IMG/VR virus record: IMGVR_UViG_3300031576_000024
Location: 1 to 64,000 of that record
Length of the DNA: 64,000 nucleotides
From: a virus
Direction: 5' to 3' (one strand)
Within the stretch, counting starts at the first letter, position 1. Each line of letters opens with the position of its first letter. Positions 1 through 64,000 of this stretch are shown in pieces. The notes under the pieces are model-generated. The model worked only from the letters and a program-made list of their open reading frames with translations. It ran no database searches and was not told the origin of the DNA. The translations under genes were made by a program, and so were the position numbers.

Positions 1-1
1 A

Positions 2-67
2 ACATTAGAAACTTATTACGTTGACATGAATCCAAATGCCGATTCTTGGGGAATAGCTAGAAAATGA
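2..67 (+). CDS. C-terminal end of an upstream gene (partial)
   Basis: An open frame enters from the left edge and ends at a TGA that overlaps the ATG of the next gene (ATGA). Only about 21 residues are visible, ending in a sequence like NADSWGIARK. The ATGA junction with a glycosyltransferase suggests the same operon. Nothing can be said about function. Confidence 0.5.
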   Translation, partial: TLETYYVDMNPNADSWGIARK

Positions 68-918
68 AAACAGTAATAGAAGTAATTAATTTCTTACATG
101 AGTTAGACTTACTAGAAGCGCACCTTGACGAGCATCAACACTTTATAAATAAGACAGTGATTGTTGAATCGGAAATGACTTATTCAGGTATGCATAAGCC
201 ATTGATATTCAAAAATAACATGGATAGATTCAAGAGATTTAATCTTCAATATGAATGTATACCATCGGATTTCTTTGAACAGATACCGGCTAGTTATTCT
301 GAATCAGATAGAAAACAGTGGCACGATGCTAGAAGGCGCAATAGAGAAAAGCAGCAGAATTTTATATTTAACAAATATAAGAAAGAAGCTGATTATATTT
401 GTAACACAGACGTAGATGAGATATGGTCTAGAAATAAGTGGGATGTTATTTACAATCTTATTAAGCAAGATTATTGTTACATAGCGCCTGTTATCAAAAG
501 CTTTTACTTTTTCATTGATTCTCCAGGGTCCAGTGTAGAACCCTGGCGTATTACAAGAAATGACATGCCTACTTACCTAAGACAAAAAGGCACTAAACGT
601 GATCGAACGTCCGTTGGAGTTGGTTGGCACTTTAGCAGTTGTTACAAGGACATGAAAGATTTGTGGTATAAGGCAGTGGGTATCGCTCAAAGCTCTGGTT
701 ATTTAGGATGGAAAGCTGTTCCGTCACCTGACGAGCTTAAAGACTCTTTTGAAAAAGGTATTATACCCATTTGGAATCAGCCTTTAAAGTTTAACAATGT
801 GATGCCAAAGGATTATAATTGGTTACCAGAATTCATGAGAAATAACATTCACTTATATCCAACTGTACCTGATAATTTAAGAGAAAACATACCTATTTAT
901 GAAGGGTTTAAATTATGA
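64..918 (+). CDS. Glycosyltransferase family 17-like protein
   Basis: The 284-residue protein carries the marks of family 17 glycosyltransferases (the beta-1,4-N-acetylglucosaminyltransferase-like group): IVESEMTYSGMHKPL near residues 33-47, a DVDEI metal/sugar-nucleotide motif at 116-120, and GWHFSSC near 187-193. It would transfer a sugar from a nucleotide donor to a glycan acceptor; the acceptor is unknown. There is no signal peptide, so it should act in the cytoplasm. It overlaps its neighbours on both sides by ATGA junctions. The gene is clearly AT-richer than the virion and replication genes, suggesting acquisition from another source. Family assignment is confident, specificity is not. 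Confidence 0.8.
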   Translation: MKTVIEVINFLHELDLLEAHLDEHQHFINKTVIVESEMTYSGMHKPLIFKNNMDRFKRFNLQYECIPSDFFEQIPASYSESDRKQWHDARRRNREKQQNFIFNKYKKEADYICNTDVDEIWSRNKWDVIYNLIKQDYCYIAPVIKSFYFFIDSPGSSVEPWRITRNDMPTYLRQKGTKRDRTSVGVGWHFSSCYKDMKDLWYKAVGIAQSSGYLGWKAVPSPDELKDSFEKGIIPIWNQPLKFNNVMPKDYNWLPEFMRNNIHLYPTVPDNLRENIPIYEGFKL

Positions 919-1466
919 TGGTAGAAGCAGTCAATAAGTATAGACACATTACAATTGATCCTAAATTTAATACAGGGCGTTGGATGACGGAAGAAGAGTC
1001 CGATCTAATGCGCTTATTAGTTAAGCAGCATGACATAAAATACGTTGTGGAGATAGGCACTGCTAATGGCTATAGTGCTTTACACTTCGCCATAGCTGGC
1101 GCTACTGTTCATACTCATGACATTGTAGACCGACCTAAATTGTGGGATAAGCCTGAGCTTCAGCATTTAAAGAAAAATATTACTTTCTACTGTAATGCTT
1201 TTACCAGTATAGCCTTACCTACTTCTGAGAATGTACTATACTTTATAGACGGAGATCATTCTATTGATGCCATAAAGAAAGATTATGATAATGTCTTAAA
1301 GCAGTTAAAGTATAAAGATATTGTTGTATTTCATGATACGCTAAGTGGAGATCGTCAACATAAATACTGGAAACGACTTATAAGAGAGCTTCCTTCTAAT
1401 TTAGAATCAGAACATTTTAAAACCAAAAACGGCGTTGGCCTGTTGAAGTTCAAGCATGAAACTTAA
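915..1466 (+). CDS. Class I SAM-dependent methyltransferase (Methyltransf_24 type)
   Basis: The 183-residue protein has a SAM-binding motif VEIGTANGYS at residues 45-54 and FIDGDHS near 110-116, followed by a segment ending in VVFHD. This is the pattern of the Methyltransf_24 group, often found beside glycosyltransferases. It probably methylates a sugar or sugar nucleotide. Two tandem ATGs (915 and 918) are possible starts; the first overlaps the upstream TGA. It overlaps the next gene by 11 bases, so the three genes are probably translationally coupled. AT-rich. Confidence 0.75.
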   Translation: MMVEAVNKYRHITIDPKFNTGRWMTEEESDLMRLLVKQHDIKYVVEIGTANGYSALHFAIAGATVHTHDIVDRPKLWDKPELQHLKKNITFYCNAFTSIALPTSENVLYFIDGDHSIDAIKKDYDNVLKQLKYKDIVVFHDTLSGDRQHKYWKRLIRELPSNLESEHFKTKNGVGLLKFKHET

Positions 1467-1962
1467 TATTGGATGTTCTAATGTGTCAGGATCTTATAGG
1501 CACGGAGGATGGGTCAATTTTGATCTGGTACGGCATGATTATGTCACAGTTATAGGTGATTTAGTACAACTGCCGTTTAAAGATAATTCTATTGATGAAA
1601 TACACTGTGTTCATGTATTAGAACACTTGACAAGAGATAAGCATTTACCGGCACTATTAGAAATGCGAAGAGTATTGAAGCCGAATGCTATAGCTTATAT
1701 AGAAGTCCCAGACTTCAAAGAAGTTATAGATTATTTACATAAAGCATTATTAAATAACGATGAACAAGCTATACACATATGGACAACCAGTGTTTACGGT
1801 AAAACTGAAAGAAAGGGCATGGCTCATCACTTCGGGTTCTACGAAGACAAACTAATATCTCTTTGTAATAAAGCTAATTTTAAGAAAGTTGTACGTTCTG
1901 ATAAAATGATAAGCACTCACTATAAACAAGAACCCGTATTGTTAATACGGGCTGAAAAATAG
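1456..1962 (+). CDS. SAM-dependent methyltransferase (Methyltransf_11 type)
   Basis: The 168-residue protein starts directly with the SAM motif LNIGCS (3-8) and has the acidic region FDLVRHD followed by GDLVQLPF and HVLEHL (53-58), as in short Methyltransf_11 proteins associated with glycan clusters. A conserved KPNAIAYIEVPDF segment follows. It lies between another methyltransferase and a sugar epimerase, so a carbohydrate substrate is likely (inference). AT-rich like its upstream neighbours. Confidence 0.75.
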   Translation: MKLNIGCSNVSGSYRHGGWVNFDLVRHDYVTVIGDLVQLPFKDNSIDEIHCVHVLEHLTRDKHLPALLEMRRVLKPNAIAYIEVPDFKEVIDYLHKALLNNDEQAIHIWTTSVYGKTERKGMAHHFGFYEDKLISLCNKANFKKVVRSDKMISTHYKQEPVLLIRAEK

Positions 1963-1972
1963 GCGGACAGCC

Positions 1973-4099
1973 ATGCGAATATTAGTAACAGGTGGAGCAG
2001 GGTTGATCGGGTATCACGCTGCTATGTACTACAAGAACAGGGGCTACGATGTTGTGGTCCTTGATAACCTTGAGCGGTGCGAACTTCTAGGACATAAAGT
2101 ATCTAGTAAGCGTCAGTATTTTAATCTAGATGCTTTGAGAGCTGCTGACATACACTGGATTAACGCTGATATCAGTAATCCTAAGGTATTTGATTGGTTA
2201 GATGTTCGTGACCGTTTTGATTACATTCTACACTTCGCTGGACAGTGTGGGGTGCCTACGTCAATTGAGAATCCTCGTAGAGACATGGAAGTCAATTACA
2301 TAGGCACCTTTAATGTTCTGGAGTTTGCTAGACGTACAGGAGCAGCGGTAGCGTTTGCTTCTACAAACAAGGTCTATCCTATCCATGACGTATTTGTAAA
2401 GAATGAGAATAAGGAGCGTTGGGAATTCGCCAACCGTACTTGGTCGCTCACTGGTTTCCCGGTGACGAACGACTTGGACGGCAGCCGGACGCCCTATGGT
2501 GCCTCCAAGTACGCCGCTGACGTGCTGTGCCAAGAATACGCACACACCTACGGTGTCAGGACGGGTGTTTTTCGCATGAGCTGTCTTGCAGAGTGGCAGC
2601 TTGTTTCTACTTATTTTGGCACTAAAATGATTTCTGATATAAGACCCGAAGACTTAGTATGGACAGGTAAGAATTGGACTAAAGTTATTAACTGTTGGAA
2701 TAATGGTAAAAAATATATATTTGAATTAACCACTAAAAATGGATATAAACTTAATTTAACGGCAGATCATAGAGTTAAAGTAGTAAATGGATTTAGGCAA
2801 TTAAAAGATTTGATGCATGGAGATTTAGTTGAAGTGTCTCCGCAAACATCCTTGCCTGCGCCTTATAATGAAAAAGAATGTCATAAAGCTGAATTGTTAG
2901 GGTACCTTTTTGGCGACGGGACTTTGTATAAAGTTAAAAATAAACCTAATTCTTACATAATAAGTTTTTATGGTTCAAAAACTGCTTTAATTAATATAAA
3001 AAATACTCTTAATATATTAGGTATTGATCCGGGAAATATAGTTTCTAGCTACAGCAATAGTGACGTAGCTACCGGTACAAGCTATAAGTTACATTTTTCT
3101 AATAGTCTCTTTGGTCAAGAATTGATTACAATGGGGATGCCAATTGGCGATAAGACTTCTCAAGCCATTGATGTGCCAACCTACATAAAGGATGGATCTG
3201 TTTTCTTGAAAAGAGCGTTCTTGAGAGGTTACTTCGGCGCAGAGTGCTGTGCTCCTTCACATAAAGACACATGTATTACATTTTCACACAGTAAAGATAT
3301 AAATATAACATCAGATAAATTTATATCTTCTGTTCGTGATATTCTTTATAAAGACTTCCACATAGAAACTTCTGTAACTGTTAAGCCTCCTAAGGTTTGG
3401 AAAACACGCACTACAGTACAAACTAATGTGCGCATTGTAGGCGGCGTTAAAGGAAGAACTGCGTTTAATAATATAGGATTTGCTTTTGAAGAAAAACGAA
3501 ATAAGATATTATTAACAAGATTAAGATTGTTAGAATATGATGATAGAATCTTTGATTCTATCGACTCTATCGAATATAAAGCACACGGCTACGTGTACGA
3601 CCTAGAAGTAGAAGACACTTCTCATGTATTTACGGCTGGGAATATTATAGTACACAACTGCATCTACGGCCCGAATCAGGTTCTCTCGTTTTCCGAGCAA
3701 GGTTGGGCGAGCTGGTTCAGCCTTGCGACCCTGAAAAGCTGGCCTTTGACTGTCTACGGTGACGGCGATCAGGTCCGAGACATGCTCTATGTAGAAGACT
3801 GTGTGCGCGCCTATGACTACTTCTTAAGATCCAAGATAAAGCACGGGGTATGGAACCTGGGTGGTGGTGTACAGAACACAACCACCCTGAATCAGCACCT
3901 ACGCTTGATGGAACGAATTACAGGCAAGCGCTCCGCAGTGTCTTTTGAAGATTGGCGTCCTAGCGATCAGAAGTGCTATGTCTCTGATATTCTTCCCATT
4001 AAGAAAGACTTAGGATGGGAACCACTAGTTAACCCTGAAGAGGGTCTGATTAAGGTAACGGAATTCTTTAAGAACAACCTAGACTTGTTCGAGGAATAG
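1973..4099 (+). CDS. CDP-paratose 2-epimerase-like sugar nucleotide epimerase, interrupted by an intein
   Basis: The precursor has 708 residues. The exteins form a short-chain dehydrogenase/reductase-type epimerase: GGAGLIG NAD-binding motif at 7-13, STNKVY at 130-135, and catalytic YGASK at 175-179. After the intein come CIYGPNQ, QGWASWF, YGDGDQVRDMLYVEDC and DWRPSDQ. The pair 'RMSCIYGP..Q' plus 'DWRP.DQ' is characteristic of CDP-paratose/tyvelose epimerases (RfbE-like). Joined exteins give about 349 residues, the normal length. The reaction would invert C2 of a dideoxy sugar nucleotide, or a related step; substrate is inferred. Residues 204-562 are a self-splicing intein. The gene ends just before a strong terminator region. 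Confidence 0.85.
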   Translation: MRILVTGGAGLIGYHAAMYYKNRGYDVVVLDNLERCELLGHKVSSKRQYFNLDALRAADIHWINADISNPKVFDWLDVRDRFDYILHFAGQCGVPTSIENPRRDMEVNYIGTFNVLEFARRTGAAVAFASTNKVYPIHDVFVKNENKERWEFANRTWSLTGFPVTNDLDGSRTPYGASKYAADVLCQEYAHTYGVRTGVFRMSCLAEWQLVSTYFGTKMISDIRPEDLVWTGKNWTKVINCWNNGKKYIFELTTKNGYKLNLTADHRVKVVNGFRQLKDLMHGDLVEVSPQTSLPAPYNEKECHKAELLGYLFGDGTLYKVKNKPNSYIISFYGSKTALINIKNTLNILGIDPGNIVSSYSNSDVATGTSYKLHFSNSLFGQELITMGMPIGDKTSQAIDVPTYIKDGSVFLKRAFLRGYFGAECCAPSHKDTCITFSHSKDINITSDKFISSVRDILYKDFHIETSVTVKPPKVWKTRTTVQTNVRIVGGVKGRTAFNNIGFAFEEKRNKILLTRLRLLEYDDRIFDSIDSIEYKAHGYVYDLEVEDTSHVFTAGNIIVHNCIYGPNQVLSFSEQGWASWFSLATLKSWPLTVYGDGDQVRDMLYVEDCVRAYDYFLRSKIKHGVWNLGGGVQNTTTLNQHLRLMERITGKRSAVSFEDWRPSDQKCYVSDILPIKKDLGWEPLVNPEEGLIKVTEFFKNNLDLFEE
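2582..3658 (+). mobile_element. LAGLIDADG-type intein inside the epimerase (359 residues)
   Basis: The intein begins at Cys204 of the precursor and ends at His-Asn (561-562), followed by Cys as the +1 extein residue. These are the canonical splicing residues. It contains a block-B-like TADH (263-266), a first LAGLIDADG-like helix LLGYLFGDG (308-316), a second helix FLRGYFGAE, and a C-terminal block YVYDLEVEDTSHVF then IIVHN. It is much AT-richer than the exteins, and composition changes sharply at both borders. Removing it restores the continuous conserved motif RMS/CIYGP, so boundaries are precise. All splicing residues are present, so it should be active. Confidence 0.93.
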
Positions 4100-4126
4100 C
4101 GACCGCACGCTAGTAAGGTCGCATAA

Positions 4127-4186
4127 ACAAAAAAAGCCCGCCCTAGGGTGTCCTATGCTTCACATAGGGCCTTCAATGGGCAGGCT
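4127..4186 (-). terminator. Rho-independent terminator for leftward transcription
   Basis: A long hairpin pairs AGCCCGCCC (4135-4143) with GGGCAGGCT (4178-4186), with one mismatch and an inner CCTATG/CATAGG stem. Read on the minus strand it is followed by a run of T. It would end the 8189-to-4241 leftward unit. A separate short hairpin GCGACC...GGTCGC (4099-4122) lies at the end of the epimerase gene. Confidence 0.75.
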
Positions 4187-4203
4187 GCTTTAACATATTA
4201 TAG

Positions 4204-4242
4204 AAAGCCGGTACAGGATTTACCCGTACCGGCTTTTCTTTT
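4204..4242 (+). terminator. Rho-independent terminator for rightward transcription
   Basis: A perfect stem GCCGGTAC (4207-4214) and GTACCGGC (4226-4233) with an 11-base loop is followed by TTTTCTTTT. It would stop transcription from the epimerase cluster before it meets the convergent leftward genes. Confidence 0.85.
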
Positions 4243-4588
4243 ATAGCGGAATACCTAGCTTTAGTGCGTTTAACGCAATTCCTTGCGCCGCATCCAGTGT
4301 TAGGATCAGTTCATCACCTTCACTCCAAGTGAAGCCTAATGCACCTTCTCTTCCGTCATTCGCTGACAATCCTAAAGTATCATTTTCCTTAAATTGCACG
4401 GTGAATCTACCATTGTTAATTTCAGGAGGCAAAGCTTTTAAGGACTCCATACTCAGTGCGATATTAACAATCTGTCTAATAGGTTCACATTCACCCGTTG
4501 TGAACCTCATTAGCCCACCATTTCTGGTGAGCGTTATGACGCCTCTAACATGCGTAACACTGTAGCCGTTAATCGTTTGTTGACTCAT
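4241..4588 (-). CDS. Hypothetical small protein
   Basis: About 115 residues, beta-rich in appearance, no recognised domain. The ATG at 4588 is preceded by GGAGGAAG, so it is preferred over the in-frame upstream start at 4606. The start lies inside the end of the upstream gene, giving a 20-base overlap. It is the last gene of the leftward early-type operon and ends at the terminator. Confidence 0.65.
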   Translation of the reverse strand: MSQQTINGYSVTHVRGVITLTRNGGLMRFTTGECEPIRQIVNIALSMESLKALPPEINNGRFTVQFKENDTLGLSANDGREGALGFTWSEGDELILTLDAAQGIALNALKLGIPL

Positions 4589-5198
4589 CGGTTTCTTCCT
4601 CCGCACGCTTCATTCCAGCGCGGAACTCTTCTTCCTTGGCTGCAATCTCGGGATTTTCACCTAGGAAGAATTCACGAGCTACCTTTGACGGGAATTCACG
4701 GGGCGGATTGGTTACGAACACTGAACGCTCAGGGTCAAGAACGTTGCGGCGTCTGGAAGTATCCTTCTGGACAACCGTTTCATACTTACCGATGAAGCGC
4801 TTGATGGTAGCACACTTTTCTTTCAGCATGTTAACACCAAGTTGTTCATTTACATTATGAACTTGCTCAGGTTCTAGCTTAAGGCCCTGTCTAGCGGCAA
4901 GGTCTGTATAAGACTTAACCTTGCTGTTTAGCAGATCCTCACGCTTCTTCAGAGTCTTCTGAAGAGTCTCTAGAGCTTGATTCTCATAGGGTCGATCAGT
5001 GTTGAAAAGGAATATGCCTTCTGTATCAAGGATCTCATATACCGCTTCTTCACCGGCCGTACCAGGGCGATAGTCTTCAAACTGTGCCATCGTAATGTCA
5101 ACCTGACCAAAAGCCGGGATTGTAATAACAACGCCCTTCTCATAAGCAAGTTGCACGTCCCACGGTGTCGGATTCATGAGCTTGGCAGCAAACGCCAT
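4569..5198 (-). CDS. Hypothetical protein with coiled-coil middle
   Basis: The 209-residue protein begins MAFAAKLMNPTPWDV and contains a charged helical region (roughly residues 75-105) and an acidic C-terminus rich in Glu. No enzyme motif is seen. It follows the HTH gene by 2 bases and is presumably co-transcribed with it from the promoter near 5470. Function unknown. Confidence 0.65.
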   Translation of the reverse strand: MAFAAKLMNPTPWDVQLAYEKGVVITIPAFGQVDITMAQFEDYRPGTAGEEAVYEILDTEGIFLFNTDRPYENQALETLQKTLKKREDLLNSKVKSYTDLAARQGLKLEPEQVHNVNEQLGVNMLKEKCATIKRFIGKYETVVQKDTSRRRNVLDPERSVFVTNPPREFPSKVAREFFLGENPEIAAKEEEFRAGMKRAEEETDESTND

Positions 5199-5200
5199 AT

Positions 5201-5425
5201 CTATACCTCTTCTACATTAAACGGAACTTCTGTCGATTCTACGGTAACAACTGTACCGCTGGGCCGACGGCCGCGCTTACGCAGAGTTACACCATTCTTC
5301 TTTAGCACGGTTCGGATTGAGCCACTTGATACGCTGAACGAATCAGCAATCTCACGAAGGCTCTTGCTCTGTAATACATAAGCCGTAACTATTTCATCTG
5401 TCTTGTCAAGTAGTTTAGCACTCAT
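5201..5425 (-). CDS. Helix-turn-helix DNA-binding protein
   Basis: The 74-residue protein has a recognisable HTH: SLREIADSFSVSSGSIRTVL (about residues 22-41), followed by a basic segment RKRGRRPSG resembling an AT-hook. It is the first gene after a promoter-like element and is likely a phage transcription regulator (inference). A SD-like AAGGGGA precedes the ATG. Confidence 0.7.
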   Translation of the reverse strand: MSAKLLDKTDEIVTAYVLQSKSLREIADSFSVSSGSIRTVLKKNGVTLRKRGRRPSGTVVTVESTEVPFNVEEV

Positions 5426-5466
5426 TTGGGTTCCCCTTGGTTGTTGACCTTTCTTCGGTCCTACAT

Positions 5467-5484
5467 AATCATACCTTAATCTTT
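5467..5484 (-). promoter_or_regulatory. Promoter-like element (AAAGATTAAGGTAT class)
   Basis: On the minus strand the sequence reads AAAGATTAAGGTATGATT, one base from the recurrent form AAAGATWAAGGTATAATT. It lies about 45 bases upstream of the HTH gene and downstream of the Dbr1-like gene, as expected for a promoter starting a new transcript. Confidence 0.55.
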
Positions 5485-5513
5485 GACCGAAAAATCACTA
5501 TTTCACGTAACGT

Positions 5514-6176
5514 TTAAGATTTATTTAACTTTAATAGCTTTGTGTCGAACATATAGACTTCAGCCTTAGAAAGACCTAAGGCACTTATGCCCATGATCTT
5601 TTCTACTTCTGCACTAGGAGCAGAATAGACAATCAGCTTAGGCTGGGTAGCAAAGATTATCTGGTGAGTGACCTTGTTAGTAGGTTTTTCGTGAAATAGT
5701 AGGATATCAGTAGGGCCTGACGAACACGCCTTTTCAAATTCTTGGCGAGTGTAGTGACGATGTGAACGTTTACCACTACCACCGTTGAATGTGGATTCTG
5801 AATAAACCTTACCAAATCCCGTAATTCTGATATTCTCATCCCAATTACCTATGTTTGTTTTGTAACCAGTAGCTAGCCAGTGGACGCTAGGGAGCACTTC
5901 CATGTTCCTAGCAGCTTGACATTGCTTTAACCACTGATGATCCTCATGGACTCCGCTAACGTAGACTGTCTGTACTGCGTTAGGAAAGCCCTTAACGTAC
6001 AGGGAGGCAAAGTCCCCCGCTCCTACGCTTTGGCGCGTCCCACGGTCAACCCTGCGCGGGTCAGGCCACGTTCCAAAGCTACCAGTGCAAAGACACCATT
6101 CAGGCTGATGTACCTTTATCTTTTCATAGAAATTGACTATATCTCCATCAATTTCGCCAGCTAATAGCAACTTCAT
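5514..6176 (-). CDS. Dbr1-like metallophosphoesterase-fold protein with altered metal ligands
   Basis: The 220-residue protein is colinear with RNA lariat debranching enzyme (Dbr1) N-terminal domains: MKLLLAGEIDGDI at the N-terminus, GDFASLYVKGF (54-64), VQTVYVSGVHED (68-79), NIRITGFGKVYS (115-126), DILLFHEKP (157-165) and PKLIVYSAPS (179-188). In active enzymes the corresponding positions are C/D-x-HG, GDF, GNHE, SHDWP and HxH. Here these read EIDG, GSF, GVHED, FHEKP and APS. Two histidines remain but most metal ligands are lost, so it may be inactive or use altered chemistry. GAGGAGC precedes the start. Fold assignment is fairly sure, activity is not. Confidence 0.65.
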   Translation of the reverse strand: MKLLLAGEIDGDIVNFYEKIKVHQPEWCLCTGSFGTWPDPRRVDRGTRQSVGAGDFASLYVKGFPNAVQTVYVSGVHEDHQWLKQCQAARNMEVLPSVHWLATGYKTNIGNWDENIRITGFGKVYSESTFNGGSGKRSHRHYTRQEFEKACSSGPTDILLFHEKPTNKVTHQIIFATQPKLIVYSAPSAEVEKIMGISALGLSKAEVYMFDTKLLKLNKS

Positions 6177-6271
6177 TAGAAGCTCCTCTTCTTCAAAGCA
6201 TGTAACTCTTTCTTAAGTCTTAACCTTTCACCATGTAGATCGGTACTAGGTAGAGCTAAGAATTTATACAT
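6176..6271 (-). CDS. Very small ORF (31 residues) coupled to the Dbr1-like gene
   Basis: An ATG at 6271 opens a 31-residue basic frame (MYKFLALPSTD..., many Lys/Arg/Leu) whose TAA overlaps the ATG of the Dbr1-like gene (TAATG). That coupling is the same as in neighbouring genes and argues that it is translated. No function can be suggested. Confidence 0.4.
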   Translation of the reverse strand: MYKFLALPSTDLHGERLRLKKELHALKKRSF

Positions 6272-6328
6272 TACATCGGCTTCATCTTAATACAGCCTTC
6301 TCCATCAAACAAGCCTGCTGCATAAGCA

Positions 6329-6619
6329 CTATTCAACTGTAGGTTCCTCAATAGTAGACTTACCACGCTTCTCCAGCTTGGCTAGTCGCGCTTCCATTTT
6401 GGTAACGTCCTTGCCAATTTCTGTGAAGCCATCGCCTACTGCCTTCTGCATGGCTCGAATAAGCTCAACTGCACGTTCTCTGGCTAGACCTTCTATGGCA
6501 TCCACGACCTTATCTGAAGTCTCTCGAAGTCTTTGCGATTGCTCAATGTTCATTGTGAACCCAGAGGTTCTAAATAACTGGAACATCAACACTGAAAAGT
6601 CTTGCTTTAGATCACTCAT
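6329..6619 (-). CDS. Hypothetical helical protein
   Basis: 96 residues, predicted mostly helical with a C-terminal coiled-coil-like stretch (VTKMEARLAKLEKRG). The stop of the upstream gene overlaps its ATG (ATGA). No motif is recognised. Confidence 0.6.
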   Translation of the reverse strand: MSDLKQDFSVLMFQLFRTSGFTMNIEQSQRLRETSDKVVDAIEGLARERAVELIRAMQKAVGDGFTEIGKDVTKMEARLAKLEKRGKSTIEEPTVE

Positions 6620-6993
6620 ACTAATACTCCGTCAGGCTGGTAAGATACGGTGCCTGTGAAAATAAGGTTAAACCACTTCTCGAATTGATTGGCTGCTTTG
6701 ATTCCAATATCCTGCTCGACAAGAAGCATAAAGTCTATCCAATTGCGTTTGCAGGGATCTTGTCGGAACTGTTGGAACTTCTGCATGACCGGCTCTTTGC
6801 CGTGGAAATAGCGAGCTACAGTGACTAGATCAGACGTTCCATTCTGGATACGATCTAGCTCTTTGGCTACCCGGTCGTTGACCAGTGCGAACTGCTCTAT
6901 AGTAGGCCATTTGTCTATGGTTGTGTCTGCTGTCACCTTTTCTTTAGGCGGCTCTGGCAGTTGAATTGGCCGGTAGTAAAACTTCTCACTCAT
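6616..6993 (-). CDS. Hypothetical protein
   Basis: 125 residues, soluble, with Pro-rich N-terminus (PIQLPEPPKEK) and a helical C-terminal half. It overlaps both neighbours by 4 bases, so it is part of one leftward operon. No family recognised. Confidence 0.6.
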   Translation of the reverse strand: MSEKFYYRPIQLPEPPKEKVTADTTIDKWPTIEQFALVNDRVAKELDRIQNGTSDLVTVARYFHGKEPVMQKFQQFRQDPCKRNWIDFMLLVEQDIGIKAANQFEKWFNLIFTGTVSYQPDGVLV

Positions 6994-7583
6994 GTTAATC
7001 TGACCTTCTTATATTTCATTAGCAGTGCGATCCGAATACCTTTCGGGATCTCTTTCCTACACGTCTTACACTTATCTTCGTTAGGAGGCATAGCTATTTG
7101 TGACAAAGGTATCCCCTTACCGTAGTAAAGATAAGCAGGATGATTGTCGTTACAAACATGAAATAGGCTAGGCTCGGTCTGTTGGGTGTTTTCATCCATA
7201 TACCAGTTATCAGCTAGCATCTTTAGTAAGTCTAACCGGCAATATGCGCCCCGTTCTACTGCTCCGTACAGTTGCGGTGTTTTTGTCTTTATAATTGAGT
7301 AAACGTTCTCCAGGATATTTATAGGAAAGCCCTCGCCGCACGCGCATGTCCCGTCTACTGATTCTAACCAAGAAGTCTGCGTACCATGTCTCGTGCCATG
7401 TCTCGTGCCAGAACTTTTCAATGGTTTTGGGTGACAGTGTTTTATCGAGATAGAGGGAATGAGAATTTCTCTTTCGGCGACGTTTACGTTCCAAAATCCT
7501 TTTTCCTCTCTTTGAACAGGAGCGAACTGTCCATGCCTATCGAAGTAGTAACTTCTTGAAGTAATAACGTCATATGCTTTCAC
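6990..7583 (-). CDS. Hypothetical protein with Cys pairs and a short internal duplication
   Basis: 197 residues. It has CACGEGF near the middle and CKTCRKE near the C-terminus, which could bind zinc. Residues around 60 contain RHGTRHGT, encoded by a perfect 12-base tandem duplication (7384-7407 on the plus strand). It overlaps the neighbours by 4 bases on each side. No function recognised. Confidence 0.6.
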   Translation of the reverse strand: MKAYDVITSRSYYFDRHGQFAPVQREEKGFWNVNVAEREILIPSISIKHCHPKPLKSSGTRHGTRHGTQTSWLESVDGTCACGEGFPINILENVYSIIKTKTPQLYGAVERGAYCRLDLLKMLADNWYMDENTQQTEPSLFHVCNDNHPAYLYYGKGIPLSQIAMPPNEDKCKTCRKEIPKGIRIALLMKYKKVRLT

Positions 7584-7954
7584 AGCACTAGTTTTCCCGC
7601 TGCTGCAATAACAGACAGCATTTTGTATAGTTTTCCGTCAAATTCACCAAAACATTTGGAACAGAACATCACCTGAGGTGAAAATGGGAATATGATTCCA
7701 CAGTGTTGTTTCCAAATGTTGAATAGATCGTATTGTCTGCCATTCTTATCTTTCCTATCGTTGAGAGCGGCCAGTAATTTAGCTGCTCTACAAACGTGCA
7801 GTACAAGTGGTTCCATTTCACCTTTAACATTAACAATCTGTTCATTTGGAATGAAGACTATAGAGGGGCCAATTGCCTTGTATTGTTCCGTTCCACTTAA
7901 CTTGACTGCTAATACTGTAAGCTCTTTCTGTGCATCAGGATTCAAGCGCTTCAT
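7580..7954 (-). CDS. Hypothetical protein
   Basis: 124 residues with one CSKC pair near residue 99 that could be half of a zinc site. It overlaps the upstream gene by 20 bases and the downstream one by 4. No domain recognised. Confidence 0.6.
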   Translation of the reverse strand: MKRLNPDAQKELTVLAVKLSGTEQYKAIGPSIVFIPNEQIVNVKGEMEPLVLHVCRAAKLLAALNDRKDKNGRQYDLFNIWKQHCGIIFPFSPQVMFCSKCFGEFDGKLYKMLSVIAAAGKLVL

Positions 7955-8189
7955 TTAGCTTCCTAGTTAGAGCCGCTGCAACGATGCCGCCGGGAACCTT
8001 TACGTTACAATCAAGTAGTCTACAGTGGTAATGTATACCCTTCTTGTCGTCGTCTTCTAAGACTGCCATATCCCAATGCTCACGAGGCGAGCCTACTTCA
8101 TGCCCGTGCATGATATAGAACTTCTTTTCGACCCAATTGATTCGCCATTCTTTTCCGAAGACCTTGTAGTCCTGCTTCTGATTGCTCAT
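7935..8189 (-). CDS. Hypothetical protein, first gene of the leftward unit
   Basis: 84 residues, charged, with aromatic-rich N-terminal half and a helical C-terminus. It is the first gene after the leftward promoter-like element near 8226. The SD is weak (GGGTT). No domain recognised. Confidence 0.6.
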   Translation of the reverse strand: MSNQKQDYKVFGKEWRINWVEKKFYIMHGHEVGSPREHWDMAVLEDDDKKGIHYHCRLLDCNVKVPGGIVAAALTRKLNEALES

Positions 8190-8221
8190 GTTGAACCCGT
8201 GCTAATGGTCATTTGTGCTCT

Positions 8222-8243
8222 CCCAATAATACCTTTTTCTTTT
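8222..8243 (-). promoter_or_regulatory. Promoter-like element for the leftward early-type operon
   Basis: On the minus strand the sequence reads AGAAAAGAAAAAGGTATTAT, matching the AAAGATWAAGGTATAATT class with a TATTAT -10 box (8226-8231). It lies about 35 bases upstream of the 8189 start. Confidence 0.5.
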
Positions 8244-8260
8244 CTGATATGCACCATTAA

Positions 8261-8276
8261 AATTATGGTATAATTG
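8261..8276 (+). promoter_or_regulatory. Extended -10 promoter with very short leader
   Basis: ATTATGGTATAATTGA contains an extended -10 box (TGGTATAAT, hexamer 8269-8274). The SD GAGGTGAT begins at 8281, about where the transcript should start, so the endonuclease mRNA would have a leader of only about 15 bases. The same arrangement occurs at 24376-24405. Confidence 0.6.
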
Positions 8277-8295
8277 AAAAGAGGTGATGTGTCCT

Positions 8296-8709
8296 ATGAA
8301 TGTTAAAGAAAAACATTGGTGCAGTCGCCATCCTCTTTATAAGAAGTGGAATGGCATGATGACTAGATGTTATAATGAAAACCATGATAATTATTATCGT
8401 TATGGTGGTAGAGATATTACTGTCTGCAAACGTTGGCATGATGTTAGAAATTTCATAGCAGATATGGAATCTACTTATGTAAACGGATACTGGTTAGATA
8501 GAGTTGACAATGATAAAGGATACGGTCCTGAAAATTGTAAATGGACAACTCCTTCAGTAAATCTGAAGAACACCAGCAGATCAAGACACAGTGATATTGA
8601 ATGTGTAAAGTACCATCATGGTGCTAAAATTTGGAGAGTAATTGTACAATTCAAAACTAAAAAAGAAGCTGAAGCTTTCGCTAATACTGTCATTATACCT
8701 CACATTTAG
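8296..8709 (+). CDS. HNH/AP2-like homing-type endonuclease
   Basis: About 137 residues. It shares with 22068, 47949 and 48900 the pattern HPLY..W..M..RCY...Y..YGG R.I.VC.RW, then LDR.DND..Y.P.NC.W.T....N, then a C-terminal AP2-like segment WRVIVQFKTKKEAEAFA. This family is common in phages as free-standing endonucleases. The ATG at 8296 follows GAGGTGAT at good spacing and is preferred over GTG 8284 and ATG 8287. The gene is AT-rich, has its own promoter, and sits between divergently transcribed regions. Confidence 0.75.
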   Translation: MNVKEKHWCSRHPLYKKWNGMMTRCYNENHDNYYRYGGRDITVCKRWHDVRNFIADMESTYVNGYWLDRVDNDKGYGPENCKWTTPSVNLKNTSRSRHSDIECVKYHHGAKIWRVIVQFKTKKEAEAFANTVIIPHI

Positions 8710-8805
8710 CTGCGCGTCCCTGACGTTGCCTGATGGTACCCGATTAGAAACGAAGGGCAAGGCTACCGCGGCGATCATCACTTCTCGCCCCGCGTGGAGT
8801 CCTGC

Positions 8806-8823
8806 AATTATACCTTTATCTTT
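8806..8823 (-). promoter_or_regulatory. Promoter-like element, leftward
   Basis: Minus strand AAAGATAAAGGTATAATT, the exact recurrent form. It lies in the GC-rich stretch 8710-8901 upstream of the patatin gene but points left, so its transcript would run antisense to the endonuclease gene and then into the 8189 operon. It may be the original early promoter, separated from its operon by insertion of the endonuclease gene. Confidence 0.5.
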
Positions 8824-8901
8824 ACGCACGGAGTCAGAATTAAAAGACTCAGAGATTCCCGGCTGCGCTATTGCTGCCCTTTGGGCCGCGGCATGGTTTC
8901 C

Positions 8902-9849
8902 ATGAAATACGACGCAGTGTTAGAGGGTGGAGGAGTCAAGATCCCTGGGCTTGTGGGAGCCCTATATGGGTTGGAAAACAACGGCTTCGAGCCTAGCCAC
9001 TTGGCAGGCACCTCCGCGGGTAGTATTGTAGCATCCCTTCGGGCTGCTGGCTACACCCCGGAGGAAATGAAGGACATTCTACTTCATCTAAACTTCAACG
9101 ACTTCCTCGATGGTAATGGCTTCGGACGCAAAGCGTGGAATATTGCTAAGCACAAGGGAATCTACACAGGCGACGCGCTCTTCAAGTTTATGGAGAAGCT
9201 ATTAGCGGATAAAGGCGTACATACCTTTAAGGACTTGCTGTCTACAGAGACAGACGATCTTCTTAACCAGAAATACCGCTGGCGTCTTAAGGTGTTCGCT
9301 TCCGACGTTAGCTTGGAAAGGCTGGTCACACTGCCCGATGACGCCACCCTATATGGGATGGAACCGGATGACGTATCTGTGGCATGGGCTGTGCGTACAA
9401 GCATGAGCATTCCTTTCTTCTTCAGGCCCGTAAAGATTGGGGAATCCTATCTTGTGGATGGAGGGCTGATCTCAAACTTCCCTATCTGGTTATGGGATTC
9501 GTACAACACGGCACCCACTTGGCCGACCTTCGGCCTACTGCTAGACGAGCGGGACGCCTCGTCCAGACAGGAGCCAAACAAGATTGGGCTGTGGCCGCAT
9601 GACTTCTTTCGTGCTATGTTCCGTACCATGATGAAGGCTAATGACAGAAGGTTCATTCGTCCTGATGACTTTGAACAGCGTACCATTAAGATCCCGATCA
9701 AAGGCGTCGGTACAGTGGACTTCGATCTCTCAGCGCAAAAGAAAGAAGAACTCTTCCACAGTGGACGTAAAGCAACAGAAGACTTCTTAGCTAACTGGAA
9801 CTTCGATGAATACGTGGCCTGGGCTACAAAAGCAAGGGGAATAAAATGA
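8902..9849 (+). CDS. Patatin-like phospholipase
   Basis: About 315 residues. Motifs of patatin-type acyl hydrolases are clear: glycine-rich GGGVKIPG (9-16) for the oxyanion hole, GTSAGS (36-41) with the nucleophile serine, and DGG (186-188) with the catalytic aspartate. It would hydrolyse fatty acids from lipids in the cytoplasm or at the inner membrane. ATG 8902 is taken as start; ATG 8893 is also possible and neither has a strong SD. It opens the rightward replication operon and overlaps the next gene by ATGA. In a phage it may affect membranes or serve as a counter-defence or lysis aid (inference). Confidence 0.85.
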   Translation: MKYDAVLEGGGVKIPGLVGALYGLENNGFEPSHLAGTSAGSIVASLRAAGYTPEEMKDILLHLNFNDFLDGNGFGRKAWNIAKHKGIYTGDALFKFMEKLLADKGVHTFKDLLSTETDDLLNQKYRWRLKVFASDVSLERLVTLPDDATLYGMEPDDVSVAWAVRTSMSIPFFFRPVKIGESYLVDGGLISNFPIWLWDSYNTAPTWPTFGLLLDERDASSRQEPNKIGLWPHDFFRAMFRTMMKANDRRFIRPDDFEQRTIKIPIKGVGTVDFDLSAQKKEELFHSGRKATEDFLANWNFDEYVAWATKARGIK

Positions 9850-10214
9850 GACTCGATCTGGTAGGTAGATGCGTAGAGGTACTAAATGAGGTTAAGTACA
9901 TCTTGGCTGGCGGCGCAGTAAGAAAGCCGCATTTGGATAAGGTAGAAACCAAACTTCTTGCTATGCAAGCTGAGATTACTAAATTTGAAGCAGCGCCGCT
10001 CATGCGTGTTGCAATTGTAGAAGGTAGGGATGGTACTAGATTCTTGGAGATATTCCAAAACCTAGATAACAAGAACTTCCGCATAAAGTTCATGGATGAT
10101 GGTGACAGTGATATTGAATTTCCCTTCGAGAGATTAACACAACTCCGTTCTGTACTGGATGACGTAATATGGCAAAAAGGAAGGTATACGCACATACCCA
10201 ACAAAGGTTCATAA
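9846..10214 (+). CDS. Hypothetical protein
   Basis: 122 residues: helical N-terminal half (coiled-coil-like around LDKVETKLLAMQAEITKF) and a beta-type C-terminal half. No family recognised. The start overlaps the patatin stop. Confidence 0.6.
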   Translation: MRLDLVGRCVEVLNEVKYILAGGAVRKPHLDKVETKLLAMQAEITKFEAAPLMRVAIVEGRDGTRFLEIFQNLDNKNFRIKFMDDGDSDIEFPFERLTQLRSVLDDVIWQKGRYTHIPNKGS

Positions 10215-10786
10215 GCCGACCCAACGCGCCTTGGTTCAAGTGGGCTGGAGAACGTTGGGAAAGGATACCTAATACCTCGCATCGGCTTTTTGTTTCCAAC
10301 TATGGTAGGGTTTACAAAGAAGTCCACCGTAATACTAAACACCAGGGTTATTGGACGGAAATGACGGTAAAACTACACCGTTCGCACAATGGTCTTGAAA
10401 TCCGCATCAAGAAGAAGCCTAAATATCACAAGATGGTGCATGTTATAGTAGCTGATCTGTTTCAGTTGCGGGCTGCAAAAGAAACGGTATTATTTAAGGA
10501 CAAAGACAGGTGGAATCCGCGGCTGTCTAATTTGATGATCCAGCGCGGCAAGACACGCTGGAAGCTAACGGAAACACAGAAGAAACTGTGCAAAGAACTG
10601 TTCAAGATATATCCTCAATCTCCCATCATAACAGAGCTAGCCGAAAGATACATGGTTAACTATAAAACTATGTGGACACTTTACAAGGAGTTTAGAAATG
10701 AAAACGCTACTAATGGCATTACTGCTTACGACCACCTCGCCAGTGACTACCGATCACTGTGCTGGGCTAAAAGCGGATCACTGTGA
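10169..10786 (+). CDS. Degenerate NUMOD4/HNH-type DNA-binding protein
   Basis: 205 residues. ERIPNTSHRLFVSNYGRVYKE (around 31-51) is a NUMOD4-like motif, MVHVIVADLFQL matches the start of an HNH_3 domain, and NPRLSNLMI its end. The catalytic histidine of the central part is not seen (LFKDKDRW instead of an N-H-x-D type motif). The C-terminus has a helix-turn-helix-like region (ITELAERYMVNYKTMWTLYK). It may be a decayed or domesticated homing endonuclease acting only as a DNA-binding protein. It overlaps the previous gene by 46 bases and the next by 89. Confidence 0.6.
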   Translation: MAKRKVYAHTQQRFISRPNAPWFKWAGERWERIPNTSHRLFVSNYGRVYKEVHRNTKHQGYWTEMTVKLHRSHNGLEIRIKKKPKYHKMVHVIVADLFQLRAAKETVLFKDKDRWNPRLSNLMIQRGKTRWKLTETQKKLCKELFKIYPQSPIITELAERYMVNYKTMWTLYKEFRNENATNGITAYDHLASDYRSLCWAKSGSL

Positions 10787-10955
10787 GTTTAACAGTGAAC
10801 GCTTGTTCGTAGACGTATCGGATAGCATGTTCCTAGGGGCAGGTTCCCTTGGTACTGAAATCCGTAAGCGGGCTACGGCATATTGTCTAGAATTTCCTAG
10901 AGCAAGAGTGGTTGTACAATTTGGCAACGGCAGAACAACTAGAGACTGTAGATAA
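10698..10955 (+). CDS. Small exported protein
   Basis: 85 residues beginning with a signal peptide (MKTLLMALLLTTTSPVT). The mature part has four Cys that could form disulfides. The start has a strong SD (AAGGAG, 7 bases away), which supports it despite an 89-base overlap with the upstream gene. The function is unknown; export to the periplasm or cell surface is inferred. Confidence 0.6.
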   Translation: MKTLLMALLLTTTSPVTTDHCAGLKADHCEFNSERLFVDVSDSMFLGAGSLGTEIRKRATAYCLEFPRARVVVQFGNGRTTRDCR

Positions 10956-11557
10956 TGAAGCTAATCAGAGTTAGGACCGACGACGTTCTCGTACATTCCG
11001 ATTCTATGAAAGGCGCTGAGTTTGAGAAATGGCGTAAACATCATCGATGGGTACTAGAAGCGCCCGCATACTTCTACCATGTTGCTGCCATTCTATGCAA
11101 AGACATTCAGGACTTCCCTAAAGCTATAGACTACATTAGACAAGAAGTCGCTGAAGGCCGCCTAGGACTGGACCTTCATGGTTGGGAACACATTGACTAT
11201 TCTAAGATTCCTCAGGAGCAAATTGAGGAACACCTTGAGAAGTCGTTTGAATTCTTCCTTAAGACATTCAATTGTCTACCTAGTAGATGGGCTACGCCTT
11301 GGGGTAACAATTCAGAAGGTATCAAGAAGGCAGCCAGGAAATACTCTATAGCTGTAGAGGGCGTTACCGATCCTGTCATAGATCAATCACAAGCTGTAAA
11401 CATCGTACACCACTTCAATAGTATCACTCCTCTACTTGGTAAGGTAATCATGGTTCATTGGTTTGAACGTGGATTAAAGCTTTGGAGGATCATCCAAACA
11501 GCTAAGTATGGTACGTGGACCAAAGCAGAAGCAGCACATCCAACAGAGTTCAAATAG
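10955..11557 (+). CDS. Polysaccharide deacetylase (NodB-like)
   Basis: 200 residues. The carbohydrate esterase 4 motifs are visible in compact form: RTDDV (6-10, motif 1), LHGWEHIDY (H-x3-H metal site, around 73-81), and PSRWATPWG (R-x2-P type motif 3). It would remove N-acetyl groups from a glycan, with a metal cofactor. No signal peptide is seen, so it could act on intracellular precursors or be released at lysis. It shares one base with each neighbour (TAATG upstream, TAGTG downstream). Confidence 0.75.
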   Translation: MKLIRVRTDDVLVHSDSMKGAEFEKWRKHHRWVLEAPAYFYHVAAILCKDIQDFPKAIDYIRQEVAEGRLGLDLHGWEHIDYSKIPQEQIEEHLEKSFEFFLKTFNCLPSRWATPWGNNSEGIKKAARKYSIAVEGVTDPVIDQSQAVNIVHHFNSITPLLGKVIMVHWFERGLKLWRIIQTAKYGTWTKAEAAHPTEFK

Positions 11558-12951
11558 TGTCATTCGATGAAAAAGTATTCCTTTGGAGTCTAGCTAGTAG
11601 GTCTGAAGATGCCAAGGTATTCGTTGGTATGTTCAAGCCCGAATGGCTAGTCGATCCTGTGCATCAGGTAATCTTGCGAACCATCTTTGTGTTCCTTAAG
11701 AGTCATAAGGTTCCACCGGATTTTAATACGTTGGAAGCCATCCTTAAGAAAGAAGACGAATCCGTCTACAATTTACGGCTAAAACCAGTGGTTGATTCAC
11801 TACGTAAATTGTTACCTGCTGTACCGGAGCAAATCTATGTTCTGGATCAAGCTAAGAACGTTGCTATCGTTCGTTCACTAGAACAGATGATGGCTCAAAA
11901 TACGTTCCAAGCCAACATGGCAAGTTACGACGGCAAGGTCGTACTCCGTAACGTAGCTCAGTGGTTCAACCAATTTGAAACCTCAACAGACGAGATAACA
12001 CTACGCATGGACGAAGCTACCGAAAGATTAGTACGTGAAGCAAGCTTCAATTCAGCACCGTTTCAGATGCCTACGAACATCGGCCCTATTGACTACTGGA
12101 CTGGCGGCGGGTTACGCTCACGCCAGCTTGGTATCTTTATCGCGCCAACAGGTCACGGTAAATCCGCTGCCTTGATGAACATTGCTTTCAACATGGCTAT
12201 TCAAGATGAAGTAGATGTATGGTTCCTCACCAACGAGCTGACCATAGAGGAACAAGCAGAGCGTTTCCTTTCTCGCATCACAGGTGTTGAAGTCAACCTA
12301 GTGCAGAATGACCCTTACTCAGCCTATCATGGGATGGGGCAGCATTGGAAGTCAGAAGTCAACAAAAGACTTCTCATGACCAGCGTGAACCGTGAGATTA
12401 GCACAGATCATATAGAAACCCTCATGCTCAGACATGCCAACCTGTACGGATGGAAGCCTAAAGTATTGTGTCTTGACTTCATGGAACGCATGAAGCCTAA
12501 CGAGACTGGATACGACCGTTCTCAGGAATGGAACTGGATCGGAGCGGTTGCCAGGGATCTTGTACGTCTAGCCAAGCGGCATAACATGATTATATGGACT
12601 GCTGCTCAGACCAACCGCTCTGGTATGAACGATGACCTTAGCATGAGTCTGTCAATGGCTCAAGGTTCGATCAAGCACTTGCAGGAAGCTACCGCAGTAA
12701 TAGGTATGCGTCGGGTGTTCGTAGAGGGAGAGGAAGGCTCTGGTACTGAAACTATCGGTATGGAAATGGCACCGCTTAAGATGCGACACGGTAAGACAGA
12801 CTCACCTAAGATCCTTCGCATGGACCTAGCCAAGATGCGTATTACAAACGAAGTCATAGAGCGTCCTGTGGAAGTGGACACGGAGGAGCCAGACGACGAC
12901 AATGATAAGAAGACTTCCTATAAGAAGGGCAAGAAGAAGTACAAGAAATGA
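11557..12951 (+). CDS. DnaB-like replicative DNA helicase
   Basis: About 464 residues with a DnaB-type N-terminal domain and a RecA-like motor: Walker A APTGHGKS (about 196-203), a region VWFLTNEL, Walker B VLCLDFME, and AAQTNRSG as motif H3. The C-terminus is Asp- and Lys-rich. It unwinds duplex DNA at the fork and would work with the primase encoded next. GTG 11557 overlaps the deacetylase stop (TAGTG) and puts the N-terminus at MSFDEKVFLWSL, normal for the family; an upstream in-frame GTG at 11515 is less likely. Confidence 0.9.
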   Translation: MSFDEKVFLWSLASRSEDAKVFVGMFKPEWLVDPVHQVILRTIFVFLKSHKVPPDFNTLEAILKKEDESVYNLRLKPVVDSLRKLLPAVPEQIYVLDQAKNVAIVRSLEQMMAQNTFQANMASYDGKVVLRNVAQWFNQFETSTDEITLRMDEATERLVREASFNSAPFQMPTNIGPIDYWTGGGLRSRQLGIFIAPTGHGKSAALMNIAFNMAIQDEVDVWFLTNELTIEEQAERFLSRITGVEVNLVQNDPYSAYHGMGQHWKSEVNKRLLMTSVNREISTDHIETLMLRHANLYGWKPKVLCLDFMERMKPNETGYDRSQEWNWIGAVARDLVRLAKRHNMIIWTAAQTNRSGMNDDLSMSLSMAQGSIKHLQEATAVIGMRRVFVEGEEGSGTETIGMEMAPLKMRHGKTDSPKILRMDLAKMRITNEVIERPVEVDTEEPDDDNDKKTSYKKGKKKYKK

Positions 12952-13124
12952 GAGCTTTAGGTACTAAAAAGAGATATCACGGATTAAGTAAGCATCCTGC
13001 CTATATTGCCTGTTACGTAACTTATGATAAACAAAGTGAAAAGTGGAAAGTTAGAATTTCATTTGAATTAAAAGAACAGGCTGAAGAGTTTGTTAGGAGA
13101 ATTCAAAGTGAAAAACTGGTTTAA
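12948..13124 (+). CDS. Internally deleted remnant of an HNH/AP2-like endonuclease
   Basis: 58 residues. The N-terminus (KRYHGLSKHPAY) matches the start of the endonucleases at 22068, 47949 and 48900. The C-terminal half (EKWKVRISFELKEQAEEF) matches their last domain, but the whole catalytic middle (YGGRGI..C.RW to LDR.DN..Y.P.NC.W) is missing, and the frame is kept. It overlaps the helicase stop (ATGA) and the primase start. It may be a small DNA-binding protein, or simply decay. AT-rich. Confidence 0.55.
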   Translation: MRALGTKKRYHGLSKHPAYIACYVTYDKQSEKWKVRISFELKEQAEEFVRRIQSEKLV

Positions 13125-14001
13125 TAAGGCGTTTGGTGTTAAGAAAATAAAAGGCAGTGAATTAAATACAAATTGCCCAGTATGTGGTCATAAAGATTTT
13201 CATTTTAATATAAAGTCAAAAGTTGGATTTTGTCATAGAGCAGGATGTCATTACAGTCCAACCTTAGAAGACCTAGTAGAATTAGCTGGGTACACTCCCG
13301 ATGAAGTAGCCTTCATGCCGGACGCCCCCGAGGAAGTGACTACTCCTGTTAACGTAGAGCTTCCAGGGGAGCTACTGTGCTTCTACTCAATGGGTCAGCT
13401 AATGACCCAAAGCCAAGAAGCTTTAGACTACATCCTGCGACGCGGCTTAACAGTGGATGACATTATACGCTGGAAGTTTACCTTCGACGGTCAGCGTGTC
13501 TATGTTCCCGTTATGAAGGAAGGCGAGTTATACAACTACGTCGGTAGAGATATCACAGGAACTTCTGAACGTAAGTACAAGTATTGTCACGGAGTTAAGA
13601 CAAGTCACTGGATATTTGGTTGGGACGAATGCAAGGATTGGGACCACCTGACATTAGTTGAGAATACTTTTAACTCAATTCTATATAGAAACGACATAAA
13701 CTGTACTACGAACTTCGGCTCCTATTTAAGCGAAACGCAGCAAGGCTTAATACATAAGTCAAAGGTTAAATCGGTTGGCATCATGTGGGATGAAAACACC
13801 CACGGGCCTGCCGAGAAGATCGTCAAAAGATTAAGGTATAATGGTTTGAGGGCCTGCTATTGTTGGATGAAGGGTCAGCCTGATAACTGGCCGAAAGAAC
13901 AAATAATTGAAATAGCTAAGCGTATGAAAGTCTTGGCTGAACAAAACATTATAGAGTACGATCCCTTTAATATAAAGAAAGAAATATTAAGACGACGATG
14001 A
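13108..14001 (+). CDS. DNA primase (zinc-binding plus TOPRIM)
   Basis: About 297 residues. It has an N-terminal zinc site (Cys 23, 26, 42, 47: CPVCG...C....C) and a catalytic part with LVENTFNS and IMWDENTHG, resembling the TOPRIM Glu and Asp-x motifs of bacteriophage primases. It would make RNA primers for the polymerase and pair with the helicase encoded upstream. GTG 13108 is chosen because AGGAG lies 8 bases before it; the start overlaps the remnant gene. The zinc domain (to about 13270) is much AT-richer than the rest. Confidence 0.8.
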   Translation: MKNWFNKAFGVKKIKGSELNTNCPVCGHKDFHFNIKSKVGFCHRAGCHYSPTLEDLVELAGYTPDEVAFMPDAPEEVTTPVNVELPGELLCFYSMGQLMTQSQEALDYILRRGLTVDDIIRWKFTFDGQRVYVPVMKEGELYNYVGRDITGTSERKYKYCHGVKTSHWIFGWDECKDWDHLTLVENTFNSILYRNDINCTTNFGSYLSETQQGLIHKSKVKSVGIMWDENTHGPAEKIVKRLRYNGLRACYCWMKGQPDNWPKEQIIEIAKRMKVLAEQNIIEYDPFNIKKEILRRR

Positions 14002-14527
14002 TAGTAAATTGTGATAAGTGTCAAAAAGAATATGTACGTAAAAGAATACGTTATAACAGAGACGGGTTACTACTATGTCCTGCGTGCAAAATAACGAGTG
14101 GATTAAGAAGTATTATAAGACTACAAAGGGTAAAACATGTAGAGCCCAATGGGAATCTGATAATAAGATATATCGTAATAAATATAAACGTAATAAACGT
14201 TTAACAGATATTAATTATAAACTAAGAACTAGTCTGAGAAGTAGATTGAATGCGGCTCTGAAACATGAATATAAATATGGCTCAGCAGTTAAAGATTTAG
14301 GGTGTGCTATTCATGAATTAAAAGAATATTTAGAATCAATGTTTCAAGAGGGTATGACGTGGGAAAACTACGGACGTACTGGTTGGCACATTGACCATAT
14401 TATTCCACTTTGTAGATTTGATTTAACTGATTATGAGCAACTTAAGAAGGCTTGTCATTATACAAATCTTCAACCTTTATGGGCTTCTGAGAATCTTAGT
14501 AAAGCAATTTCAGTAAAGGACCAATAA
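13998..14527 (+). pseudogene. HNH endonuclease gene with a frameshift at an A-run
   Basis: The first frame (from 13998) encodes a zinc-ribbon start (CDKCQKEY...LLLCPACK) and then runs out of phase. A second frame, which opens at 14075, encodes the rest: helical linker, DLGCAIHELKEYLESMF, and the HNH core WHIDHIIPLCRFDL with HYTNLQPLWASENLSKA. One extra A in the AAAA at 14088-14091, or a -1 slip there, joins them into a typical full-length protein of about 175 residues. Either it is a pseudogene or expression needs frameshifting. It overlaps the primase stop (ATGA) and is AT-rich. Confidence 0.7.
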
Positions 14528-14790
14528 TGAAAACTGATACACCTGTTGAGCAACCGACACCTTTAAAAATAGTTAGCTGGGTTTCTATGATGAAACATGC
14601 CATACGCACTAATGATAAATTTATACTTAATGATGAATTAGAACACGTACTTCGTCTAGCTAATCTTTGTGAAGAGGAACGGCAAGAATCCAATGAGGAA
14701 ATTGCTGCTTGTCGCTCGGAATCAGCAGGAAAAATACACGAGCTTAAAAATAAACTTCTTGATGTATCTGTTGCTTATAGTAATAAATAA
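14527..14790 (+). CDS. Hypothetical coiled-coil protein
   Basis: 87 residues, with a helical Glu-rich second half (LCEEERQESNEEIAACRSE). Its ATG shares one base with the HNH stop (TAATG). No family recognised. AT-rich. Confidence 0.55.
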   Translation: MKTDTPVEQPTPLKIVSWVSMMKHAIRTNDKFILNDELEHVLRLANLCEEERQESNEEIAACRSESAGKIHELKNKLLDVSVAYSNK

Positions 14791-14799
14791 AGGAATTAG

Positions 14800-14997
14800 A
14801 TGCCTACTTACACCTATACTCACATTGACTCTAACAAGATTGTGCGCAATTGTCAGTCACACGATTTTGATGTATTTCAAAGCATTAAAGAGGACGCACT
14901 AACGCAATGTCCTACTTGTCTGAAACCTGTTAAGAAAATCATAACCTCTGCTCCTAGCTTTACCATGCAAGGTGGGACACCTAAGTTTCATGGCTGA
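14800..14997 (+). CDS. FmdB-like zinc ribbon protein
   Basis: 65 residues: MPTYTY at the start, a QS..D.F.S pattern, CPTC..PV.KII in the second half, and a Gly/Pro-containing tail. This is the FmdB regulatory-protein pattern, but the first Cys pair is replaced, so only one CxxC remains. It overlaps the polymerase start. Its role in phages is unknown. Confidence 0.65.
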   Translation: MPTYTYTHIDSNKIVRNCQSHDFDVFQSIKEDALTQCPTCLKPVKKIITSAPSFTMQGGTPKFHG

Positions 14998-17662
14998 AGT
15001 TAAACTTTGTCAAAAGATATGTAACCCTGACTTGGGTGGGACACCTCTCTGCAATAGAGGGAAGACAGTCACACCTACGCAGGTAGAATTCCAAGGTACT
15101 GCGTACTTAAACGTTCTGCATTCCTTCCACAATCACAAACGCACTATCGTACAGTCAATGCCTCCCAAGATGAAGGGTGCGTTTGACGTAATGCTTGTAA
15201 CTGATTACCCAGCTAAGCAGGACGTGTTCAGTAGACTTCCGTTACAGACAGATGCAATGCGTGTTCTACATGAATTCATTGAGAAGAGTCGGCTGCCACA
15301 GGATAGGATCTATGTTACTCATATCCTGAAATGCCCAGGTGGCTACATCAAGCCTAGTGTCTCCGAGATCAAAACTTGTAGAGACGCCCACTTGTTCTTT
15401 GAGATCCAACTCATTGAGCCGAAGGTTATCATCCTCCTAGGTAACACTGCCCTACGTGCTTTCAACCTGCACGGCCAGGGAGCCATGAATATCATTCACG
15501 GCAAGGTGTACGATCTACCCTTGCCTATAAAAGATGCGCCGAAGGATGCGCCTACCTATAAGGTGATCCCTACCTTCCATCCGTCCTACTTCATTCAGAA
15601 AGAAAACAAAGCGTTGCATACTAGAGTTGTTAATGACTTCCGACAGGCGCAGGCCATTCTATCAGGGACGCCTGGACAAGTGGCCTACCAAGCGAGCTAT
15701 ACACTGTGCGATACCGTCGATAAGGTAGCAGAACTGGCCGACGAACTAAATGCTAGCACAGCATTCGCTTTCGACACAGAGTCTACACGACTAGGTTTCA
15801 CCACTGCTCCTGCCCTGTGTTACTCCATTTCACTTGGAAAGGAACGGAACTACATCGTCCCCATCTATAGACACAACCCGGAGGCACAGCCCTGGAAGAT
15901 TAAGGCGGCGTGGAATGACGCTGACCGTGGGAAGATTCACGACCTGCTAGCCGTTCCCTTTGAGAATCCGAACATCGTCAAGATAGCTCACAACATCAAG
16001 TACGACGTGAATGTTCTGCGACATTGGGCGAGAAAGTCAGATGGCAAAGGAATCCGTATACAGGGCTTCTTTGCGGATACTGCATGCTTCCATCACCTAC
16101 TACATGAAGAGGGACCGCATGGGCTTGACGTGTGCGCTGACGAGGAATTCGGGTACGGCGATTACTCAGAGCCGGTACGCAACATTACAGGGCAGGGTCG
16201 CGAGCTAATCAACACCTTCGACTGCGTGCCCGACGAACTGTTATGGCCTTACTCTGCGACAGATGCGGAGGCGACTTTCCGTCTATATGAAGCGTACATG
16301 CCGCGCCTGCTTGCCGCTAAACACTTGTGGCAATTGTATATCGAAGAAACGGAGCCGATGTCACGCGGACTTGCGGAGGCCGAATACTACGGCCACAAGC
16401 TTTCTCTGCCTACCATCATGGCGCTTCGTGCCGAATACGACAAGAAGCAAGCAGACATGCTCGTGCATATCCGTAGACAGACTAATCCTGAATTCAACCC
16501 GAACAGCACCAACGACGTGATCCAGGCTGTAATCAACAAAGGGTTTGCTGAAAAGATCCGGGACAAGAAGAAGAATTCCGGGTATACAGTAAACAAGAAA
16601 GCCTTGATGGATATACGAGATGACTGTTCACTGGCCGGTGATATACTTGACTTCCGCAGTAATCAGAAGATCATTAGCACGTACCTAGAGAACGCTCAGA
16701 ATGACGTTGACCATGAAGATAAGGTACGCCATTCATGGTTCCCTTTGGCTGTAACCGGACGCCTTACGTGTTCGTTCTTCCATCAGATTCCTAAGGTAGA
16801 CAAGGCTCGCGTCAAACTAGGACTGCCCATCTTAAAGGACATGTTTATAGCTGATGATGACTGTGATCTGGTGCAGGCGGACTATGCTCAGATTGAGCTA
16901 TTCATTCTAGCCATCGTTTCTAACGATAAGGAAATGTCCACCATCTTAGCTGACAAGACTCGGGACTTGCACGCTGAGACAACGTATGACTTCCTTAAGG
17001 ACTACATCAAGGGTTATACTTTAGAACTAGCTAAGGACGATAAGTACAACAGAGCGGAATGCGGTAAGCGCATTAACTTCGGTATCGGTTACGGTAGCCA
17101 GGGTTCGGCTCTGGTTAAGACTGGTAAGTGGAAGGATGTTAATGGTCAGGAGCGCAGCTTTACTTGGCCTATGTTGAATGTCGGTATTGGCATTTGGAAA
17201 AAGAAGTTTCATGGCGTAGCTGACTACATAGACAACTATCCTGACGAATGCCGTATGCGGGATGGCGTAGCGCTGTCCGCATTCCTGCGAGAGCGTAGGG
17301 TCCAGAATAGACTAAATGGTGCAGACGAGTATGTTCGAGGCGAGGCCGAACGGGAGTGCATCAATTTCAAGATTCAATCATCGGCAGGAAGTATCACTAA
17401 CCGTACAATAGGATTGGTATATTTAACCGTTCGCGGGCTTATAGATCAAGGTATAATTGAGGAAGGCGACATACGACTCGTGAATACGGTTCACGACTCA
17501 GTGATCTACCAGGCGAAAAAGCACTTGACGGAATGGTTCATCAAGTACATCTTACTGCCGATTGGGCAGCGGCCGATTAAGGAATTGAACAATCACTGCT
17601 TCGGTATGGGTGTTGGATTCGGACCCAACTGGACGCAAGCAGAACTAAGGGAGACAAAATGA
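14990..17662 (+). CDS. Uracil-DNA glycosylase / DNA polymerase I fusion
   Basis: About 890 residues. The N-terminal 220 residues resemble a family 4/5 uracil-DNA glycosylase: Cys 7, 11, 115 and 130 in positions suited to an iron-sulfur cluster, and FHPSY (196-200). Next comes a 3'-5' exonuclease with FDTES (Asp262, Glu264), AHNIKYDV and YSATDAEA. The polymerase domain has motif A DYAQIEL (about 630), motif B KRINFGIGYG (about 691-700) and motif C VHDS (about 833), where family A usually has HDE. It replicates phage DNA, and the glycosylase part would deal with uracil. ATG 14990 is preferred; GTG 14972 is possible. Confidence 0.9.
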   Translation: MAEVKLCQKICNPDLGGTPLCNRGKTVTPTQVEFQGTAYLNVLHSFHNHKRTIVQSMPPKMKGAFDVMLVTDYPAKQDVFSRLPLQTDAMRVLHEFIEKSRLPQDRIYVTHILKCPGGYIKPSVSEIKTCRDAHLFFEIQLIEPKVIILLGNTALRAFNLHGQGAMNIIHGKVYDLPLPIKDAPKDAPTYKVIPTFHPSYFIQKENKALHTRVVNDFRQAQAILSGTPGQVAYQASYTLCDTVDKVAELADELNASTAFAFDTESTRLGFTTAPALCYSISLGKERNYIVPIYRHNPEAQPWKIKAAWNDADRGKIHDLLAVPFENPNIVKIAHNIKYDVNVLRHWARKSDGKGIRIQGFFADTACFHHLLHEEGPHGLDVCADEEFGYGDYSEPVRNITGQGRELINTFDCVPDELLWPYSATDAEATFRLYEAYMPRLLAAKHLWQLYIEETEPMSRGLAEAEYYGHKLSLPTIMALRAEYDKKQADMLVHIRRQTNPEFNPNSTNDVIQAVINKGFAEKIRDKKKNSGYTVNKKALMDIRDDCSLAGDILDFRSNQKIISTYLENAQNDVDHEDKVRHSWFPLAVTGRLTCSFFHQIPKVDKARVKLGLPILKDMFIADDDCDLVQADYAQIELFILAIVSNDKEMSTILADKTRDLHAETTYDFLKDYIKGYTLELAKDDKYNRAECGKRINFGIGYGSQGSALVKTGKWKDVNGQERSFTWPMLNVGIGIWKKKFHGVADYIDNYPDECRMRDGVALSAFLRERRVQNRLNGADEYVRGEAERECINFKIQSSAGSITNRTIGLVYLTVRGLIDQGIIEEGDIRLVNTVHDSVIYQAKKHLTEWFIKYILLPIGQRPIKELNNHCFGMGVGFGPNWTQAELRETK

Positions 17663-17967
17663 GAACGGTAACATTAAAGCTATTGCATAAGGACAGCACT
17701 GTTGTTGAACTAAATGTAGACGTAGACGAAATGCACAAGCTAATTGGCATTCTAAGCTACGGTGGATGGAAGAATCCTGAAGGTGTTAAGTTCGTAGTAG
17801 ACGAATACTACATCACTGTATTCCAACCTTTAGAAGTTCATGTCGTTCTTCAGACTGAAGAAGAACTGAACAGAAAGACCTTGAATCAATTTGCAGGCTT
17901 GACTCAGGACTTTCAGCAAAGATTGACTCCACCCTTCTCGCGCCGCACTAATGAGGATCTTAACTAA
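17659..17967 (+). CDS. Hypothetical protein
   Basis: 102 residues, beta-rich N-terminal two thirds, basic C-terminus. Overlaps the polymerase stop (ATGA) and the next gene by one base. No family recognised; replication-associated by position only. Confidence 0.6.
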   Translation: MRTVTLKLLHKDSTVVELNVDVDEMHKLIGILSYGGWKNPEGVKFVVDEYYITVFQPLEVHVVLQTEEELNRKTLNQFAGLTQDFQQRLTPPFSRRTNEDLN

Positions 17968-18401
17968 TGCACATAGATTATGAACTTTACAAAGACGGCG
18001 CATGGACACGAGTGGTTCAGGAAGTGAACCTAGAAGTTGACTTCAAGATTAACCCGGATAATCTTGATGGCGAGCTATGCAGTCTGCCTCAGAAAATGAT
18101 TCAGTACGGGCAGATATACTCTCAACTCAAATCAGAGGTTAACAGAAAAGAAGAATTGGCAAAATTCATTTACGCCTCTCTGGCTCTCAAAGTGAGGGCG
18201 ACTGATAAGGTAACTGAAAATGCCGTCAAAGAGAAAGTAACAACAGACCAACAATATCAACAGGCTCTAGCAGAGCAAAATCATTCAGAACGGAACGCCA
18301 TTCTAGCAGAGTCTTGGTGGCGCTCAATCAACAAGAAAGCAGATTTGATTCAGAGTTTAGTTTACCGAGAATCAAGCGAAATCAAAAGAGGTGCATATTA
18401 A
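17967..18401 (+). CDS. Coiled-coil protein, possible recombination mediator
   Basis: 144 residues. The C-terminal 90 residues are helical and charged with the pattern KVTENAVKEKV then WWRSINKKADLIQSLV. Small phage proteins of this shape next to SSB and RecA are sometimes classed with T4 UvsY, the loader of the recombinase onto SSB-coated DNA. The sequence similarity I can see is weak, so this role is a guess from position (SSB and RecA lie within 2 kb downstream). Confidence 0.5.
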   Translation: MHIDYELYKDGAWTRVVQEVNLEVDFKINPDNLDGELCSLPQKMIQYGQIYSQLKSEVNRKEELAKFIYASLALKVRATDKVTENAVKEKVTTDQQYQQALAEQNHSERNAILAESWWRSINKKADLIQSLVYRESSEIKRGAY

Positions 18402-18694
18402 TGCCTTATATTCTACAAGAAAAAAGAAACGAATTAGATCCCATACTGGAACAGCTATCTAAGAAACTAGAAGAGCTAGGCTGTGTTGGTGGTGATCTTA
18501 ACTACACAATAAACAAATTAGCAGACCACTACATTACAGTTAGAGGGTTGAGATATCAACATCTTGAAGCCGTAATGGGAACACTTGAAAGTTCAAAAGC
18601 AGAATTCTACCGCCGGGTAGTAGCGCCATATGAAGATACAGCCATCGAAAAAAACGGTGATTGTTATAATAACGTAAACAAAGGAAACAAATAA
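18401..18694 (+). CDS. Conserved phage protein (DUF6899-like)
   Basis: 97 residues: MPYILQEKRNELDP at the start, GGDLNYTINKL in the middle, and EFYRRVVAPYED..IE.NGD at the end. These match a small protein family common in phages near replication genes (DUF6899, from memory). Its function is unknown. ATG 18401 overlaps the upstream TAA and is preferred over an upstream in-frame start. Confidence 0.7.
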   Translation: MPYILQEKRNELDPILEQLSKKLEELGCVGGDLNYTINKLADHYITVRGLRYQHLEAVMGTLESSKAEFYRRVVAPYEDTAIEKNGDCYNNVNKGNK

Positions 18695-19518
18695 TGGAAT
18701 TTCATCAACCTAATGCAGAAGCCCTAGACGCAGACCGCAGCAAGGACGCGAGACAAGTCGCGGAGCAAGGTGGCGTAAAGGCATTCTACCTACAAGCCGG
18801 AGTAACGAATGTTCGCATTCTTCCGCCTTTCAGTACCAAGGGTGTTTGGTATCGAGAGTTATTTGAGTACAACGTCGTAGTCGATGGACAACGCCGGGTA
18901 TTCACAGCACCCGTAGACGGTCCCGATCCTATTGAAGAAAAGAGACAATCGCTTCTTCAAGCAGGTGGTGACTTCAACATCAAAGCCGCAGAAGGTCTAA
19001 AGGCTACTCGGCGTTATTTGTTTAACGCTCTAGTATGGTTTGCACCTCCGGGCGTTGAGTTTACCCGCGGAGAGGTAGTCGTATTGAAGGCTCCTGTCAC
19101 TGTCAAGCGTCACCTTCTGGAAATGGATCGTGACGTACAAGGTGGCTGGGCTGACATTACGAACCCGGCCTCTGGAGTAAACATCAAGATTAGCCGCACG
19201 GGTAAGGGCCTTAACACTGAGTACAGTGTTGCCCCTCTACCTAAGCGTTCTGACCTAGCAACGGACTTAGCAGCAGTGCAGGTTGACGTTAACTTGTTGA
19301 ACCTGTTTAATCTGGACGAGCTATACCAGCCGCTTTCTTACGATGACCTTAAGCGGGTTGCTTCTAAGATTGGTAACGTTGTAGTACCGGGGGCAGCCGT
19401 ACCGGCTGTGCTTCCTGTACAAGTAGTAGCTCCTGTAGCCCCTGTGACAACTACGGTTTCACCTGAAGCCTACATTCCGGGAATGGACATTCCCCCGCCT
19501 CCTCCGGCCATTCGCTAA
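18694..19518 (+). CDS. Single-stranded DNA-binding protein (T4 gp32-like type)
   Basis: 274 residues. The OB-type core contains VRILPPFSTKGVWYRELFEYNV near the N-terminus and the segment GWADITNPASGVNIKISR then GKGLNTEYSV, typical of phage SSBs that replace T4 gp32. It ends with a Pro/Val-rich linker and a short proline tail rather than the usual acidic tip. It would coat single strands during replication and recombination. It overlaps genes on both sides by one base and precedes recA. Confidence 0.75.
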   Translation: MEFHQPNAEALDADRSKDARQVAEQGGVKAFYLQAGVTNVRILPPFSTKGVWYRELFEYNVVVDGQRRVFTAPVDGPDPIEEKRQSLLQAGGDFNIKAAEGLKATRRYLFNALVWFAPPGVEFTRGEVVVLKAPVTVKRHLLEMDRDVQGGWADITNPASGVNIKISRTGKGLNTEYSVAPLPKRSDLATDLAAVQVDVNLLNLFNLDELYQPLSYDDLKRVASKIGNVVVPGAAVPAVLPVQVVAPVAPVTTTVSPEAYIPGMDIPPPPPAIR

Positions 19519-19799
19519 TGGCAAATCATCCTAAGTTGAATTCGGATCAGATATCCGAAATGAAACGACTGTATGAAGAGGGCGATAAACAAGCCGACCT
19601 AGCTAAGCGTTACGAGGTATCCATTACCACGATTCGTAACAAGCTAGGACTTGGTAAGCCCAAAGAGGAACCTGTCGGCATAGGGACTTTCAGTCCCGAA
19701 GTCGAACCTCTAATGGAGACGGTATATCCTAGCGACATGTTCGTTGAGGATAAAAAAAAAGACAAGCCGAAGAGACGAATAGTAGGAGTGAACGTATAA
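19518..19799 (+). CDS. Small helix-turn-helix protein
   Basis: 93 residues. Residues 10-45 form an HTH (SEMKRLYEEGDKQADLAKRY then VSITTIRNKLG). The C-terminal part is acidic and then basic (DKKKDKPKRR). It is likely DNA-binding, either a regulator or an accessory replication factor. Overlaps SSB and RecA genes by one base. Confidence 0.65.
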   Translation: MANHPKLNSDQISEMKRLYEEGDKQADLAKRYEVSITTIRNKLGLGKPKEEPVGIGTFSPEVEPLMETVYPSDMFVEDKKKDKPKRRIVGVNV

Positions 19800-20872
19800 T
19801 GTCACAACTTGAAGAAATAGTGAAGCTGACCAGAGCGGGATTGAAGAGTGAGAAGAATGACTATGTAGCGGTTCACATGGCGGGAGACGTAGGCATCTAC
19901 AGTTACGTTCCGTTCCCGTTCCCGACAGGGTTAGCAGAGCTAGATTTTCATTTAGGTGCTAAGGGTGGTTTGCCTGCTGGTAAGATCGTGGAATACTACG
20001 GTTTACCTGCAACTGGAAAGACCACTCTTAGCTACCACACTATTGCTGAGTGTCAGAAGATGGGTGGTATGGCCTTCTTCATTGACACTGAGCATTCGTG
20101 GGACGAAGACCGCGCTGAGGAAATTGGCGTGGACATTAGCAACATAGCGGTAGCTAGCGCACGTAGTATAGAGGCCATCTTTAATACACTGGAGAATTTC
20201 CTTGAGTCTTGTCAGAAGACTAAGTTCAATGGACCTATCATAGTGGTAGTAGACTCTGTTACAGGTGTACCTACGCAGTCGGATCTGGAAGGACAGATGA
20301 CTACTGAGATTAGAGTAGGTCAAGAAGCTCGGCAAATTAGACGTGGTGTACGAAGACTTCAAGGTATTCTGAGCACCACTAAGGCTCTGGTAATCTTCAT
20401 CAACCATGCCGTATCCAAGATGGCGACCGTGCCTTATGCCAAGCAAACACAGGCTGCCGGTGGACACGGAATCAAGTACATGGAATTCATCCGTGTAGAA
20501 TTGAAGAACGTGGGTCACATTAAGAAGGGCACAGGAGAAGATGCTGTACGTATAGGACAGAAGATCGGATTTGAGATTGAGAAGTTGAAGAACGCAGCCT
20601 TACCTTATCCGAAGATAAAAGAAATCGCATTGCTTAATCATGGCTTCGATAAGATTGGCAGCTTGCTAGAAGCTTGTATCAAGACTGAGTATGTTGACAA
20701 GAAAGAGACTGGCGAAATCTGCACTATGTTCAAAGGTACAGATGTAGTACGTCAGTTCAAGGTTGACGAATGGCCGCAGGTAATGGCAGAGCTAGGCGGA
20801 TACGATAAGGTGTACAAGGCTTGGGTAGAGCACGGTAAGCAAACAGGAGCATTAAGTCCTTGGGGAAGCTAA
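19799..20872 (+). CDS. RecA/UvsX-like recombinase
   Basis: 357 residues with Walker A GLPATGKTT (about 68-76), AFFIDTEHSWD, Walker B IIVVVDSV (about 147-153) and a VIFINH segment followed by the DNA-binding loop-like AAGGHGIKYM. It would form filaments on single-stranded DNA and drive strand exchange. SSB and the SbcCD pair are encoded around it, which fits recombination-dependent replication. Confidence 0.9.
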   Translation: MSQLEEIVKLTRAGLKSEKNDYVAVHMAGDVGIYSYVPFPFPTGLAELDFHLGAKGGLPAGKIVEYYGLPATGKTTLSYHTIAECQKMGGMAFFIDTEHSWDEDRAEEIGVDISNIAVASARSIEAIFNTLENFLESCQKTKFNGPIIVVVDSVTGVPTQSDLEGQMTTEIRVGQEARQIRRGVRRLQGILSTTKALVIFINHAVSKMATVPYAKQTQAAGGHGIKYMEFIRVELKNVGHIKKGTGEDAVRIGQKIGFEIEKLKNAALPYPKIKEIALLNHGFDKIGSLLEACIKTEYVDKKETGEICTMFKGTDVVRQFKVDEWPQVMAELGGYDKVYKAWVEHGKQTGALSPWGS

Positions 20873-20873
20873 C

Positions 20874-21065
20874 ATGTATATAGCAACTTATGAAACTAGT
20901 CAAGGTAATGGGTTCGTAAAGAAGTTTACATCTAGAGTTAAAGCTAATAAATGGTTAAAACAGATGCATTTCGCCTATACCGCTTTGAATGCTGATGAAT
21001 TTGAAAAAGACTTTAAAGAGTGGAAATCATATGGAACATTCACAGCTAAGGTATGGAAAGTATAG
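20874..21065 (+). CDS. Hypothetical small protein
   Basis: 63 residues, rich in Lys and aromatic residues (MYIATYETSQGNGF...). AT-richer than RecA. It lies 1 base after recA and overlaps the SbcD gene. Nothing recognised. Confidence 0.55.
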   Translation: MYIATYETSQGNGFVKKFTSRVKANKWLKQMHFAYTALNADEFEKDFKEWKSYGTFTAKVWKV

Positions 21066-22087
21066 TGTCCAAAGCACTAGTCGTTAGCGACGTTCACTTC
21101 CACAGGTGGCAGTATGGCTCAACAATCGTTGACGGCTATAACTCTAGGCTTCTGGGGCAATTAAAATACTTCTTCTTGCTCAGAGACATCTGTGTAGATC
21201 GAGGGATTAAGCACGTCATATGCCTAGGCGATCTTTTCCATACGAACCAAACGGTCCATGCTGAAGTCTTAAGTGCTGCGTCGCAAGCTATAAGATGCCT
21301 TGCCAATGCTGGAATACAGTTCCATTGTCTAGTCGGTAATCACGACATGGCAAGTAAAGACGGTAAGATACACTCATTAGATTGGCTTCGGTCGTATGGT
21401 CAACTAGTAGATCGACCGCAAGTGCTTACCATTGAAGGTCGCCATATTGCAGCTTGTCCATATACGGAGAGTGTAGAGCAGTTGACAGACTTCTTAACCA
21501 AACCTAGACTTAAGGCAGAGTTGGTACTGTTACATCAAGGAGTTAACTTACATGAAAGCAGAGGGTCGGCCTGGGTTCTCAATGAAATCTTTACTAAGGA
21601 AATGGTACCGGAATACGTTAAGCGTGTACTCACAGGTCACTACCACAAGCCAATTGACGACGGTAAGATTAGTATTGTTGGTTCTCCAATGCAGCATAAT
21701 TGGAGTGATTACGATGATGCCGCTCGCGGGTGTATGATCCTGGACCTTGATACGCTTGAAACTGAGCGCATACCTAACACGTTCAGTCCTACTTTCTTGA
21801 AGGTTGATTATGAGAATATACACGCTGATATTGCCAACAAGTTTGTAAGGATGATAGGCTGTCCAACTGACGAGGTGGAGACGATCAGAGAGATCGTTCT
21901 CAAACTAGGTGCTGTAAGCGTAGAGTTTGACGTATCATCAGTAAATAAGAACTCTAATGAGGAAGTGCAGTCTACATTTACTACGCTGGACGAGATCCTG
22001 CATGAGTATGATGAAACAGTTGACGGCAGACGCCGAGAAGTTGGTAAGTTAATTAGAGAGAGTGCATATGAGACTCCTAAGTTTTAA
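21065..22087 (+). CDS. SbcD/Mre11-like nuclease (gp47-type)
   Basis: About 340 residues with all calcineurin-like phosphoesterase motifs: SDVHFH near the start, GDLFH (about 55), GNHD (about 91), HQG (about 157) and GHYHK (about 190). It is the nuclease subunit of the SbcCD / T4 gp46-47 complex that resects DNA ends. GTG 21065 overlaps the upstream stop (TAGTG); ATG 21053 in the same frame is the alternative. The partner SbcC-like gene follows after an inserted endonuclease gene. Confidence 0.88.
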   Translation: MSKALVVSDVHFHRWQYGSTIVDGYNSRLLGQLKYFFLLRDICVDRGIKHVICLGDLFHTNQTVHAEVLSAASQAIRCLANAGIQFHCLVGNHDMASKDGKIHSLDWLRSYGQLVDRPQVLTIEGRHIAACPYTESVEQLTDFLTKPRLKAELVLLHQGVNLHESRGSAWVLNEIFTKEMVPEYVKRVLTGHYHKPIDDGKISIVGSPMQHNWSDYDDAARGCMILDLDTLETERIPNTFSPTFLKVDYENIHADIANKFVRMIGCPTDEVETIREIVLKLGAVSVEFDVSSVNKNSNEEVQSTFTTLDEILHEYDETVDGRRREVGKLIRESAYETPKF

Positions 22088-22496
22088 GACTAGTCGTAGA
22101 AGACACGGACATAGTAAAACTGCATTCTATCATGCTTGGGAAAACATGAGAGCTAGATGCTATAGGGTTAAGCATCCTGCATATAAATGGTATGGCGGTA
22201 GAGGTATAATTGTTTGTGATAGATGGGTGGAATTTAAAAATTTCCATAAAGACATGTTTTCTACATGGAAAGCTGGTTTACAATTAGACCGTAAAGATAA
22301 CAGTGGTAACTACGAACCTAGTAATTGCAGATGGGTTACTAGATCACAAAATTGTAAGAATAGAAGATCAAGTAATAGAGAGCATCAAAGTACAGTTGAT
22401 AACGTACACTATGACTCAGGTAAATGGGTTGTAAAGATACGTTTTAATTCAAAAGAAGAAGCAGAAAGATTCGCCAGTGAAACTTTTAAAACTTGA
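22068..22496 (+). CDS. HNH/AP2-like homing-type endonuclease between sbcD and sbcC
   Basis: About 142 residues with the family pattern HGHSKTAFYHAW, RCY...YKWYGGRGIIVCDRW, LQLDRKDNSGNYEPSNCRW, N.RRS, and the C-terminal KWVVKIRFNSKEEAERFA. The gene overlaps sbcD by 20 bases and sbcC by 20 bases, so it splits an otherwise continuous nuclease pair. ATG 22068 after GAGAGAG is preferred over GTG 22062. Strongly AT-rich compared with both neighbours. Confidence 0.8.
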   Translation: MRLLSFKTSRRRHGHSKTAFYHAWENMRARCYRVKHPAYKWYGGRGIIVCDRWVEFKNFHKDMFSTWKAGLQLDRKDNSGNYEPSNCRWVTRSQNCKNRRSSNREHQSTVDNVHYDSGKWVVKIRFNSKEEAERFASETFKT

Positions 22497-24357
22497 AGCC
22501 AGCAACATATTCAGTCTGGGACATGTGGAAGTAAACCTTAAAGACAGAGGTTTAATTCTTGTTACAGGGCATTCTTTAGATGAAGGATCAAGTAACGGTT
22601 CTGGTAAGTCAAGTATCGCTAACAAAGCAATACTGTGGTGTTTGTATGGGTACACAGCAGGTGGATTGAAAGCGGACGACATTCTCAATCGACACGGCGA
22701 CACGAAGACTGGTTGGGGCAAGATCGACTTTGAAGGATCTGATGGAAGCCTGTATGCTGTCCACAGGGCGCGACCTGCCAAATTGGACTTCTATAAGGAT
22801 GGCGTCTGCTACAGCATGAAGAAGGCCGCGGAGACGCAGGCGCTCATTGACCACGCTCTAGGGCTGGATTTCAAGTCCTTCTTACATACATATATGTTTG
22901 GTCAGGGTCGTTTGTTTTCCTACGCATCACTGCCTCCGGCAGACCAAAAGGCGATCTTAGAGCAGATACTTCCTGTTGAGCAATTGGCTGTATGGGTTGA
23001 CTACGCTAAGACCTGTGTGTCAGATTTGCACACTGCTGAGGCAGCTCTAGCTTCTAAAGGTGCGATTTTACAAAGTGAAATCAATACCCAGAAGAATAAC
23101 TGGCAGCAGGTTCAAGACAAGGCTATTCATTGGAATACGTTGCGTGAAAATAAGCTCAAAGACTCTCTTAACGACATTGCCGTACATAAGGAAGTGCTAG
23201 CAGAACGCGACTCCAGGCTGGTTGTCTTAAAAGACAGACTTGCTAAACTGCCTGATATTGCTCAGGAAATCCGAAACATCGACACTAAACTTGAGTCTCT
23301 TAACTCAGAGATCAATGATTGCCAATCCAAGATGCATCTTCTGGAAGAACGTAAGAGTCAATGGGACGGTGTGCGTTTATCGTCAAGTGCTAAGATGCAC
23401 AAGATAGTCGATAGTAACTGTCCTACTTGCCATCGCGCCATTACTGACGAAGCTGTGAAGAACAAGCTGCTGGCCGATAACGTCATGCACTCCGAGAAGA
23501 TGGCGGAGGCCGCCGTGAACATGGCTACATGCGCGACCATGTATCATACGGTTTCAGGTGAGCGCGGAGATAAAATTGATAAGTCACAAGAGCTATTCAG
23601 AGCCAAGATGGAACTAGAGGTTGTACGAAAAGAAGATACGCACTTTAGAGTGCAGATCGCAGAGTTGACAGCCCTGGAGAACAACGAAGAGAAGTACACG
23701 AAGCGGGCTGAGCAAATCGCCTCCGAGCGTAATCCATTCTTCGATCTAGTAGCGTCGTTCGATAAGGGCATATCTGAACTGCTAGTGAAGCAGGCTCCGC
23801 TTGAAGAACATAGATATAAGGTCAGCCGTGAGATTGAACATATCAATCACTGGCTCAAGGTCTTCGGTCATGATATAAGAATCAAACTGTTCGAGTCCGT
23901 GTGCAACTATCTGGACACACAGACCAACGAATATCTTAAGCAATTAAAGAACCCGTGGCTGAGGGTTCAGTTCAGTACGATTAAGAAGCTCGCCTCTGGG
24001 GAGGTGAAAGAAGACTTTAACGTTCGAGTATTCTCGGAGAAGGGCGGTGAAGGCTTTGAGACATTATCTGGAGGCGAGCAACAGATTGTATCCTTTGCTA
24101 TTGGGAAAGCATTAGGTGATCTTTCCAAAGCACAGACAAAGGGTAGCTCTGAGTTAACCATTTTGGATGAACCCTTTACAATGCTGGATTCTAGAAACTG
24201 TGAAGCTTTAGTTGAATTTCTTACAAAAGAAAAAGGTACTATCCTACTAATCAGTAACGATGAAAACCTAGCCAACTTAATTCCTGATAGAATTCATGTG
24301 ATTAAAGAAAACGGAGTTACAAGAATTTCAAATGCCGTCTATCAGACTTTTAACTAA
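22477..24357 (+). CDS. SbcC/Rad50-like ATPase (gp46-type)
   Basis: 626 residues: Walker A NGSGKSS (about 40-46), long coiled coil, zinc hook NCPTCH (about 313-318), a second coiled coil, ABC signature LSGGEQQ (about 530) and Walker B TILDEPF (about 561). It is the ATPase and DNA-tethering subunit of the end-processing complex with the SbcD-like protein. It starts with GTG at 22477 inside the HNH gene. A shorter coiled coil than cellular SbcC is usual in phages. Confidence 0.9.
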   Translation: MKLLKLEASNIFSLGHVEVNLKDRGLILVTGHSLDEGSSNGSGKSSIANKAILWCLYGYTAGGLKADDILNRHGDTKTGWGKIDFEGSDGSLYAVHRARPAKLDFYKDGVCYSMKKAAETQALIDHALGLDFKSFLHTYMFGQGRLFSYASLPPADQKAILEQILPVEQLAVWVDYAKTCVSDLHTAEAALASKGAILQSEINTQKNNWQQVQDKAIHWNTLRENKLKDSLNDIAVHKEVLAERDSRLVVLKDRLAKLPDIAQEIRNIDTKLESLNSEINDCQSKMHLLEERKSQWDGVRLSSSAKMHKIVDSNCPTCHRAITDEAVKNKLLADNVMHSEKMAEAAVNMATCATMYHTVSGERGDKIDKSQELFRAKMELEVVRKEDTHFRVQIAELTALENNEEKYTKRAEQIASERNPFFDLVASFDKGISELLVKQAPLEEHRYKVSREIEHINHWLKVFGHDIRIKLFESVCNYLDTQTNEYLKQLKNPWLRVQFSTIKKLASGEVKEDFNVRVFSEKGGEGFETLSGGEQQIVSFAIGKALGDLSKAQTKGSSELTILDEPFTMLDSRNCEALVEFLTKEKGTILLISNDENLANLIPDRIHVIKENGVTRISNAVYQTFN

Positions 24358-24375
24358 AGCTCTCGCCTACTTAGA

Positions 24376-24391
24376 AAGTTATGGTATAATT
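24376..24391 (+). promoter_or_regulatory. Extended -10 promoter with very short leader
   Basis: GTTATGGTATAATTGA repeats the element at 8261 (TGGTATAAT, hexamer 24385-24390). The SD GAGGTGG follows at 24399-24405 and GTG at 24411. It would start a new transcript covering the ClpP-like and later genes. Confidence 0.6.
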
Positions 24392-24410
24392 GATACCGAG
24401 GTGGCGTTCG

Positions 24411-24572
24411 GTGGGTAATAGAAAGTGCTTATACGGTCATATGCCGTGTAAAAAAAGACCTATAAGTGGTAGTCTTGCTAATAAGTTAACACAGCATAAG
24501 TACCAATTCAAAATAGTTCATGCGTGTATTAAGCATTTTAAAAAAGAAATGAGATTAGTCAATGGCGGCTGA
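24411..24572 (+). CDS. Tiny zinc-binding-type protein
   Basis: 53 residues: GNRKCLYGHMPCKKR near the N-terminus and ACIKH in the second half, giving a C..C...C-x-x-H pattern. The similar 53-residue product at 25260 (KC..NC...VCKKH) suggests the two are related and bind zinc. GTG 24411 follows GAGGTGG. Its end overlaps the ClpP-like gene by 11 bases. AT-rich, function unknown. Confidence 0.55.
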   Translation: MGNRKCLYGHMPCKKRPISGSLANKLTQHKYQFKIVHACIKHFKKEMRLVNGG

Positions 24573-25260
24573 AGATAAGCTACTGAAGAAGTACGAAGCC
24601 TTAGACTACACTCACGACTCTGACATTGATCCTGAGCATTATCAGATATACCTCTTCGGCAGGGAAGATGCAAAGGAGGACATGGAGTTCGGTGAGCCGG
24701 GCGTTGAGTACAAGATGGCTAATAGGTTCATTAAGAACCTGCACTATCTGTCAGGCAGAGATCAGAAAAGACCCATTCTTATTCACATGAAGACATGTGG
24801 CGGGCATGTTGAAGAGGGTATGGCTATCTACGATACATTGCTCTCTATTCCTAATCCTACTACTATCATAAACTACACGCACGCACGCAGCATGTCAAGT
24901 ATAATCTTCCAGGCTGCTAATAAGCGCATAATGATGCCTAACAGTTACTTCATGTTCCATGAGGGAGAACAGGCTGTATCGGGTACATTCAAACAGGTAA
25001 ACAGTATCATAGACTTCGGTAAACAGTTCAGCGATACCATGACAACCATATACGCTGAGCGAATGAAGCATACTCCCAAGGGTGCCCACAGGACTTGGAC
25101 TATGGCTAGGATAAAAGACTGGCTCGTGCATGAAATGGACCGTAAAGAAGATGTACACCTTACCGCTATTGAGACTGTAAACATAGGACTGGCTGACGAA
25201 ATATTCGTAGACTACGAAAGTGTATTTGCTTACACTAAGCAGCAGTTGAGTATAAAGTAA
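24562..25260 (+). CDS. ClpP-like serine protease
   Basis: 232 residues with a ClpP/SppA crotonase-like fold: ILIHMKTCGGHVEEGMAIYD (oxyanion glycine pair), ARSMSSIIFQAANKR with the nucleophile serine near 112, and FMFHEG with histidine near 132. Phage ClpP-like proteins can act as capsid maturation or independent proteases. Here the gene is far from the capsid genes and flanked by nucleases, so a role in host or regulatory protein turnover is as likely. It is longer at both ends than bacterial ClpP. Confidence 0.8.
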   Translation: MAAEDKLLKKYEALDYTHDSDIDPEHYQIYLFGREDAKEDMEFGEPGVEYKMANRFIKNLHYLSGRDQKRPILIHMKTCGGHVEEGMAIYDTLLSIPNPTTIINYTHARSMSSIIFQAANKRIMMPNSYFMFHEGEQAVSGTFKQVNSIIDFGKQFSDTMTTIYAERMKHTPKGAHRTWTMARIKDWLVHEMDRKEDVHLTAIETVNIGLADEIFVDYESVFAYTKQQLSIK

Positions 25261-25421
25261 TGAAGTGTGTAACCAAAAATTGTAATCGTAAGACAATAAG
25301 TCTTAGAGAAGCCCATGTTATTGAAGCCATGCACTTAAAGGGTACAGTCGAATATAGTACACAGATGATATATGTTTGTAAAAAACACTACACTGAGTAC
25401 ATAAAGATGATGGGATATTAA
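25260..25421 (+). CDS. Tiny zinc-binding-type protein
   Basis: 53 residues: MKCVTKNCNRK, then YVCKKHYTEY. The Cys/His spacing resembles that of the product at 24411. Its ATG overlaps the ClpP stop (TAATG) and its TAA directly abuts the next ATG. AT-rich, function unknown. Confidence 0.55.
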   Translation: MKCVTKNCNRKTISLREAHVIEAMHLKGTVEYSTQMIYVCKKHYTEYIKMMGY

Positions 25422-25955
25422 ATGACCGCTAAGCGTACTAGAAAAGCTGGTAAGAGAAAGTGCAGAAGATGTAAAGTAGTCTTTGATACGCCGGATAAGT
25501 ACGTGCAAATTTGTCCTAGATGTATGAATCATTGTGTAAGATGTGACAAAGAGTTAACTAAAGAGAATACAACTATAGGTAAAGGTAATCATAAGACTTC
25601 ATGTAAATTTTGTCACGCCGAATTACAAAATACCGATAAACGGAAGGATGCACGTTTAGTAAAGACATATGGTATTACTTTAAATGAATATGAGAAAATT
25701 CTTCAATTACAAAGTGGAGCGTGTTACATCTGTGGAAAATCACCGTCAGAAACCGCCTACGCTCTATCTGTAGATCACAAACATGTAAAGAAAGATAAAC
25801 AACAAAATCCACGGGAGACTAGAACGCGAGTTAGGGGACTACTGTGCTGGGTCTGTAATAAAGCGATTGCTAAGTTCAGAGACGACCCTGCTAGATTGAG
25901 AAAGGCTGCCGAATATTTAGAACGATGGCCTGCTCAAGAAATCCTGAAAGGATAA
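25422..25955 (+). CDS. Recombination endonuclease VII-type HNH nuclease
   Basis: 177 residues: an N-terminal zinc site (CRRCKVVF...CPRC) and the T4 endonuclease VII core GACYICGK, LSVDHKH, RGLLCWVCN, ending with an AAEYLERWP helix. The family cleaves branched DNA, and free-standing copies also act like homing endonucleases. A second member is at 44273. AT-rich. Position between unrelated genes favours a mobile origin. Confidence 0.8.
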   Translation: MTAKRTRKAGKRKCRRCKVVFDTPDKYVQICPRCMNHCVRCDKELTKENTTIGKGNHKTSCKFCHAELQNTDKRKDARLVKTYGITLNEYEKILQLQSGACYICGKSPSETAYALSVDHKHVKKDKQQNPRETRTRVRGLLCWVCNKAIAKFRDDPARLRKAAEYLERWPAQEILKG

Positions 25956-25959
25956 TACA

Positions 25960-26718
25960 ATGAGTGCTATGCGTATACTTCACCTAGATATTGAGACGAC
26001 ACCAAACAAAGTCTACGCCTGGGGTCTTTTCCAACAAGACATTTATATAGATCAGATCGTAGAAGCCGGTAAAACACTATGTTGGGCGGCGAAGTGGCAC
26101 GGTACCAAAGGTATGATGTTCAATTCCTTACACAAGGAAAAGACAAAGGGTGCTATGATTAAAGAGATCCATGCTCTGCTGGAAGAGGCAGACGCCGTTG
26201 TTCATTATAACGGCAAGAAGTTTGACATCCCGGTGCTCAACAAGGAGTTCATTCTAGCTAATATAACTCCTCCTTCTGGCTTCAAAGAGATTGACCTTCT
26301 GCACGTAGCCAAGCAACGCTTCCGCTTCACTAGCAATAAGCTAGACTATGTAGCTCAGACGCTAGGCATTGGTTCCAAGTTGCACCATAAGGGTATGGAG
26401 CTTTGGAAGGGTTGTATGGAGAACGACGCTAAGTCGTGGCAGACAATGGAAAAGTACAATAAGCAAGATGTTAACCTACTGGAGAAGCTGTACGTAAAGG
26501 TATTACCGTGGATTAAACAGCATCCTAACCACGGTCTATATGTAGACGAGAATCGTCCGGTTTGTAAGAACTGCGGTAGCCCTAAGGTTACTAAGAAGGG
26601 GGTTGAGTTTACCCAGGTTGGTAAGTACCAGAGATATCGGTGCAGCAGTTGTGGTACGCCTTTGCGCGGTTCAATCTTGCTTAACCCGATTGAAGAACGC
26701 AGACGATTGCTGAAGTAA
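25960..26718 (+). CDS. RNase H-fold 3'-5' exonuclease with C-terminal zinc ribbon
   Basis: 252 residues. LHLDIETTP gives the Asp-x-Glu motif, AVVHYNGKKFDIPVL the second, and YNKQDVNLLEKLY the third, as in YprB-type DEDD exonucleases. Residues about 190-225 form a zinc ribbon (CKNCGS...CSSCGT). It probably trims DNA or RNA ends. Follows the endonuclease VII gene after 4 bases and precedes the deoxyribosyltransferase-like gene with a strong SD between them. Confidence 0.8.
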   Translation: MSAMRILHLDIETTPNKVYAWGLFQQDIYIDQIVEAGKTLCWAAKWHGTKGMMFNSLHKEKTKGAMIKEIHALLEEADAVVHYNGKKFDIPVLNKEFILANITPPSGFKEIDLLHVAKQRFRFTSNKLDYVAQTLGIGSKLHHKGMELWKGCMENDAKSWQTMEKYNKQDVNLLEKLYVKVLPWIKQHPNHGLYVDENRPVCKNCGSPKVTKKGVEFTQVGKYQRYRCSSCGTPLRGSILLNPIEERRRLLK

Positions 26719-26727
26719 GGAGGCCAT

Positions 26728-27171
26728 ATGGCTAAACGAGCGATATACTTGGCAGGAGCAATGGGTGGTCTATCTGTAGCTGACGCTAACAGTTGGCGGC
26801 AAGAATGCGAGATCGAGCTTAAGGGATGCTACGCTGTACTGAATCCTATCTCAGTACAGTTTGAGAAAGACCCGAAGTTCATATTCTCCAGCATAGAGCC
26901 TAACCTAACGGCACAGCAGGTGACAGTAAAGGATCGGTTCTACATTGACCAGTCTGATTTCATTCTAGCTAATCTGTCCGACCCGAAGGCGGTGTCTATT
27001 GGCACAATTTGGGAAATGGGCTATGCTTATGGGAAGGGCAAGAACATCGTGACCGTGTGTCCGACTGGCACGAAGTTTTACGACGGCCATCCGTTCGTGA
27101 TGTGCTTCTCACACGTAGTCTTTCAAACCCTAGCGGAAGCTATTGACTTCCTTAATGACATAGCCGTGTAA
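26728..27171 (+). CDS. Nucleoside 2-deoxyribosyltransferase-like protein
   Basis: 147 residues: YLAGAMGG at the N-terminus, SDFILANLSDP in the middle, and SIGTIWEMGYAYGKGK with the catalytic-type glutamate near the end. These are the motifs of the nucleoside 2-deoxyribosyltransferase / DNPH1 fold. It would exchange or remove the base on deoxynucleosides or hydrolyse deoxynucleoside monophosphates. Strong SD (GGAGG) before the start. It lies in a nucleotide-metabolism block with RNR, MazG and ThyX. Confidence 0.8.
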   Translation: MAKRAIYLAGAMGGLSVADANSWRQECEIELKGCYAVLNPISVQFEKDPKFIFSSIEPNLTAQQVTVKDRFYIDQSDFILANLSDPKAVSIGTIWEMGYAYGKGKNIVTVCPTGTKFYDGHPFVMCFSHVVFQTLAEAIDFLNDIAV

Positions 27172-27173
27172 TC

Positions 27174-27434
27174 GTGTGGGAATTTTCGGCTGAAGAAATC
27201 CAGGCGTGGGTAGCTGCTAGTAATGTTGTTACCGCGCCTGTTCTCATTAAGGGTATAACATACCGCTGTGATAGCTGTAAGCGGTTCATGTCGGCCCTTG
27301 AAATGAGAGTAGAGTACAGCACGTTCTACTCCCATTTGACAAAAGAGTGTCTGACTAAGTTCGCTAACAAACACATGAAGAACTTAGACTTATCTAAAGC
27401 ACCGCAACAAATTCAAGTAACAGGAGACGTTTAA
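27174..27434 (+). CDS. Small zinc-finger-type protein
   Basis: 86 residues with YRCDSCKRF, then a histidine and TKEC about 20 residues later, suggesting a C2HC-type zinc site. Start GTG 27174. It overlaps the reductase start by one base. Function unknown. Confidence 0.55.
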   Translation: MWEFSAEEIQAWVAASNVVTAPVLIKGITYRCDSCKRFMSALEMRVEYSTFYSHLTKECLTKFANKHMKNLDLSKAPQQIQVTGDV

Positions 27435-29029
27435 TGTCTAAATTAGGTCGATTCGCGGAAACTATTTTTGTTCGTACATACGCCGCAACGCATGACGAAA
27501 CTTGGGATGGTTGCGCAAGACGGGTAGCTGATTACGTAGCAGGCGACGATTACAAACATTTGGCAGATGACTTTTACAAGGCTATCTCTGAGCGTAAGTT
27601 CATGCCTGGAGGGCGATATCTAGCCCAAGCTGGTAAGGATATCCCCCAGCTAACCAATTGTTTCCTTTTGAGCGCAGAGGATTCCAGAGAAGGGTGGGCT
27701 CAACTGCTTAGGAAGCACATGATGGCATTATCTACCGGAGGCGGGGTCGGCACATGGTACGGAGACGTAAGACCGTCTGGACAGCCGATTAAGCGGTTTG
27801 GCGGGGTATCCAGTGGCCCTCTCGCCCTCATGTTCATGGTAAACGAGGTTGCACGTCACGTACTCTCGGGCGGGAAGCGTCGTAGCGCCTTATGGGCTGG
27901 ACTACCTTGGAACCACGGCGATATCGAAAAGTTCATTGTATCTAAGAACTGGTCTACAGCTATTCGGTCAATGAAGGAAAGTGACTTTAACTTCCCGGCT
28001 ACGTTGGACATGACAAACATCAGCGTGGCTCTAAATGATGAATTCTTCCAGAAGGTGAACAAAGATGATAAGGTATGGGACATCTACTATCGGGTCTGCA
28101 AAAACATGTGCAAAACAGGAGAACCGGGCTTTAGCATTGACACAGGAGTTAACGCTAAAGATGTTCTTCGGAATCCTTGTACGGAAGTTGTGTCGGCTAC
28201 TGATTCTGACTGCTGTAATCTTGGTTCTATCAATCTAGCGAGGGTCAATGATATTGACGAACTAAAGAAGCTTACAAGACTTGCTGTAAAGTTTCTGTAC
28301 CTGGGGACATTTCGTAGCTGGATGCCGGACGAATCGTTTGCTAAGATCCGCGAGAGGGATCGCCGGATCGGCCTGGGTATCATGGGTCTGCACGAGTGGT
28401 GCATAAGACATGGAGAAAGATATGAGCCTAACGGCGAACTCGGCAAGTGGCTTGCTGCTTGGGCGAATATTAGCGACGATGAGGCCGTTAAATTCAGTAA
28501 GGGAAAGGGAGCAAAGCCCGTTGCAGTTAGAGCAATCGCCCCAACGGGCACTATCGGAATTATAGCAGAAACAACGACAGGAATAGAACCTGTATTTTGC
28601 GTAGCCTATAAGAGACGCTGGCTTGGCACTGACGGACAGTGGGCCTCAGAATACGTTGTAGATCCTACAGTGAAGCGCCTACTAGATGAGGGTATCATTC
28701 AAGATCCCAATGACATTGAGGATTCAATCAAGCTAGCTCGGCATGTTGAACGTCGCATTCGGATGCAAGCCTTCGTTCAATCCTTCGTGGATCAGGGTAT
28801 CTCCAGTACGATTAACCTTCCTGAATACGGAGAGGCTGGTAATAACAATGTCAAGCAATTTGCTGAAACCCTTTTGGAATATTTGCCGAAGCTTAGAGGA
28901 ATCACTGTTTATCCTGATGGTGCCCGCCCTGGTCAACCTATTACTAGCGTAAAGTGGGAGACAGCTATTAAGCACGCTAAAGTCGAAGAACCAGAAGACA
29001 AGTGCTCCCAAGGCGCGTGCGGCATCTGA
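27434..29029 (+). CDS. nrdJ: Adenosylcobalamin-dependent (class II) ribonucleotide reductase
   Basis: 531 residues. It has LTNCFLLS near residue 75, STGGGVG, the NPCTEV segment, DCCNLGSINLAR, and a C-terminal redox pair CSQGAC. The single-polypeptide form with no separate NrdB radical subunit nearby fits the B12-dependent class. It converts ribonucleotides to deoxyribonucleotides for phage replication. Located directly upstream of the MazG, ThyX and dNTP-hydrolase genes. Confidence 0.85.
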   Translation: MSKLGRFAETIFVRTYAATHDETWDGCARRVADYVAGDDYKHLADDFYKAISERKFMPGGRYLAQAGKDIPQLTNCFLLSAEDSREGWAQLLRKHMMALSTGGGVGTWYGDVRPSGQPIKRFGGVSSGPLALMFMVNEVARHVLSGGKRRSALWAGLPWNHGDIEKFIVSKNWSTAIRSMKESDFNFPATLDMTNISVALNDEFFQKVNKDDKVWDIYYRVCKNMCKTGEPGFSIDTGVNAKDVLRNPCTEVVSATDSDCCNLGSINLARVNDIDELKKLTRLAVKFLYLGTFRSWMPDESFAKIRERDRRIGLGIMGLHEWCIRHGERYEPNGELGKWLAAWANISDDEAVKFSKGKGAKPVAVRAIAPTGTIGIIAETTTGIEPVFCVAYKRRWLGTDGQWASEYVVDPTVKRLLDEGIIQDPNDIEDSIKLARHVERRIRMQAFVQSFVDQGISSTINLPEYGEAGNNNVKQFAETLLEYLPKLRGITVYPDGARPGQPITSVKWETAIKHAKVEEPEDKCSQGACGI

Positions 29030-29109
29030 GATAAACGTCTGCATAGAACATGAGTGGCATAGTTATATGGGTGAACGTTGGTGTAGTAAGTGTAACAAAG
29101 GATGATAAC

Positions 29110-29355
29110 ATGAATAGAATCAAAAGATGGCTTCAATTGTACAGGCTGTATCGCTTAACTCGTATGCACACTTTAGACTTGTACGAGGAAAAGCTACGGA
29201 TAGAAGATAGACTGCTTGAGGTACAAATCATTATTCAAGGAAGATCGACTATCTATGATGCCCCGATCGAAGTTAAAGAAGCAGCACTGTGGCGTGACCA
29301 CGATAACCACGATCTACCTCCGGTAGATTCATTTCAGACAGTGGGAAAGATATGA
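29110..29355 (+). CDS. Hypothetical helical protein
   Basis: 81 residues; the N-terminal part is basic and helical (MNRIKRWLQLYRLYRL). AAAGGATG precedes the ATG at 29110, so this start is preferred to 29050. The stretch 29030-29109 before it holds a frame encoding a zinc-ribbon-like fragment without a clear start. It overlaps the MazG gene by ATGA. Confidence 0.55.
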   Translation: MNRIKRWLQLYRLYRLTRMHTLDLYEEKLRIEDRLLEVQIIIQGRSTIYDAPIEVKEAALWRDHDNHDLPPVDSFQTVGKI

Positions 29356-29738
29356 AGAAAGAACATGACGGAATGTACTCAACCCTAGCACCTGTTGAAT
29401 CTAAAAAGCGTGAACCTAGTTTGCTAGATACGTGGTTGGCTAATACCGATAAAACCGCAGTTTATCCTGATTCCTTTAACAAGGAACTCACTGGTGCTGT
29501 ATATCTCACCCTGGGGTTGAATGGAGAGGCCGGCGAGGTAGCCGATGAAATAAAGAAGATCATACGCAATGATAATGGTATTATTACACCCGAGAGGAAG
29601 AAGAAGCTGTACCTTGAGATGGGCGACGTGATGTGGTACTGGCTCCGGCTGACCAAAGAGCTTGATCTAGATATCGAAGATATCATGGCAGAGAACCTGA
29701 AGAAACTGAGTCAGAGGTATGAACATGAAGTCAAGTAA
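29352..29738 (+). CDS. MazG-like nucleotide pyrophosphohydrolase
   Basis: 128 residues: LGLNGEAGEVADEIKKI (E-x-x-E-x) and YLEMGDVMWYW (E-x-x-D) are the two metal-binding helices of the MazG / all-alpha NTP pyrophosphatase family. It would hydrolyse (d)NTPs to monophosphates, affecting nucleotide pools or (p)ppGpp-type signalling. It sits between RNR and ThyX. Confidence 0.82.
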   Translation: MKKEHDGMYSTLAPVESKKREPSLLDTWLANTDKTAVYPDSFNKELTGAVYLTLGLNGEAGEVADEIKKIIRNDNGIITPERKKKLYLEMGDVMWYWLRLTKELDLDIEDIMAENLKKLSQRYEHEVK

Positions 29739-29958
29739 TTTATTCTGGGGTATTTTTAATCTGTTTCTAGGTGCGCTTATAGCTTCAACTATATTATGGC
29801 ACAGCGGCTACTGGCACAGGAAAGTAGTGGAGAATTGGAAGGAACAAGGATATGAGTGCTTTAGAGTCTACAAAGAACATGAAGAGGAACAAGGATATGA
29901 GTGCTTTAGAGTCTACAAAGAACGTGAAGCTGGTATCCGTTACGAAATCGCATGTTGA
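29725..29958 (+). CDS. Small membrane protein with internal 15-residue duplication
   Basis: About 77 residues with one transmembrane helix (LFWGIFNLFLGALIASTILW). The C-terminal cytoplasmic part contains two copies of EQGYECFRVYKE. ATG 29725 is better spaced from AGAGG than ATG 29719. The duplication carries the thyX start in another frame. Function unknown. Confidence 0.55.
   Translation: MKSSNLFWGIFNLFLGALIASTILWHSGYWHRKVVENWKEQGYECFRVYKEHEEEQGYECFRVYKEREAGIRYEIAC
29840..29929 (+). repeat. 45-bp tandem duplication containing the thyX start site
   Basis: Two copies of a 45-base unit (29840-29884 and 29885-29929) differ at a few bases near their ends. Each copy includes AAGGAT followed by ATG, so both the SD and start codon of thyX are duplicated. 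In the overlapping membrane-protein frame it duplicates 15 residues. Confidence 0.9.
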
Positions 29959-30574
29959 TGGTATCCCGACAGCGGAAGGTCTGATTTGCTATGTTGCTCG
30001 TGTTAGCAACCCTGCTAACCAGATGAACGAGCAATCGGCTCCTAAGCTTCTAAAGTATCTTATAAAGAACAAACACTGGAGTCCGTTCGAGTTAGTCCAT
30101 ATGACGGTAGAGATCAAGACGAGTAGAGCTATCGCTCAGCAGATCCTTCGGCATCGTAGTTTTAGCTTCCAAGAGTTTAGCCAGCGGTACTCTACAGCTA
30201 CGTCAATGGTATACTACAGAGCTAGACGGCAGGATGTTAAGAACCGTCAGAACAGTATTGATGATCTATCTGTTGAAGTGAAAGAACAGTTTGAGGAACT
30301 TCAACTTGACGTTAACCAGCTTTGTGCAAACCATTACTCAAGAGCTTTAGAGTTGGGCATTGCCAAAGAACAGGCTCGGTTTCTCCTCCCTTTAAGTACA
30401 GCAACCACACTTTATATGTCCGGGTCCATGCGATCTTGGATTCATTATATGCAACTGCGTATGGACCCTTCAACGCAGTTAGAGCACAGAGAAATTGCAA
30501 ACGAAATATACAGCATCTTTGCTCATAACTTTCCTAACATAGCGGCGGCACTACATGACAACCAAAGAGACTAA
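29852..30574 (+). CDS. thyX: Flavin-dependent thymidylate synthase ThyX
   Basis: 240 residues from ATG 29852 or 225 from ATG 29897. The ThyX signature RHRSFSFQEFSQRYS is present. It makes dTMP from dUMP with FAD, NADPH and methylene-tetrahydrofolate. The conserved part begins at VKLVSVTKS, just after the second start, so the first 15 residues (MSALESTKN...) come from the tandem duplication. Each start has AAGGAT upstream; two protein forms may be made. Confidence 0.92.
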   Translation: MSALESTKNMKRNKDMSALESTKNVKLVSVTKSHVDGIPTAEGLICYVARVSNPANQMNEQSAPKLLKYLIKNKHWSPFELVHMTVEIKTSRAIAQQILRHRSFSFQEFSQRYSTATSMVYYRARRQDVKNRQNSIDDLSVEVKEQFEELQLDVNQLCANHYSRALELGIAKEQARFLLPLSTATTLYMSGSMRSWIHYMQLRMDPSTQLEHREIANEIYSIFAHNFPNIAAALHDNQRD

Positions 30575-30983
30575 CCCTAAAGATGCTGTAGGAACAGGTA
30601 AATATCCGTCTTCTACTGTTCCTGCTCCTGTTATTGGTGAAGTAGGCTTAGCCATGTTGGAAGGGGCACGTAAATATGGTCGTCATAATTACCGGGTAGC
30701 AGGGGTGCGAGCTAGCGTGTACTACGATGCCTGTAAAAGACACCTTGATGACTTTTGGGAAGGCGTTGACATTGATAAAGACTCCGGCCTACCGCATGTT
30801 GTTAAAGCTATAGCTTGTTTAGTTGTATTGCGTGATTCACAGATGCAAGGCAATTGGGTTGACGACAGACCGCCGCCAAGTCCTAAAGACTGGCAAGATG
30901 TGCTTAATAAAAAAGCTAAAGAAATAATTGCAAAGTACCCTAACTCTAAAGATGCATACTTGGCATCGGATACAAAACTATGA
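30555..30983 (+). CDS. dATP/dGTP diphosphohydrolase-like protein (DUF5664 type)
   Basis: 142 residues: NPKDAVGTGKYPSSTVP, MLEGARKYGRHNYRVAGV, YYDACKRHLDDFWEG.D.D.DSGLPHV..A and DDRP at the end. This is the pattern of the phage dGTP/dATP diphosphohydrolase N-terminal family related to MazZ. It would convert dATP/dGTP to monophosphates. The nearby nucleotide genes support a pool-shaping role. It overlaps thyX by 20 bases. Confidence 0.78.
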   Translation: MTTKETNPKDAVGTGKYPSSTVPAPVIGEVGLAMLEGARKYGRHNYRVAGVRASVYYDACKRHLDDFWEGVDIDKDSGLPHVVKAIACLVVLRDSQMQGNWVDDRPPPSPKDWQDVLNKKAKEIIAKYPNSKDAYLASDTKL

Positions 30984-31369
30984 AGAAGCAGAAATACTTT
31001 GATGGATTCGGCAACCTAGAGGATGTTATTAGAGACTTTGAGATCGACACCGATCTTAATGACCGTAACATTCTATTTGCTTCTTATGCTACAGAGGCTT
31101 ATGAAGGAAGTGCGTTCGTCCTATTTAAGAGAGACAAGAAGCTCTATGAAGTCAATGGTTCACACTGCTCGTGCTACGGCCTAGAGGGTCAGTGGGAGCC
31201 GGAAGAGACTTCATGGGATGCGCTGGCAATGCGAATAAAGGTTGATGCTACCTTAAAGGGTAGTAACATGAATAAAATAAGAGTAAATATTTATGGTGTT
31301 GCTCCTGAAGGCGTACCGTATCTAGTTGAGCTAATCAAGAAGAACGTGAAGGTAAAAGATGCCGTTTGA
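30980..31369 (+). CDS. Conserved phage protein of unknown function
   Basis: 129 residues with ILFASYATEAYEGSAFVLF and LYEVNGSHCSCYGLEGQWEP, a pattern I recognise from many phage hypothetical proteins. No activity is known to me. It overlaps the large glycosyltransferase gene by 11 bases. Confidence 0.65.
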   Translation: MKKQKYFDGFGNLEDVIRDFEIDTDLNDRNILFASYATEAYEGSAFVLFKRDKKLYEVNGSHCSCYGLEGQWEPEETSWDALAMRIKVDATLKGSNMNKIRVNIYGVAPEGVPYLVELIKKNVKVKDAV

Positions 31370-34300
31370 TAGAACGGGTAAATGGACGGAGCCTGGATCG
31401 GAAACCGAATCCGAGTTCGTAAATGCTATTACGGCTCAGTCAAGTGACGGGCAGGAAGTTGCACTTACTCCCGACGTGGTGGCTAAGATCGAGGCTGCCA
31501 TCCGTTCCAACGTTGGTGACAACAAAAACGTTGGCCGGCTCAACACACTTTCCTACTCCACCTTAGCTAGTGTAGTTAATAGTCCTGGGCATGTAAGCGT
31601 TGTCATCCCTATCTACGGCGCTCTCAATCTAGTTAAGAAGGCCATTGAGTCTGTATTCAAACATACCTATTGGCCCTTTGAGCTTATCCTAGTTGACGAC
31701 TGTTCTCCTGATCCTGCTGTCCGTGACTACCTTAAGACGCTGGAAGGTCAGAACAAGTCTGACAAGTGCATAGGATTGAAGGTTATCTGCAACAAGAAGA
31801 ACAAGGGCTTCGCTGCCACCTGTAACATCGGCATGAACGTCGGCACGGGTAAGTATTTCTGCGTTCTCAATTCGGACGTTCTAGTTACTCCCTACTGGTT
31901 AACCAAAATGGTTACTGCCGTAGAGGCTGATAAGTCACATGTCATTGTTAATCCGGTAACCAATAATACGGCCCTGATTAACGTGCAGATGGAACCTGGT
32001 AGATCGTATCTGGATATGAACCGTGCGCTCGAACGTAAATCACCTAAGAACTATCCTGAGATTATGCCTACCGGCTTCTGCTTGTTCTTCAAGCGTAGTC
32101 TCTTAGAAAGGATAGGAGGGTTCGATGAAGCCTACGTTTCCTACGGGGAGGATACGCACTTCTGGTTCCAATCTCTTAAGCTCACCTCTGATAGCGGTGA
32201 GTACCTTGGCAACAAAGCTGTCATGGCTGACGATTGTTACATCTTCCATGAACGTAGCAGCAGCTTCAATCAAGTAAGTTCAGATGAACATATGGGCCTT
32301 CGGCGTTCTGGCTCGGAGCGTTTCCACAAGCTAAATCCTTCTTATGCAGACTGGAAGAATGGCTACAATGTTAACAAGGTCATGTCAGAGATCCGCTCCA
32401 AGACACCCGACTCACTGTTTGACCACGATTACAAGTACAATTGCGTTTGGGTTGTAAAATCAGCCGACTTCTGCGGTGGTATGAAGTACATAGCAGACAT
32501 TGTAAATGAGCTAATTGAGCAGAATGTCAACGCTAAGGTTTGTGTTATCAAGAACACTCCTGACGCTCCTGAGAATGTCCTCAATGATCTACATACTGCG
32601 CCTATCTTCTTTAAGGATGCAGAAGACTTTGTAACTAACTTCTCCACGCGCTGCTTTACCAACGGTGTCGTAATTGCCGCTGTATCTGAACTTGTGTCGC
32701 CCGTAGGCATCCTTTGTCAGCGCATACAAAGTCTTACTCCTATTCATCACATTCAGTCATACGATCCTGAGCTTACTGCCATTCCTGAGTTAGCCGCAGA
32801 GCAAGCTCAAGCATATGGAAAGCTACGTTATTCCATATCGTCAAGTAACTGGATCACTGAACATCTACAGAAGGAAGGCGTTAAAAACATCATCTTCACT
32901 ACTCAACCGGGCGTTGATACGGACCTATTCCATCATGGCGACCGAAGCCGTGGCGACGATAGGTTTACCGTGATGATAGCTTTGAACGCTCAATATCCTT
33001 TCAAGGGTGCTGAGCGCGGCATTGAGGTTGCCAAAGAGATTATCAAGCGGGACAAAAATATCCGCGTCCTAGGATTGGGTATGGACTTCATTCCCGATTG
33101 TCCGGCCATTGTAGGACTCGGTAAATTGTCACAAGGACGCTTGGCGCACCTCCTACGCACTGAGGTAGATGTGTTTATAGATCCAAGCTACATTCACAGT
33201 TACGGCATGCCTAGTTTGGAAGCTCTTGCTTGTGGCGTTGAAGTTGTCTGCTGGAATAACCGAGGCATTGGTGAGTACGCGAGCAATAAGTTTAACGGCG
33301 TTCATATCTTCATGCAGAACGTGATACCCGAAGAACTAGCCGATAGGTGTCTAAAGATTAAGGAGAATAAGTCCGCAGTCACTCTAGTTCCCTTATCAAG
33401 AGAAGACAGTGTTAATAGCTTCACTAATCACTTTGAAATAAACTTAGGTCTGGTACCATTCAAGAAACGGATTACTGTAGTCACCCCTCACGCACGCAAA
33501 CACGGTGGCCCGACTACGATCATTAATTTCGCTAACGTCTTGGGTTACTTGGGACACGATGCGCGCCTAGTATCAATCTATGACGATTTCAACAATGAAG
33601 TAATAAGCTTCAAGCAAGTTCCGCTATTCATAGGCGTTGATTACATTAAAGAGTCTGACATGGTTGTTATCAACTCTGATAATCCGTTCATTGAGCAGAT
33701 TGTCAATCAGCCTTCACTTAAACATGCCAAGAAGGTACTTCTAAAGCTCAGCCACAATCCTCGCTTTAAGGCCATAGAAGAAGCTAGCTTGCGCATGCCC
33801 ATATGGGATAAGATACTTTGTTCCACAGAGCATCTACGTGAGAAGTGTATCAATCCTATGCCTGATTGGCGTCACATTGCGTGGAGCCCCGATAAGGTTC
33901 AAACTATCGGCTGGTATCATTACACGTTCCCTGTGTTCAACGCTCCCCCGGAGACGAGACAGTACGGGGTCATTGACAAGCAGATGCGTATTGGGTATCT
34001 TATGCACGACCATCCCACAAAGGGGACGACGTTCGCCAATGCCATCGTCAAGGCTCTTAAGAACAAGTATGGCGCTAACGTAGACATCGTGACCGTTGGT
34101 GAGGTAGCGCTTAAGTATAAGCCGCCGTGGATGACTTACGTGTTCAAACCTAACCGCCCTGAAATGGCACAGGTAATGAAGCAGTGCGATATCTGGTTGG
34201 GAAGCTCCTTCAACGAAGGACTAGGACGTATGACACTGGAAGCTATGGCAGCGGGTTGCGCTATCGTAACTACCGACACTGGTGCAGAATTCCTTAAAGA

Positions 34301-34493
34301 CCAAGAGAACTGTTTACTATACCCTCCCGGTGAGGCACAACAAGGCGGTGAAGCTGTAGATAAGCTACTATCAGATCCTAAGCTCTTCCAGAAACTAATC
34401 AATAACGGCTACCAAACAGCAGGTAAGGCAGCAGACCCGCACCAGTATGTACATACATTGAGGCAACTAGTACATGAACTATGCAAAACCTAG
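31359..34493 (+). CDS. Three-domain glycosyltransferase (GT2 + two GT4-like domains)
   Basis: 1044 residues. A family 2 domain spans about 75-330: VSVVIPIYG (79-87), DDC (113-115), an NSD metal motif (171-173) and GED (263-265). Two GT4-like GT-B domains follow, the first about 350-690 with GMPSLEALACGVEVV, the second about 705-1040 with VVTPHARKHGGP at its start and FNEGLGRMTLEAMAAGCAIV. It could build most of a short glycan by itself. Acceptor unknown. Starts the second glycan cluster. Confidence 0.85.
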   Translation: MPFDRTGKWTEPGSETESEFVNAITAQSSDGQEVALTPDVVAKIEAAIRSNVGDNKNVGRLNTLSYSTLASVVNSPGHVSVVIPIYGALNLVKKAIESVFKHTYWPFELILVDDCSPDPAVRDYLKTLEGQNKSDKCIGLKVICNKKNKGFAATCNIGMNVGTGKYFCVLNSDVLVTPYWLTKMVTAVEADKSHVIVNPVTNNTALINVQMEPGRSYLDMNRALERKSPKNYPEIMPTGFCLFFKRSLLERIGGFDEAYVSYGEDTHFWFQSLKLTSDSGEYLGNKAVMADDCYIFHERSSSFNQVSSDEHMGLRRSGSERFHKLNPSYADWKNGYNVNKVMSEIRSKTPDSLFDHDYKYNCVWVVKSADFCGGMKYIADIVNELIEQNVNAKVCVIKNTPDAPENVLNDLHTAPIFFKDAEDFVTNFSTRCFTNGVVIAAVSELVSPVGILCQRIQSLTPIHHIQSYDPELTAIPELAAEQAQAYGKLRYSISSSNWITEHLQKEGVKNIIFTTQPGVDTDLFHHGDRSRGDDRFTVMIALNAQYPFKGAERGIEVAKEIIKRDKNIRVLGLGMDFIPDCPAIVGLGKLSQGRLAHLLRTEVDVFIDPSYIHSYGMPSLEALACGVEVVCWNNRGIGEYASNKFNGVHIFMQNVIPEELADRCLKIKENKSAVTLVPLSREDSVNSFTNHFEINLGLVPFKKRITVVTPHARKHGGPTTIINFANVLGYLGHDARLVSIYDDFNNEVISFKQVPLFIGVDYIKESDMVVINSDNPFIEQIVNQPSLKHAKKVLLKLSHNPRFKAIEEASLRMPIWDKILCSTEHLREKCINPMPDWRHIAWSPDKVQTIGWYHYTFPVFNAPPETRQYGVIDKQMRIGYLMHDHPTKGTTFANAIVKALKNKYGANVDIVTVGEVALKYKPPWMTYVFKPNRPEMAQVMKQCDIWLGSSFNEGLGRMTLEAMAAGCAIVTTDTGAEFLKDQENCLLYPPGEAQQGGEAVDKLLSDPKLFQKLINNGYQTAGKAADPHQYVHTLRQLVHELCKT

Positions 34494-34836
34494 AACTAAA
34501 GCTTTTAGCGTCACTATTAAAGACTGCGAGGTTGAGACGTTTCGGTGCGGCGGGCCGGGCGGACAGAATGTCAACAAAGTCGAAAGTGGTGTCCGCGTGC
34601 GCCATGTTCCTTCTAGTGCTGTGTCTGAAAGTCGGGAGTTTAGAGAGCAACATCGGAACAAGGTTAATGCCTTTATCAAAATGGCTAATTCGCCAGAGTT
34701 TCAAAAGTGGATACGAGTCGAAGCTGCTAGACGAGCGGGACAGCCATCAGCAGAAGAAATAGTGGAGAAGATGATGGGCTCTAAGAACATTCGAGTACAG
34801 TATAAGGTGGAGGGTAAATGGACGACAGTAGAATAA
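34474..34836 (+). CDS. GGQ-domain release-factor-like peptidyl-tRNA hydrolase
   Basis: 120 residues. RCGGPGGQNVNKVESGVRVRH contains the universal GGQ loop of class I release factors and ArfB-type rescue hydrolases, followed by SESREFREQHRNKVNAF. Codon-recognition domains are absent. It would hydrolyse peptidyl-tRNA on ribosomes, either rescuing stalled ones or altering host translation. It overlaps glycosyltransferase genes on both sides (20 and 19 bases). Confidence 0.82.
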   Translation: MNYAKPRTKAFSVTIKDCEVETFRCGGPGGQNVNKVESGVRVRHVPSSAVSESREFREQHRNKVNAFIKMANSPEFQKWIRVEAARRAGQPSAEEIVEKMMGSKNIRVQYKVEGKWTTVE

Positions 34837-35558
34837 GGCGCGGGGTTGGAATTTGCCACTATAACCGGCAGAAGTACCTTAACGAGATTATCTTCGCTGT
34901 ACAGAATACAGTACCGAAAGGTACTCGCGTTGTGGTGTGCGACGACGGCTCCAACCCTCTAAACATTCTTGAAGATATTACACTGGTTCAAGGTAAGAAT
35001 CTTGGTGTAGCAGCGAACAAGAACCGTGCCTTGTGGGCGCTTCAGGACTGTCACTACATTTGCATCCTAGAAGACGACCTTAAGCCTATCTCTAAGGGTT
35101 GGTTTGAAACCTATGAGAAGGCTGCCAACCTGTCCAACATTCACCACTTCTGCCGTGTTCAAGACAAGCACGTCCAAGAAACGTCTCCTGAGTTTGCTCA
35201 GTATATGAAGACGCATGGATTCACGCCGATTTACGGTCCCACTCCGCGTGGAGACTTAACGTTTATAACACACAAGGTTGTGGAGCGCATTGGTGCTTTC
35301 AACCCTCTCTTCATAGGCGCTGGTCACGCGCACGGGGAGTGGAGCCATAGAGTATGGAAAGCGGGGCTGATCGGCCACAACAATAAGTGGGTTGACATCA
35401 TGGAAGCCCGTAATATGTTTGAACAACTTGGCGATACCGAAGGCGGACGCTGGGTTCTAGATCCTAAGGATTTACGTAAGCAACTTATCAGAAACGAGAA
35501 AGTGTACAAGGATCTTCAGAAGACAGCCTACAGCCACCTTCCTTTGAGCCTGGAGTAA
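34818..35558 (+). CDS. Family 2-type glycosyltransferase
   Basis: 246 residues: GICHYNR near the start, VVCDDGSN (DDG motif), NLGVAANKNRAL, and ICILEDDLKP as the DxD-like metal motif. GT-A fold, soluble. It acts on an unknown acceptor within the second glycan cluster. Confidence 0.8.
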   Translation: MDDSRIRRGVGICHYNRQKYLNEIIFAVQNTVPKGTRVVVCDDGSNPLNILEDITLVQGKNLGVAANKNRALWALQDCHYICILEDDLKPISKGWFETYEKAANLSNIHHFCRVQDKHVQETSPEFAQYMKTHGFTPIYGPTPRGDLTFITHKVVERIGAFNPLFIGAGHAHGEWSHRVWKAGLIGHNNKWVDIMEARNMFEQLGDTEGGRWVLDPKDLRKQLIRNEKVYKDLQKTAYSHLPLSLE

Positions 35559-35560
35559 CA

Positions 35561-36304
35561 ATGGAACAGTATACAACAAAGTGCGGTGTGGAGCTTCCTC
35601 AAGTAGACCCTGAGAAAAACTACGACATTCTGCTATACAAGATAGGGAATGATTGGGAAGAGTTCCTTCGCTGCGATACTATGCACAAAGTCACTGACCC
35701 TGCTGACGAAGACTTCCGTAAGAAGATCGCACAGGCAGCTTGCACAATGTATACCACTCGCGGTATTGGTATTGCCGCTAATCAATTGGGCTTCAAAGAG
35801 CATTGGTGTATCGTAGATACACAATGGCCTCAAACTGGTATAAAGGTTCCGCGCGTAATCCTCAATCCCAATACAAGAGACAGCGTACTAGTCGAGACTC
35901 AGAAGGCCAGCCACGAAGGCTGTCTAAGTGTGCCTATGGGGTTCAAGGGAACTGTGGCTAGACATTCGGCAGTAGACCTTTACTATACTGACCTTATGGG
36001 CAATGACGTATCGTGGCAAGCATTCGACCTTGATGCTGCCGCCGTCTTACACGAGCTAGACCACCTAAGAGGGCGATTGTTCATTGACAACATTTCCAAT
36101 CTTCGCTTAAGCTTCCTAGAAGGTAAGCTTCGGAAGGTACAGAAGATGGTCAGGAATCGCATTAAGAACAACAACCGCAGCGTAATTGCCCAGGTTAAAC
36201 GCATGAACATCATCTACTCATGGAGCGCACAGAAGAGACTTGATCTCGCTGCTAAGGAAGCAGAGAAGCTTGTGGTTGAACAACCTGAGGTAGTAGATGA
36301 ATAA
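35561..36304 (+). CDS. def: Peptide deformylase
   Basis: 247 residues. The three motifs are GIGIAANQLG (about 68-77), EGCLSVP (about 118-124) and HELDHLRG (about 164-171) with the metal ligands Cys, His, His and catalytic Glu. It removes the formyl group from nascent protein N-termini. It has an extra C-terminal helical tail of about 70 residues, longer than phage and bacterial deformylases usually are. Embedded in the glycan operon. Confidence 0.9.
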   Translation: MEQYTTKCGVELPQVDPEKNYDILLYKIGNDWEEFLRCDTMHKVTDPADEDFRKKIAQAACTMYTTRGIGIAANQLGFKEHWCIVDTQWPQTGIKVPRVILNPNTRDSVLVETQKASHEGCLSVPMGFKGTVARHSAVDLYYTDLMGNDVSWQAFDLDAAAVLHELDHLRGRLFIDNISNLRLSFLEGKLRKVQKMVRNRIKNNNRSVIAQVKRMNIIYSWSAQKRLDLAAKEAEKLVVEQPEVVDE

Positions 36305-36566
36305 ATACCTTATGAGCGAGGGTAGCGTACAACTCGGCATGGTCTTTATAGAGAGACACGGCGGGTTTGTTACTGGATCTCATAACGCACCGCTAATCGG
36401 GTACTTCTGTAAAGTATACGATGAAGATTCCGATGCTTGGAATGCACAGGGACACGGACTTACATATGATCTAGCAATGGTTTCTTTGTACCTTCTGCGT
36501 ACCAAAGGTGAGCTACCTAAGCCACCTGAATACTTCTCTAAGACTAACTTCTATCTGGAAAACTAA
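36297..36566 (+). CDS. Hypothetical protein
   Basis: 89 residues, mixed alpha/beta, no motif recognised. Overlaps the deformylase gene by 8 bases and the next glycosyltransferase by one. Confidence 0.6.
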   Translation: MNKYLMSEGSVQLGMVFIERHGGFVTGSHNAPLIGYFCKVYDEDSDAWNAQGHGLTYDLAMVSLYLLRTKGELPKPPEYFSKTNFYLEN

Positions 36567-37471
36567 TGAAGATACTACTTGCTAAACATCTATGGGACTA
36601 CGAAGGTACGCCTATCGCTACCTACGCTACATCCCTGTCCAGAGCTTTCACACAGGCTGGACACGAAGTCACAGAGATAGATAAGCAGATCATCCTAGAT
36701 GATAGCGTTTACAGGGCACACGATCTTCTGTTCGATATTGACTGCGGTAAGGATATGAAGGGGGATCAGAAGTTTCACCTTTGCCATCCTAAGATCCAGT
36801 CCCTAATTAAGACTGTCTTCTTTGCAATAGACTCGCACGGAAATGCTGATATGCACCAACGACTGTCACGCTCCGCAGACTATGTATTCTTTGCTATATG
36901 GGATAAGCGCGACCTGTTCGCCGACCATCCTTCAGCTACTTGGACTCCAAGTTTCACGGATCTTGCTTACTTCGACGGTGAAACGTTTACCTCGGAGAAG
37001 ACAAAGGACTTCTGCTTCCTAGGCTCCCTTGGCGGGCTTGATAGAGCAGATCCTATGGTGAAAGCGTGCAAAGACAATAACTGGACTTTCGACGTGGATG
37101 AAGTAGGCCGTAAGGGAAAGCACACATGGCCCAGGACCGCTGAGCGCATGGGTGCTTGCAGGTTCGGGTTCAACCACGGACAGAAGCACGACGGACCTAA
37201 CCTGCGTACTATAGAGACGATGGCTATGAAGTTGCCGCTTATCTGCGACCAAGACACGCGAGACGGCAAAGGTTTCCTCTTCGAGCCTTGGCAGCACTAC
37301 ATTCCCTACAAGGCGTATTCGTATGAGGGACTGCTGGAGCGCATGCAGTGGTGCATGACAAACCCCGATAAGGCTGCTAAGATTGCCAAGCAAGCATATG
37401 ATGAAGTGTGCCTAAACCACCTGGCCTCGCACCGCGTACAGACTATACTGGAGGTAGTATGCAAATCCTGA
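36566..37471 (+). CDS. CgeB-like GT-B glycosyltransferase
   Basis: 301 residues. The layout (MKILLAKHLWDYEGTPIA, FDIDCG, VFFAIDSHG, DFCFLGSLGG, GFNHGQKHDGPNLRTIETMA) resembles the CgeB / DUF3880-type glycosyltransferases, where the GPNLR.IE.MA segment corresponds to the nucleotide-sugar site. Probable sugar transfer; donor and acceptor unknown. Confidence 0.75.
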   Translation: MKILLAKHLWDYEGTPIATYATSLSRAFTQAGHEVTEIDKQIILDDSVYRAHDLLFDIDCGKDMKGDQKFHLCHPKIQSLIKTVFFAIDSHGNADMHQRLSRSADYVFFAIWDKRDLFADHPSATWTPSFTDLAYFDGETFTSEKTKDFCFLGSLGGLDRADPMVKACKDNNWTFDVDEVGRKGKHTWPRTAERMGACRFGFNHGQKHDGPNLRTIETMAMKLPLICDQDTRDGKGFLFEPWQHYIPYKAYSYEGLLERMQWCMTNPDKAAKIAKQAYDEVCLNHLASHRVQTILEVVCKS

Positions 37472-38211
37472 TGTTCACACCTGCCCACAAGGATGAGTTC
37501 ATAGCCAAGGCCAAGACCATGAAGAAGCGTTACCCTGAAGTAACTATTGTCTATGATCTAGAAGACGGTGTGCCCGCGACAGAGAAGAAGCGGGCCTTTG
37601 AGAACGTGAAGAAGCACGCCCGTACAAAGGATTGGGTTCGCATTGACGACAACATGACATATGAGTTATACGACCTACCTACCGTACAAGCCATAGTCAT
37701 TCCTAAAGTCACGCCTTACGTACTTGACCGTTACGTCGATATGGACGGTCGAAACAGCTTTGGCTGTGATAGAGTAATCGCTCTCATTGAAACTGCTGCT
37801 GGCGTTGACGCTGCTAGTTACATTGCCGAGAAGGCTGGCGGTGTCATATTTGGGCAATATGATTTCATATTATCAATGAATTCCGAACTACACACTGACT
37901 ACGCTAGATCACGGATCTTGAATGCATGCAAGGCTGCTGGCATTCCTGTGTATGACAGCCCTGACTACTCCCTGGACTTAAACACGATCATGCATAACGC
38001 TAGGCAGGCGTACTGCCTAGGCTTTGACGGCATGGCAGTTCTACATCCTGACCATATCAAGATCGTGAAGGAAAACTTTAGAGCGCCTTACAACCAGAGA
38101 GTATGGGCGAAGGGTATCTTGAAGAACGCTGGAGACGGACTGACTGTCTTCCAGAACACAATCATCGGCCCGCCCATAGTTAAGCGTGCCAAGCAAATAC
38201 TACAGAAATGA
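37459..38211 (+). CDS. HpcH/HpaI aldolase / CitE-like lyase
   Basis: About 250 residues from ATG 37459, which follows TGGAGG. VYDLEDGVP, an RIDD segment, VIPKV, ALIETAAGV and GGVIFGQYDF give the CitE-like TIM-barrel pattern with Asp/Glu metal ligands. Such enzymes cleave or condense pyruvate- or acyl-CoA-derived units. In this glycan cluster it may make or modify a sugar side group (inference). Confidence 0.75.
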   Translation: MQILMFTPAHKDEFIAKAKTMKKRYPEVTIVYDLEDGVPATEKKRAFENVKKHARTKDWVRIDDNMTYELYDLPTVQAIVIPKVTPYVLDRYVDMDGRNSFGCDRVIALIETAAGVDAASYIAEKAGGVIFGQYDFILSMNSELHTDYARSRILNACKAAGIPVYDSPDYSLDLNTIMHNARQAYCLGFDGMAVLHPDHIKIVKENFRAPYNQRVWAKGILKNAGDGLTVFQNTIIGPPIVKRAKQILQK

Positions 38212-38261
38212 GAGTGGTTGCTATCCTCATAGCAGTTATCTTGGTTCTCACTATTCCGTGA
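38208..38261 (+). CDS. Possible 17-residue hydrophobic peptide
   Basis: An ATG overlapping the lyase stop (ATGA) opens MRVVAILIAVILVLTIP, almost entirely hydrophobic. It ends 10 bases before the next gene. Its ATGA overlap is like that of real genes here, but it may be chance. Confidence 0.3.
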   Translation: MRVVAILIAVILVLTIP

Positions 38262-38271
38262 AAGGGCATTC

Positions 38272-39114
38272 ATGTATAATGTAGGCATCATAGGATTAGG
38301 CTTCGTAGGTGGTGCAACGTCACGCGCGTTCGCACAATACGCAAACGTTAGGGTTTACGACAAGTACAAGAACATCGGCACTATCAAAGAGGTAGCTGAG
38401 CAGGCTGTTGTGTTCGTATGCGTGCCTACGCCCATGCGCGCGGACGGCTCCTGTGACACCTCAATCGTTGAGAGCGTTGTAGCCGACCTTAGTACGTTCC
38501 CTAACGCTGATAGAGAAGTGGTAATCAAGTCTACCTGCCCGCCTGCATTCTTCTCTAAGCTACAGGCTACATATCCGCTTGCCGGGACTATCATCTTTAA
38601 CCCTGAGTTCCTAACAGAACGCACAGCGGACCTAGACTTCATTCAGAGTACGCGGTTCATCTTTGGAGTCGAGCTACCTAATGCTGCTGCAAAGTTTATC
38701 GTATTGAAGCTACATGAGGAGCGGTTCCCTGGCACACGTCTTGCAGTGATGCATTGGGAAGAAGCCGCTATGGTTAAGTACGGCTGCAACGTGTTCTTCA
38801 CAGTCAAGCTAAGCTTCTTCAATGAGTTAGCTCGTGTCTGTGAGAAGCTAAATGGTTTCACGAGTTTTCCCACTGTTATCAATGAAATCCTACAGGACGG
38901 GCGTATTGGGAGGTCACACTTTCAGGTACCCGGCCACGATGGCGATAAGGGATGGGGTGGAGTCTGCTTCCCTAAAGATAACAGAGCATTCTCTATATTT
39001 GCAAAAGAGTTGTGTGTGAACAGCCATATGGCAGATGCCGCTTGGCAAGTTAACCAAGAGGTACGATCAGATCGTAATTGGGAGAAGGAAAAGGGCAGAG
39101 CAGTAAGTGAATAG
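38272..39114 (+). CDS. UDP-glucose/UDP-sugar 6-dehydrogenase-like protein
   Basis: 280 residues: NAD motif GIIGLGFVGG (5-14), FNPEFLTE, AAMVKYGCNVFFTVKLSFFNE, and GWGGVCFPKD with the catalytic cysteine near 231. These are UDP-glucose/GDP-mannose dehydrogenase motifs. It lacks most of the C-terminal UDP-binding domain, so it is shorter than cellular enzymes (about 400). It would supply a uronic acid nucleotide for the glycosyltransferases. Confidence 0.82.
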   Translation: MYNVGIIGLGFVGGATSRAFAQYANVRVYDKYKNIGTIKEVAEQAVVFVCVPTPMRADGSCDTSIVESVVADLSTFPNADREVVIKSTCPPAFFSKLQATYPLAGTIIFNPEFLTERTADLDFIQSTRFIFGVELPNAAAKFIVLKLHEERFPGTRLAVMHWEEAAMVKYGCNVFFTVKLSFFNELARVCEKLNGFTSFPTVINEILQDGRIGRSHFQVPGHDGDKGWGGVCFPKDNRAFSIFAKELCVNSHMADAAWQVNQEVRSDRNWEKEKGRAVSE

Positions 39115-39304
39115 TAAATACAAATGCTACAGATGTCGAAAGTACATTAAGCCTAAGCGTGTTCCACATGCTGTGACGTGCTTTGACAAGAATCTTCCTA
39201 GATTTATACCACAAAAAGGCAGAACATACTGTGAGAAATGCTGGCCTGTAATACTTAGAATTTGGAAACAAAATGAACAACGTAACACCCGTAGTATTAG
39301 TTAA
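39107..39304 (+). CDS. Small zinc-ribbon-type protein
   Basis: 65 residues, KCYRCRKY near the N-terminus and YCEKCW near the middle: two Cys pairs for one zinc. Start GTG 39107, overlapping the dehydrogenase stop. Basic; could bind nucleic acid. Function unknown. Confidence 0.6.
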   Translation: MNSKYKCYRCRKYIKPKRVPHAVTCFDKNLPRFIPQKGRTYCEKCWPVILRIWKQNEQRNTRSIS

Positions 39305-40004
39305 GAACGATGCCTTCTGGCTCCCATATGCGTTAGAGTCTATCTCCGGTCACTTTGAACATATGGTCATCTACGATGTGGGAAGTACTGACAATACAAG
39401 AGATGTTATAGATTGGTTTGTTTCCAAAGAATTATACACCCACTTCATAGTAAGAAAGCTTCCGCACTGTCCGCCTGAAGTACAGCTCTGTTTCCGCAAC
39501 TCAATGATTGCTGAAGCCGGAACAGGAACATATCTCATCCTTGACGGCGATGAAGTCTACAACAGAGAAGACCTAGAGAAGATTGACAAAATCGGCGATA
39601 TCTTACTAGAACATCATGGTGAAAACAGTCGTGTGCGCTACACAACGTTCCGTCGGGTAGAAGTGAGTCCCGACCTGTTGCAGCGCTATTCGGAAGAAAG
39701 AACCCATCACAGGCTATATCATCGGTCAGCGATATGGAACGGAACGCACCCGGGGGAAGTACCCTTCTTTGAGCAGAACAGTAAGTCCGAATTGGACTTT
39801 ACTTCAGATATGCGAGTTCTGCATTTGCACAATACGGTACGCTCGCCCAAAGAGGACGAAGCGTTAAGTCGTATTAAACGAAAAAGCCAGCGCTCCTATC
39901 ACCCAGGAACACTGGCTAAGTTTAACGTATTAGAGGAATTTCCTTTGCTTAAGCAAAGGTTGCCTTTTCCCGTATGCCCGGCCCTGGAGGCGTTATGGGG
40001 ATAG
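39273..40004 (+). CDS. Family 2-type glycosyltransferase
   Basis: 243 residues: VLVKNDAFWLPYALESI at the start, DVGSTDNTRDVI, and YLILDGDEV as the DxD motif, with a helical end. GT-A fold. It completes the second glycan cluster; acceptor unknown. Overlaps the zinc-ribbon gene by 32 bases. Confidence 0.78.
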   Translation: MNNVTPVVLVKNDAFWLPYALESISGHFEHMVIYDVGSTDNTRDVIDWFVSKELYTHFIVRKLPHCPPEVQLCFRNSMIAEAGTGTYLILDGDEVYNREDLEKIDKIGDILLEHHGENSRVRYTTFRRVEVSPDLLQRYSEERTHHRLYHRSAIWNGTHPGEVPFFEQNSKSELDFTSDMRVLHLHNTVRSPKEDEALSRIKRKSQRSYHPGTLAKFNVLEEFPLLKQRLPFPVCPALEALWG

Positions 40005-40159
40005 CGAAATGTGTATGTGGTAGGAACACTGACTTCGGAATACTCTGCGTATTCTGTAGTCGGGATAAGCTCCTAGACCGCTCTTACGATGACGAAGAGG
40101 CTACGCCTACTGAGAAGGATACTCCTGAGCTTTCTGAAGAAGAGGAAGAGAATCCTTAA
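39995..40159 (+). CDS. Small zinc-ribbon protein with acidic tail
   Basis: About 54 residues: KCVCGRNTDF then LCVFCSRDK, followed by a strongly acidic tail rich in Glu. ATG 39995 has GGAGG upstream. Last gene of the rightward half. The 65 bases after it, before the convergent leftward genes, show no clear terminator. Confidence 0.55.
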   Translation: MGIAKCVCGRNTDFGILCVFCSRDKLLDRSYDDEEATPTEKDTPELSEEEEENP

Positions 40160-40224
40160 ACTTACCTAAGCCTGTATTGCAATCTGCACAAAGTAACGTA
40201 CTTTATTGTACTCAGGAGTTGCCA

Positions 40225-40500
40225 TTATGCCGCCTTGCACTTTCTAGTTCGCGCTTCCAAAAGATCAGGATGAACGCTCAAAGTAAACTGTCTTACTTCA
40301 GCCCAGAACATCTTAGCAGCAGGTGACTTTGACGAGTTAAGTCTCTCACCGGCTACTTGATGCAGTGCCCCGGCTTCAGTGTAAACTTCTAGCGCGTCTA
40401 TACATGTCCACTTTTCCATGTACGACGGTAGCGGTTTGTTTGGGTCAGCAGGTGCCATCAAAACTAGTGACAGTAAGAATATAACTGCTAGTCGCTTCAT
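40225..40500 (-). CDS. Small exported protein
   Basis: 91 residues with a signal peptide (MKRLAVIFLLSLVLMAPADP). The mature part is helical and charged with two Cys. As last gene of the virion operon it might be a lysis accessory such as a spanin component, but no lipobox or second membrane segment is seen, so this is only a possibility. Confidence 0.55.
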   Translation of the reverse strand: MKRLAVIFLLSLVLMAPADPNKPLPSYMEKWTCIDALEVYTEAGALHQVAGERLNSSKSPAAKMFWAEVRQFTLSVHPDLLEARTRKCKAA

Positions 40501-43500
40501 TAGAACAGCCCCGAAGATCCGAACCCTTCTGAGCCTAGGTCAAAGTCAAAATCCATATCGAATCCTATTGCGTCTCCGCTTTGGTGCTTGCTAAATTGAC
40601 GTGCAATGATTTCTCTGCGCAGTTCTTCAACGCGCTGATCGCTAAACTCGCCACGGTGCTTAATAGCAAACGCGGTAGCTTCCTTTAGACGAGCCTTTAG
40701 CTCTTCCTCACTGAACCTCTTGTACTGAGGGTTCCTACGAAGTTGAGGAATTAAGTCTTCAATGCTGGCAGAGAACTTTGCCTGTGCTTTGCGCGGATCA
40801 TCGTACTGTTGTGAGTAGGTGATGAAATAGTCCTGCATTAGACTCGCAAAGCTTTCCTCGTCACCGTTGATAGCAGCGTTCGTCATCTTACGCTTTATTG
40901 ACGAGCGGAACGTCTTTAGGTTATCGTCACGCATCTTGTCATTGAAAGCCTTTGTTCCAGGGTCAGCCTTCCAAGACTTACCAAGGCCGGCTACGCTAGT
41001 AAGAAGCACATCGTAAATAGGGTTCCCGCGCTCACCTGTCTTTGAGTTAACGCGCATACCAATGTCTTCTTCAAAGCGGCTTGTGTCAATCTGACTACCT
41101 AGAGCAAGACCGGCAGTAGCGCCTGCGGCTATACCAGGGATACCTAGCTTTCTGCCAGCGATAGCTCCTGCGGCACCCGATAGTGTCATAGTTGAAAGCT
41201 GATCCAAACCAAAGGCACCCTTAGTAGGAGAGCCTACTCTAAGCCCGTACTTCTGAATCCACGGAGGGGAGATCATACCGAATGTCTGTACCAGAGCCTT
41301 ACCCATGTAGTCCGACTTACTGTCAGCTACAATCTCCTGACCGTACTCGTCTTCACCCATTATTAGGCGTAGAAGAGGCATCATAACGGATAGCGGTTCA
41401 ACGGGGCTTACCTTCAGCAGTTCCTTTGCCATGTTTGAGCCAGGGTCCATGTGAACATCGTAGGTCTGAGGCAGGATGGCACTATGAGGTAGGAAGTCTA
41501 GAGTCCAGGCTCTTAGTGAGTCTTCACCCTTAGATCCAAAGTAACCCAGTCCTGCACCTGTTATAGCACCGACTGAAGAACCTACAGCGAAGCCAAGTGG
41601 CCCGGCCTTTAAGGCTCCAGCCATACCAACGGCAGCGGCACCTGTGAAAGCACCAGCCGCAACGCCTTGTCCTTCTGAGGTACCAATAACAGTCGTAGGC
41701 TTGTTTGCCCAGAACGGTGCAGATTCTTTAGCTTCGTTAATCTGCTCAGGTGATGTAGGAGCAAGTCCTAGTCCTGACATAACTGATTGATGCGTGCCCG
41801 CAGCTTGGAACCACATAGCAGAGGCTAGTGGTCTGTCTACCATGTTGTTACGCATGATACGGGTTACTTCAGCAGGGAACGTAGCCCAAGGAAACGCCCA
41901 TCTGCGAGCGCCCTGGATAGTCTTACCAACAGTCTTGTACTGAGGGAACTTACGCGATACCTGCATTACTGATTGCTCAATACTCAGGCCGCGCTTTCTA
42001 AACTGCATATACGTTGCCAGCTTAGGCGTCATATCTTCTGCTAGATAAGCAGCGGACATTCTCTTTAGAAGAGGTGTCTTGATTGTCTTCTCTAGTATCT
42101 TGTCTGTACCTTCAATCGCCTTAACGTACATCTTAGCAAGGCCAGCAGTGGCATTGTCAACGTAAGCAAGCTTACCAGCATTGTTCTTTTCAAGATGCTC
42201 ATAGAACTTGTGGATAGCTGAGAAACCTTCAGCGTTATCGAATGACTGATCTTCAATCATTTGACGTACACGCGGGTCCATGATCTCATCTACAAGGTCT
42301 AGCCTAGTTCCAGCGTTTGTAATGATTTCGGTATTAGCACCGGCCTTTCTGACGATTTCCAGTAACGAAGCACGGTCTGACATGATCGACGTAGCGTTAC
42401 CCTTCTTAGCGGCAATTTCCTTAGCCACGCCCCATACAAGGCTGTTGGCATTCTTCATGTCCGTAATGACAGAACCCTTGAACGGGTTAACTCCAGCCAT
42501 AGGCATGAAGTACAGAAGGTTACTTACTACGTTCTGGAAGTGCGACGGAAGGTTGAAAACTGTCTTTGCGGGCTTGTGCATCGCCGTTAGCATCGAGATA
42601 GCATTGGCAGCATTGTGCCCAGCATTCAGAGCACCACCATCAGGGTCGAAAAACTCGTCTATGACGTTCTGGTGAACGTAAGGCATGCGGTCAATTTCTT
42701 CCGCTGTCTTGCTAGTTGACTTGGCTACCATTCTCTTTAGGCGATCAGATACGCCCCTCCCAGGTAGATCATCAAGGCTGACCCATGCGGCTTTAGCCAT
42801 ACCACTTAGCTTGTCGTAGGACTCAGGGTTGATGGCGATTCTGTTTGTTGAAGAGTCGCCTGCCTTAAGAGCAATGTCACGCATGAACTTATAGCCTACG
42901 TGCAGTAACTCGTCCTTAACAATGCTTGTTCTGTGTACATCGTTGATGTTAGTGATAAGCTCACCATTGGAAGCAGCGTCGATAACCTCGTCTAGCGTCT
43001 TCTTACGCTCTGTTAGCGTAGGAGAGAAAAGCTTAGGGTAGGTACGAACCTTACCAGTGCCTTCAAGGATCTTGGCTCCACCTGTTACATCGGCTACGGT
43101 ACTAAGGTCTGTATTCTTGTAGATAGCCGCAACGTGGGCCTTACCTACGCGCGCTACTGTCTCAGGAGACATGAACCCTGATTCTACGGCTGCCTCTTGG
43201 TGTTGCCAATAGCGGTTACGTGTCCTCTCGAAATAGCGTTGCTTGGTTGGAGATAGCTTAGCAAAGTCAGCAACATCATGCCTATCATTAAGGAACTTGT
43301 AATAGAGAAGATTGTCAGCAGGCTCAAGATCATGGATGAATAGTTCGTCAAGTTTGGCGTTATCCCAAAAGTCATTCATGTTCCTAACATATGCCTTGTT
43401 AACCTTATTCCCAATGTTGAAATAAGAGTTGGCAAACTTCTTTTGCATCATGTACTGAGCTTGCTGCTTAAGAGATCCACCACCTGATTCTACAAGTTCT

Positions 43501-44291
43501 GCTAGTTCCTTCATGCGTCCGCGTTTATCTGACTCAAGAAGAATCTCTTGCAGACGCTTACGGCCACCCAACATTTCAAGGCGCTTACGGGGATCGGTTT
43601 CTGTCTTTACTACAGCAGCGAATTCGTCATCGAAATACTTAAGGGTCTGAGACTTGGCACCAAGGGCTACCGCATCTTCGTCCACTACGTTTAGTAGTTC
43701 GTCACCTAGAGCGCTCCAGTCATCTCCGTGCTTCAGAAGACTCTCAGGTAGAATACCTACTTTACGTGCAGCTCCAGCGACCATACCAAGCTCGGCACCA
43801 GGGGCAATCATCGTAGCTAATTTACCTACTTTGGCACTCTTTCTTAAAGCACCCACGAAAGGGAACGCAACTCCGGCTAGAGCTACAGAGGACATGATCG
43901 GGTGATCCGACCACATTTCTTCGGCCGTCTCAGCCTTCCACGTTAAGCCATCTTGATCCCATTTAACACCCATGATCGCCATTTCATCACCGAACAGGAA
44001 GTTAGCGGTGGAGCGAATAAATGCCGGTTCTTCAGCCGGGTCATTAGGGTCAGGGTTGTTCGCGCGGGTACGTAACGTGAGGGAATTAATATCACCCATC
44101 GGGTATTCGTCAACTTCCCTATCTTCTTCTTGCTCAATCGGAAAGGGATTCCACCTATCTGCGTCTTCAGCAATAGGGGCAGCAGCGCGCATAGCTTGGC
44201 TAGTAAATCTACCAGCACCACGCGGAGTCGGTTCAGTTGTTTCTTCAACAACCTCTTCCTCTGTATCTATATCTATAGGACCGAATGACAT
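40500..44291 (-). CDS. Large internal virion (ejection) protein, gp16-like by position
   Basis: 1263 residues. The N-terminal 90 residues are acidic, then there is a hydrophobic stretch near 130-155, a long helical body, and two glycine-zipper-like segments rich in Ala/Gly (about residues 880-925 and 1040-1065, e.g. GAAAVGMAGALKAGPLGFAV) that could insert into membranes. The end is a short Gly/Phe-rich tail. Size, order (third of a trio after two smaller internal proteins) and glycine zippers fit the large podovirus protein that enters the cell envelope with the DNA. No lytic transglycosylase motif was recognised. Confidence 0.6.
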   Translation of the reverse strand: MSFGPIDIDTEEEVVEETTEPTPRGAGRFTSQAMRAAAPIAEDADRWNPFPIEQEEDREVDEYPMGDINSLTLRTRANNPDPNDPAEEPAFIRSTANFLFGDEMAIMGVKWDQDGLTWKAETAEEMWSDHPIMSSVALAGVAFPFVGALRKSAKVGKLATMIAPGAELGMVAGAARKVGILPESLLKHGDDWSALGDELLNVVDEDAVALGAKSQTLKYFDDEFAAVVKTETDPRKRLEMLGGRKRLQEILLESDKRGRMKELAELVESGGGSLKQQAQYMMQKKFANSYFNIGNKVNKAYVRNMNDFWDNAKLDELFIHDLEPADNLLYYKFLNDRHDVADFAKLSPTKQRYFERTRNRYWQHQEAAVESGFMSPETVARVGKAHVAAIYKNTDLSTVADVTGGAKILEGTGKVRTYPKLFSPTLTERKKTLDEVIDAASNGELITNINDVHRTSIVKDELLHVGYKFMRDIALKAGDSSTNRIAINPESYDKLSGMAKAAWVSLDDLPGRGVSDRLKRMVAKSTSKTAEEIDRMPYVHQNVIDEFFDPDGGALNAGHNAANAISMLTAMHKPAKTVFNLPSHFQNVVSNLLYFMPMAGVNPFKGSVITDMKNANSLVWGVAKEIAAKKGNATSIMSDRASLLEIVRKAGANTEIITNAGTRLDLVDEIMDPRVRQMIEDQSFDNAEGFSAIHKFYEHLEKNNAGKLAYVDNATAGLAKMYVKAIEGTDKILEKTIKTPLLKRMSAAYLAEDMTPKLATYMQFRKRGLSIEQSVMQVSRKFPQYKTVGKTIQGARRWAFPWATFPAEVTRIMRNNMVDRPLASAMWFQAAGTHQSVMSGLGLAPTSPEQINEAKESAPFWANKPTTVIGTSEGQGVAAGAFTGAAAVGMAGALKAGPLGFAVGSSVGAITGAGLGYFGSKGEDSLRAWTLDFLPHSAILPQTYDVHMDPGSNMAKELLKVSPVEPLSVMMPLLRLIMGEDEYGQEIVADSKSDYMGKALVQTFGMISPPWIQKYGLRVGSPTKGAFGLDQLSTMTLSGAAGAIAGRKLGIPGIAAGATAGLALGSQIDTSRFEEDIGMRVNSKTGERGNPIYDVLLTSVAGLGKSWKADPGTKAFNDKMRDDNLKTFRSSIKRKMTNAAINGDEESFASLMQDYFITYSQQYDDPRKAQAKFSASIEDLIPQLRRNPQYKRFSEEELKARLKEATAFAIKHRGEFSDQRVEELRREIIARQFSKHQSGDAIGFDMDFDFDLGSEGFGSSGLF

Positions 44292-44740
44292 GCTAGATAC
44301 TCAGCGGCATTTTGTACTATATCGAGATTATCTTGCAACATGCCGATTCCTGTATTACATTTTCTACAAAGTAAGCCGCGAACTTTTCCAGTTTCATGAC
44401 AGTGATCTATGCATATTGTTTTCATTTCTGTTTTACAAATTTTGCAACTACCATGTTGACTCTCTAACATTTGAGCATATTCATCTTTTGTAATTTGATA
44501 CTTGCTCTTTCTACGAATACCTTGTCTACTTACTCTATGAGTCCGCTCCCATTCTTGTCCGTACTCTGGATTCTTTGACTTCCAGTCACTATTTCTGGCT
44601 GCGTGTTGAGTTCTATTATTAGCGTAATATGAATTACGAGCTAACCTTCTGCATTGCTTGCAGACTCTAAATCCATCACGAGGAGTTACGTAAGTATTTT
44701 CTTCCGTAAACTCATGGTTTCGTTTACAATGAGTTATCAT
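44273..44740 (-). CDS. Endonuclease VII-type HNH nuclease inserted between virion genes
   Basis: 155 residues: an N-terminal zinc pair (CKRNHEF, CKQC), then GSCKICKTEM, ICIDHCHETGKVRGLLCRKCN and a final AAEYLACH helix. This is the recombination endonuclease VII core. The gene overlaps the upstream gene by one base (TAATG) and the downstream one by 19. It is AT-rich within GC-richer virion genes, so it looks like a recent insertion. Confidence 0.82.
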   Translation of the reverse strand: MITHCKRNHEFTEENTYVTPRDGFRVCKQCRRLARNSYYANNRTQHAARNSDWKSKNPEYGQEWERTHRVSRQGIRRKSKYQITKDEYAQMLESQHGSCKICKTEMKTICIDHCHETGKVRGLLCRKCNTGIGMLQDNLDIVQNAAEYLACHSVL

Positions 44741-46761
44741 TAGAGGATTCCGGTCTTAAGTGTCTTATCCAGTGTACTCATGCGTTTTTGTTTCTCTTCT
44801 GGGCTAGCCATCCAGTACGGTACAGAGGCATCAATAGCCGGACCTAGAAGTGTCTTCCCTCCGCGTCTTGCTTGTTCCTTAGGTACAAGTATTCCCGGCG
44901 GTCTTTGTCCACCAAGAGGCACAAGTCCATAGCTAGGATCGTCAAGGTTAACCATACCTTCTTCAACTTCACTCATCATTAGTTTAATCATCTTCTTAGC
45001 GTTCTGAAGCGCCGGTCCAACACCGAAGTCAGGCGTGAAAGCAAAGGGAGCATCAGGGTCAGCAAGAAGCTTCTCAAAATTAGCGTAAACAGTCTTCATC
45101 TCAGCTAACTTTGAAAGATACTCTTGCTCAGGCAACCCTTGTCCGTAAATAGACTGGCGCTGTCTGAGATTATCCATTTGAGTATCAATGTCCTTCATAG
45201 CGCGCTTAGCATTGCTGATCTTAACAGCCCTAGGTGTCTTCGGATTAGCAGCAATGTACCCAAGCCAGTCAGTGTAATTTTCTAACTGCATGATTTCACG
45301 CTGTTGCGTATCTGGGTTTAGCGGAGAATCCTCAGGAATGTCTTGATCTCCAAACGGATCTTCCGGGTCGCCTGAGTAGTATTCAGACGGCTCTTCAGAA
45401 GGTACTTCTACCTCTGAAGTTACTTCCTCTTCAAACTCTTCAGGTAGTAGTTCCCGCACCATGGCTTCAGGACTCTCGAATAGTCTAATCTGTCTTGATA
45501 CGCCACTGGAAGGGTCAGGTAGTTCAACGCCCTTATTTCCCTTACCGACACCGAAGGAAGCTCCAAGTTGTCCAGTATTAATTAGATACTCCGTAGCATT
45601 CCTTACAGCATTCTTCATAATGCCTTCACGAACGTCAGGATTCAAGTTAAGAACCTCAGCACGGATAGCCTTTTGAAGCTTAGGATCTTCAATCTCAGCA
45701 AAGGTCTTGTAGCCCTTAGATATAGCTAAATCTTCCAATGCCTGTATCGTAGCCGGATCGGCACCTAAGGCTTTCTTTTCTTCTTCTTCCTTGAAGCTTG
45801 TTATGATAGCAGTACCGGGAGCACTGTATCTTAACCAGTCGCCGACGTTAGTTAGGTCGATTCCAGGCGGCACTGTGGCACGACCTGACTTCTTAGCCAA
45901 TTCAACTTGCTTTATTTGGTCAGCTATGTCGATCTGGTGCTTGTAGTATCTCTCCAAGTTATCGTTGTCGTCCAGGGCTTCAATATCAAAGCCATCTGCG
46001 GCGTTTAGTTCTCTACCGCGGGCGACCATAGCACGAGTCTTAGTCATCTCTTCTTCTTGATTGAAGAGTTCTGCATCTAACTTACCCATTTCAACTTGAC
46101 GCTTCTTGGGGAACAATTCCGCAGCTAACTTAGCCTTACGGTCACGTTCTTGCATTTCCATCATCTGATTCTGCTGATCCATCTGCTCACCCGCTATCTT
46201 AGCGGCTGTAAGCTGACCCTCGAACGAAGATTGAATATGATTCATTAGCTGCTTAGCTTTTTGCTCAACGAGAGGGTTATTAGGATATTCGCCAGCAGCA
46301 TCCATGAAGTCCATACTAATATGTTGTAGACCGCCTATCATATCAGAAGCAGCAGTGTTAAGATGTGTGTTTACTGCCATAAAGTCATCAGCCGGTATAA
46401 AACTGGTAGTGATCGGAGCACCATCAAGATCATACTCGGAATAATAACCTTTTCTAAGCTCTGCCGGATCTTGTCCCTCAACGCCTACCTCTGTGGTCAT
46501 CTTCGTGCGGTTCTTATAAGAACCCATGTTTTCGTTAATACGTCCCTGAGTTTCCTTACCAGTAGTGGCCTGGAAAGTATTAGCTTCTTGTCTCCACCAT
46601 TCTTGACGCAGATATTCCCCTACAGCTTTACCTGCTCCGGGTGAACCCATTTGAGACAAGCCTTCTTCAAGCAAGGCTGCGCCAACCGCGGACATGCCAC
46701 GCTTGGAATCTAAGTCTTCCTTAGTACGGTATTCTTGTTCTGCGCGATCTCTAAGTGCCAC
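44740..46761 (-). CDS. Internal virion (ejection) protein, gp15-like by position
   Basis: 673 residues, almost entirely soluble helical and charged, with an acidic Glu/Pro/Ser-rich stretch around 440-490. No enzyme motif. It is the second of three consecutive proteins whose sizes (395, 673, 1263) and order resemble the T7-type internal core proteins gp14, gp15, gp16. Role by analogy only. Confidence 0.55.
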   Translation of the reverse strand: MALRDRAEQEYRTKEDLDSKRGMSAVGAALLEEGLSQMGSPGAGKAVGEYLRQEWWRQEANTFQATTGKETQGRINENMGSYKNRTKMTTEVGVEGQDPAELRKGYYSEYDLDGAPITTSFIPADDFMAVNTHLNTAASDMIGGLQHISMDFMDAAGEYPNNPLVEQKAKQLMNHIQSSFEGQLTAAKIAGEQMDQQNQMMEMQERDRKAKLAAELFPKKRQVEMGKLDAELFNQEEEMTKTRAMVARGRELNAADGFDIEALDDNDNLERYYKHQIDIADQIKQVELAKKSGRATVPPGIDLTNVGDWLRYSAPGTAIITSFKEEEEKKALGADPATIQALEDLAISKGYKTFAEIEDPKLQKAIRAEVLNLNPDVREGIMKNAVRNATEYLINTGQLGASFGVGKGNKGVELPDPSSGVSRQIRLFESPEAMVRELLPEEFEEEVTSEVEVPSEEPSEYYSGDPEDPFGDQDIPEDSPLNPDTQQREIMQLENYTDWLGYIAANPKTPRAVKISNAKRAMKDIDTQMDNLRQRQSIYGQGLPEQEYLSKLAEMKTVYANFEKLLADPDAPFAFTPDFGVGPALQNAKKMIKLMMSEVEEGMVNLDDPSYGLVPLGGQRPPGILVPKEQARRGGKTLLGPAIDASVPYWMASPEEKQKRMSTLDKTLKTGIL

Positions 46762-47948
46762 TATGCGACTCCAGATACATCAAGGTAACTTTGTCCGCTC
46801 ATGGTGGCGTTCGCCGCGGGCGTCGCGCCAGAGTTTGCGTATGCTGTCATTATGCCTCCACCGATTGCCTTGATAGCCCCTGATACTAGATTGCCCATTG
46901 ATTCATCACGGCTAGCTTGTGCGGCAGCCAAATCTGCCAGAGTGTTAGAGTTGTCTCTAGCCATACCAGCGGTATTACCAGAAGCACCTACAACAGAGGG
47001 TAGAATCTGAGCACCGTAGAATTGCTGTGCGTTCTGCATCATGCCTGTGAAGTTATCACGAATACCATTTAGGTTCGATACCCAGCTTTGGTTGAAGGCA
47101 GTTTGCAATCTAGCATTGTCCTGAGTCCACTGTTTGATGGCAAGACTTGATGTCCATAGCGCCGTAGTACGGTCACGAAGGATCTCATTATTTGCCTGAA
47201 TCTTGTTAGCCACAGCAACCGCTCTATTTCTAGAAGTACCGCCACGAGCGGCGTCTCTAGCTAGAGACTCCTGTAGTTCGCGGGCAGCTACGGCTGACGA
47301 CTGTATAATAGGATTCGTTACAGACTGCTTTAGCTTTTCCCACAGAGGGCCTTGTTGACGGGAAAGCTGATCGGCTTCCGCTGTCATACGGCTCATCATG
47401 CGGAACTGGCGAGACTGCGATACGTTCTTAATGTATGCGTCAGGATCAATAATCCACGCCTTACCTTCAGACGTGGTACGTTCAGGATCTACTTCGGCAC
47501 CGACAAGACCAAATGTCGTCTTGTAGTTACTAGCAGCCTTCAACTCTTCCTTAGTGTAGATTCCCTTGCCCTTACCAGGGAGAGCTTCTACAGGGAGCTT
47601 AAGAGGTTCACGTACCTGAACAAGATTGAACTGTCCAGTAGGTGCGCCTACGCCTGTACCGCCGCCAGCATTAACAAAGTCTTCATATGACTCTTCATAT
47701 GTACCGGGCGTGCCCAACAGGTCAAAGATACCTTGACGGGCACGTTCGGTTTGAACCATAGATTCCTTGCCAAGCTGATTCTCAAGATCAGACGTTCCAG
47801 TGGCAACCTCTTGATTGATAATGGCACGACTCTGCATCGCCTTGCTTGAACCGGGGACTCCACCGGCAGAACCGCCCTTGGCGGACATAGCAGCACCGCC
47901 TACGGCTGCTGCTGCGCCGATGCCTGCTACCGCTATGGATGTTGCCAC
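46761..47948 (-). CDS. Internal virion (ejection) protein, gp14-like by position
   Basis: 395 residues. The N-terminus is an Ala/Gly hydrophobic segment (MATSIAVAGIGAAAAVGGAA), and a second short one lies near the C-terminus (GAIKAIGGGIMTAYA). The middle is helical. This resembles small ejection proteins such as T7 gp14 that cross the outer membrane. It begins immediately after the HNH endonuclease gene. Confidence 0.55.
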   Translation of the reverse strand: MATSIAVAGIGAAAAVGGAAMSAKGGSAGGVPGSSKAMQSRAIINQEVATGTSDLENQLGKESMVQTERARQGIFDLLGTPGTYEESYEDFVNAGGGTGVGAPTGQFNLVQVREPLKLPVEALPGKGKGIYTKEELKAASNYKTTFGLVGAEVDPERTTSEGKAWIIDPDAYIKNVSQSRQFRMMSRMTAEADQLSRQQGPLWEKLKQSVTNPIIQSSAVAARELQESLARDAARGGTSRNRAVAVANKIQANNEILRDRTTALWTSSLAIKQWTQDNARLQTAFNQSWVSNLNGIRDNFTGMMQNAQQFYGAQILPSVVGASGNTAGMARDNSNTLADLAAAQASRDESMGNLVSGAIKAIGGGIMTAYANSGATPAANATMSGQSYLDVSGVA

Positions 47949-48371
47949 TTAACTATTTTCCTTGAAGGACTTAGCATGCATTTCAGCATCTTCCTTAGTG
48001 TTAAATCTACGAATTACTAACCAAGCTGACTTATATTTATCGTAACATACATAATCTATATCGCTTTGGTATATTGATTTCATACGTCTATTCTTAGAAT
48101 TCTGAGAAGGCGTAGACCATACGCAATTGTCAGGTGAATAATGCCCATCATTATCTTTACGGTCTAGTTGTAACCCTTTTACCCATGTAGGAAACATATC
48201 ATCATAGAAATTCTTAAAATCTAACCAACGGTCACAGACTCTAATACCACGAGCACCGTAGTCTTTATATCCTGTGTTTTTAGGATTTAAACATCTCTGT
48301 TTAAAACTAACCCATGTCGCATAAATAGCGTGCCTGTTTTTTCGGCCGCACATTCCATGTTTAAGACTCAT
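47949..48371 (-). CDS. HNH/AP2-like homing-type endonuclease
   Basis: About 140 residues: LKHGMCGRKNRHAIYATW, RCLNP..TGYKDYGARGIRVCDRW, LQLDRKDNDGHYSPDNCVW, N.KNRR, and C-terminal AWLVIRRFNTKEDAEMHA. The ATG at 48371 lies inside the end of the acetyltransferase gene, and the stop is directly followed by the next gene's start. One substitution (YGARGI for YGGRGI) distinguishes it from its relatives. AT-rich. Confidence 0.8.
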   Translation of the reverse strand: MSLKHGMCGRKNRHAIYATWVSFKQRCLNPKNTGYKDYGARGIRVCDRWLDFKNFYDDMFPTWVKGLQLDRKDNDGHYSPDNCVWSTPSQNSKNRRMKSIYQSDIDYVCYDKYKSAWLVIRRFNTKEDAEMHAKSFKENS

Positions 48372-48870
48372 TTGCTTCTTCCAATTTAAGTTGCCATAAA
48401 GTTGCGTAAGGGACGCCGCCAGCTTTCTCGGCAGATGCGACCCTCTTATCAAAGTCCGTACCGCCGTGCTTTATTTCACCGACTACACTGTCAAATTTCA
48501 TATCTTTAAGCTGCTTCTTGCCTTCTGCCCGAATCAGCATCGAATAACCTCTACGTCTAGCTTCTGGCTTTACGTATGTGCCGAAGCCCACTGCTCTCTT
48601 AGAGTCCATATGGAACGGATCGTTGTCTCCAAACCCGCCCCACATAAGGACTGCCGAATCGCCTATAAATAGCACAATGCCTGGAAGCTGTCCACTGACA
48701 AAGAAGTCAAAGAACATAGAGTAACGGTCGAGGTTAAAGTCGTCCGGTTGGATCTCTGAGTCCTTGCTATTATAAGCCTCCGTAAGATAGTCTTTCCAAA
48801 GTTTTCTAAAGAGGTTACGATCACCTTCCTTAGCATTCCTAACGCGAGGCCCCTTGTTCTTCTTAGCCAT
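48361..48870 (-). CDS. GNAT-type N-acetyltransferase
   Basis: 169 residues. VGFGTYVKPEARRRGYSMLI matches GNAT motif A (R-x-x-G-x-G type CoA loop) and a C-terminal beta-strand/helix follows. The substrate could be a protein (host or virion) or small molecule. GGGAGGA precedes the ATG. A promoter-like element lies just upstream at 48890. Confidence 0.75.
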   Translation of the reverse strand: MAKKNKGPRVRNAKEGDRNLFRKLWKDYLTEAYNSKDSEIQPDDFNLDRYSMFFDFFVSGQLPGIVLFIGDSAVLMWGGFGDNDPFHMDSKRAVGFGTYVKPEARRRGYSMLIRAEGKKQLKDMKFDSVVGEIKHGGTDFDKRVASAEKAGGVPYATLWQLKLEEANES

Positions 48871-48889
48871 AAATCCTCCCGATACTACC

Positions 48890-48907
48890 TAATTATACCT
48901 TAAACAT
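48890..48907 (-). promoter_or_regulatory. Promoter-like element before the acetyltransferase gene
   Basis: Minus strand TGTTTAAAGGTATAATT with TATAAT at 48891-48896. It overlaps the stop of the upstream HNH gene. The SD GGGAGGA (48873-48879) lies only about 5 bases after the expected transcript start. Confidence 0.55.
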
Positions 48908-49328
48908 TCGTACTTAAAGCAAACTGTTCCGCTTCTTCCTGTGTATCAAACCTGTAAATAACTTCCCACTTATTACGTCTAGCATCAAACGTAACGTTAT
49001 CTACTGGACTCTGTTTTATAGCTTTACGTCTTGTATTTTTGTTATTTTGTGAGCTAGTAACCCATCTACAGTTACTAGGTTCATAGTTACCATTAACATC
49101 AATACGATCTAACTGCAATCCTTGTTGCCATGTAGGAAACATATCATCTCTAAAGTTTTCAAAAGATTTTAACCAGCGTGTACAGACCTTAATCCCTCTG
49201 CCGCCATAGTTGTAATAATATTTATCTTTGATATAATGACAACGTTGTCTCATACCAATCCATGAATTATATACAGGGTGTGTTTTCCCTCCTGAGGTAA
49301 ATCCATGTTTTAAATGATTACTAGGCAT
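48900..49328 (-). CDS. HNH/AP2-like homing-type endonuclease
   Basis: 142 residues: [67 protein letters not shown], and C-terminal KWEVIYRFDTQEEAEQFA. It has its own promoter-like element upstream (49344) and SD TAGGAG, and another promoter-like element begins at its 3' end. AT-rich. Closest in sequence to the pseudogene at 56632. Confidence 0.82.
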   Translation of the reverse strand: MPSNHLKHGFTSGGKTHPVYNSWIGMRQRCHYIKDKYYYNYGGRGIKVCTRWLKSFENFRDDMFPTWQQGLQLDRIDVNGNYEPSNCRWVTSSQNNKNTRRKAIKQSPVDNVTFDARRNKWEVIYRFDTQEEAEQFALSTNV

Positions 49329-49343
49329 AATTATCTCCTAAGT

Positions 49344-49361
49344 AATTATACCTTAATCTTT
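49344..49361 (-). promoter_or_regulatory. Promoter-like element before an endonuclease gene
   Basis: Minus strand AAAGATTAAGGTATAATT, TATAAT at 49345-49350. The SD (49335-49340) falls at the expected transcript start, leaving a leader of about 10 bases. Confidence 0.6.
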
Positions 49362-49386
49362 ATTCAATCAGTTAAATAAAGTTCAA

Positions 49387-52374
49387 CTACCCCTGTCCAG
49401 CCACATTTGCACCCACTACGATGCCGGGCGCAGGGTGTACATTTAGGTACACTCTCAGACCTTGGAATACAGCGTTCTTACCTAGCTCACTATGGGTGAT
49501 AGTAAACCTAATGTATTCGCCTCCGCTTAGTCCCTGTGGGCGGTATCTCTGAATGCTACTTCCGGCCGGGAAGGCGAAAGTAAACGTTTGGGAATCCCGT
49601 ACTGTTTGAGATAGGGCCGATCCGTCAGCCGTCTCTACCAGCACTGTCCAGTTGTGTGCCTCTCCATCCTCTTCCCTGGCCCGTAGCTCGACGTAAGAGG
49701 GTGATACCCGTCCTGTGACACCCTCGAATTCTGCGCCTAGGCTACCGGCTCTGATCCAGCCCGTTTGCATTTGCATTGTGACCGCCGAGGCCGCACCAGC
49801 GGCATTCGTGTAGTTGTCAGAATCTTGGTTGAAAAACTCGTACAACATCCCGTCGTTCCCGCCGACAAAGAGGTGATAGTCCCCGTTCGCATCTTCCATT
49901 TCTTCTGCACAGAGTAACTCCACTCCACTAGGCGGACTAAAGGTCCACCACCAACCATTACGAATATCATCATTTCCACCGTACTGATATACTAGATACG
50001 TTGTGTACACGTTATCGTCATCCGGTATGGCAAATAACATTACGCTACGCCCTAGACTATGTACGGACCATATATGCTCAAGGTTTGTACGCTCGAAGTC
50101 ATCAAACTTGTCCCGGATTATGTCCGTGATCTTATTCGTGTCTCTAAGGTCGAATAGTCTTACGCCGTCGCGGTCAGTCGCCCACCCATGCAGACGCGAT
50201 TCCCCGCACGCGCGGAAGCCAAGGTTTCCCATACCCTTGCGTACCTTATCCACAAAGTAGTCAGGGTTATCACCCATGACACGCCAATAGTCTGTGCCTG
50301 TTGTAACGATAAGGCCAAGGCTGGTTTCATAGATACCAGTAATAGGAGTATCTAACTCGAATCCGTTGATTACCGGATACGACTCAGGCTCGTCATCGCT
50401 ACTGTAGTATAGAACGTTAGGATTAAGCGGATCACCAGCCATGAACACTGTGCGCTTCCAAACCTTCATCATAGCGGCGAAGGGAGGTGGACTATTATCG
50501 TTGAACTGTCCAAGTTCAGGCGGTGTCGAAACACCTAACTCTGTGTCTGCAATAGTGTCATTGAATGTCGTAGTAACGTTGTCATTAATTGTACCTACGA
50601 ACAGGTATTCTGAACCGCCGGCTACCGTTCTGTAAATCTTACGAGCTACAACGGCAGGATCTACAGAAACAGGAATGCTTGATAAAGCAATCGTTGAATA
50701 CTTGCTCTCATCGACAATACGAAGATTGTCTATTCTTATATTAGCCGCTGTAACTAAAGTATCAATAAATGTAAACGTGTACTTAATGAAGTTGAGATTA
50801 GTTATAGACGGATCACCTACTTCATTATCAGGAGTATCAAGATCCATAGTAAGAGTAGTGAACCCATTTTCTTCAAGTTCATCTCTATCAAAGAAGTATT
50901 CAAATGCGTTACTAAATGAAGCGTCGTCGCCTATTTGAATCTTAAGGGCATTAGGGTCAAGATTAACCCGAGTACCAGTAGGAATTGAAATGTCAACAAA
51001 TACTTGACCACTTTTAGCTTCTGTGAAATTTGCTTGAGAGAAAGCAGACGCGGCTGCATTTACAAGGGTTGTTGTGAGTGTACCGGCAGTGTGAGTTATA
51101 ACTACCGAGTGAGTACCTTGAGTTCTTGTTGTGCTGAATGCTACAGCAGCTCCACCTGCTTGAGTATAAGTAGTGCCGTCATCGTCATAGTTGTCAATGA
51201 CGATTGTTACCTGTTCAGCTATTAGTGTTAAGTCAGCATCTATTGACGCGGGGCCGCTATTACTTTCCGTCCCGTACTCGTTTACGAACGTGATTTTGTA
51301 ATTCCAAATCGACGTTTCCGAAGGTACGAATGTAGTACCTGCCGTTGAGAATGCGGGCGTAAGTGTGCCTCTGTCCAGAGACACAAGATGATCCCAATAG
51401 AGATCAACCTCGGCCGCTGTACCAGTGGCATTAAATAACGCCTCAAAGCGGTAAGAAATTACAGCGCTTTCAACTAAATTCCCGCCTGATGTACCAGTAT
51501 TACCAGTAGGAACAGCCGAGAAGTCGAATACTAATGTGTTCCACCCAGGACCGACTTCACCGACTCGGAAATCGTACCTGTGGAAGTTGTTACCTAGCGT
51601 AGCATCAGACCCAAAATAGACCGAGATTGCACGGCCTGATGTTGCCAGATTACGAAACTCATCCTGAGGAATGTAAATACGGAGTTCGCCGCGGTCTTCA
51701 ATTGTAGTATCAAAAGCTGAAGCCGACGTATTAAGTAGCTCAAAATAGCAAGAGGCTTGCCCAGCAGTCTTAAGCATCTTGATTGAATTATCTTTGTAGG
51801 CAATAATTTCTTCAAGTGAAATCGTACAACCAGAGATACCAAAGCTACCTGTGCCTTCAAATCCTTGGACGATCGTTTCTTGACTACCTGGAGCAATGAC
51901 GCCCCAATTTGACGTGCGATAGCCGTCATATTTGAAAAATGTGCCACGGCGGCCTCCTTTGAAGGGGTCTTGTGCAGTTACTAACATAAGACGGTCGAAG
52001 TTACCATGAGAGCGGAAAAGCTTATTAGGCTGACCCGTAAGCATCGAAGTTGTCGTGCCGTCCGTATTAATCTTACGGACTGTCGTACCTAGCTGTGCTA
52101 TTACGCTGCGGAGAATCTGTCCTGAGAAGTCTTGGCTCTTGTAAAACCCGATCCAAGACGTAGGCTTAGCCGCACCGCTTTCTGTGTAGATGGCAGCTAA
52201 CTTTCGACTGTTACCACGCATCTTCTGTAGTGAGCCGAATTCATAATAGAAATCGACATTCTGACATACAACTAGTTGATTGTGTTCCAACAGGTCTGGA
52301 TTCAACTTGGTGGCTAAACCCTGGAAATTCAACATGTCTATCGTCGGCTTTGTATTACGATCAGGCGAGGCCAT
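49387..52374 (-). CDS. Podovirus-type tail nozzle / stabilization protein
   Basis: 995 residues. The N-terminal region (FQGLATKLNPDLLEHNQLVVCQNVDF followed by GSLQKMRGNSR) is the opening typical of podovirus nozzle or DNA-stabilization proteins (T7 gp12, P22 gp10 types). Further on are propeller-like repeats (YYSSDDEPESYPVINGFEL, ITGIYETSLGLIVTTGTDYW). Between them (about residues 170-540) are beta-sandwich or Ig-like insertions rich in Thr/Ser that would decorate the surface. It likely closes the tail tube. Follows the adaptor gene with TAATG overlap. Confidence 0.7.
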   Translation of the reverse strand: MASPDRNTKPTIDMLNFQGLATKLNPDLLEHNQLVVCQNVDFYYEFGSLQKMRGNSRKLAAIYTESGAAKPTSWIGFYKSQDFSGQILRSVIAQLGTTVRKINTDGTTTSMLTGQPNKLFRSHGNFDRLMLVTAQDPFKGGRRGTFFKYDGYRTSNWGVIAPGSQETIVQGFEGTGSFGISGCTISLEEIIAYKDNSIKMLKTAGQASCYFELLNTSASAFDTTIEDRGELRIYIPQDEFRNLATSGRAISVYFGSDATLGNNFHRYDFRVGEVGPGWNTLVFDFSAVPTGNTGTSGGNLVESAVISYRFEALFNATGTAAEVDLYWDHLVSLDRGTLTPAFSTAGTTFVPSETSIWNYKITFVNEYGTESNSGPASIDADLTLIAEQVTIVIDNYDDDGTTYTQAGGAAVAFSTTRTQGTHSVVITHTAGTLTTTLVNAAASAFSQANFTEAKSGQVFVDISIPTGTRVNLDPNALKIQIGDDASFSNAFEYFFDRDELEENGFTTLTMDLDTPDNEVGDPSITNLNFIKYTFTFIDTLVTAANIRIDNLRIVDESKYSTIALSSIPVSVDPAVVARKIYRTVAGGSEYLFVGTINDNVTTTFNDTIADTELGVSTPPELGQFNDNSPPPFAAMMKVWKRTVFMAGDPLNPNVLYYSSDDEPESYPVINGFELDTPITGIYETSLGLIVTTGTDYWRVMGDNPDYFVDKVRKGMGNLGFRACGESRLHGWATDRDGVRLFDLRDTNKITDIIRDKFDDFERTNLEHIWSVHSLGRSVMLFAIPDDDNVYTTYLVYQYGGNDDIRNGWWWTFSPPSGVELLCAEEMEDANGDYHLFVGGNDGMLYEFFNQDSDNYTNAAGAASAVTMQMQTGWIRAGSLGAEFEGVTGRVSPSYVELRAREEDGEAHNWTVLVETADGSALSQTVRDSQTFTFAFPAGSSIQRYRPQGLSGGEYIRFTITHSELGKNAVFQGLRVYLNVHPAPGIVVGANVAGQG

Positions 52375-53063
52375 TATGCGTCTCCGTAATTACCACAGAA
52401 AGGTACTACTGCGCTCTGACTGGTTATGCGCCCATCCACGTACCTCTCCCACTTGATCTCAAACTCTGATCTAAGTCTGAGAATTGTTTTGACTACCCCG
52501 TTCTCCTGCATCAACTCTGTATCGAGCCCGGCAACAACCGTGTCGTAAACCAGAAGTGAGGCGAACGTTAGCGGGAAGTCAGCATGGAGAGTATCACCAC
52601 CGGCTGTCAACCTAGCAGGCAACCCGTAATACTCAATCCGTAGGGCATCTATATCGTCATCATTAGGAGCAGGCTCTAGTACAAAGCCTGATCCGATAGG
52701 ACGATAGTTAGGTAGGTAGTTGTCCCCGCTTGCGCTGGGGGTTGGATTAACACCTTCATGCCGTTCATATCTCTGAATAGGAAACGTAGAGCCATCATCC
52801 CTAACCATCTCTAGCTTGATTAGTCTTTCAAACCCAGGCGGCCAAGGATATCTTGATTGGCTTGCTACAAGGTCTGTGACAGCTACGTCGGTGAAATAGC
52901 CTTCGTGCGCGATAACTAGTTCGTTACAACGCATGCGGTACTGGTCGTTAAACAACTCCTTCAGCAAGTCATCTGTGTGATAACTCGCCGAAGCAGTTAC
53001 TTCGTGGAGCATGCGGCGGACACGTTGTATGTAGCCCGAAAATGTTTCACTTGATTGGGCCAT
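52374..53063 (-). CDS. Head-tail adaptor (podovirus tail tube A-like)
   Basis: 229 residues: helical N-terminus (GYIQRVRRMLHE...DDLLKELFNDQYRMRCNELVI), a beta part with RYPWPPGFERLIKLEMV, a C-terminal helix ending ERYVDGR. This follows the layout of phage adaptor proteins that dock the portal to the nozzle. It directly precedes the nozzle gene. Assignment from layout and position. Confidence 0.65.
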   Translation of the reverse strand: MAQSSETFSGYIQRVRRMLHEVTASASYHTDDLLKELFNDQYRMRCNELVIAHEGYFTDVAVTDLVASQSRYPWPPGFERLIKLEMVRDDGSTFPIQRYERHEGVNPTPSASGDNYLPNYRPIGSGFVLEPAPNDDDIDALRIEYYGLPARLTAGGDTLHADFPLTFASLLVYDTVVAGLDTELMQENGVVKTILRLRSEFEIKWERYVDGRITSQSAVVPFCGNYGDA

Positions 53064-53329
53064 TAGTTAACCTTTAGTAACGGTACATACTTCTTTACCT
53101 TACCGCGAACCTTAGAGCTAGCTAGCTTAGCTAGTCGTCCTTCACTTACCTTAACATCGTGTAGAATAGAAGGACGTATTCTATTCATGCCAAGTTCCTT
53201 GGCATAGTGCGCGCGTGTACGCCCGCGCATGATAGAGCCTTGCAGCCAATCACCATACTCATTCTTAGTATACATCTTATCGGCCGGCTGACCATATACA
53301 AGATTTCTCAGTCTACGTTCTTCAGGCAT
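53063..53329 (-). CDS. Small basic virion-region protein
   Basis: 88 residues, basic (MPEERRLRNLVYGQPAD, SKVRGKVKK). Overlaps neighbours by one base on each side. No family recognised; possibly a minor virion component. Confidence 0.5.
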   Translation of the reverse strand: MPEERRLRNLVYGQPADKMYTKNEYGDWLQGSIMRGRTRAHYAKELGMNRIRPSILHDVKVSEGRLAKLASSKVRGKVKKYVPLLKVN

Positions 53330-53589
53330 TACTTACCGATCCACGTAGAGCCAATAGCTATAACTGTTGACACAATTACGCCAGCGATTGAACCCCATAC
53401 GCCAGCCTTTGACTTAAGAGACGTTACGTCCAATGAAATCTTAGTAACACCACTAGTAATCAAATCACGTAGTTCTTTAAAGTTTTCAGTATCCGATTCC
53501 GTATGCTTTTCTACAGTGTCGTTCAATCTGTCTAACTCTGCTAATACGTGATTCTTCCATCGATCCCAACCGTTATCTTGGCCTTCCAT
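53329..53589 (-). CDS. XhlA-like membrane protein, possible holin
   Basis: 86 residues: charged coiled-coil N-terminus (MEGQDNGWDRWKNHVLAELDRLNDTVEKH), then a single C-terminal transmembrane helix (VWGSIAGVIVSTVIAIGSTWIG). This layout is that of hemolysin XhlA / phage holin-associated proteins. It lies inside the virion cluster without a visible endolysin next to it, so the role in lysis is tentative. Confidence 0.6.
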   Translation of the reverse strand: MEGQDNGWDRWKNHVLAELDRLNDTVEKHTESDTENFKELRDLITSGVTKISLDVTSLKSKAGVWGSIAGVIVSTVIAIGSTWIGK

Positions 53590-53616
53590 ATTTAACCATT
53601 TCTATTAGTCGTACTA

Positions 53617-53784
53617 TTACCTGACGCCTAATGACTTTCCAAATGCACGTCTACGCAATCTGCCAGGGCTTAGTTTCTGTAAAGACTGCGCTGTGCGTGC
53701 TCTTGAATAAGCCGCAGGGCTACCAGTAGCGCTGCCTCGCATTGTTCCAATACCTTGTCTTATTCCCGATGATCCTGCTAACAT
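53617..53784 (-). CDS. Small basic protein
   Basis: 55 residues, start MLAGSSGIRQG, strongly basic C-terminal part with several Arg. Its ATG overlaps the upstream TAA (TAATG) and GAGGAGC lies 6 bases ahead, supporting translation. No function recognised; the basic composition suggests DNA contact in the virion. Confidence 0.5.
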   Translation of the reverse strand: MLAGSSGIRQGIGTMRGSATGSPAAYSRARTAQSLQKLSPGRLRRRAFGKSLGVR

Positions 53785-54311
53785 TATAGGCTCCTCAAAA
53801 TTGTTCTAACTTGTCCCTTAGGCGGCGGATTCTCGATCTTCTCTTGGTACGCCGCCCGACGTGCTACCAAATCTGCGAATGTCTTAGGACCAGCTATTCC
53901 GTGTTTCTGATCCATTTCCTGAGCTAGCTTGAGCGATGCAGCTTCCGCTTTATCAGCCTTCTTTGTATACTTAGCCGACTTATTTACATGGAACCCTGCC
54001 GCAGTAGCTTTCTCACGAAGCCTGCCGGCTTTACCGTAGTAGTAATTAAGAAAGTCAGACTTGCTAGGTTGGTCCTCACTTCCAAATAAACCACCAAAAA
54101 TACCACCAGGATCTAAGATACGATTAGCCTCGCCTTGCCAACCTGAACCACCGCTACCAGGCACAAGTCCAGATGCCACTTGCTTAGGGCTTAGTGACTT
54201 TATAAATGTACTAGGCCGTTTAAATGAAGAGTAGGCCCTGTCCATATTTATAGTGTCAGTTGCACCAAACACAGGCTTACGTTTAGGAGTATGAATAGGA
54301 GTGTATACCAT
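53784..54311 (-). CDS. Hypothetical virion-region protein
   Basis: 175 residues. A Gly/Ser-rich stretch near residue 48 and a Lys/Ala-rich helical half (RLREKATAAGFHVNKSAKYTKKADKAEAA). Overlaps both neighbours by one base. Unknown function. Confidence 0.55.
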   Translation of the reverse strand: MVYTPIHTPKRKPVFGATDTINMDRAYSSFKRPSTFIKSLSPKQVASGLVPGSGGSGWQGEANRILDPGGIFGGLFGSEDQPSKSDFLNYYYGKAGRLREKATAAGFHVNKSAKYTKKADKAEAASLKLAQEMDQKHGIAGPKTFADLVARRAAYQEKIENPPPKGQVRTILRSL

Positions 54312-54613
54312 TACTTACTTGCTCCTTCAGTCTGCTCGACTTTCTTTCTTAATAATACCTTGCGCGGAGCGCGGCCAAGCGCGGTAGAAGGCTTAGGACT
54401 GCGCTTTTCTACCCTTGCATTAAGCCTTGCAGCCTTCTTAATCTTACCGGCTTCCGTCGCGGCCATCGCTCGTTCGCGCAAACGCCCTGTTTTCTCTGCA
54501 CGCTTATCCGTCTTAGGTGCTAAAAGACCACCACCTGTCTTCGGCTTCCTATAATACTTACCATGTGCCTTAGAGGCTGCCTGTGCCGCTGATGCTACTG
54601 ATGATACTAACAT
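54311..54613 (-). CDS. Basic protein, possibly DNA-binding
   Basis: 100 residues, about a third Lys or Arg, Ala-rich, low complexity (KKAARLNARVEKRSPKPS). It resembles histone-like or internal packaging proteins in composition only. A strong SD (AAAGGAGA) follows the tRNA-like sequence upstream. Confidence 0.55.
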   Translation of the reverse strand: MLVSSVASAAQAASKAHGKYYRKPKTGGGLLAPKTDKRAEKTGRLRERAMAATEAGKIKKAARLNARVEKRSPKPSTALGRAPRKVLLRKKVEQTEGASK

Positions 54614-54629
54614 AATGGTCTCCTTTAAA

Positions 54630-54702
54630 TGGTAGCGGCGGCGGGAGTTGCGCCCGCGGAGGCTGGCTTATGAGGCCGGCTTGAATGCTCATTCTCACCG
54701 CA
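54630..54702 (-). tRNA. tRNA-Met(CAU)-like element
   Basis: On the minus strand 73 bases fold as a cloverleaf: acceptor TGCGGTG pairs with CGCCGCT except the first pair, then A and encoded CCA. The anticodon loop is CTCATAA with a 5-bp stem holding one mismatch. The T stem GCGGG/CCCGC is perfect, but the loop is CGCAACT rather than TTC-type. The D arm is short (GAAT/ATTC, 4-base loop). It lies between two virion genes with nothing else to fill the space. It may be a real but unusual tRNA or a tRNA-like element. Confidence 0.5.
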
Positions 54703-54707
54703 ACAAA

Positions 54708-54944
54708 CTATCTCATGCTTGTTCCGCGTTTGTACTTCTTTGAGAAGTGCGCGGCTTCTGCTTCTGTCTTAAACTCAATATACTCGCCCTTCTCTACAGC
54801 ACTCTTTAACGCGCCAGTAGCAGGCCAATTTAACTTCTTTGTCGGTCGATCATACGTAATGTTGGGGAACGCTATGTGCTTACCTTTTAGCGGGCCGCTT
54901 TCCATCGACTTATAACTCATTTGATGACTAGCACCTTCATTCAC
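54708..54944 (-). CDS. Conserved small phage protein
   Basis: 78 residues. The segment YIEFKTEAEAAHFSKKYKRG looks like a conserved phage motif I have seen in other virion clusters. GTG 54944 overlaps the stop of the tiny ORF before it; an in-frame ATG lies 8 codons further in. Function unknown. Confidence 0.6.
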   Translation of the reverse strand: MNEGASHQMSYKSMESGPLKGKHIAFPNITYDRPTKKLNWPATGALKSAVEKGEYIEFKTEAEAAHFSKKYKRGTSMR

Positions 54945-54988
54945 TGTAACTCATCACTGGCCCATGCTTTATCTTCTAACTTACCCAT
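54941..54988 (-). CDS. Possible 15-residue coupling ORF
   Basis: ATG overlaps the upstream TAA (TAATG) and its TGA overlaps the downstream GTG (GTGA). The peptide is MGKLEDKAWASDELQ. The chain of overlaps suggests the ribosome passes through it to reach the next gene. Function unknown. Confidence 0.35.
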   Translation of the reverse strand: MGKLEDKAWASDELQ

Positions 54989-55932
54989 TATCTTCTAACC
55001 TCTAATATCGACAGAACAAGATTCTGTGTAGTAAGAAAGCAGTCATTTCCATTGGATGCCGTTGTATCGCGTTCTTGCTCTATCCTATACTTCAACTTAT
55101 GTATCCCGGCTTCCAATACTTGTGGAGGGCCGACAAGTGTTACAGTGTCTTGCCATCTATCCCATTTAGTTATAGCTGCATCTTTAAATCTTTTATTAAA
55201 TGTAAACAGTGCTTCTTGACCGTCTAAATATAGTCTAAATCTAATACTGTCCGATCTTTGTATACCTTCGGAGCCAGCAGGCGTACCTTGCTCACCCCAA
55301 AGATATTGATGCATTACAGTAAAAAGACAAGTAGCTGAAGTTGGCAGGTTAAACTGCGGAATATCTAAAATCTGCTGGTCATAATCTGTAACTCCGGGAG
55401 CTGATGTAACAAGCAACACATCGAAAGCTGTAGCACTGAATTCATACTTGATTACGTTACCAGCAGCACCTTCCACAAGGTTAGTGAAGGTAGCCTGTCC
55501 AGGTTCGATCTCAAACGCTACCGACCAATCACCTTCATCGTGGAAGCCACGCTTCACGCGCGTACCTACCGCACGCACGCGCATACGATAGGTGCGAGCT
55601 GGGTCTAATGTAGCAGGGAGTACGAAGGACGGTACGTTTACTTTGAATCTTGTAGCACTGGTAAAGGCTGCGTTATCAGCGAACTCTACTTCATATCTAT
55701 TTATATTAGCATCTACCGCGTCCCAATTTACAGAGATGGCACCTGTAATACTGTCGTCTAGTTCCAACCCTACCACTCTAGGTAGTGGAGAACGATTACG
55801 ACGTGTAGCATTTGAAGAGACTTGATAGTTAGCAGCCTGACGCTTCTCTAGCTCAAGCTCCATCTTACGTAACCTTGATTCAAGCTCCTCGTCGTCTGTC
55901 GTTACGCCTAAGCGTTTGCTGCTAGTTGCCAT
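54988..55932 (-). CDS. Virion protein with fibronectin type III-like domain
   Basis: 314 residues. A coiled-coil N-terminus (about 12-35) is followed by one FN3-like domain: LPRVVGLELDDSITGAISV, YEVEFADNAAF, YRMRVRAVG (about 50-125). The C-terminal half is beta-rich with segments like FRLYLDGQEALF. It could be a fibre base or surface adhesin. It overlaps the upstream gene by 11 bases. Confidence 0.6.
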   Translation of the reverse strand: MATSSKRLGVTTDDEELESRLRKMELELEKRQAANYQVSSNATRRNRSPLPRVVGLELDDSITGAISVNWDAVDANINRYEVEFADNAAFTSATRFKVNVPSFVLPATLDPARTYRMRVRAVGTRVKRGFHDEGDWSVAFEIEPGQATFTNLVEGAAGNVIKYEFSATAFDVLLVTSAPGVTDYDQQILDIPQFNLPTSATCLFTVMHQYLWGEQGTPAGSEGIQRSDSIRFRLYLDGQEALFTFNKRFKDAAITKWDRWQDTVTLVGPPQVLEAGIHKLKYRIEQERDTTASNGNDCFLTTQNLVLSILEVRR

Positions 55933-56635
55933 CGGGTGTCCACAGACCCGCTTCCTTATCAGTCAAAGGTCTTACTATCTTCTTATTGGAAAGGTTAGTG
56001 ATGATTTCCTTCTGAGGATTAGTAGGTCGAGTTACACCGCTGGCAAAGTTAGCTGCGGCCTTCTTCATAAACCACGCATTCTCTGTCTGAAAGGCAGTCA
56101 TCATACTGGAACGTTCCATCATCATCTGCTCACGTTCCTTTTCTTTCATAGTCTCTAGTAGCCTATTGTATGACTTTGCGCCGTAGCGGTCACTCCAGCG
56201 CGCCTGTGCATTCAGTCTAGCAGCGACTAGCGACAGATAGTCACCTTCAACCGACTCAAGGCGGAGAATGTGCGCCCAAGCACCAGCAGGCTTACAGCAA
56301 CGCCAAACATGCCAAGCGCCGTAGTTATTAGGATGCCATTCCTTATCATATTGACCCTGTTCAAGTAACGGTTCTCCGTGCCTATTAACTAGGACATGTC
56401 CGAAGTTAAGCTGACCATAATCAATGTTGATAGTATATCTAGGATCTTCCAAGCTCCCCGGATCTTGATTGATGAAATTATCCCATAGGACTTGGTATTG
56501 GTGCCATACTAGATATAGGTTCTCGTCAATACCCTTAATGTTGTCGAAGAATATGGAAGGTACATCTAATCCGAGCATGCACCTGCGGTATCCAAAATAC
56601 TGCGGTCTAAATAGCTTAGGTAGTTCTGTTATCAT
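55922..56635 (-). CDS. Hypothetical virion-region protein
   Basis: 237 residues. Aromatic-rich N-terminal half (PQYFGYRRCMLGLDVPSIFF, YLVWHQYQVLW) and a helical Met/Glu-rich part (MKEKEREQMMMERSSMM). No family recognised. Its ATG overlaps the stop of the endonuclease pseudogene upstream. Confidence 0.6.
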   Translation of the reverse strand: MITELPKLFRPQYFGYRRCMLGLDVPSIFFDNIKGIDENLYLVWHQYQVLWDNFINQDPGSLEDPRYTINIDYGQLNFGHVLVNRHGEPLLEQGQYDKEWHPNNYGAWHVWRCCKPAGAWAHILRLESVEGDYLSLVAARLNAQARWSDRYGAKSYNRLLETMKEKEREQMMMERSSMMTAFQTENAWFMKKAAANFASGVTRPTNPQKEIITNLSNKKIVRPLTDKEAGLWTPDGN

Positions 56636-57041
56636 GCTTCTCCCAGCATACGACTGTATGCAGCAATGGCTTCTTCTTTGGTATTAAATCTTTTAGATAT
56701 AATCCAACGATCTTTCGATTTATCATATATTACGTAATCAACATCACTTTGTTTGGGAGCTTTAGTTCTGCGATTTTTTTGATTCTGTTAAGATGTTACC
56801 CAGCGACAATTACCAGGTTCGTAATTGCCGTCATTATTGATACGGTCTAGCTGTAAACCCTCTTCCCAAGTAGGTAACATATCTTTTGCAAAGTTCTCAA
56901 AAGACGTTAACCATCTTTCACATACCTTAATGCCACGGCCGCCGTAGTACACTTATACGTTGATAACTTTTTATTATAACAACGTTGTTTTATACTTCGC
57001 CAACAATTATAAGGAGGGTAATTTCTTAATTTACTAGGCAT
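56632..57041 (-). pseudogene. Broken HNH/AP2-like endonuclease gene
   Basis: The frame opens at ATG 57041 (MPSKLRNYPPYNCWRSIKQRC), then shifts near 56950, where the sequence should continue [13 protein letters not shown]. The other frame then reads [22 protein letters not shown], an in-frame TAA at 56788-56790 where relatives have Ser/Gln, and QNQKNRR with the AP2-like end DRWIISKRFNTKEEA. Two lesions show that the endonuclease is dead. It is closest to the gene at 48900. Confidence 0.85.
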
Positions 57042-57049
57042 CTTAATAG

Positions 57050-57088
57050 AAAAGGCAAAGCATCTCCCTAAGAAACACCTTGCCCTTT
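57050..57088 (-). terminator. Terminator-like hairpin
   Basis: AAAGGCAAAG and CTTGCCCTTT pair with one bulge around a loop of about 18 bases, followed on the minus strand by TTTTC. It lies between the 57121 gene and the broken endonuclease gene. Moderate quality. Confidence 0.45.
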
Positions 57089-57120
57089 ATCTCCCTTAAT
57101 ATTTGAAACCAGTTCCTTAC

Positions 57121-57378
57121 TTAGAAACCGTAGATTACCAGTACGCCTGTTTCTGCTACAAGGCCAGCGTTTGTAAGCGTGATTGTGCGCCCGCTGATCT
57201 CTACTAATGTTCCAACATCGTTTGCGGCTACTGTCGCTGATGTGGGTACGAAATAAGCAAATACCGGACGTTGAAGGTTCGATGTAACCGTATCGGCAGA
57301 GTTTACCGCTGATAGGTTAATTACTTCCTTCTTCATCGGTCCTTCTACCGCTGTGAATCTTTGAGATACTGTTGCCAT
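57121..57378 (-). CDS. Small beta-rich virion-region protein
   Basis: 85 residues, many Thr, Val and Ala (FVPTSATVAANDVGTLVEI, ISGRTITLTNAG). It looks like a small decoration or head protein but no family is recognised. Confidence 0.5.
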   Translation of the reverse strand: MATVSQRFTAVEGPMKKEVINLSAVNSADTVTSNLQRPVFAYFVPTSATVAANDVGTLVEISGRTITLTNAGLVAETGVLVIYGF

Positions 57379-57387
57379 TACTGTCTC

Positions 57388-57570
57388 CTATTTGAGAATT
57401 TCTATTTCTCTCTTCTTGAGTGTTCGAGCACGTCTATCATTGGACACCTTTGCGGCCCAATTTACTCGCATGCTTTTCTTACAATCGGAGCAGTAGTCCC
57501 TAGAGATAGCACCTTCCTTTAAGAAGATAACATCTTTGCATCGAGTACAAATTGCTTCGGTTGTGTTCAT
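57388..57570 (-). CDS. Small zinc-ribbon protein
   Basis: 60 residues: ICTRCKDVIF and DYCSDCKKS form two Cys pairs 17 residues apart, followed by a basic C-terminus. Probably nucleic-acid binding. It lies just after a terminator, between virion genes. Confidence 0.6.
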   Translation of the reverse strand: MNTTEAICTRCKDVIFLKEGAISRDYCSDCKKSMRVNWAAKVSNDRRARTLKKREIEILK

Positions 57571-57578
57571 AAAGGGTC

Positions 57579-57616
57579 AAAAAAATGGGGGCGCATGGGT
57601 TACATACACCCCCATT
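57579..57616 (-). terminator. Rho-independent terminator
   Basis: Perfect 8-bp stem AATGGGGG (57584-57591) with CCCCCATT (57609-57616), then seven T on the minus strand. It ends the unit containing the gene at 57647. Confidence 0.88.
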
Positions 57617-57646
57617 CCTTATTTCTGTGCTATAAGCTATGTTAGC

Positions 57647-58024
57647 TTATAGAAGTTCGACATCCATTACAGAGTCGCCTTCAGCTACGAACGATAGTTC
57701 GCTTGTAGAGCTAGCGTCTTGGAATACACCGCTTGTTGTTAGCACTTCAAACACATAGAATTGCTGTGCTGAAGCTGAGTAAACGGCTGTTCTAACAACA
57801 GTGTTGCCGTGTTCCTCTACTACCTTCAGAGAAATATGGTCGATAGTCGATAGTCCTACGTCAGCGGGCGTCAGGCGTTCACCTTCGCCCGGGCTTCCGC
57901 CGGCCGCTGCTGTTAAGGTGATACGACCTACTGTTCTCGTCTTTCCCTGTACCGGAACACCACCTGCGGTGCGCCCTGCGCCGGGAATCCATTGCTTAAA
58001 TGTCGGTTTAACTGTTCTTGCCAT
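57647..58024 (-). CDS. Small virion-region protein (head decoration-like)
   Basis: 125 residues, beta-rich and Gly/Thr-rich, opening with MARTVKPTFKQWIPGAGR. Composition and position after the capsid gene suggest a decoration or head-completion protein. The 105-base gap 58025-58129 upstream holds no gene or clear signal. Confidence 0.5.
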   Translation of the reverse strand: MARTVKPTFKQWIPGAGRTAGGVPVQGKTRTVGRITLTAAAGGSPGEGERLTPADVGLSTIDHISLKVVEEHGNTVVRTAVYSASAQQFYVFEVLTTSGVFQDASSTSELSFVAEGDSVMDVELL

Positions 58025-58129
58025 TGTCTTTTCCTTTTTCTCAAAGTTATCCTTTCCTCATGGGAATAGCCTTACTTCAAATTTGATTGTGAACGAGCGT
58101 TCCTCACACCCTTTGTATGAAACTATACG

Positions 58130-58453
58130 CTATACGTCTTCGTCTTCGTTAAAGTTCTGCGCGCCTTGGTGTACAGAGACAATGAGTACATCATCGCCTA
58201 CTGCTCCTGCGAGCGTTACTGTTCTGAAAACGCCATCTGAGTCTGCATCTGATGCAGTTACCGTTACAGTAGGATCGCCGCTTCTTTCAAGCTGCTTTAC
58301 TGAAGCTGTTGAACTTGCAGGTTCAGCTAGAGTCGGGATTCTAAATGTGTCCGATGCTGATACTAGCTTAAAACCATGAACGCCAACTACGACGCCACGA
58401 GTCTTATCACGTAGATCAAACCATTGCTGCGATTTAGGAGTAATTAATGCCAT
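58130..58453 (-). CDS. Beta-rich small virion-region protein
   Basis: 107 residues; PTVTVTASDADSDGVFRTVT and LIVSVHQ near the end resemble the segments PTVTLGSSDSDFQKNVTV and VITYHQ of the protein at 58464. The two are probably paralogues. Possible capsid decoration proteins. Acidic C-terminus. Confidence 0.55.
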   Translation of the reverse strand: MALITPKSQQWFDLRDKTRGVVVGVHGFKLVSASDTFRIPTLAEPASSTASVKQLERSGDPTVTVTASDADSDGVFRTVTLAGAVGDDVLIVSVHQGAQNFNEDEDV

Positions 58454-58463
58454 CTAAAGCTCC

Positions 58464-58748
58464 TTATCCCTTTGAACCGGCTACTGCTGTTTGGTGATAT
58501 GTAATCACGTCTACTAGACCTGACCCACCACCTGAAACAGTAACGTTCTTTTGGAAGTCTGAATCGCTCGAACCCAGAGTAACAGTAGGTGCAGTTTGTC
58601 CATCAGTAGGTACCGCACGAACGATATCTGCTGACTGATCTACGCTAACTGTGTTTGATCCGCCGTCGTGTCGAACCTGGGTAATGACGTATTGGCGTCT
58701 ACCTAGTCCTTCAACTTGTTTCTGTCCTAAAATGCCTAGTGAAGCCAT
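58464..58748 (-). CDS. Beta-rich small virion-region protein, paralogue of 58130
   Basis: 94 residues. Shares PTVTLGSSDSDF and the terminal VDVITYHQ with the 58130 product. Function unknown; decoration or fibre role possible. Confidence 0.55.
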   Translation of the reverse strand: MASLGILGQKQVEGLGRRQYVITQVRHDGGSNTVSVDQSADIVRAVPTDGQTAPTVTLGSSDSDFQKNVTVSGGGSGLVDVITYHQTAVAGSKG

Positions 58749-58751
58749 TGC

Positions 58752-59357
58752 TTACTCCTTTATTGAAAAGCCTGTTTTACCATGTTTTATCTTAGAAACA
58801 TGTGTTTGGTGTACACCAAATCTTTTTGCTATATCAGTAACTCTGTCACCGTTAGACAAAGCCTGTTTTATATCTAATAACCTTTGTTTGATTTCTAGCG
58901 GAACATCTCTCCTTTGACAAGTTGACATATTCTGTCTCGCTACACCTGATATCTTTCTACCAAGCTGTGCTTGACTTTGCTTTAATTTAGCCTCTAAAGA
59001 TCGCTTCTTACCTTTATTAGCTTTAGAAATCTTCTGTCTAACTAACTCAGGCATACTATCATGAGATAGGTTACCTTTACTTAGTATATTATATCCAAAT
59101 GGACTTAATGAATTAAATCGCTTAATCAATTCTTCCTCCATAGCATTTGCTGTGTCAGAGGAACAATGTGATGTGTAAATTACTACTAATTTATCAAGAC
59201 CATGTTTATTAATAGCATTAGTCAATAAATAACCTCTGCCACAATTAGCATTATACACATGTCTTGAAATACGATCTAACGGGTATTTTGTAGTTTGACC
59301 TACATAATGTTTACCGTTCATCGTATTCTTTATAACGTATAGTGAACGATCCGTCAT
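58752..59357 (-). CDS. GIY-YIG homing endonuclease
   Basis: 201 residues. The N-terminal domain has SLYVIKNTMNGKHYVGQT (GIY-YIG variants), then RISRH (catalytic Arg) and MEEELIKRF with glutamate near 76. Helical DNA-binding repeats follow (NKGKKRS..AKLKQSQAQLG, NUMOD3 type). An HTH closes it (RVTDIAKRFGVHQTHVSKIK). It is AT-rich and sits between two capsid-region genes, overlapping the upstream one by four bases. Confidence 0.85.
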   Translation of the reverse strand: MTDRSLYVIKNTMNGKHYVGQTTKYPLDRISRHVYNANCGRGYLLTNAINKHGLDKLVVIYTSHCSSDTANAMEEELIKRFNSLSPFGYNILSKGNLSHDSMPELVRQKISKANKGKKRSLEAKLKQSQAQLGRKISGVARQNMSTCQRRDVPLEIKQRLLDIKQALSNGDRVTDIAKRFGVHQTHVSKIKHGKTGFSIKE

Positions 59358-59548
59358 CGGTTAGCATGCACGCTTATTAGGCATTCCACAAGACCAAGGG
59401 CTACAGAAACAGTGAAGCCGTCGTCAGTTTTATTCTGCCACGGCGTTAATCTTACATGAACACCTAACGCTATACCAGCATTAGCTCGTACCGTTAGTTT
59501 CCAAAATTCAAAAAACTCTAACGAGCCAATTGCTGACAAGAAGTTCAT
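59354..59548 (-). CDS. Small hydrophobic-rich protein
   Basis: 64 residues, several Phe/Leu/Val stretches (MNFLSAIGSLEFFEFW, VSVALGLVECLISV) but no clear transmembrane helix. Overlaps neighbours by four bases. Function unknown. Confidence 0.5.
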   Translation of the reverse strand: MNFLSAIGSLEFFEFWKLTVRANAGIALGVHVRLTPWQNKTDDGFTVSVALGLVECLISVHANR

Positions 59549-59826
59549 TTGTTCAAACGATCCTCAATCTTCTTTAGTTCGTGATCCTTAACTGTCTTTC
59601 TGACCTTATCAAGCCACGCCATCTTCTTAGGATCTTCGCAGTCTGCCAGCCCAAGAGCATCATCTAGCTCCTTAGCCTTGGCTACTAGTTCCTCAAAGAT
59701 ATCTAACGGTGTCTTTGGTTTAACAGCATCATATGTGAGCTTAACCGTGTTGTCCCATACTTGAGGCACCCACTTATAAGGTTGGATCGGATAATACTGT
59801 TCAAATATCATACTCACGACGCACAT
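59545..59826 (-). CDS. Hypothetical protein after the capsid gene
   Basis: About 93 residues from ATG 59826, which follows AGGAG; a longer in-frame upstream start would lie inside the terminator and is rejected. Helical, charged C-terminal half (LDKVRKTVKDHELKKIEDRL). Preceded by its own promoter-like element. Confidence 0.6.
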   Translation of the reverse strand: MCVVSMIFEQYYPIQPYKWVPQVWDNTVKLTYDAVKPKTPLDIFEELVAKAKELDDALGLADCEDPKKMAWLDKVRKTVKDHELKKIEDRLNK

Positions 59827-59847
59827 GTTAATCTCCTGTTCATGCTT

Positions 59848-59865
59848 AATTATACCATAAACAAA
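59848..59865 (-). promoter_or_regulatory. Promoter-like element after the capsid terminator
   Basis: Minus strand GTTTATGGTATAATT, TATAAT at 59849-59854. It begins immediately after the T-tract of the capsid terminator. The SD of the next gene lies about 5 bases after the expected transcript start. Confidence 0.6.
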
Positions 59866-59904
59866 AACCCCGGGAGAAAGAATGTTTAGTTCTCTCTCCC
59901 GGGG
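59863..59904 (-). terminator. Strong terminator after the major capsid gene
   Basis: 10-bp perfect stem CCCCGGGAGA (59868-59877) with TCTCCCGGGG (59895-59904); on the minus strand TTTTT follows. It would confine high-level capsid transcription. Confidence 0.88.
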
Positions 59905-59933
59905 CACGTTTTTAGACTAACTGATTACTCAGA

Positions 59934-61145
59934 TTAGTACGTTGGGAGTGTTAGGTTCGTGATTTTAGCACTCTGGTTAAGATAGCGCCCGACTGTTTCC
60001 TTATATGCTTTCATAAGGACAGTAAAGGCATCCTGCCCAGGTATCCAGGTCATGTTAACCCGTTCGTCAATTGATAGCGGGCGAATTACGCCTCTTTCAA
60101 TCGCATCTAGGTTAAGGAAGAACACTTGATCCGGTAGTGCTGCCCAGGTTACAAGCCAAGGACGACCCTCGAAAGTAGTCAATTCTTGACGTGCGCCAAG
60201 TTCAAGCGTCATGTCATTGAAGCGCCGGAACGGTAGGGCAATTTCAGTATAGCGGTCGTACTGATCGTGGTTTGAAATCATAGCGAACCCGCTTAGGCTC
60301 TCTACGGCTGTTTCGATCATCAGACGCTTACGTAGTCTACGTAGCATGCTTTCGTCAAGCGCTGTTGATGCAGCATTGATTACTTGGCTTTGTAGAATCG
60401 GGAAGGTTGTTCTCGAAACGTTGTAGATTGATCCTGTTGCTGATACTAGAGCAGGAAGCCCTAGCATTGTTACGTCAACAGGCGGTGCTGTACCACTTTG
60501 TTCGTTAGCAATGTAAACGCCGTCATTGTCTGACAGAGTTACTGCTGCGGACACAGTGATTGTGCTGTTTGCTACGCTTCTGCTCTGTACTTGAACCGGA
60601 CCAGCTTGGGTAATACCCGTGCTGTTGTTCAAGAACACTACAACTTGTCCTGAGCGGAAAGTTCTAGCGTCGTCTACAGTGATTACTGTAGCTGCTACGT
60701 GAGCACCGTTAACGTTAGTTAGGCGGCCTGTTCCATCTGAACGAAGGAACGTAGTTTCAAAGTTTGCACCAGCGCGCTTTACGGCTTGGCTGATTGCGTC
60801 GGTAATACCGGCAGCGAATGCGTCTTCACCACCTCTGCGGCTAACAGCTTCGGCTAGTCCTGAGAAGGTTACTACGTGGTAGTATTTCTTAGGAGTTACA
60901 CGAGCCTGCTTGACACGTTCATTACCTGCTGAGGGTAGAGTATTGTCTTCTGCCGCGCGCCATCCACCGCCGCTTTCATTTCCGTCAATTCTGACTGCGA
61001 AGAACGCACCTTCACCCGATGGGGTGAATCTGTTGTTTTCCTTCAGCCGTGAATAGACAGGAGCAGAAAGTTGCTGCATTTGGCCGATAAAATCGACCAC
61101 ATAGCGACGTAGAAGTAAGTCACCTAATGTACTAACTGTTTCCAT
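59934..61145 (-). CDS. Major capsid protein (HK97-fold type)
   Basis: 403 residues. It follows the scaffold gene, is the expected size, and contains a beta-rich inserted segment (about 140-220) and a LDESMLRRLRKRL helix near 265 that resembles the spine helix. The N-terminal helix (TLGDLLLRRYVVDFIGQM) is also typical. It forms the icosahedral shell. The strong terminator after it fits a highly expressed gene. The fold is inferred from context and layout. Confidence 0.7.
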   Translation of the reverse strand: METVSTLGDLLLRRYVVDFIGQMQQLSAPVYSRLKENNRFTPSGEGAFFAVRIDGNESGGGWRAAEDNTLPSAGNERVKQARVTPKKYYHVVTFSGLAEAVSRRGGEDAFAAGITDAISQAVKRAGANFETTFLRSDGTGRLTNVNGAHVAATVITVDDARTFRSGQVVVFLNNSTGITQAGPVQVQSRSVANSTITVSAAVTLSDNDGVYIANEQSGTAPPVDVTMLGLPALVSATGSIYNVSRTTFPILQSQVINAASTALDESMLRRLRKRLMIETAVESLSGFAMISNHDQYDRYTEIALPFRRFNDMTLELGARQELTTFEGRPWLVTWAALPDQVFFLNLDAIERGVIRPLSIDERVNMTWIPGQDAFTVLMKAYKETVGRYLNQSAKITNLTLPTY

Positions 61146-61201
61146 TTGTTTACTTAATTTCCATCTTTAACTCAACAGTAGAGTCATACTAACCTTTAGT
61201 C

Positions 61202-62122
61202 TTAACGACGACCCATTTTCATGACTCTAGCAAGAGCGTTGCGGAAATCTTCGTCCGAGTGTTCGGCTCCGATAACCTTACCTTCTGCTGTAGTCTTGAC
61301 TTTGCCCCAATCCTTATCAAGAATGCCTTTTAGTTCATCCTCAGGTTTGACGGCAAGAGTCGTTGTTTCTGCGCCTTGTTGAGCTTTCTGTTCAAACTGA
61401 CTAATCTTTAACTTCAATGCCCCGCGCGGTTCGCCATAGGTTTCTACAACGTTCTTCAAAGAAGCTAGCAGCTCTTGTCTTAGACTATCGGGGTTCTCCT
61501 CGATACTGTCCCAATCCGTTGCCGGAGTCCAGAGCTTAGCAATAGCTTCCTTATCTTGTACGTCGTACTCATCGCCTAGAGCGTCGAGCATTTGCTCACT
61601 AACGGTCTGTACTTGCTGCCAAAGCATGTCTGCTCTAGCTTGTGCAAGTGCATCCTCTAGTTGCACTTTATGGTCGTCAAGGAGTCTCTTGGTAGCTACT
61701 TCGCCTTGCTTTTCAGTCTTATCGCCTGTCTCAACTTCTTCATGGATGCCCTTCAGAGCCCTATCCAAAGTTTCAACAAGAGGCTTGTAGCGATCATCTT
61801 GAGCGAGCCCGCGTAGACGTTCGATAACATCATTCGCGCTTTCAAGTTGCACCAGCTTTACGCTAAGCTCCTTGTCTCTCTCTGTCAATACATCAAGCTT
61901 GGCCGTAGCCTTCTCTAATGCGTCAACCTTTTCCTTGAACCGATCATACGGTACCGACTGACTTTTTTCCTGTGCCTTCTGGCCGGGTTTAGTAGTCTGT
62001 TCCGCGCTAGCTTTAGTTTCTGAGCCTGCCGGCTTGTCTAAAGCTTCCTTAACACTACCGGCCGCGGTAGCATCGTCATCGTTAACGGCCTGATTTAACT
62101 TGTCCATTATTTCGTTAGACAT
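61202..62122 (-). CDS. Scaffolding protein
   Basis: 306 residues, acidic and helical with a coiled-coil middle (about 55-115) and Gln/Lys-rich N-terminal third. The short basic C-terminus (NALARVMKMGRR) fits scaffold proteins that bind coat through a basic tail. It lies directly upstream of the capsid gene. SD TTGGAGA precedes the start. Function by composition and position. Confidence 0.7.
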   Translation of the reverse strand: MSNEIMDKLNQAVNDDDATAAGSVKEALDKPAGSETKASAEQTTKPGQKAQEKSQSVPYDRFKEKVDALEKATAKLDVLTERDKELSVKLVQLESANDVIERLRGLAQDDRYKPLVETLDRALKGIHEEVETGDKTEKQGEVATKRLLDDHKVQLEDALAQARADMLWQQVQTVSEQMLDALGDEYDVQDKEAIAKLWTPATDWDSIEENPDSLRQELLASLKNVVETYGEPRGALKLKISQFEQKAQQGAETTTLAVKPEDELKGILDKDWGKVKTTAEGKVIGAEHSDEDFRNALARVMKMGRR

Positions 62123-62140
62123 TCGATTATCTCCAATTAA

Positions 62141-62162
62141 CGCCCTGGGAGAAGGATGGGCG
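62141..62162 (-). promoter_or_regulatory. Hairpin in the scaffold mRNA leader
   Basis: CGCCC (62141-62145) pairs with GGGCG (62158-62162) just upstream of the SD of the scaffold gene. The leader (62123 to about 62250) also has a perfect palindrome CCCAAAATTGGG at 62192-62203. These could regulate translation or bind a protein (inference). Confidence 0.35.
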
Positions 62163-62256
62163 AAGGTTTACTTTTACGCGCGAGAGGGCAACCCAAAATT
62201 GGGATAGTATTTACTACTCGCTAATGGTTAAAAGTCCTCAGACTTCATACCTACTT

Positions 62257-62274
62257 AATTATACCTTTATCTTT
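62257..62274 (-). promoter_or_regulatory. Promoter-like element for scaffold and capsid genes
   Basis: Minus strand AAAGATAAAGGTATAATT, TATAAT at 62258-62263, identical to the element at 8806. The leader to the scaffold start is about 130 bases, much longer than at the other copies. Confidence 0.65.
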
Positions 62275-62300
62275 GCAAGATACACCAGTTATTTAGAATA

Positions 62301-62335
62301 CCCCAGCACAGCGGGGGAGGTACACTGTGCTGGGG
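62301..62335 (-). terminator. Strong hairpin between operons
   Basis: An 11-bp perfect stem CCCCAGCACAG (62301-62311) with CTGTGCTGGGG (62325-62335). The minus-strand sequence after it (TATTCTAAATAAC) is a weak T-tract. A second perfect 7-bp hairpin GCTGCAC/GTGCAGC is at 62340-62361. Together they probably end upstream transcription or shape RNA processing. Confidence 0.6.
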
Positions 62336-62374
62336 CTAGGCTGCACCGGGAGAAGTGCAGCGCTTAACGTTTAC

Positions 62375-62611
62375 TTACCTATAGCCGCGTCCCTTAAAGA
62401 CACGCATTACATCTTCGGCTTCCTCAAATGCCCCACGCTGCGCGCCTATTGTACTTTTAACCTTTGGAGTCAGCTTTGGAGTTATCTTCGGTCCCATCTT
62501 AAAAGTAGATTTTGGATTTGTATACTTAGGCAAAGGCATCAAAGTTGCCGGTAACTCATACTTATACCTATGAGGTTTCGTAGCCAATTGTTTTAATCTA
62601 CCAGTAGCCAT
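62375..62611 (-). CDS. Small basic protein
   Basis: 78 residues, Lys/Pro-rich low complexity (MGPKITPKLTPKVKSTIG). Function unknown; a minor virion or DNA-associated protein is possible. Confidence 0.5.
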   Translation of the reverse strand: MATGRLKQLATKPHRYKYELPATLMPLPKYTNPKSTFKMGPKITPKLTPKVKSTIGAQRGAFEEAEDVMRVFKGRGYR

Positions 62612-62619
62612 TGTTTCTC

Positions 62620-62931
62620 CTAACCATAAAGTCCGCCCAGGCCACCTTGAGACGGCTTCAAACCTTGAACGCTAGTGCCGGGCATTGAATTTTGCATCCC
62701 AATCATAGGAGATTGCAGTGCCTTGTCCTTAAGTTTTCTTTTTCTTGATGCTGGTAGGTTAACCAATCCGTCTTGATCTTGACGTAATCTTTCTTCCTGA
62801 GCCATATTAGTCAATTGTGGCTGTTGTTGATAGAAAGCCATATTCTGACTATTAGCTCGTGCGAGCGCTCCCGATAGCGGGCGCTGAAGCATGCTATTGC
62901 CAAGGGCTTGTACGTTACTTAGGATGGGCAT
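62620..62931 (-). CDS. Hypothetical virion-region protein
   Basis: 103 residues, Gln/Met/Gly-rich with a basic middle (PASRKRKLKDKAL) and Gly-rich end. One-base overlap with the upstream gene. No family recognised. Confidence 0.5.
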   Translation of the reverse strand: MPILSNVQALGNSMLQRPLSGALARANSQNMAFYQQQPQLTNMAQEERLRQDQDGLVNLPASRKRKLKDKALQSPMIGMQNSMPGTSVQGLKPSQGGLGGLYG

Positions 62932-63161
62932 TATTTCTTCTTTCGAGCCTCAAAGACTTTCTTTTGCATATCGCGTGCGCGTCGTTCAGCTTTTACATAT
63001 GAACTTTCTTCTAGGAACTCACCCCAAGGCTGTCCTTCTCTAGTTTCCCTCTTCCACGTTCCTGCTGTCTTAACTTTACCGCCATCGAATACAGATACAT
63101 ATTTAGTACCAGATGCAGCAGCTTTCGTAGCCTTTTCTTTGAGATAACCTATAGTTGCCAT
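62931..63161 (-). CDS. Small basic protein
   Basis: 76 residues, basic C-terminus (AERRARDMQKKVFEARKKK). Overlaps the tiny gene upstream by one base. No family recognised. Confidence 0.5.
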   Translation of the reverse strand: MATIGYLKEKATKAAASGTKYVSVFDGGKVKTAGTWKRETREGQPWGEFLEESSYVKAERRARDMQKKVFEARKKK

Positions 63162-63250
63162 TATTCAAACTTCTCCGGTCTGGTCTTGATTCCAGGCTTA
63201 TGACTTCTCATCTGTCTAACATCACGTTGTATGCTCTTTAACACAGGCAT
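63161..63250 (-). CDS. 29-residue protein sharing a motif with the 63768 gene
   Basis: MPVLKSIQRDVRQMRSHKPG...: the stretch QRDVRQMRS and the following PG-K-R-E-F pattern closely match QRDVRQLRSSPGKK at the end of the protein from 63768. Its TAA overlaps the next ATG (TAATG). Likely a small partial paralogue. Confidence 0.5.
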   Translation of the reverse strand: MPVLKSIQRDVRQMRSHKPGIKTRPEKFE

Positions 63251-63252
63251 CC

Positions 63253-63768
63253 CTAATCCATCTTCAATACTTTGGTTTTACGACGTTGTTTCATAGCATC
63301 TTTAATCATACGTGTACCTAGTTTAGCATCTTGTTCTTGCTTCTTTAAACTATGAAGTTTAAGAACACCGTAACCTAATTCTGCTGCTGTTCCAATTAAA
63401 CCTGCTCCGACGGGGAAACGATGGCGGCCTACCATACCAGTGCCAGCATTTTTTGTCATGTTAACTAGTCCGCGTGTTACTGCCTTATTTCTTAGATACT
63501 TACCTGCATTAGCTCGCCCGATAGGATTTCTAGTAGTAAGTCTAGTAATGTCTGACTTTAGTTTCTTAGGAGTATCGTAGGCTCTCATATCGGGATTGGC
63601 GTCATACGTTACATCTGCAAGACGCCTTCTCTCAAGAGTCGAGAAACTTCTAGGGCCACTACGTTCGATAACTCTAGGGCCACTACGTCCGATAACTCTA
63701 GTTATAGTGTCACCTGTGCGCCGAGTGCCGCTCGTAGGGCGTGTATTTGTTCTGCGTTCTTCAGACAT
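63253..63768 (-). CDS. Basic virion-region protein with short tandem repeat
   Basis: 171 residues, Arg/Thr-rich. Near residue 25-40 it has RVIGRSGPRVIERSGPR, encoded by a 24-base tandem repeat. One short hydrophobic stretch (VGAGLIGTAAELGYGV) lies near residue 120. Unknown function, probably minor virion. Confidence 0.5.
   Translation of the reverse strand: MSEERRTNTRPTSGTRRTGDTITRVIGRSGPRVIERSGPRSFSTLERRRLADVTYDANPDMRAYDTPKKLKSDITRLTTRNPIGRANAGKYLRNKAVTRGLVNMTKNAGTGMVGRHRFPVGAGLIGTAAELGYGVLKLHSLKKQEQDAKLGTRMIKDAMKQRRKTKVLKMD
63651..63698 (-). repeat. 24-bp tandem duplication
   Basis: Two copies (63651-63674, 63675-63698) with one difference. They encode the repeated R-S-G-P-R-V-I-E/G motif in the gene at 63253. 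Confidence 0.85.
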
Positions 63769-63968
63769 TACTTGAATTCCTCTGCACGTTGTTTCTTACC
63801 AGGACTTGATCTTAATTGTCTAACATCACGTTGACCCATAGCAGGTACTCCAGGGTATTCTCCTGACTCGCCACGTCTCATTAGCTTCTGAACTTCGTAT
63901 ACAGTACGTCCGTATTGGGCTTCTGCTTTTCTGCGAAGACGACCAACAAACTCATTCTTAGTATCCAT
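63768..63968 (-). CDS. Small basic protein, possibly truncated by the window edge
   Basis: 66 residues from ATG 63968, ending QRDVRQLRSSPGKKQRAEEFK. No SD is visible before this ATG and the frame stays open to the right edge of the window, so the true start may be outside. It shares its C-terminal motif with the small gene at 63161. Confidence 0.5.
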   Translation of the reverse strand: MDTKNEFVGRLRRKAEAQYGRTVYEVQKLMRRGESGEYPGVPAMGQRDVRQLRSSPGKKQRAEEFK

Positions 63969-64000
63969 GTGCTGTAGAATGCCAAAGGTTGCCCCAGACG

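Follow-up and report, generated by a model that had tools for sequence, protein, structure and literature searches.

A class 1 LAGLIDADG intein in a phage sugar-nucleotide epimerase and its same-site relatives in Bacteria and Archaea

Our analysis reveals that an epimerase gene of a phage is interrupted by a complete intein with a LAGLIDADG homing-endonuclease domain, and that epimerase genes of a bacterium and an Asgard archaeon carry inteins at the identical codon boundary, with which the phage element forms one clade. The window analysed comprises bases 1–64,000 of an 82,991-base IMG/VR virus record, and the interrupted gene occupies positions 1973–4099 of its plus strand. We hold with high confidence the full reading, namely that a class 1 LAGLIDADG intein in a phage epimerase would splice through Cys1 and the +1 Cys, would spread by homing, and would represent one old allele of the epimerase site. 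The element itself is an ordinary intein, but its host protein is unusual, and it is of interest chiefly because inteins occupy the same site across domains.

The intein, its insertion site and the interrupted epimerase

The gene encodes 708 aa in a single open frame without a stop codon. An in-frame insert of 359 codons (Table 1) divides it into two exteins, which both match CDP-tyvelose 2-epimerases, with the alignments to PDB 9rl0 (1.2e-48) and 1orr (4.7e-41) being split by the insert, in agreement with the CDP-paratose-2-epimerase-like protein of the original prediction. The N-extein contains the Rossmann motif TGGAGLIG, the motif STNKVY and Y175xxxK179, and ends in VFRMS. The SDR active-site residues T131, Y175 and K179 are invariant with the relatives, and every extein residue that is invariant among the relatives is retained in the phage gene. 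By homology, the extein is CDP-paratose/tyvelose-2-epimerase-like, with other NDP-sugar epimerase reactions being possible. The intein is positioned between Ser203 and Cys204 of the epimerase, inside the RMS/CIYGP motif; the structure model of the precursor, which is of moderate confidence (pLDDT 64), is not reliable enough around the junction to show where the insertion site lies relative to the active site.

The insert starts with TGT (Cys) and ends with CAC AAC (His-Asn), followed by TGC (Cys), and the originally predicted boundaries (2582–3658) turned out to be exact, with the last Asn codon at 3656–3658. When the insert alone was searched, Pfam returned PF14890 (Intein_splicing, 1.8e-14) and PF14528 (LAGLIDADG_3, 5.7e-06), both passing the curated cut-offs, and NCBIfam returned TIGR01445 (N-terminal, 9.3e-06) and TIGR01443 (C-terminal, 4.1e-05), which also pass theirs. 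The AlphaFold model of the insert, which is of moderate confidence (pLDDT 67), is most similar to the TliVMA, PhoVMA and PI-SceI inteins (best E 2.5e-14), and its Foldseek matches to VMA, DnaB and RecA inteins (probability 1.00) point to a HINT splicing fold. Furthermore, the insert and its flank have Cys1, a block B TxxH, the block F His, the terminal His-Asn and a +1 Cys, as in class 1 inteins, together with two LAGLIDADG helices bearing the acidic residues Asp112 (GDG) and Glu221 (GAE). Altogether, the models above cut-off and the full set of splicing residues bear out the earlier claim of a complete class 1 LAGLIDADG intein.

Table 1. Positions of the intein, its motifs and the surrounding epimerase segments in the window
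Feature	Position	Strand	Evidence
N-extein, 203 aa, CDP-paratose/tyvelose-2-epimerase-like extended SDR	1973–2581	+	Pfam Epimerase 1.7e-39; phmmer to 9rl0/1orr; alignment with intein-free relatives
GC3-rich extein tract, 5' part (possible co-conversion tract)	2411–2581	+	GC3 of extein residues 147–287
Class 1 intein of 359 aa containing a LAGLIDADG homing-endonuclease domain	2582–3658	+	PF14890, PF14528, TIGR01445, TIGR01443, AlphaFold model
Cys1, block A nucleophile	2582–2584	+	Sequence; invariant in 3/3 same-site inteins
Block B, T60-A-D-H63	2759–2770	+	Sequence; T60, D62 and H63 invariant in 3/3 same-site inteins
End of first LAGLIDADG helix, LLGYLFGDG, acidic Asp112	2891–2920	+	Alignment with same-site, RtcB and RNA-polymerase inteins
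End of second LAGLIDADG helix, FLRGYFGAEC, acidic Glu221	3218–3247	+	Alignment with other inteins
Block F/G, His348 ... I-I-V-H358-N359	3623–3658	+	TIGR01443 match; H348, H358 and N359 invariant in 3/3 same-site inteins
C-extein, 146 aa, epimerase	3659–4096	+	Stop codon 4097–4099
+1 Cys of C-extein	3659–3661	+	Equivalent to the conserved Cys of CIYGP in epimerases without an intein
GC3-rich extein tract, 3' part (possible co-conversion tract)	3659–3910	+	GC3 of extein residues 147–287

Relatives of both exteins, 58–61% identical to them, are encoded on three viral contigs, and in each of the three the two halves are contiguous (VFRMS-CIYGPNQ) with no gap. A codon-degenerate scan for FRMSCIYGP recovered these three and two further viral contigs, i.e. 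five intein-free viral relatives in total, in which the homologous exteins lack the insertion at the exact site; their continuity there confirms that the insertion lies within the conserved RMS/CIYGP motif, as had been proposed. At least two of them (L002 and L017) match the genes downstream in the window (4241–5214) in the same order by tblastx, and therefore are, judged by this synteny, the same kind of phage with the same locus devoid of the intein. Alignment to intact epimerases had been put forward as a check of the original prediction, and the spliced 349-aa sequence aligns with the intein-free relatives without any residue of the insert being needed. Given these five insert-free viral epimerases, removal of the 359 residues is predicted to restore an ordinary 349-aa enzyme.

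Splicing would proceed by an N-S shift at Cys1 and transfer to the +1 Cys, after which cyclisation of Asn359, helped by His358, and an S-N shift would follow, so that the intein would be excised after translation and the 349-aa epimerase would be formed. On its residues, the phage intein very probably splices, and it can soundly be concluded that formation of the epimerase would depend on this predicted protein splicing. The gene could instead be a broken relic, with a non-splicing intein and an inactive epimerase, yet nothing speaks directly for such a state beyond the insert-free syntenic relatives, from which it is clear that the lineage can do without the element; given that all 708 codons are open and that the splicing residues and the relative-invariant extein residues are all kept, we regard a relic as extremely improbable.

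Same-site inteins in cellular genomes and their descent

Scanning about 85,000 genomes of a GTDB-based collection for the codons of HNCIYGxxQ, a pattern that demands His-Asn-Cys-Ile-Tyr-Gly-x-x-Gln and that same-site inteins with other ends would escape, yielded 29 matches, 27 of which are due to chance or out of context, while two are in frame within epimerase ORFs. One is a 451-aa intein in the Planctomycetales MAG contig SBAZ01000065.1 (L020), the other a 442-aa intein in the Lokiarchaeota MAG contig JAHLWH010000192.1 (L047); both are placed after FRMS and before CIYG, with a codon boundary identical to that in the phage. The taxon names of the two MAGs are those of their record titles. The Planctomycetales contig also carries genes for PriA and uracil-DNA glycosylase and the Lokiarchaeota contig one for a GT87-type glycosyltransferase, and these neighbours argue for cellular rather than viral contigs, though both contigs belong to MAGs, whose binning is putative. 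The class 1 splicing residues are invariant among the three copies where compared.

Among viruses, searches of IMG/VR for close relatives of the intein, using single-sequence and three-row profile patterns, confirmed none, and the patterns HNCIYGP and HNCIYGxxQ gave only chance matches outside any epimerase in viral contigs. Searches of GenBank phages and plasmids returned epimerases only, with no record in which one place covers 80% of the precursor. The best phage match by tblastn, MT839817, seemed to extend into the extein and was rejected, as its intein lies in a helicase. In this unannotated gut phage scaffold (MT839817.1, L008), the helicase-like protein interrupted by the LAGLIDADG intein is encoded at positions 3–2546, has a P-loop (GRAGSGKS) near its N-terminus and adjoins a RecA-like gene.

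The phage and Lokiarchaeota inteins are 26% identical over the whole length (BLASTP 2e-36), and the phage and Planctomycetales inteins 28% across alignment columns 1–289; between the two cellular copies, identity is 31%. Because the copies share so little identity, the epimerase-site allele is, on this divergence, old. Profile searches of 227 genomes of the Lokiarchaeota copy's phylum and 384 of the Planctomycetales copy's phylum detected related inteins at two sites of RtcB, in RNA polymerase subunits and in a radical-SAM-like protein, the exteins being named by the motifs that flank each intein. No additional epimerase intein exceeded the threshold in the same genomes.

When 41 inteins were placed in a tree, those of the three epimerases grouped as one clade (100/99), separate from the inteins of RtcB, RNA polymerase and the radical-SAM-like protein. 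As the three also served to build the search profile, sampling favours similar inteins, yet the tree was free to split them. Independent arrival of the three at a favoured target, with no shared descent as one epimerase allele, would be in line with the low identity of 26–31%, the long branches and the relatedness of the whole group to RtcB inteins. The clade, however, retains a support of 98–99 after dropping either cellular intein, and all three epimerase inteins end in VHN and are devoid of the C-terminal extension of RtcB inteins, which makes independent arrival very unlikely. Hence, on these alignments and the tree, the three same-site inteins share common descent and constitute one epimerase-specific allele that is present in a virus as well as in Bacteria and Archaea. 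The RtcB-family model NF038162 of NCBIfam matches the phage intein (113 bits, 8.6e-33, residues 91–323), but assignment to that family was rejected, the extein being an epimerase and the clade a separate one.

The phage extein is 59–61% identical to intein-free phage epimerases versus 42–45% to the intein-bearing cellular epimerases, and therefore presence of the intein does not follow the extein. Either transfer into the phage lineage or repeated loss is needed, and horizontal transfer is the simpler reading since the element carries an endonuclease. Its occurrence at the identical spot in genes of a phage, an Asgard archaeon and a bacterium indicates that the same-site segment is a mobile element, which would have crossed between very different hosts.

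Base composition, homing and the state of the endonuclease

The original prediction contrasted an AT-rich intein with exteins that are not, and took this as a sign of recent arrival. The intein is indeed AT-rich (GC 0.335, GC3 0.25, versus 0.473 and 0.48 in the N-extein and 0.491 and 0.58 in the C-extein), whereas the extein GC3 is a mosaic, being 0.69 in residues 147–287, a segment that spans the insertion site 203/204, and 0.40 elsewhere, so that the statement on the exteins is only partly right. The conclusion on age is not supported, as the genes directly upstream (64–1962; GC 0.32–0.41) match the intein in AT content, and in both cellular genes, too, the same-site intein is richer in AT than the exteins around it (GC3 0.73 versus 0.85–0.96, and 0.09 versus 0.16–0.21). 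The intein may nonetheless have entered this phage lineage recently, since there are syntenic relatives without it.

The GC3-rich segment stands out with a z of 5.2, which 0 of 300 permutations reach, while other window genes stay at or below 3.5. As flanking DNA copied during homing would leave such a tract, we infer that it is a co-conversion trace of homing; in haloarchaea, co-conversion of residues flanking an intein has been described (PMC10643990). No similar GC3 peak was seen at the site in the epimerase relatives, and no donor of the tract stands out by codon identity, which is not clearly raised towards any one relative. In homing, the endonuclease would cut the intact RMS/CIYG codons of intein-free epimerase genes, and the intein would then be copied in by double-strand-break repair. 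We infer homing for the phage intein, and its endonuclease is, from the sequence, probably active.

The phage copy is devoid of about 48 aa before the first LAGLIDADG helix, i.e. between the splicing and endonuclease domains, a stretch that is present in the same-site, RtcB, RNA-polymerase and radical-SAM inteins; in the Lokiarchaeota copy it looks helical and could, as a guess, be a DNA-binding extension. Because of this missing stretch, the endonuclease of the phage copy could be weakened. If the splicing domain works and the endonuclease has decayed, the intein would be a passively inherited, non-mobile passenger in the phage, and a phage copy shorter than the same-site copies by 83–92 aa, on the longest branch of the tree (2.24), would fit such decay as well. 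Yet both helices and both acidic residues are kept, PF14528 passes its cut-off, the predicted fold of the endonuclease half is that of a LAGLIDADG domain, and many active LAGLIDADG nucleases have no additional DNA-binding segment. Decay is thus possible but unlikely, and we favour an endonuclease that would still support homing. It is quite doubtful that, through homing in genes of glycan biosynthesis, phages carry the epimerase-specific allele between viruses, Bacteria and Asgard archaea while its splicing gates the timing of modified-sugar production.

Glycan setting and relation to known inteins

A GT17-like gene lies just upstream of the epimerase, and the phage furthermore encodes a polysaccharide deacetylase, several glycosyltransferases and a UDP-glucose/GDP-mannose dehydrogenase. 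Since the phage is rich in glycan genes, the epimerase plausibly helps to make a modified glycan of the surface or the virion. The glycan set is large for an 83-kb phage record. A 1044-aa GT2/GT1 fusion of a family-2 and a group-1 glycosyltransferase (31359–34493, +) is located near more glycosyltransferases and the dehydrogenase, and the glycan cluster also holds an HpcH/HpaI aldolase/citrate-lyase-like protein (37408–38211, +; 2.4e-14), an odd enzyme for a phage. A GIY-YIG endonuclease-like ORF among the structural genes (58752–59357, −; PF01541, 5.5e-09) is possibly a second, free-standing homing endonuclease of the same phage. The large subunit of ribonucleotide reductase (RNR; 27434–29029, +), a common intein host, is intein-free here and shows a weak match to the class II (B12) insertion domain.

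Inteins are generally regarded as concentrated in proteins of replication, repair, transcription and packaging, a bias on which explanations draw. That an intein occupies one codon of a carbohydrate-enzyme gene in organisms as different as a phage, a bacterium and an archaeon suggests that conservation of the DNA target suffices for an allele to persist, and that persistence of a homing allele would need no replication-gene host. The system also offers a natural case for testing whether phages transfer inteins and whether co-conversion accompanies it, for which the syntenic phages without the intein can serve as controls. In the open-access literature searched, we found no report of a natural intein in a sugar-nucleotide epimerase, and the extein class is unusual for phages, as originally stated.

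Inteins that carry LAGLIDADG endonucleases and interrupt conserved motifs are well known, from phages too (for conserved sites, PMC2814812), and those surveyed in mycobacteriophage occur in terminase, RNR, helicase, methylase, portal and other proteins (PMC5050341). Like the element described here, these surveyed inteins are phage-borne, often carry a homing endonuclease and sit in conserved active-site motifs; however, their exteins act on nucleic acids, nucleotides or packaging, whereas here the extein is a sugar-nucleotide epimerase. The closest structural matches to the whole phage intein are the VMA inteins PI-SceI, TliVMA and PhoVMA, which interrupt a V-ATPase subunit and are 11–18% identical to it. 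RtcB-family inteins have the endonuclease lineage, block order and LAGLIDADG motifs in common with the phage intein, but differ in extein and site, in their length of about 510 aa, in a VSN end and in a C-terminal extension. Finally, the nearest solved relatives of the spliced extein, the CDP-tyvelose (paratose) 2-epimerases 1orr and 9rl0, are intein-free and have a Ser at the +1 position (FRHS-SMYG), where the phage enzyme has a Cys.
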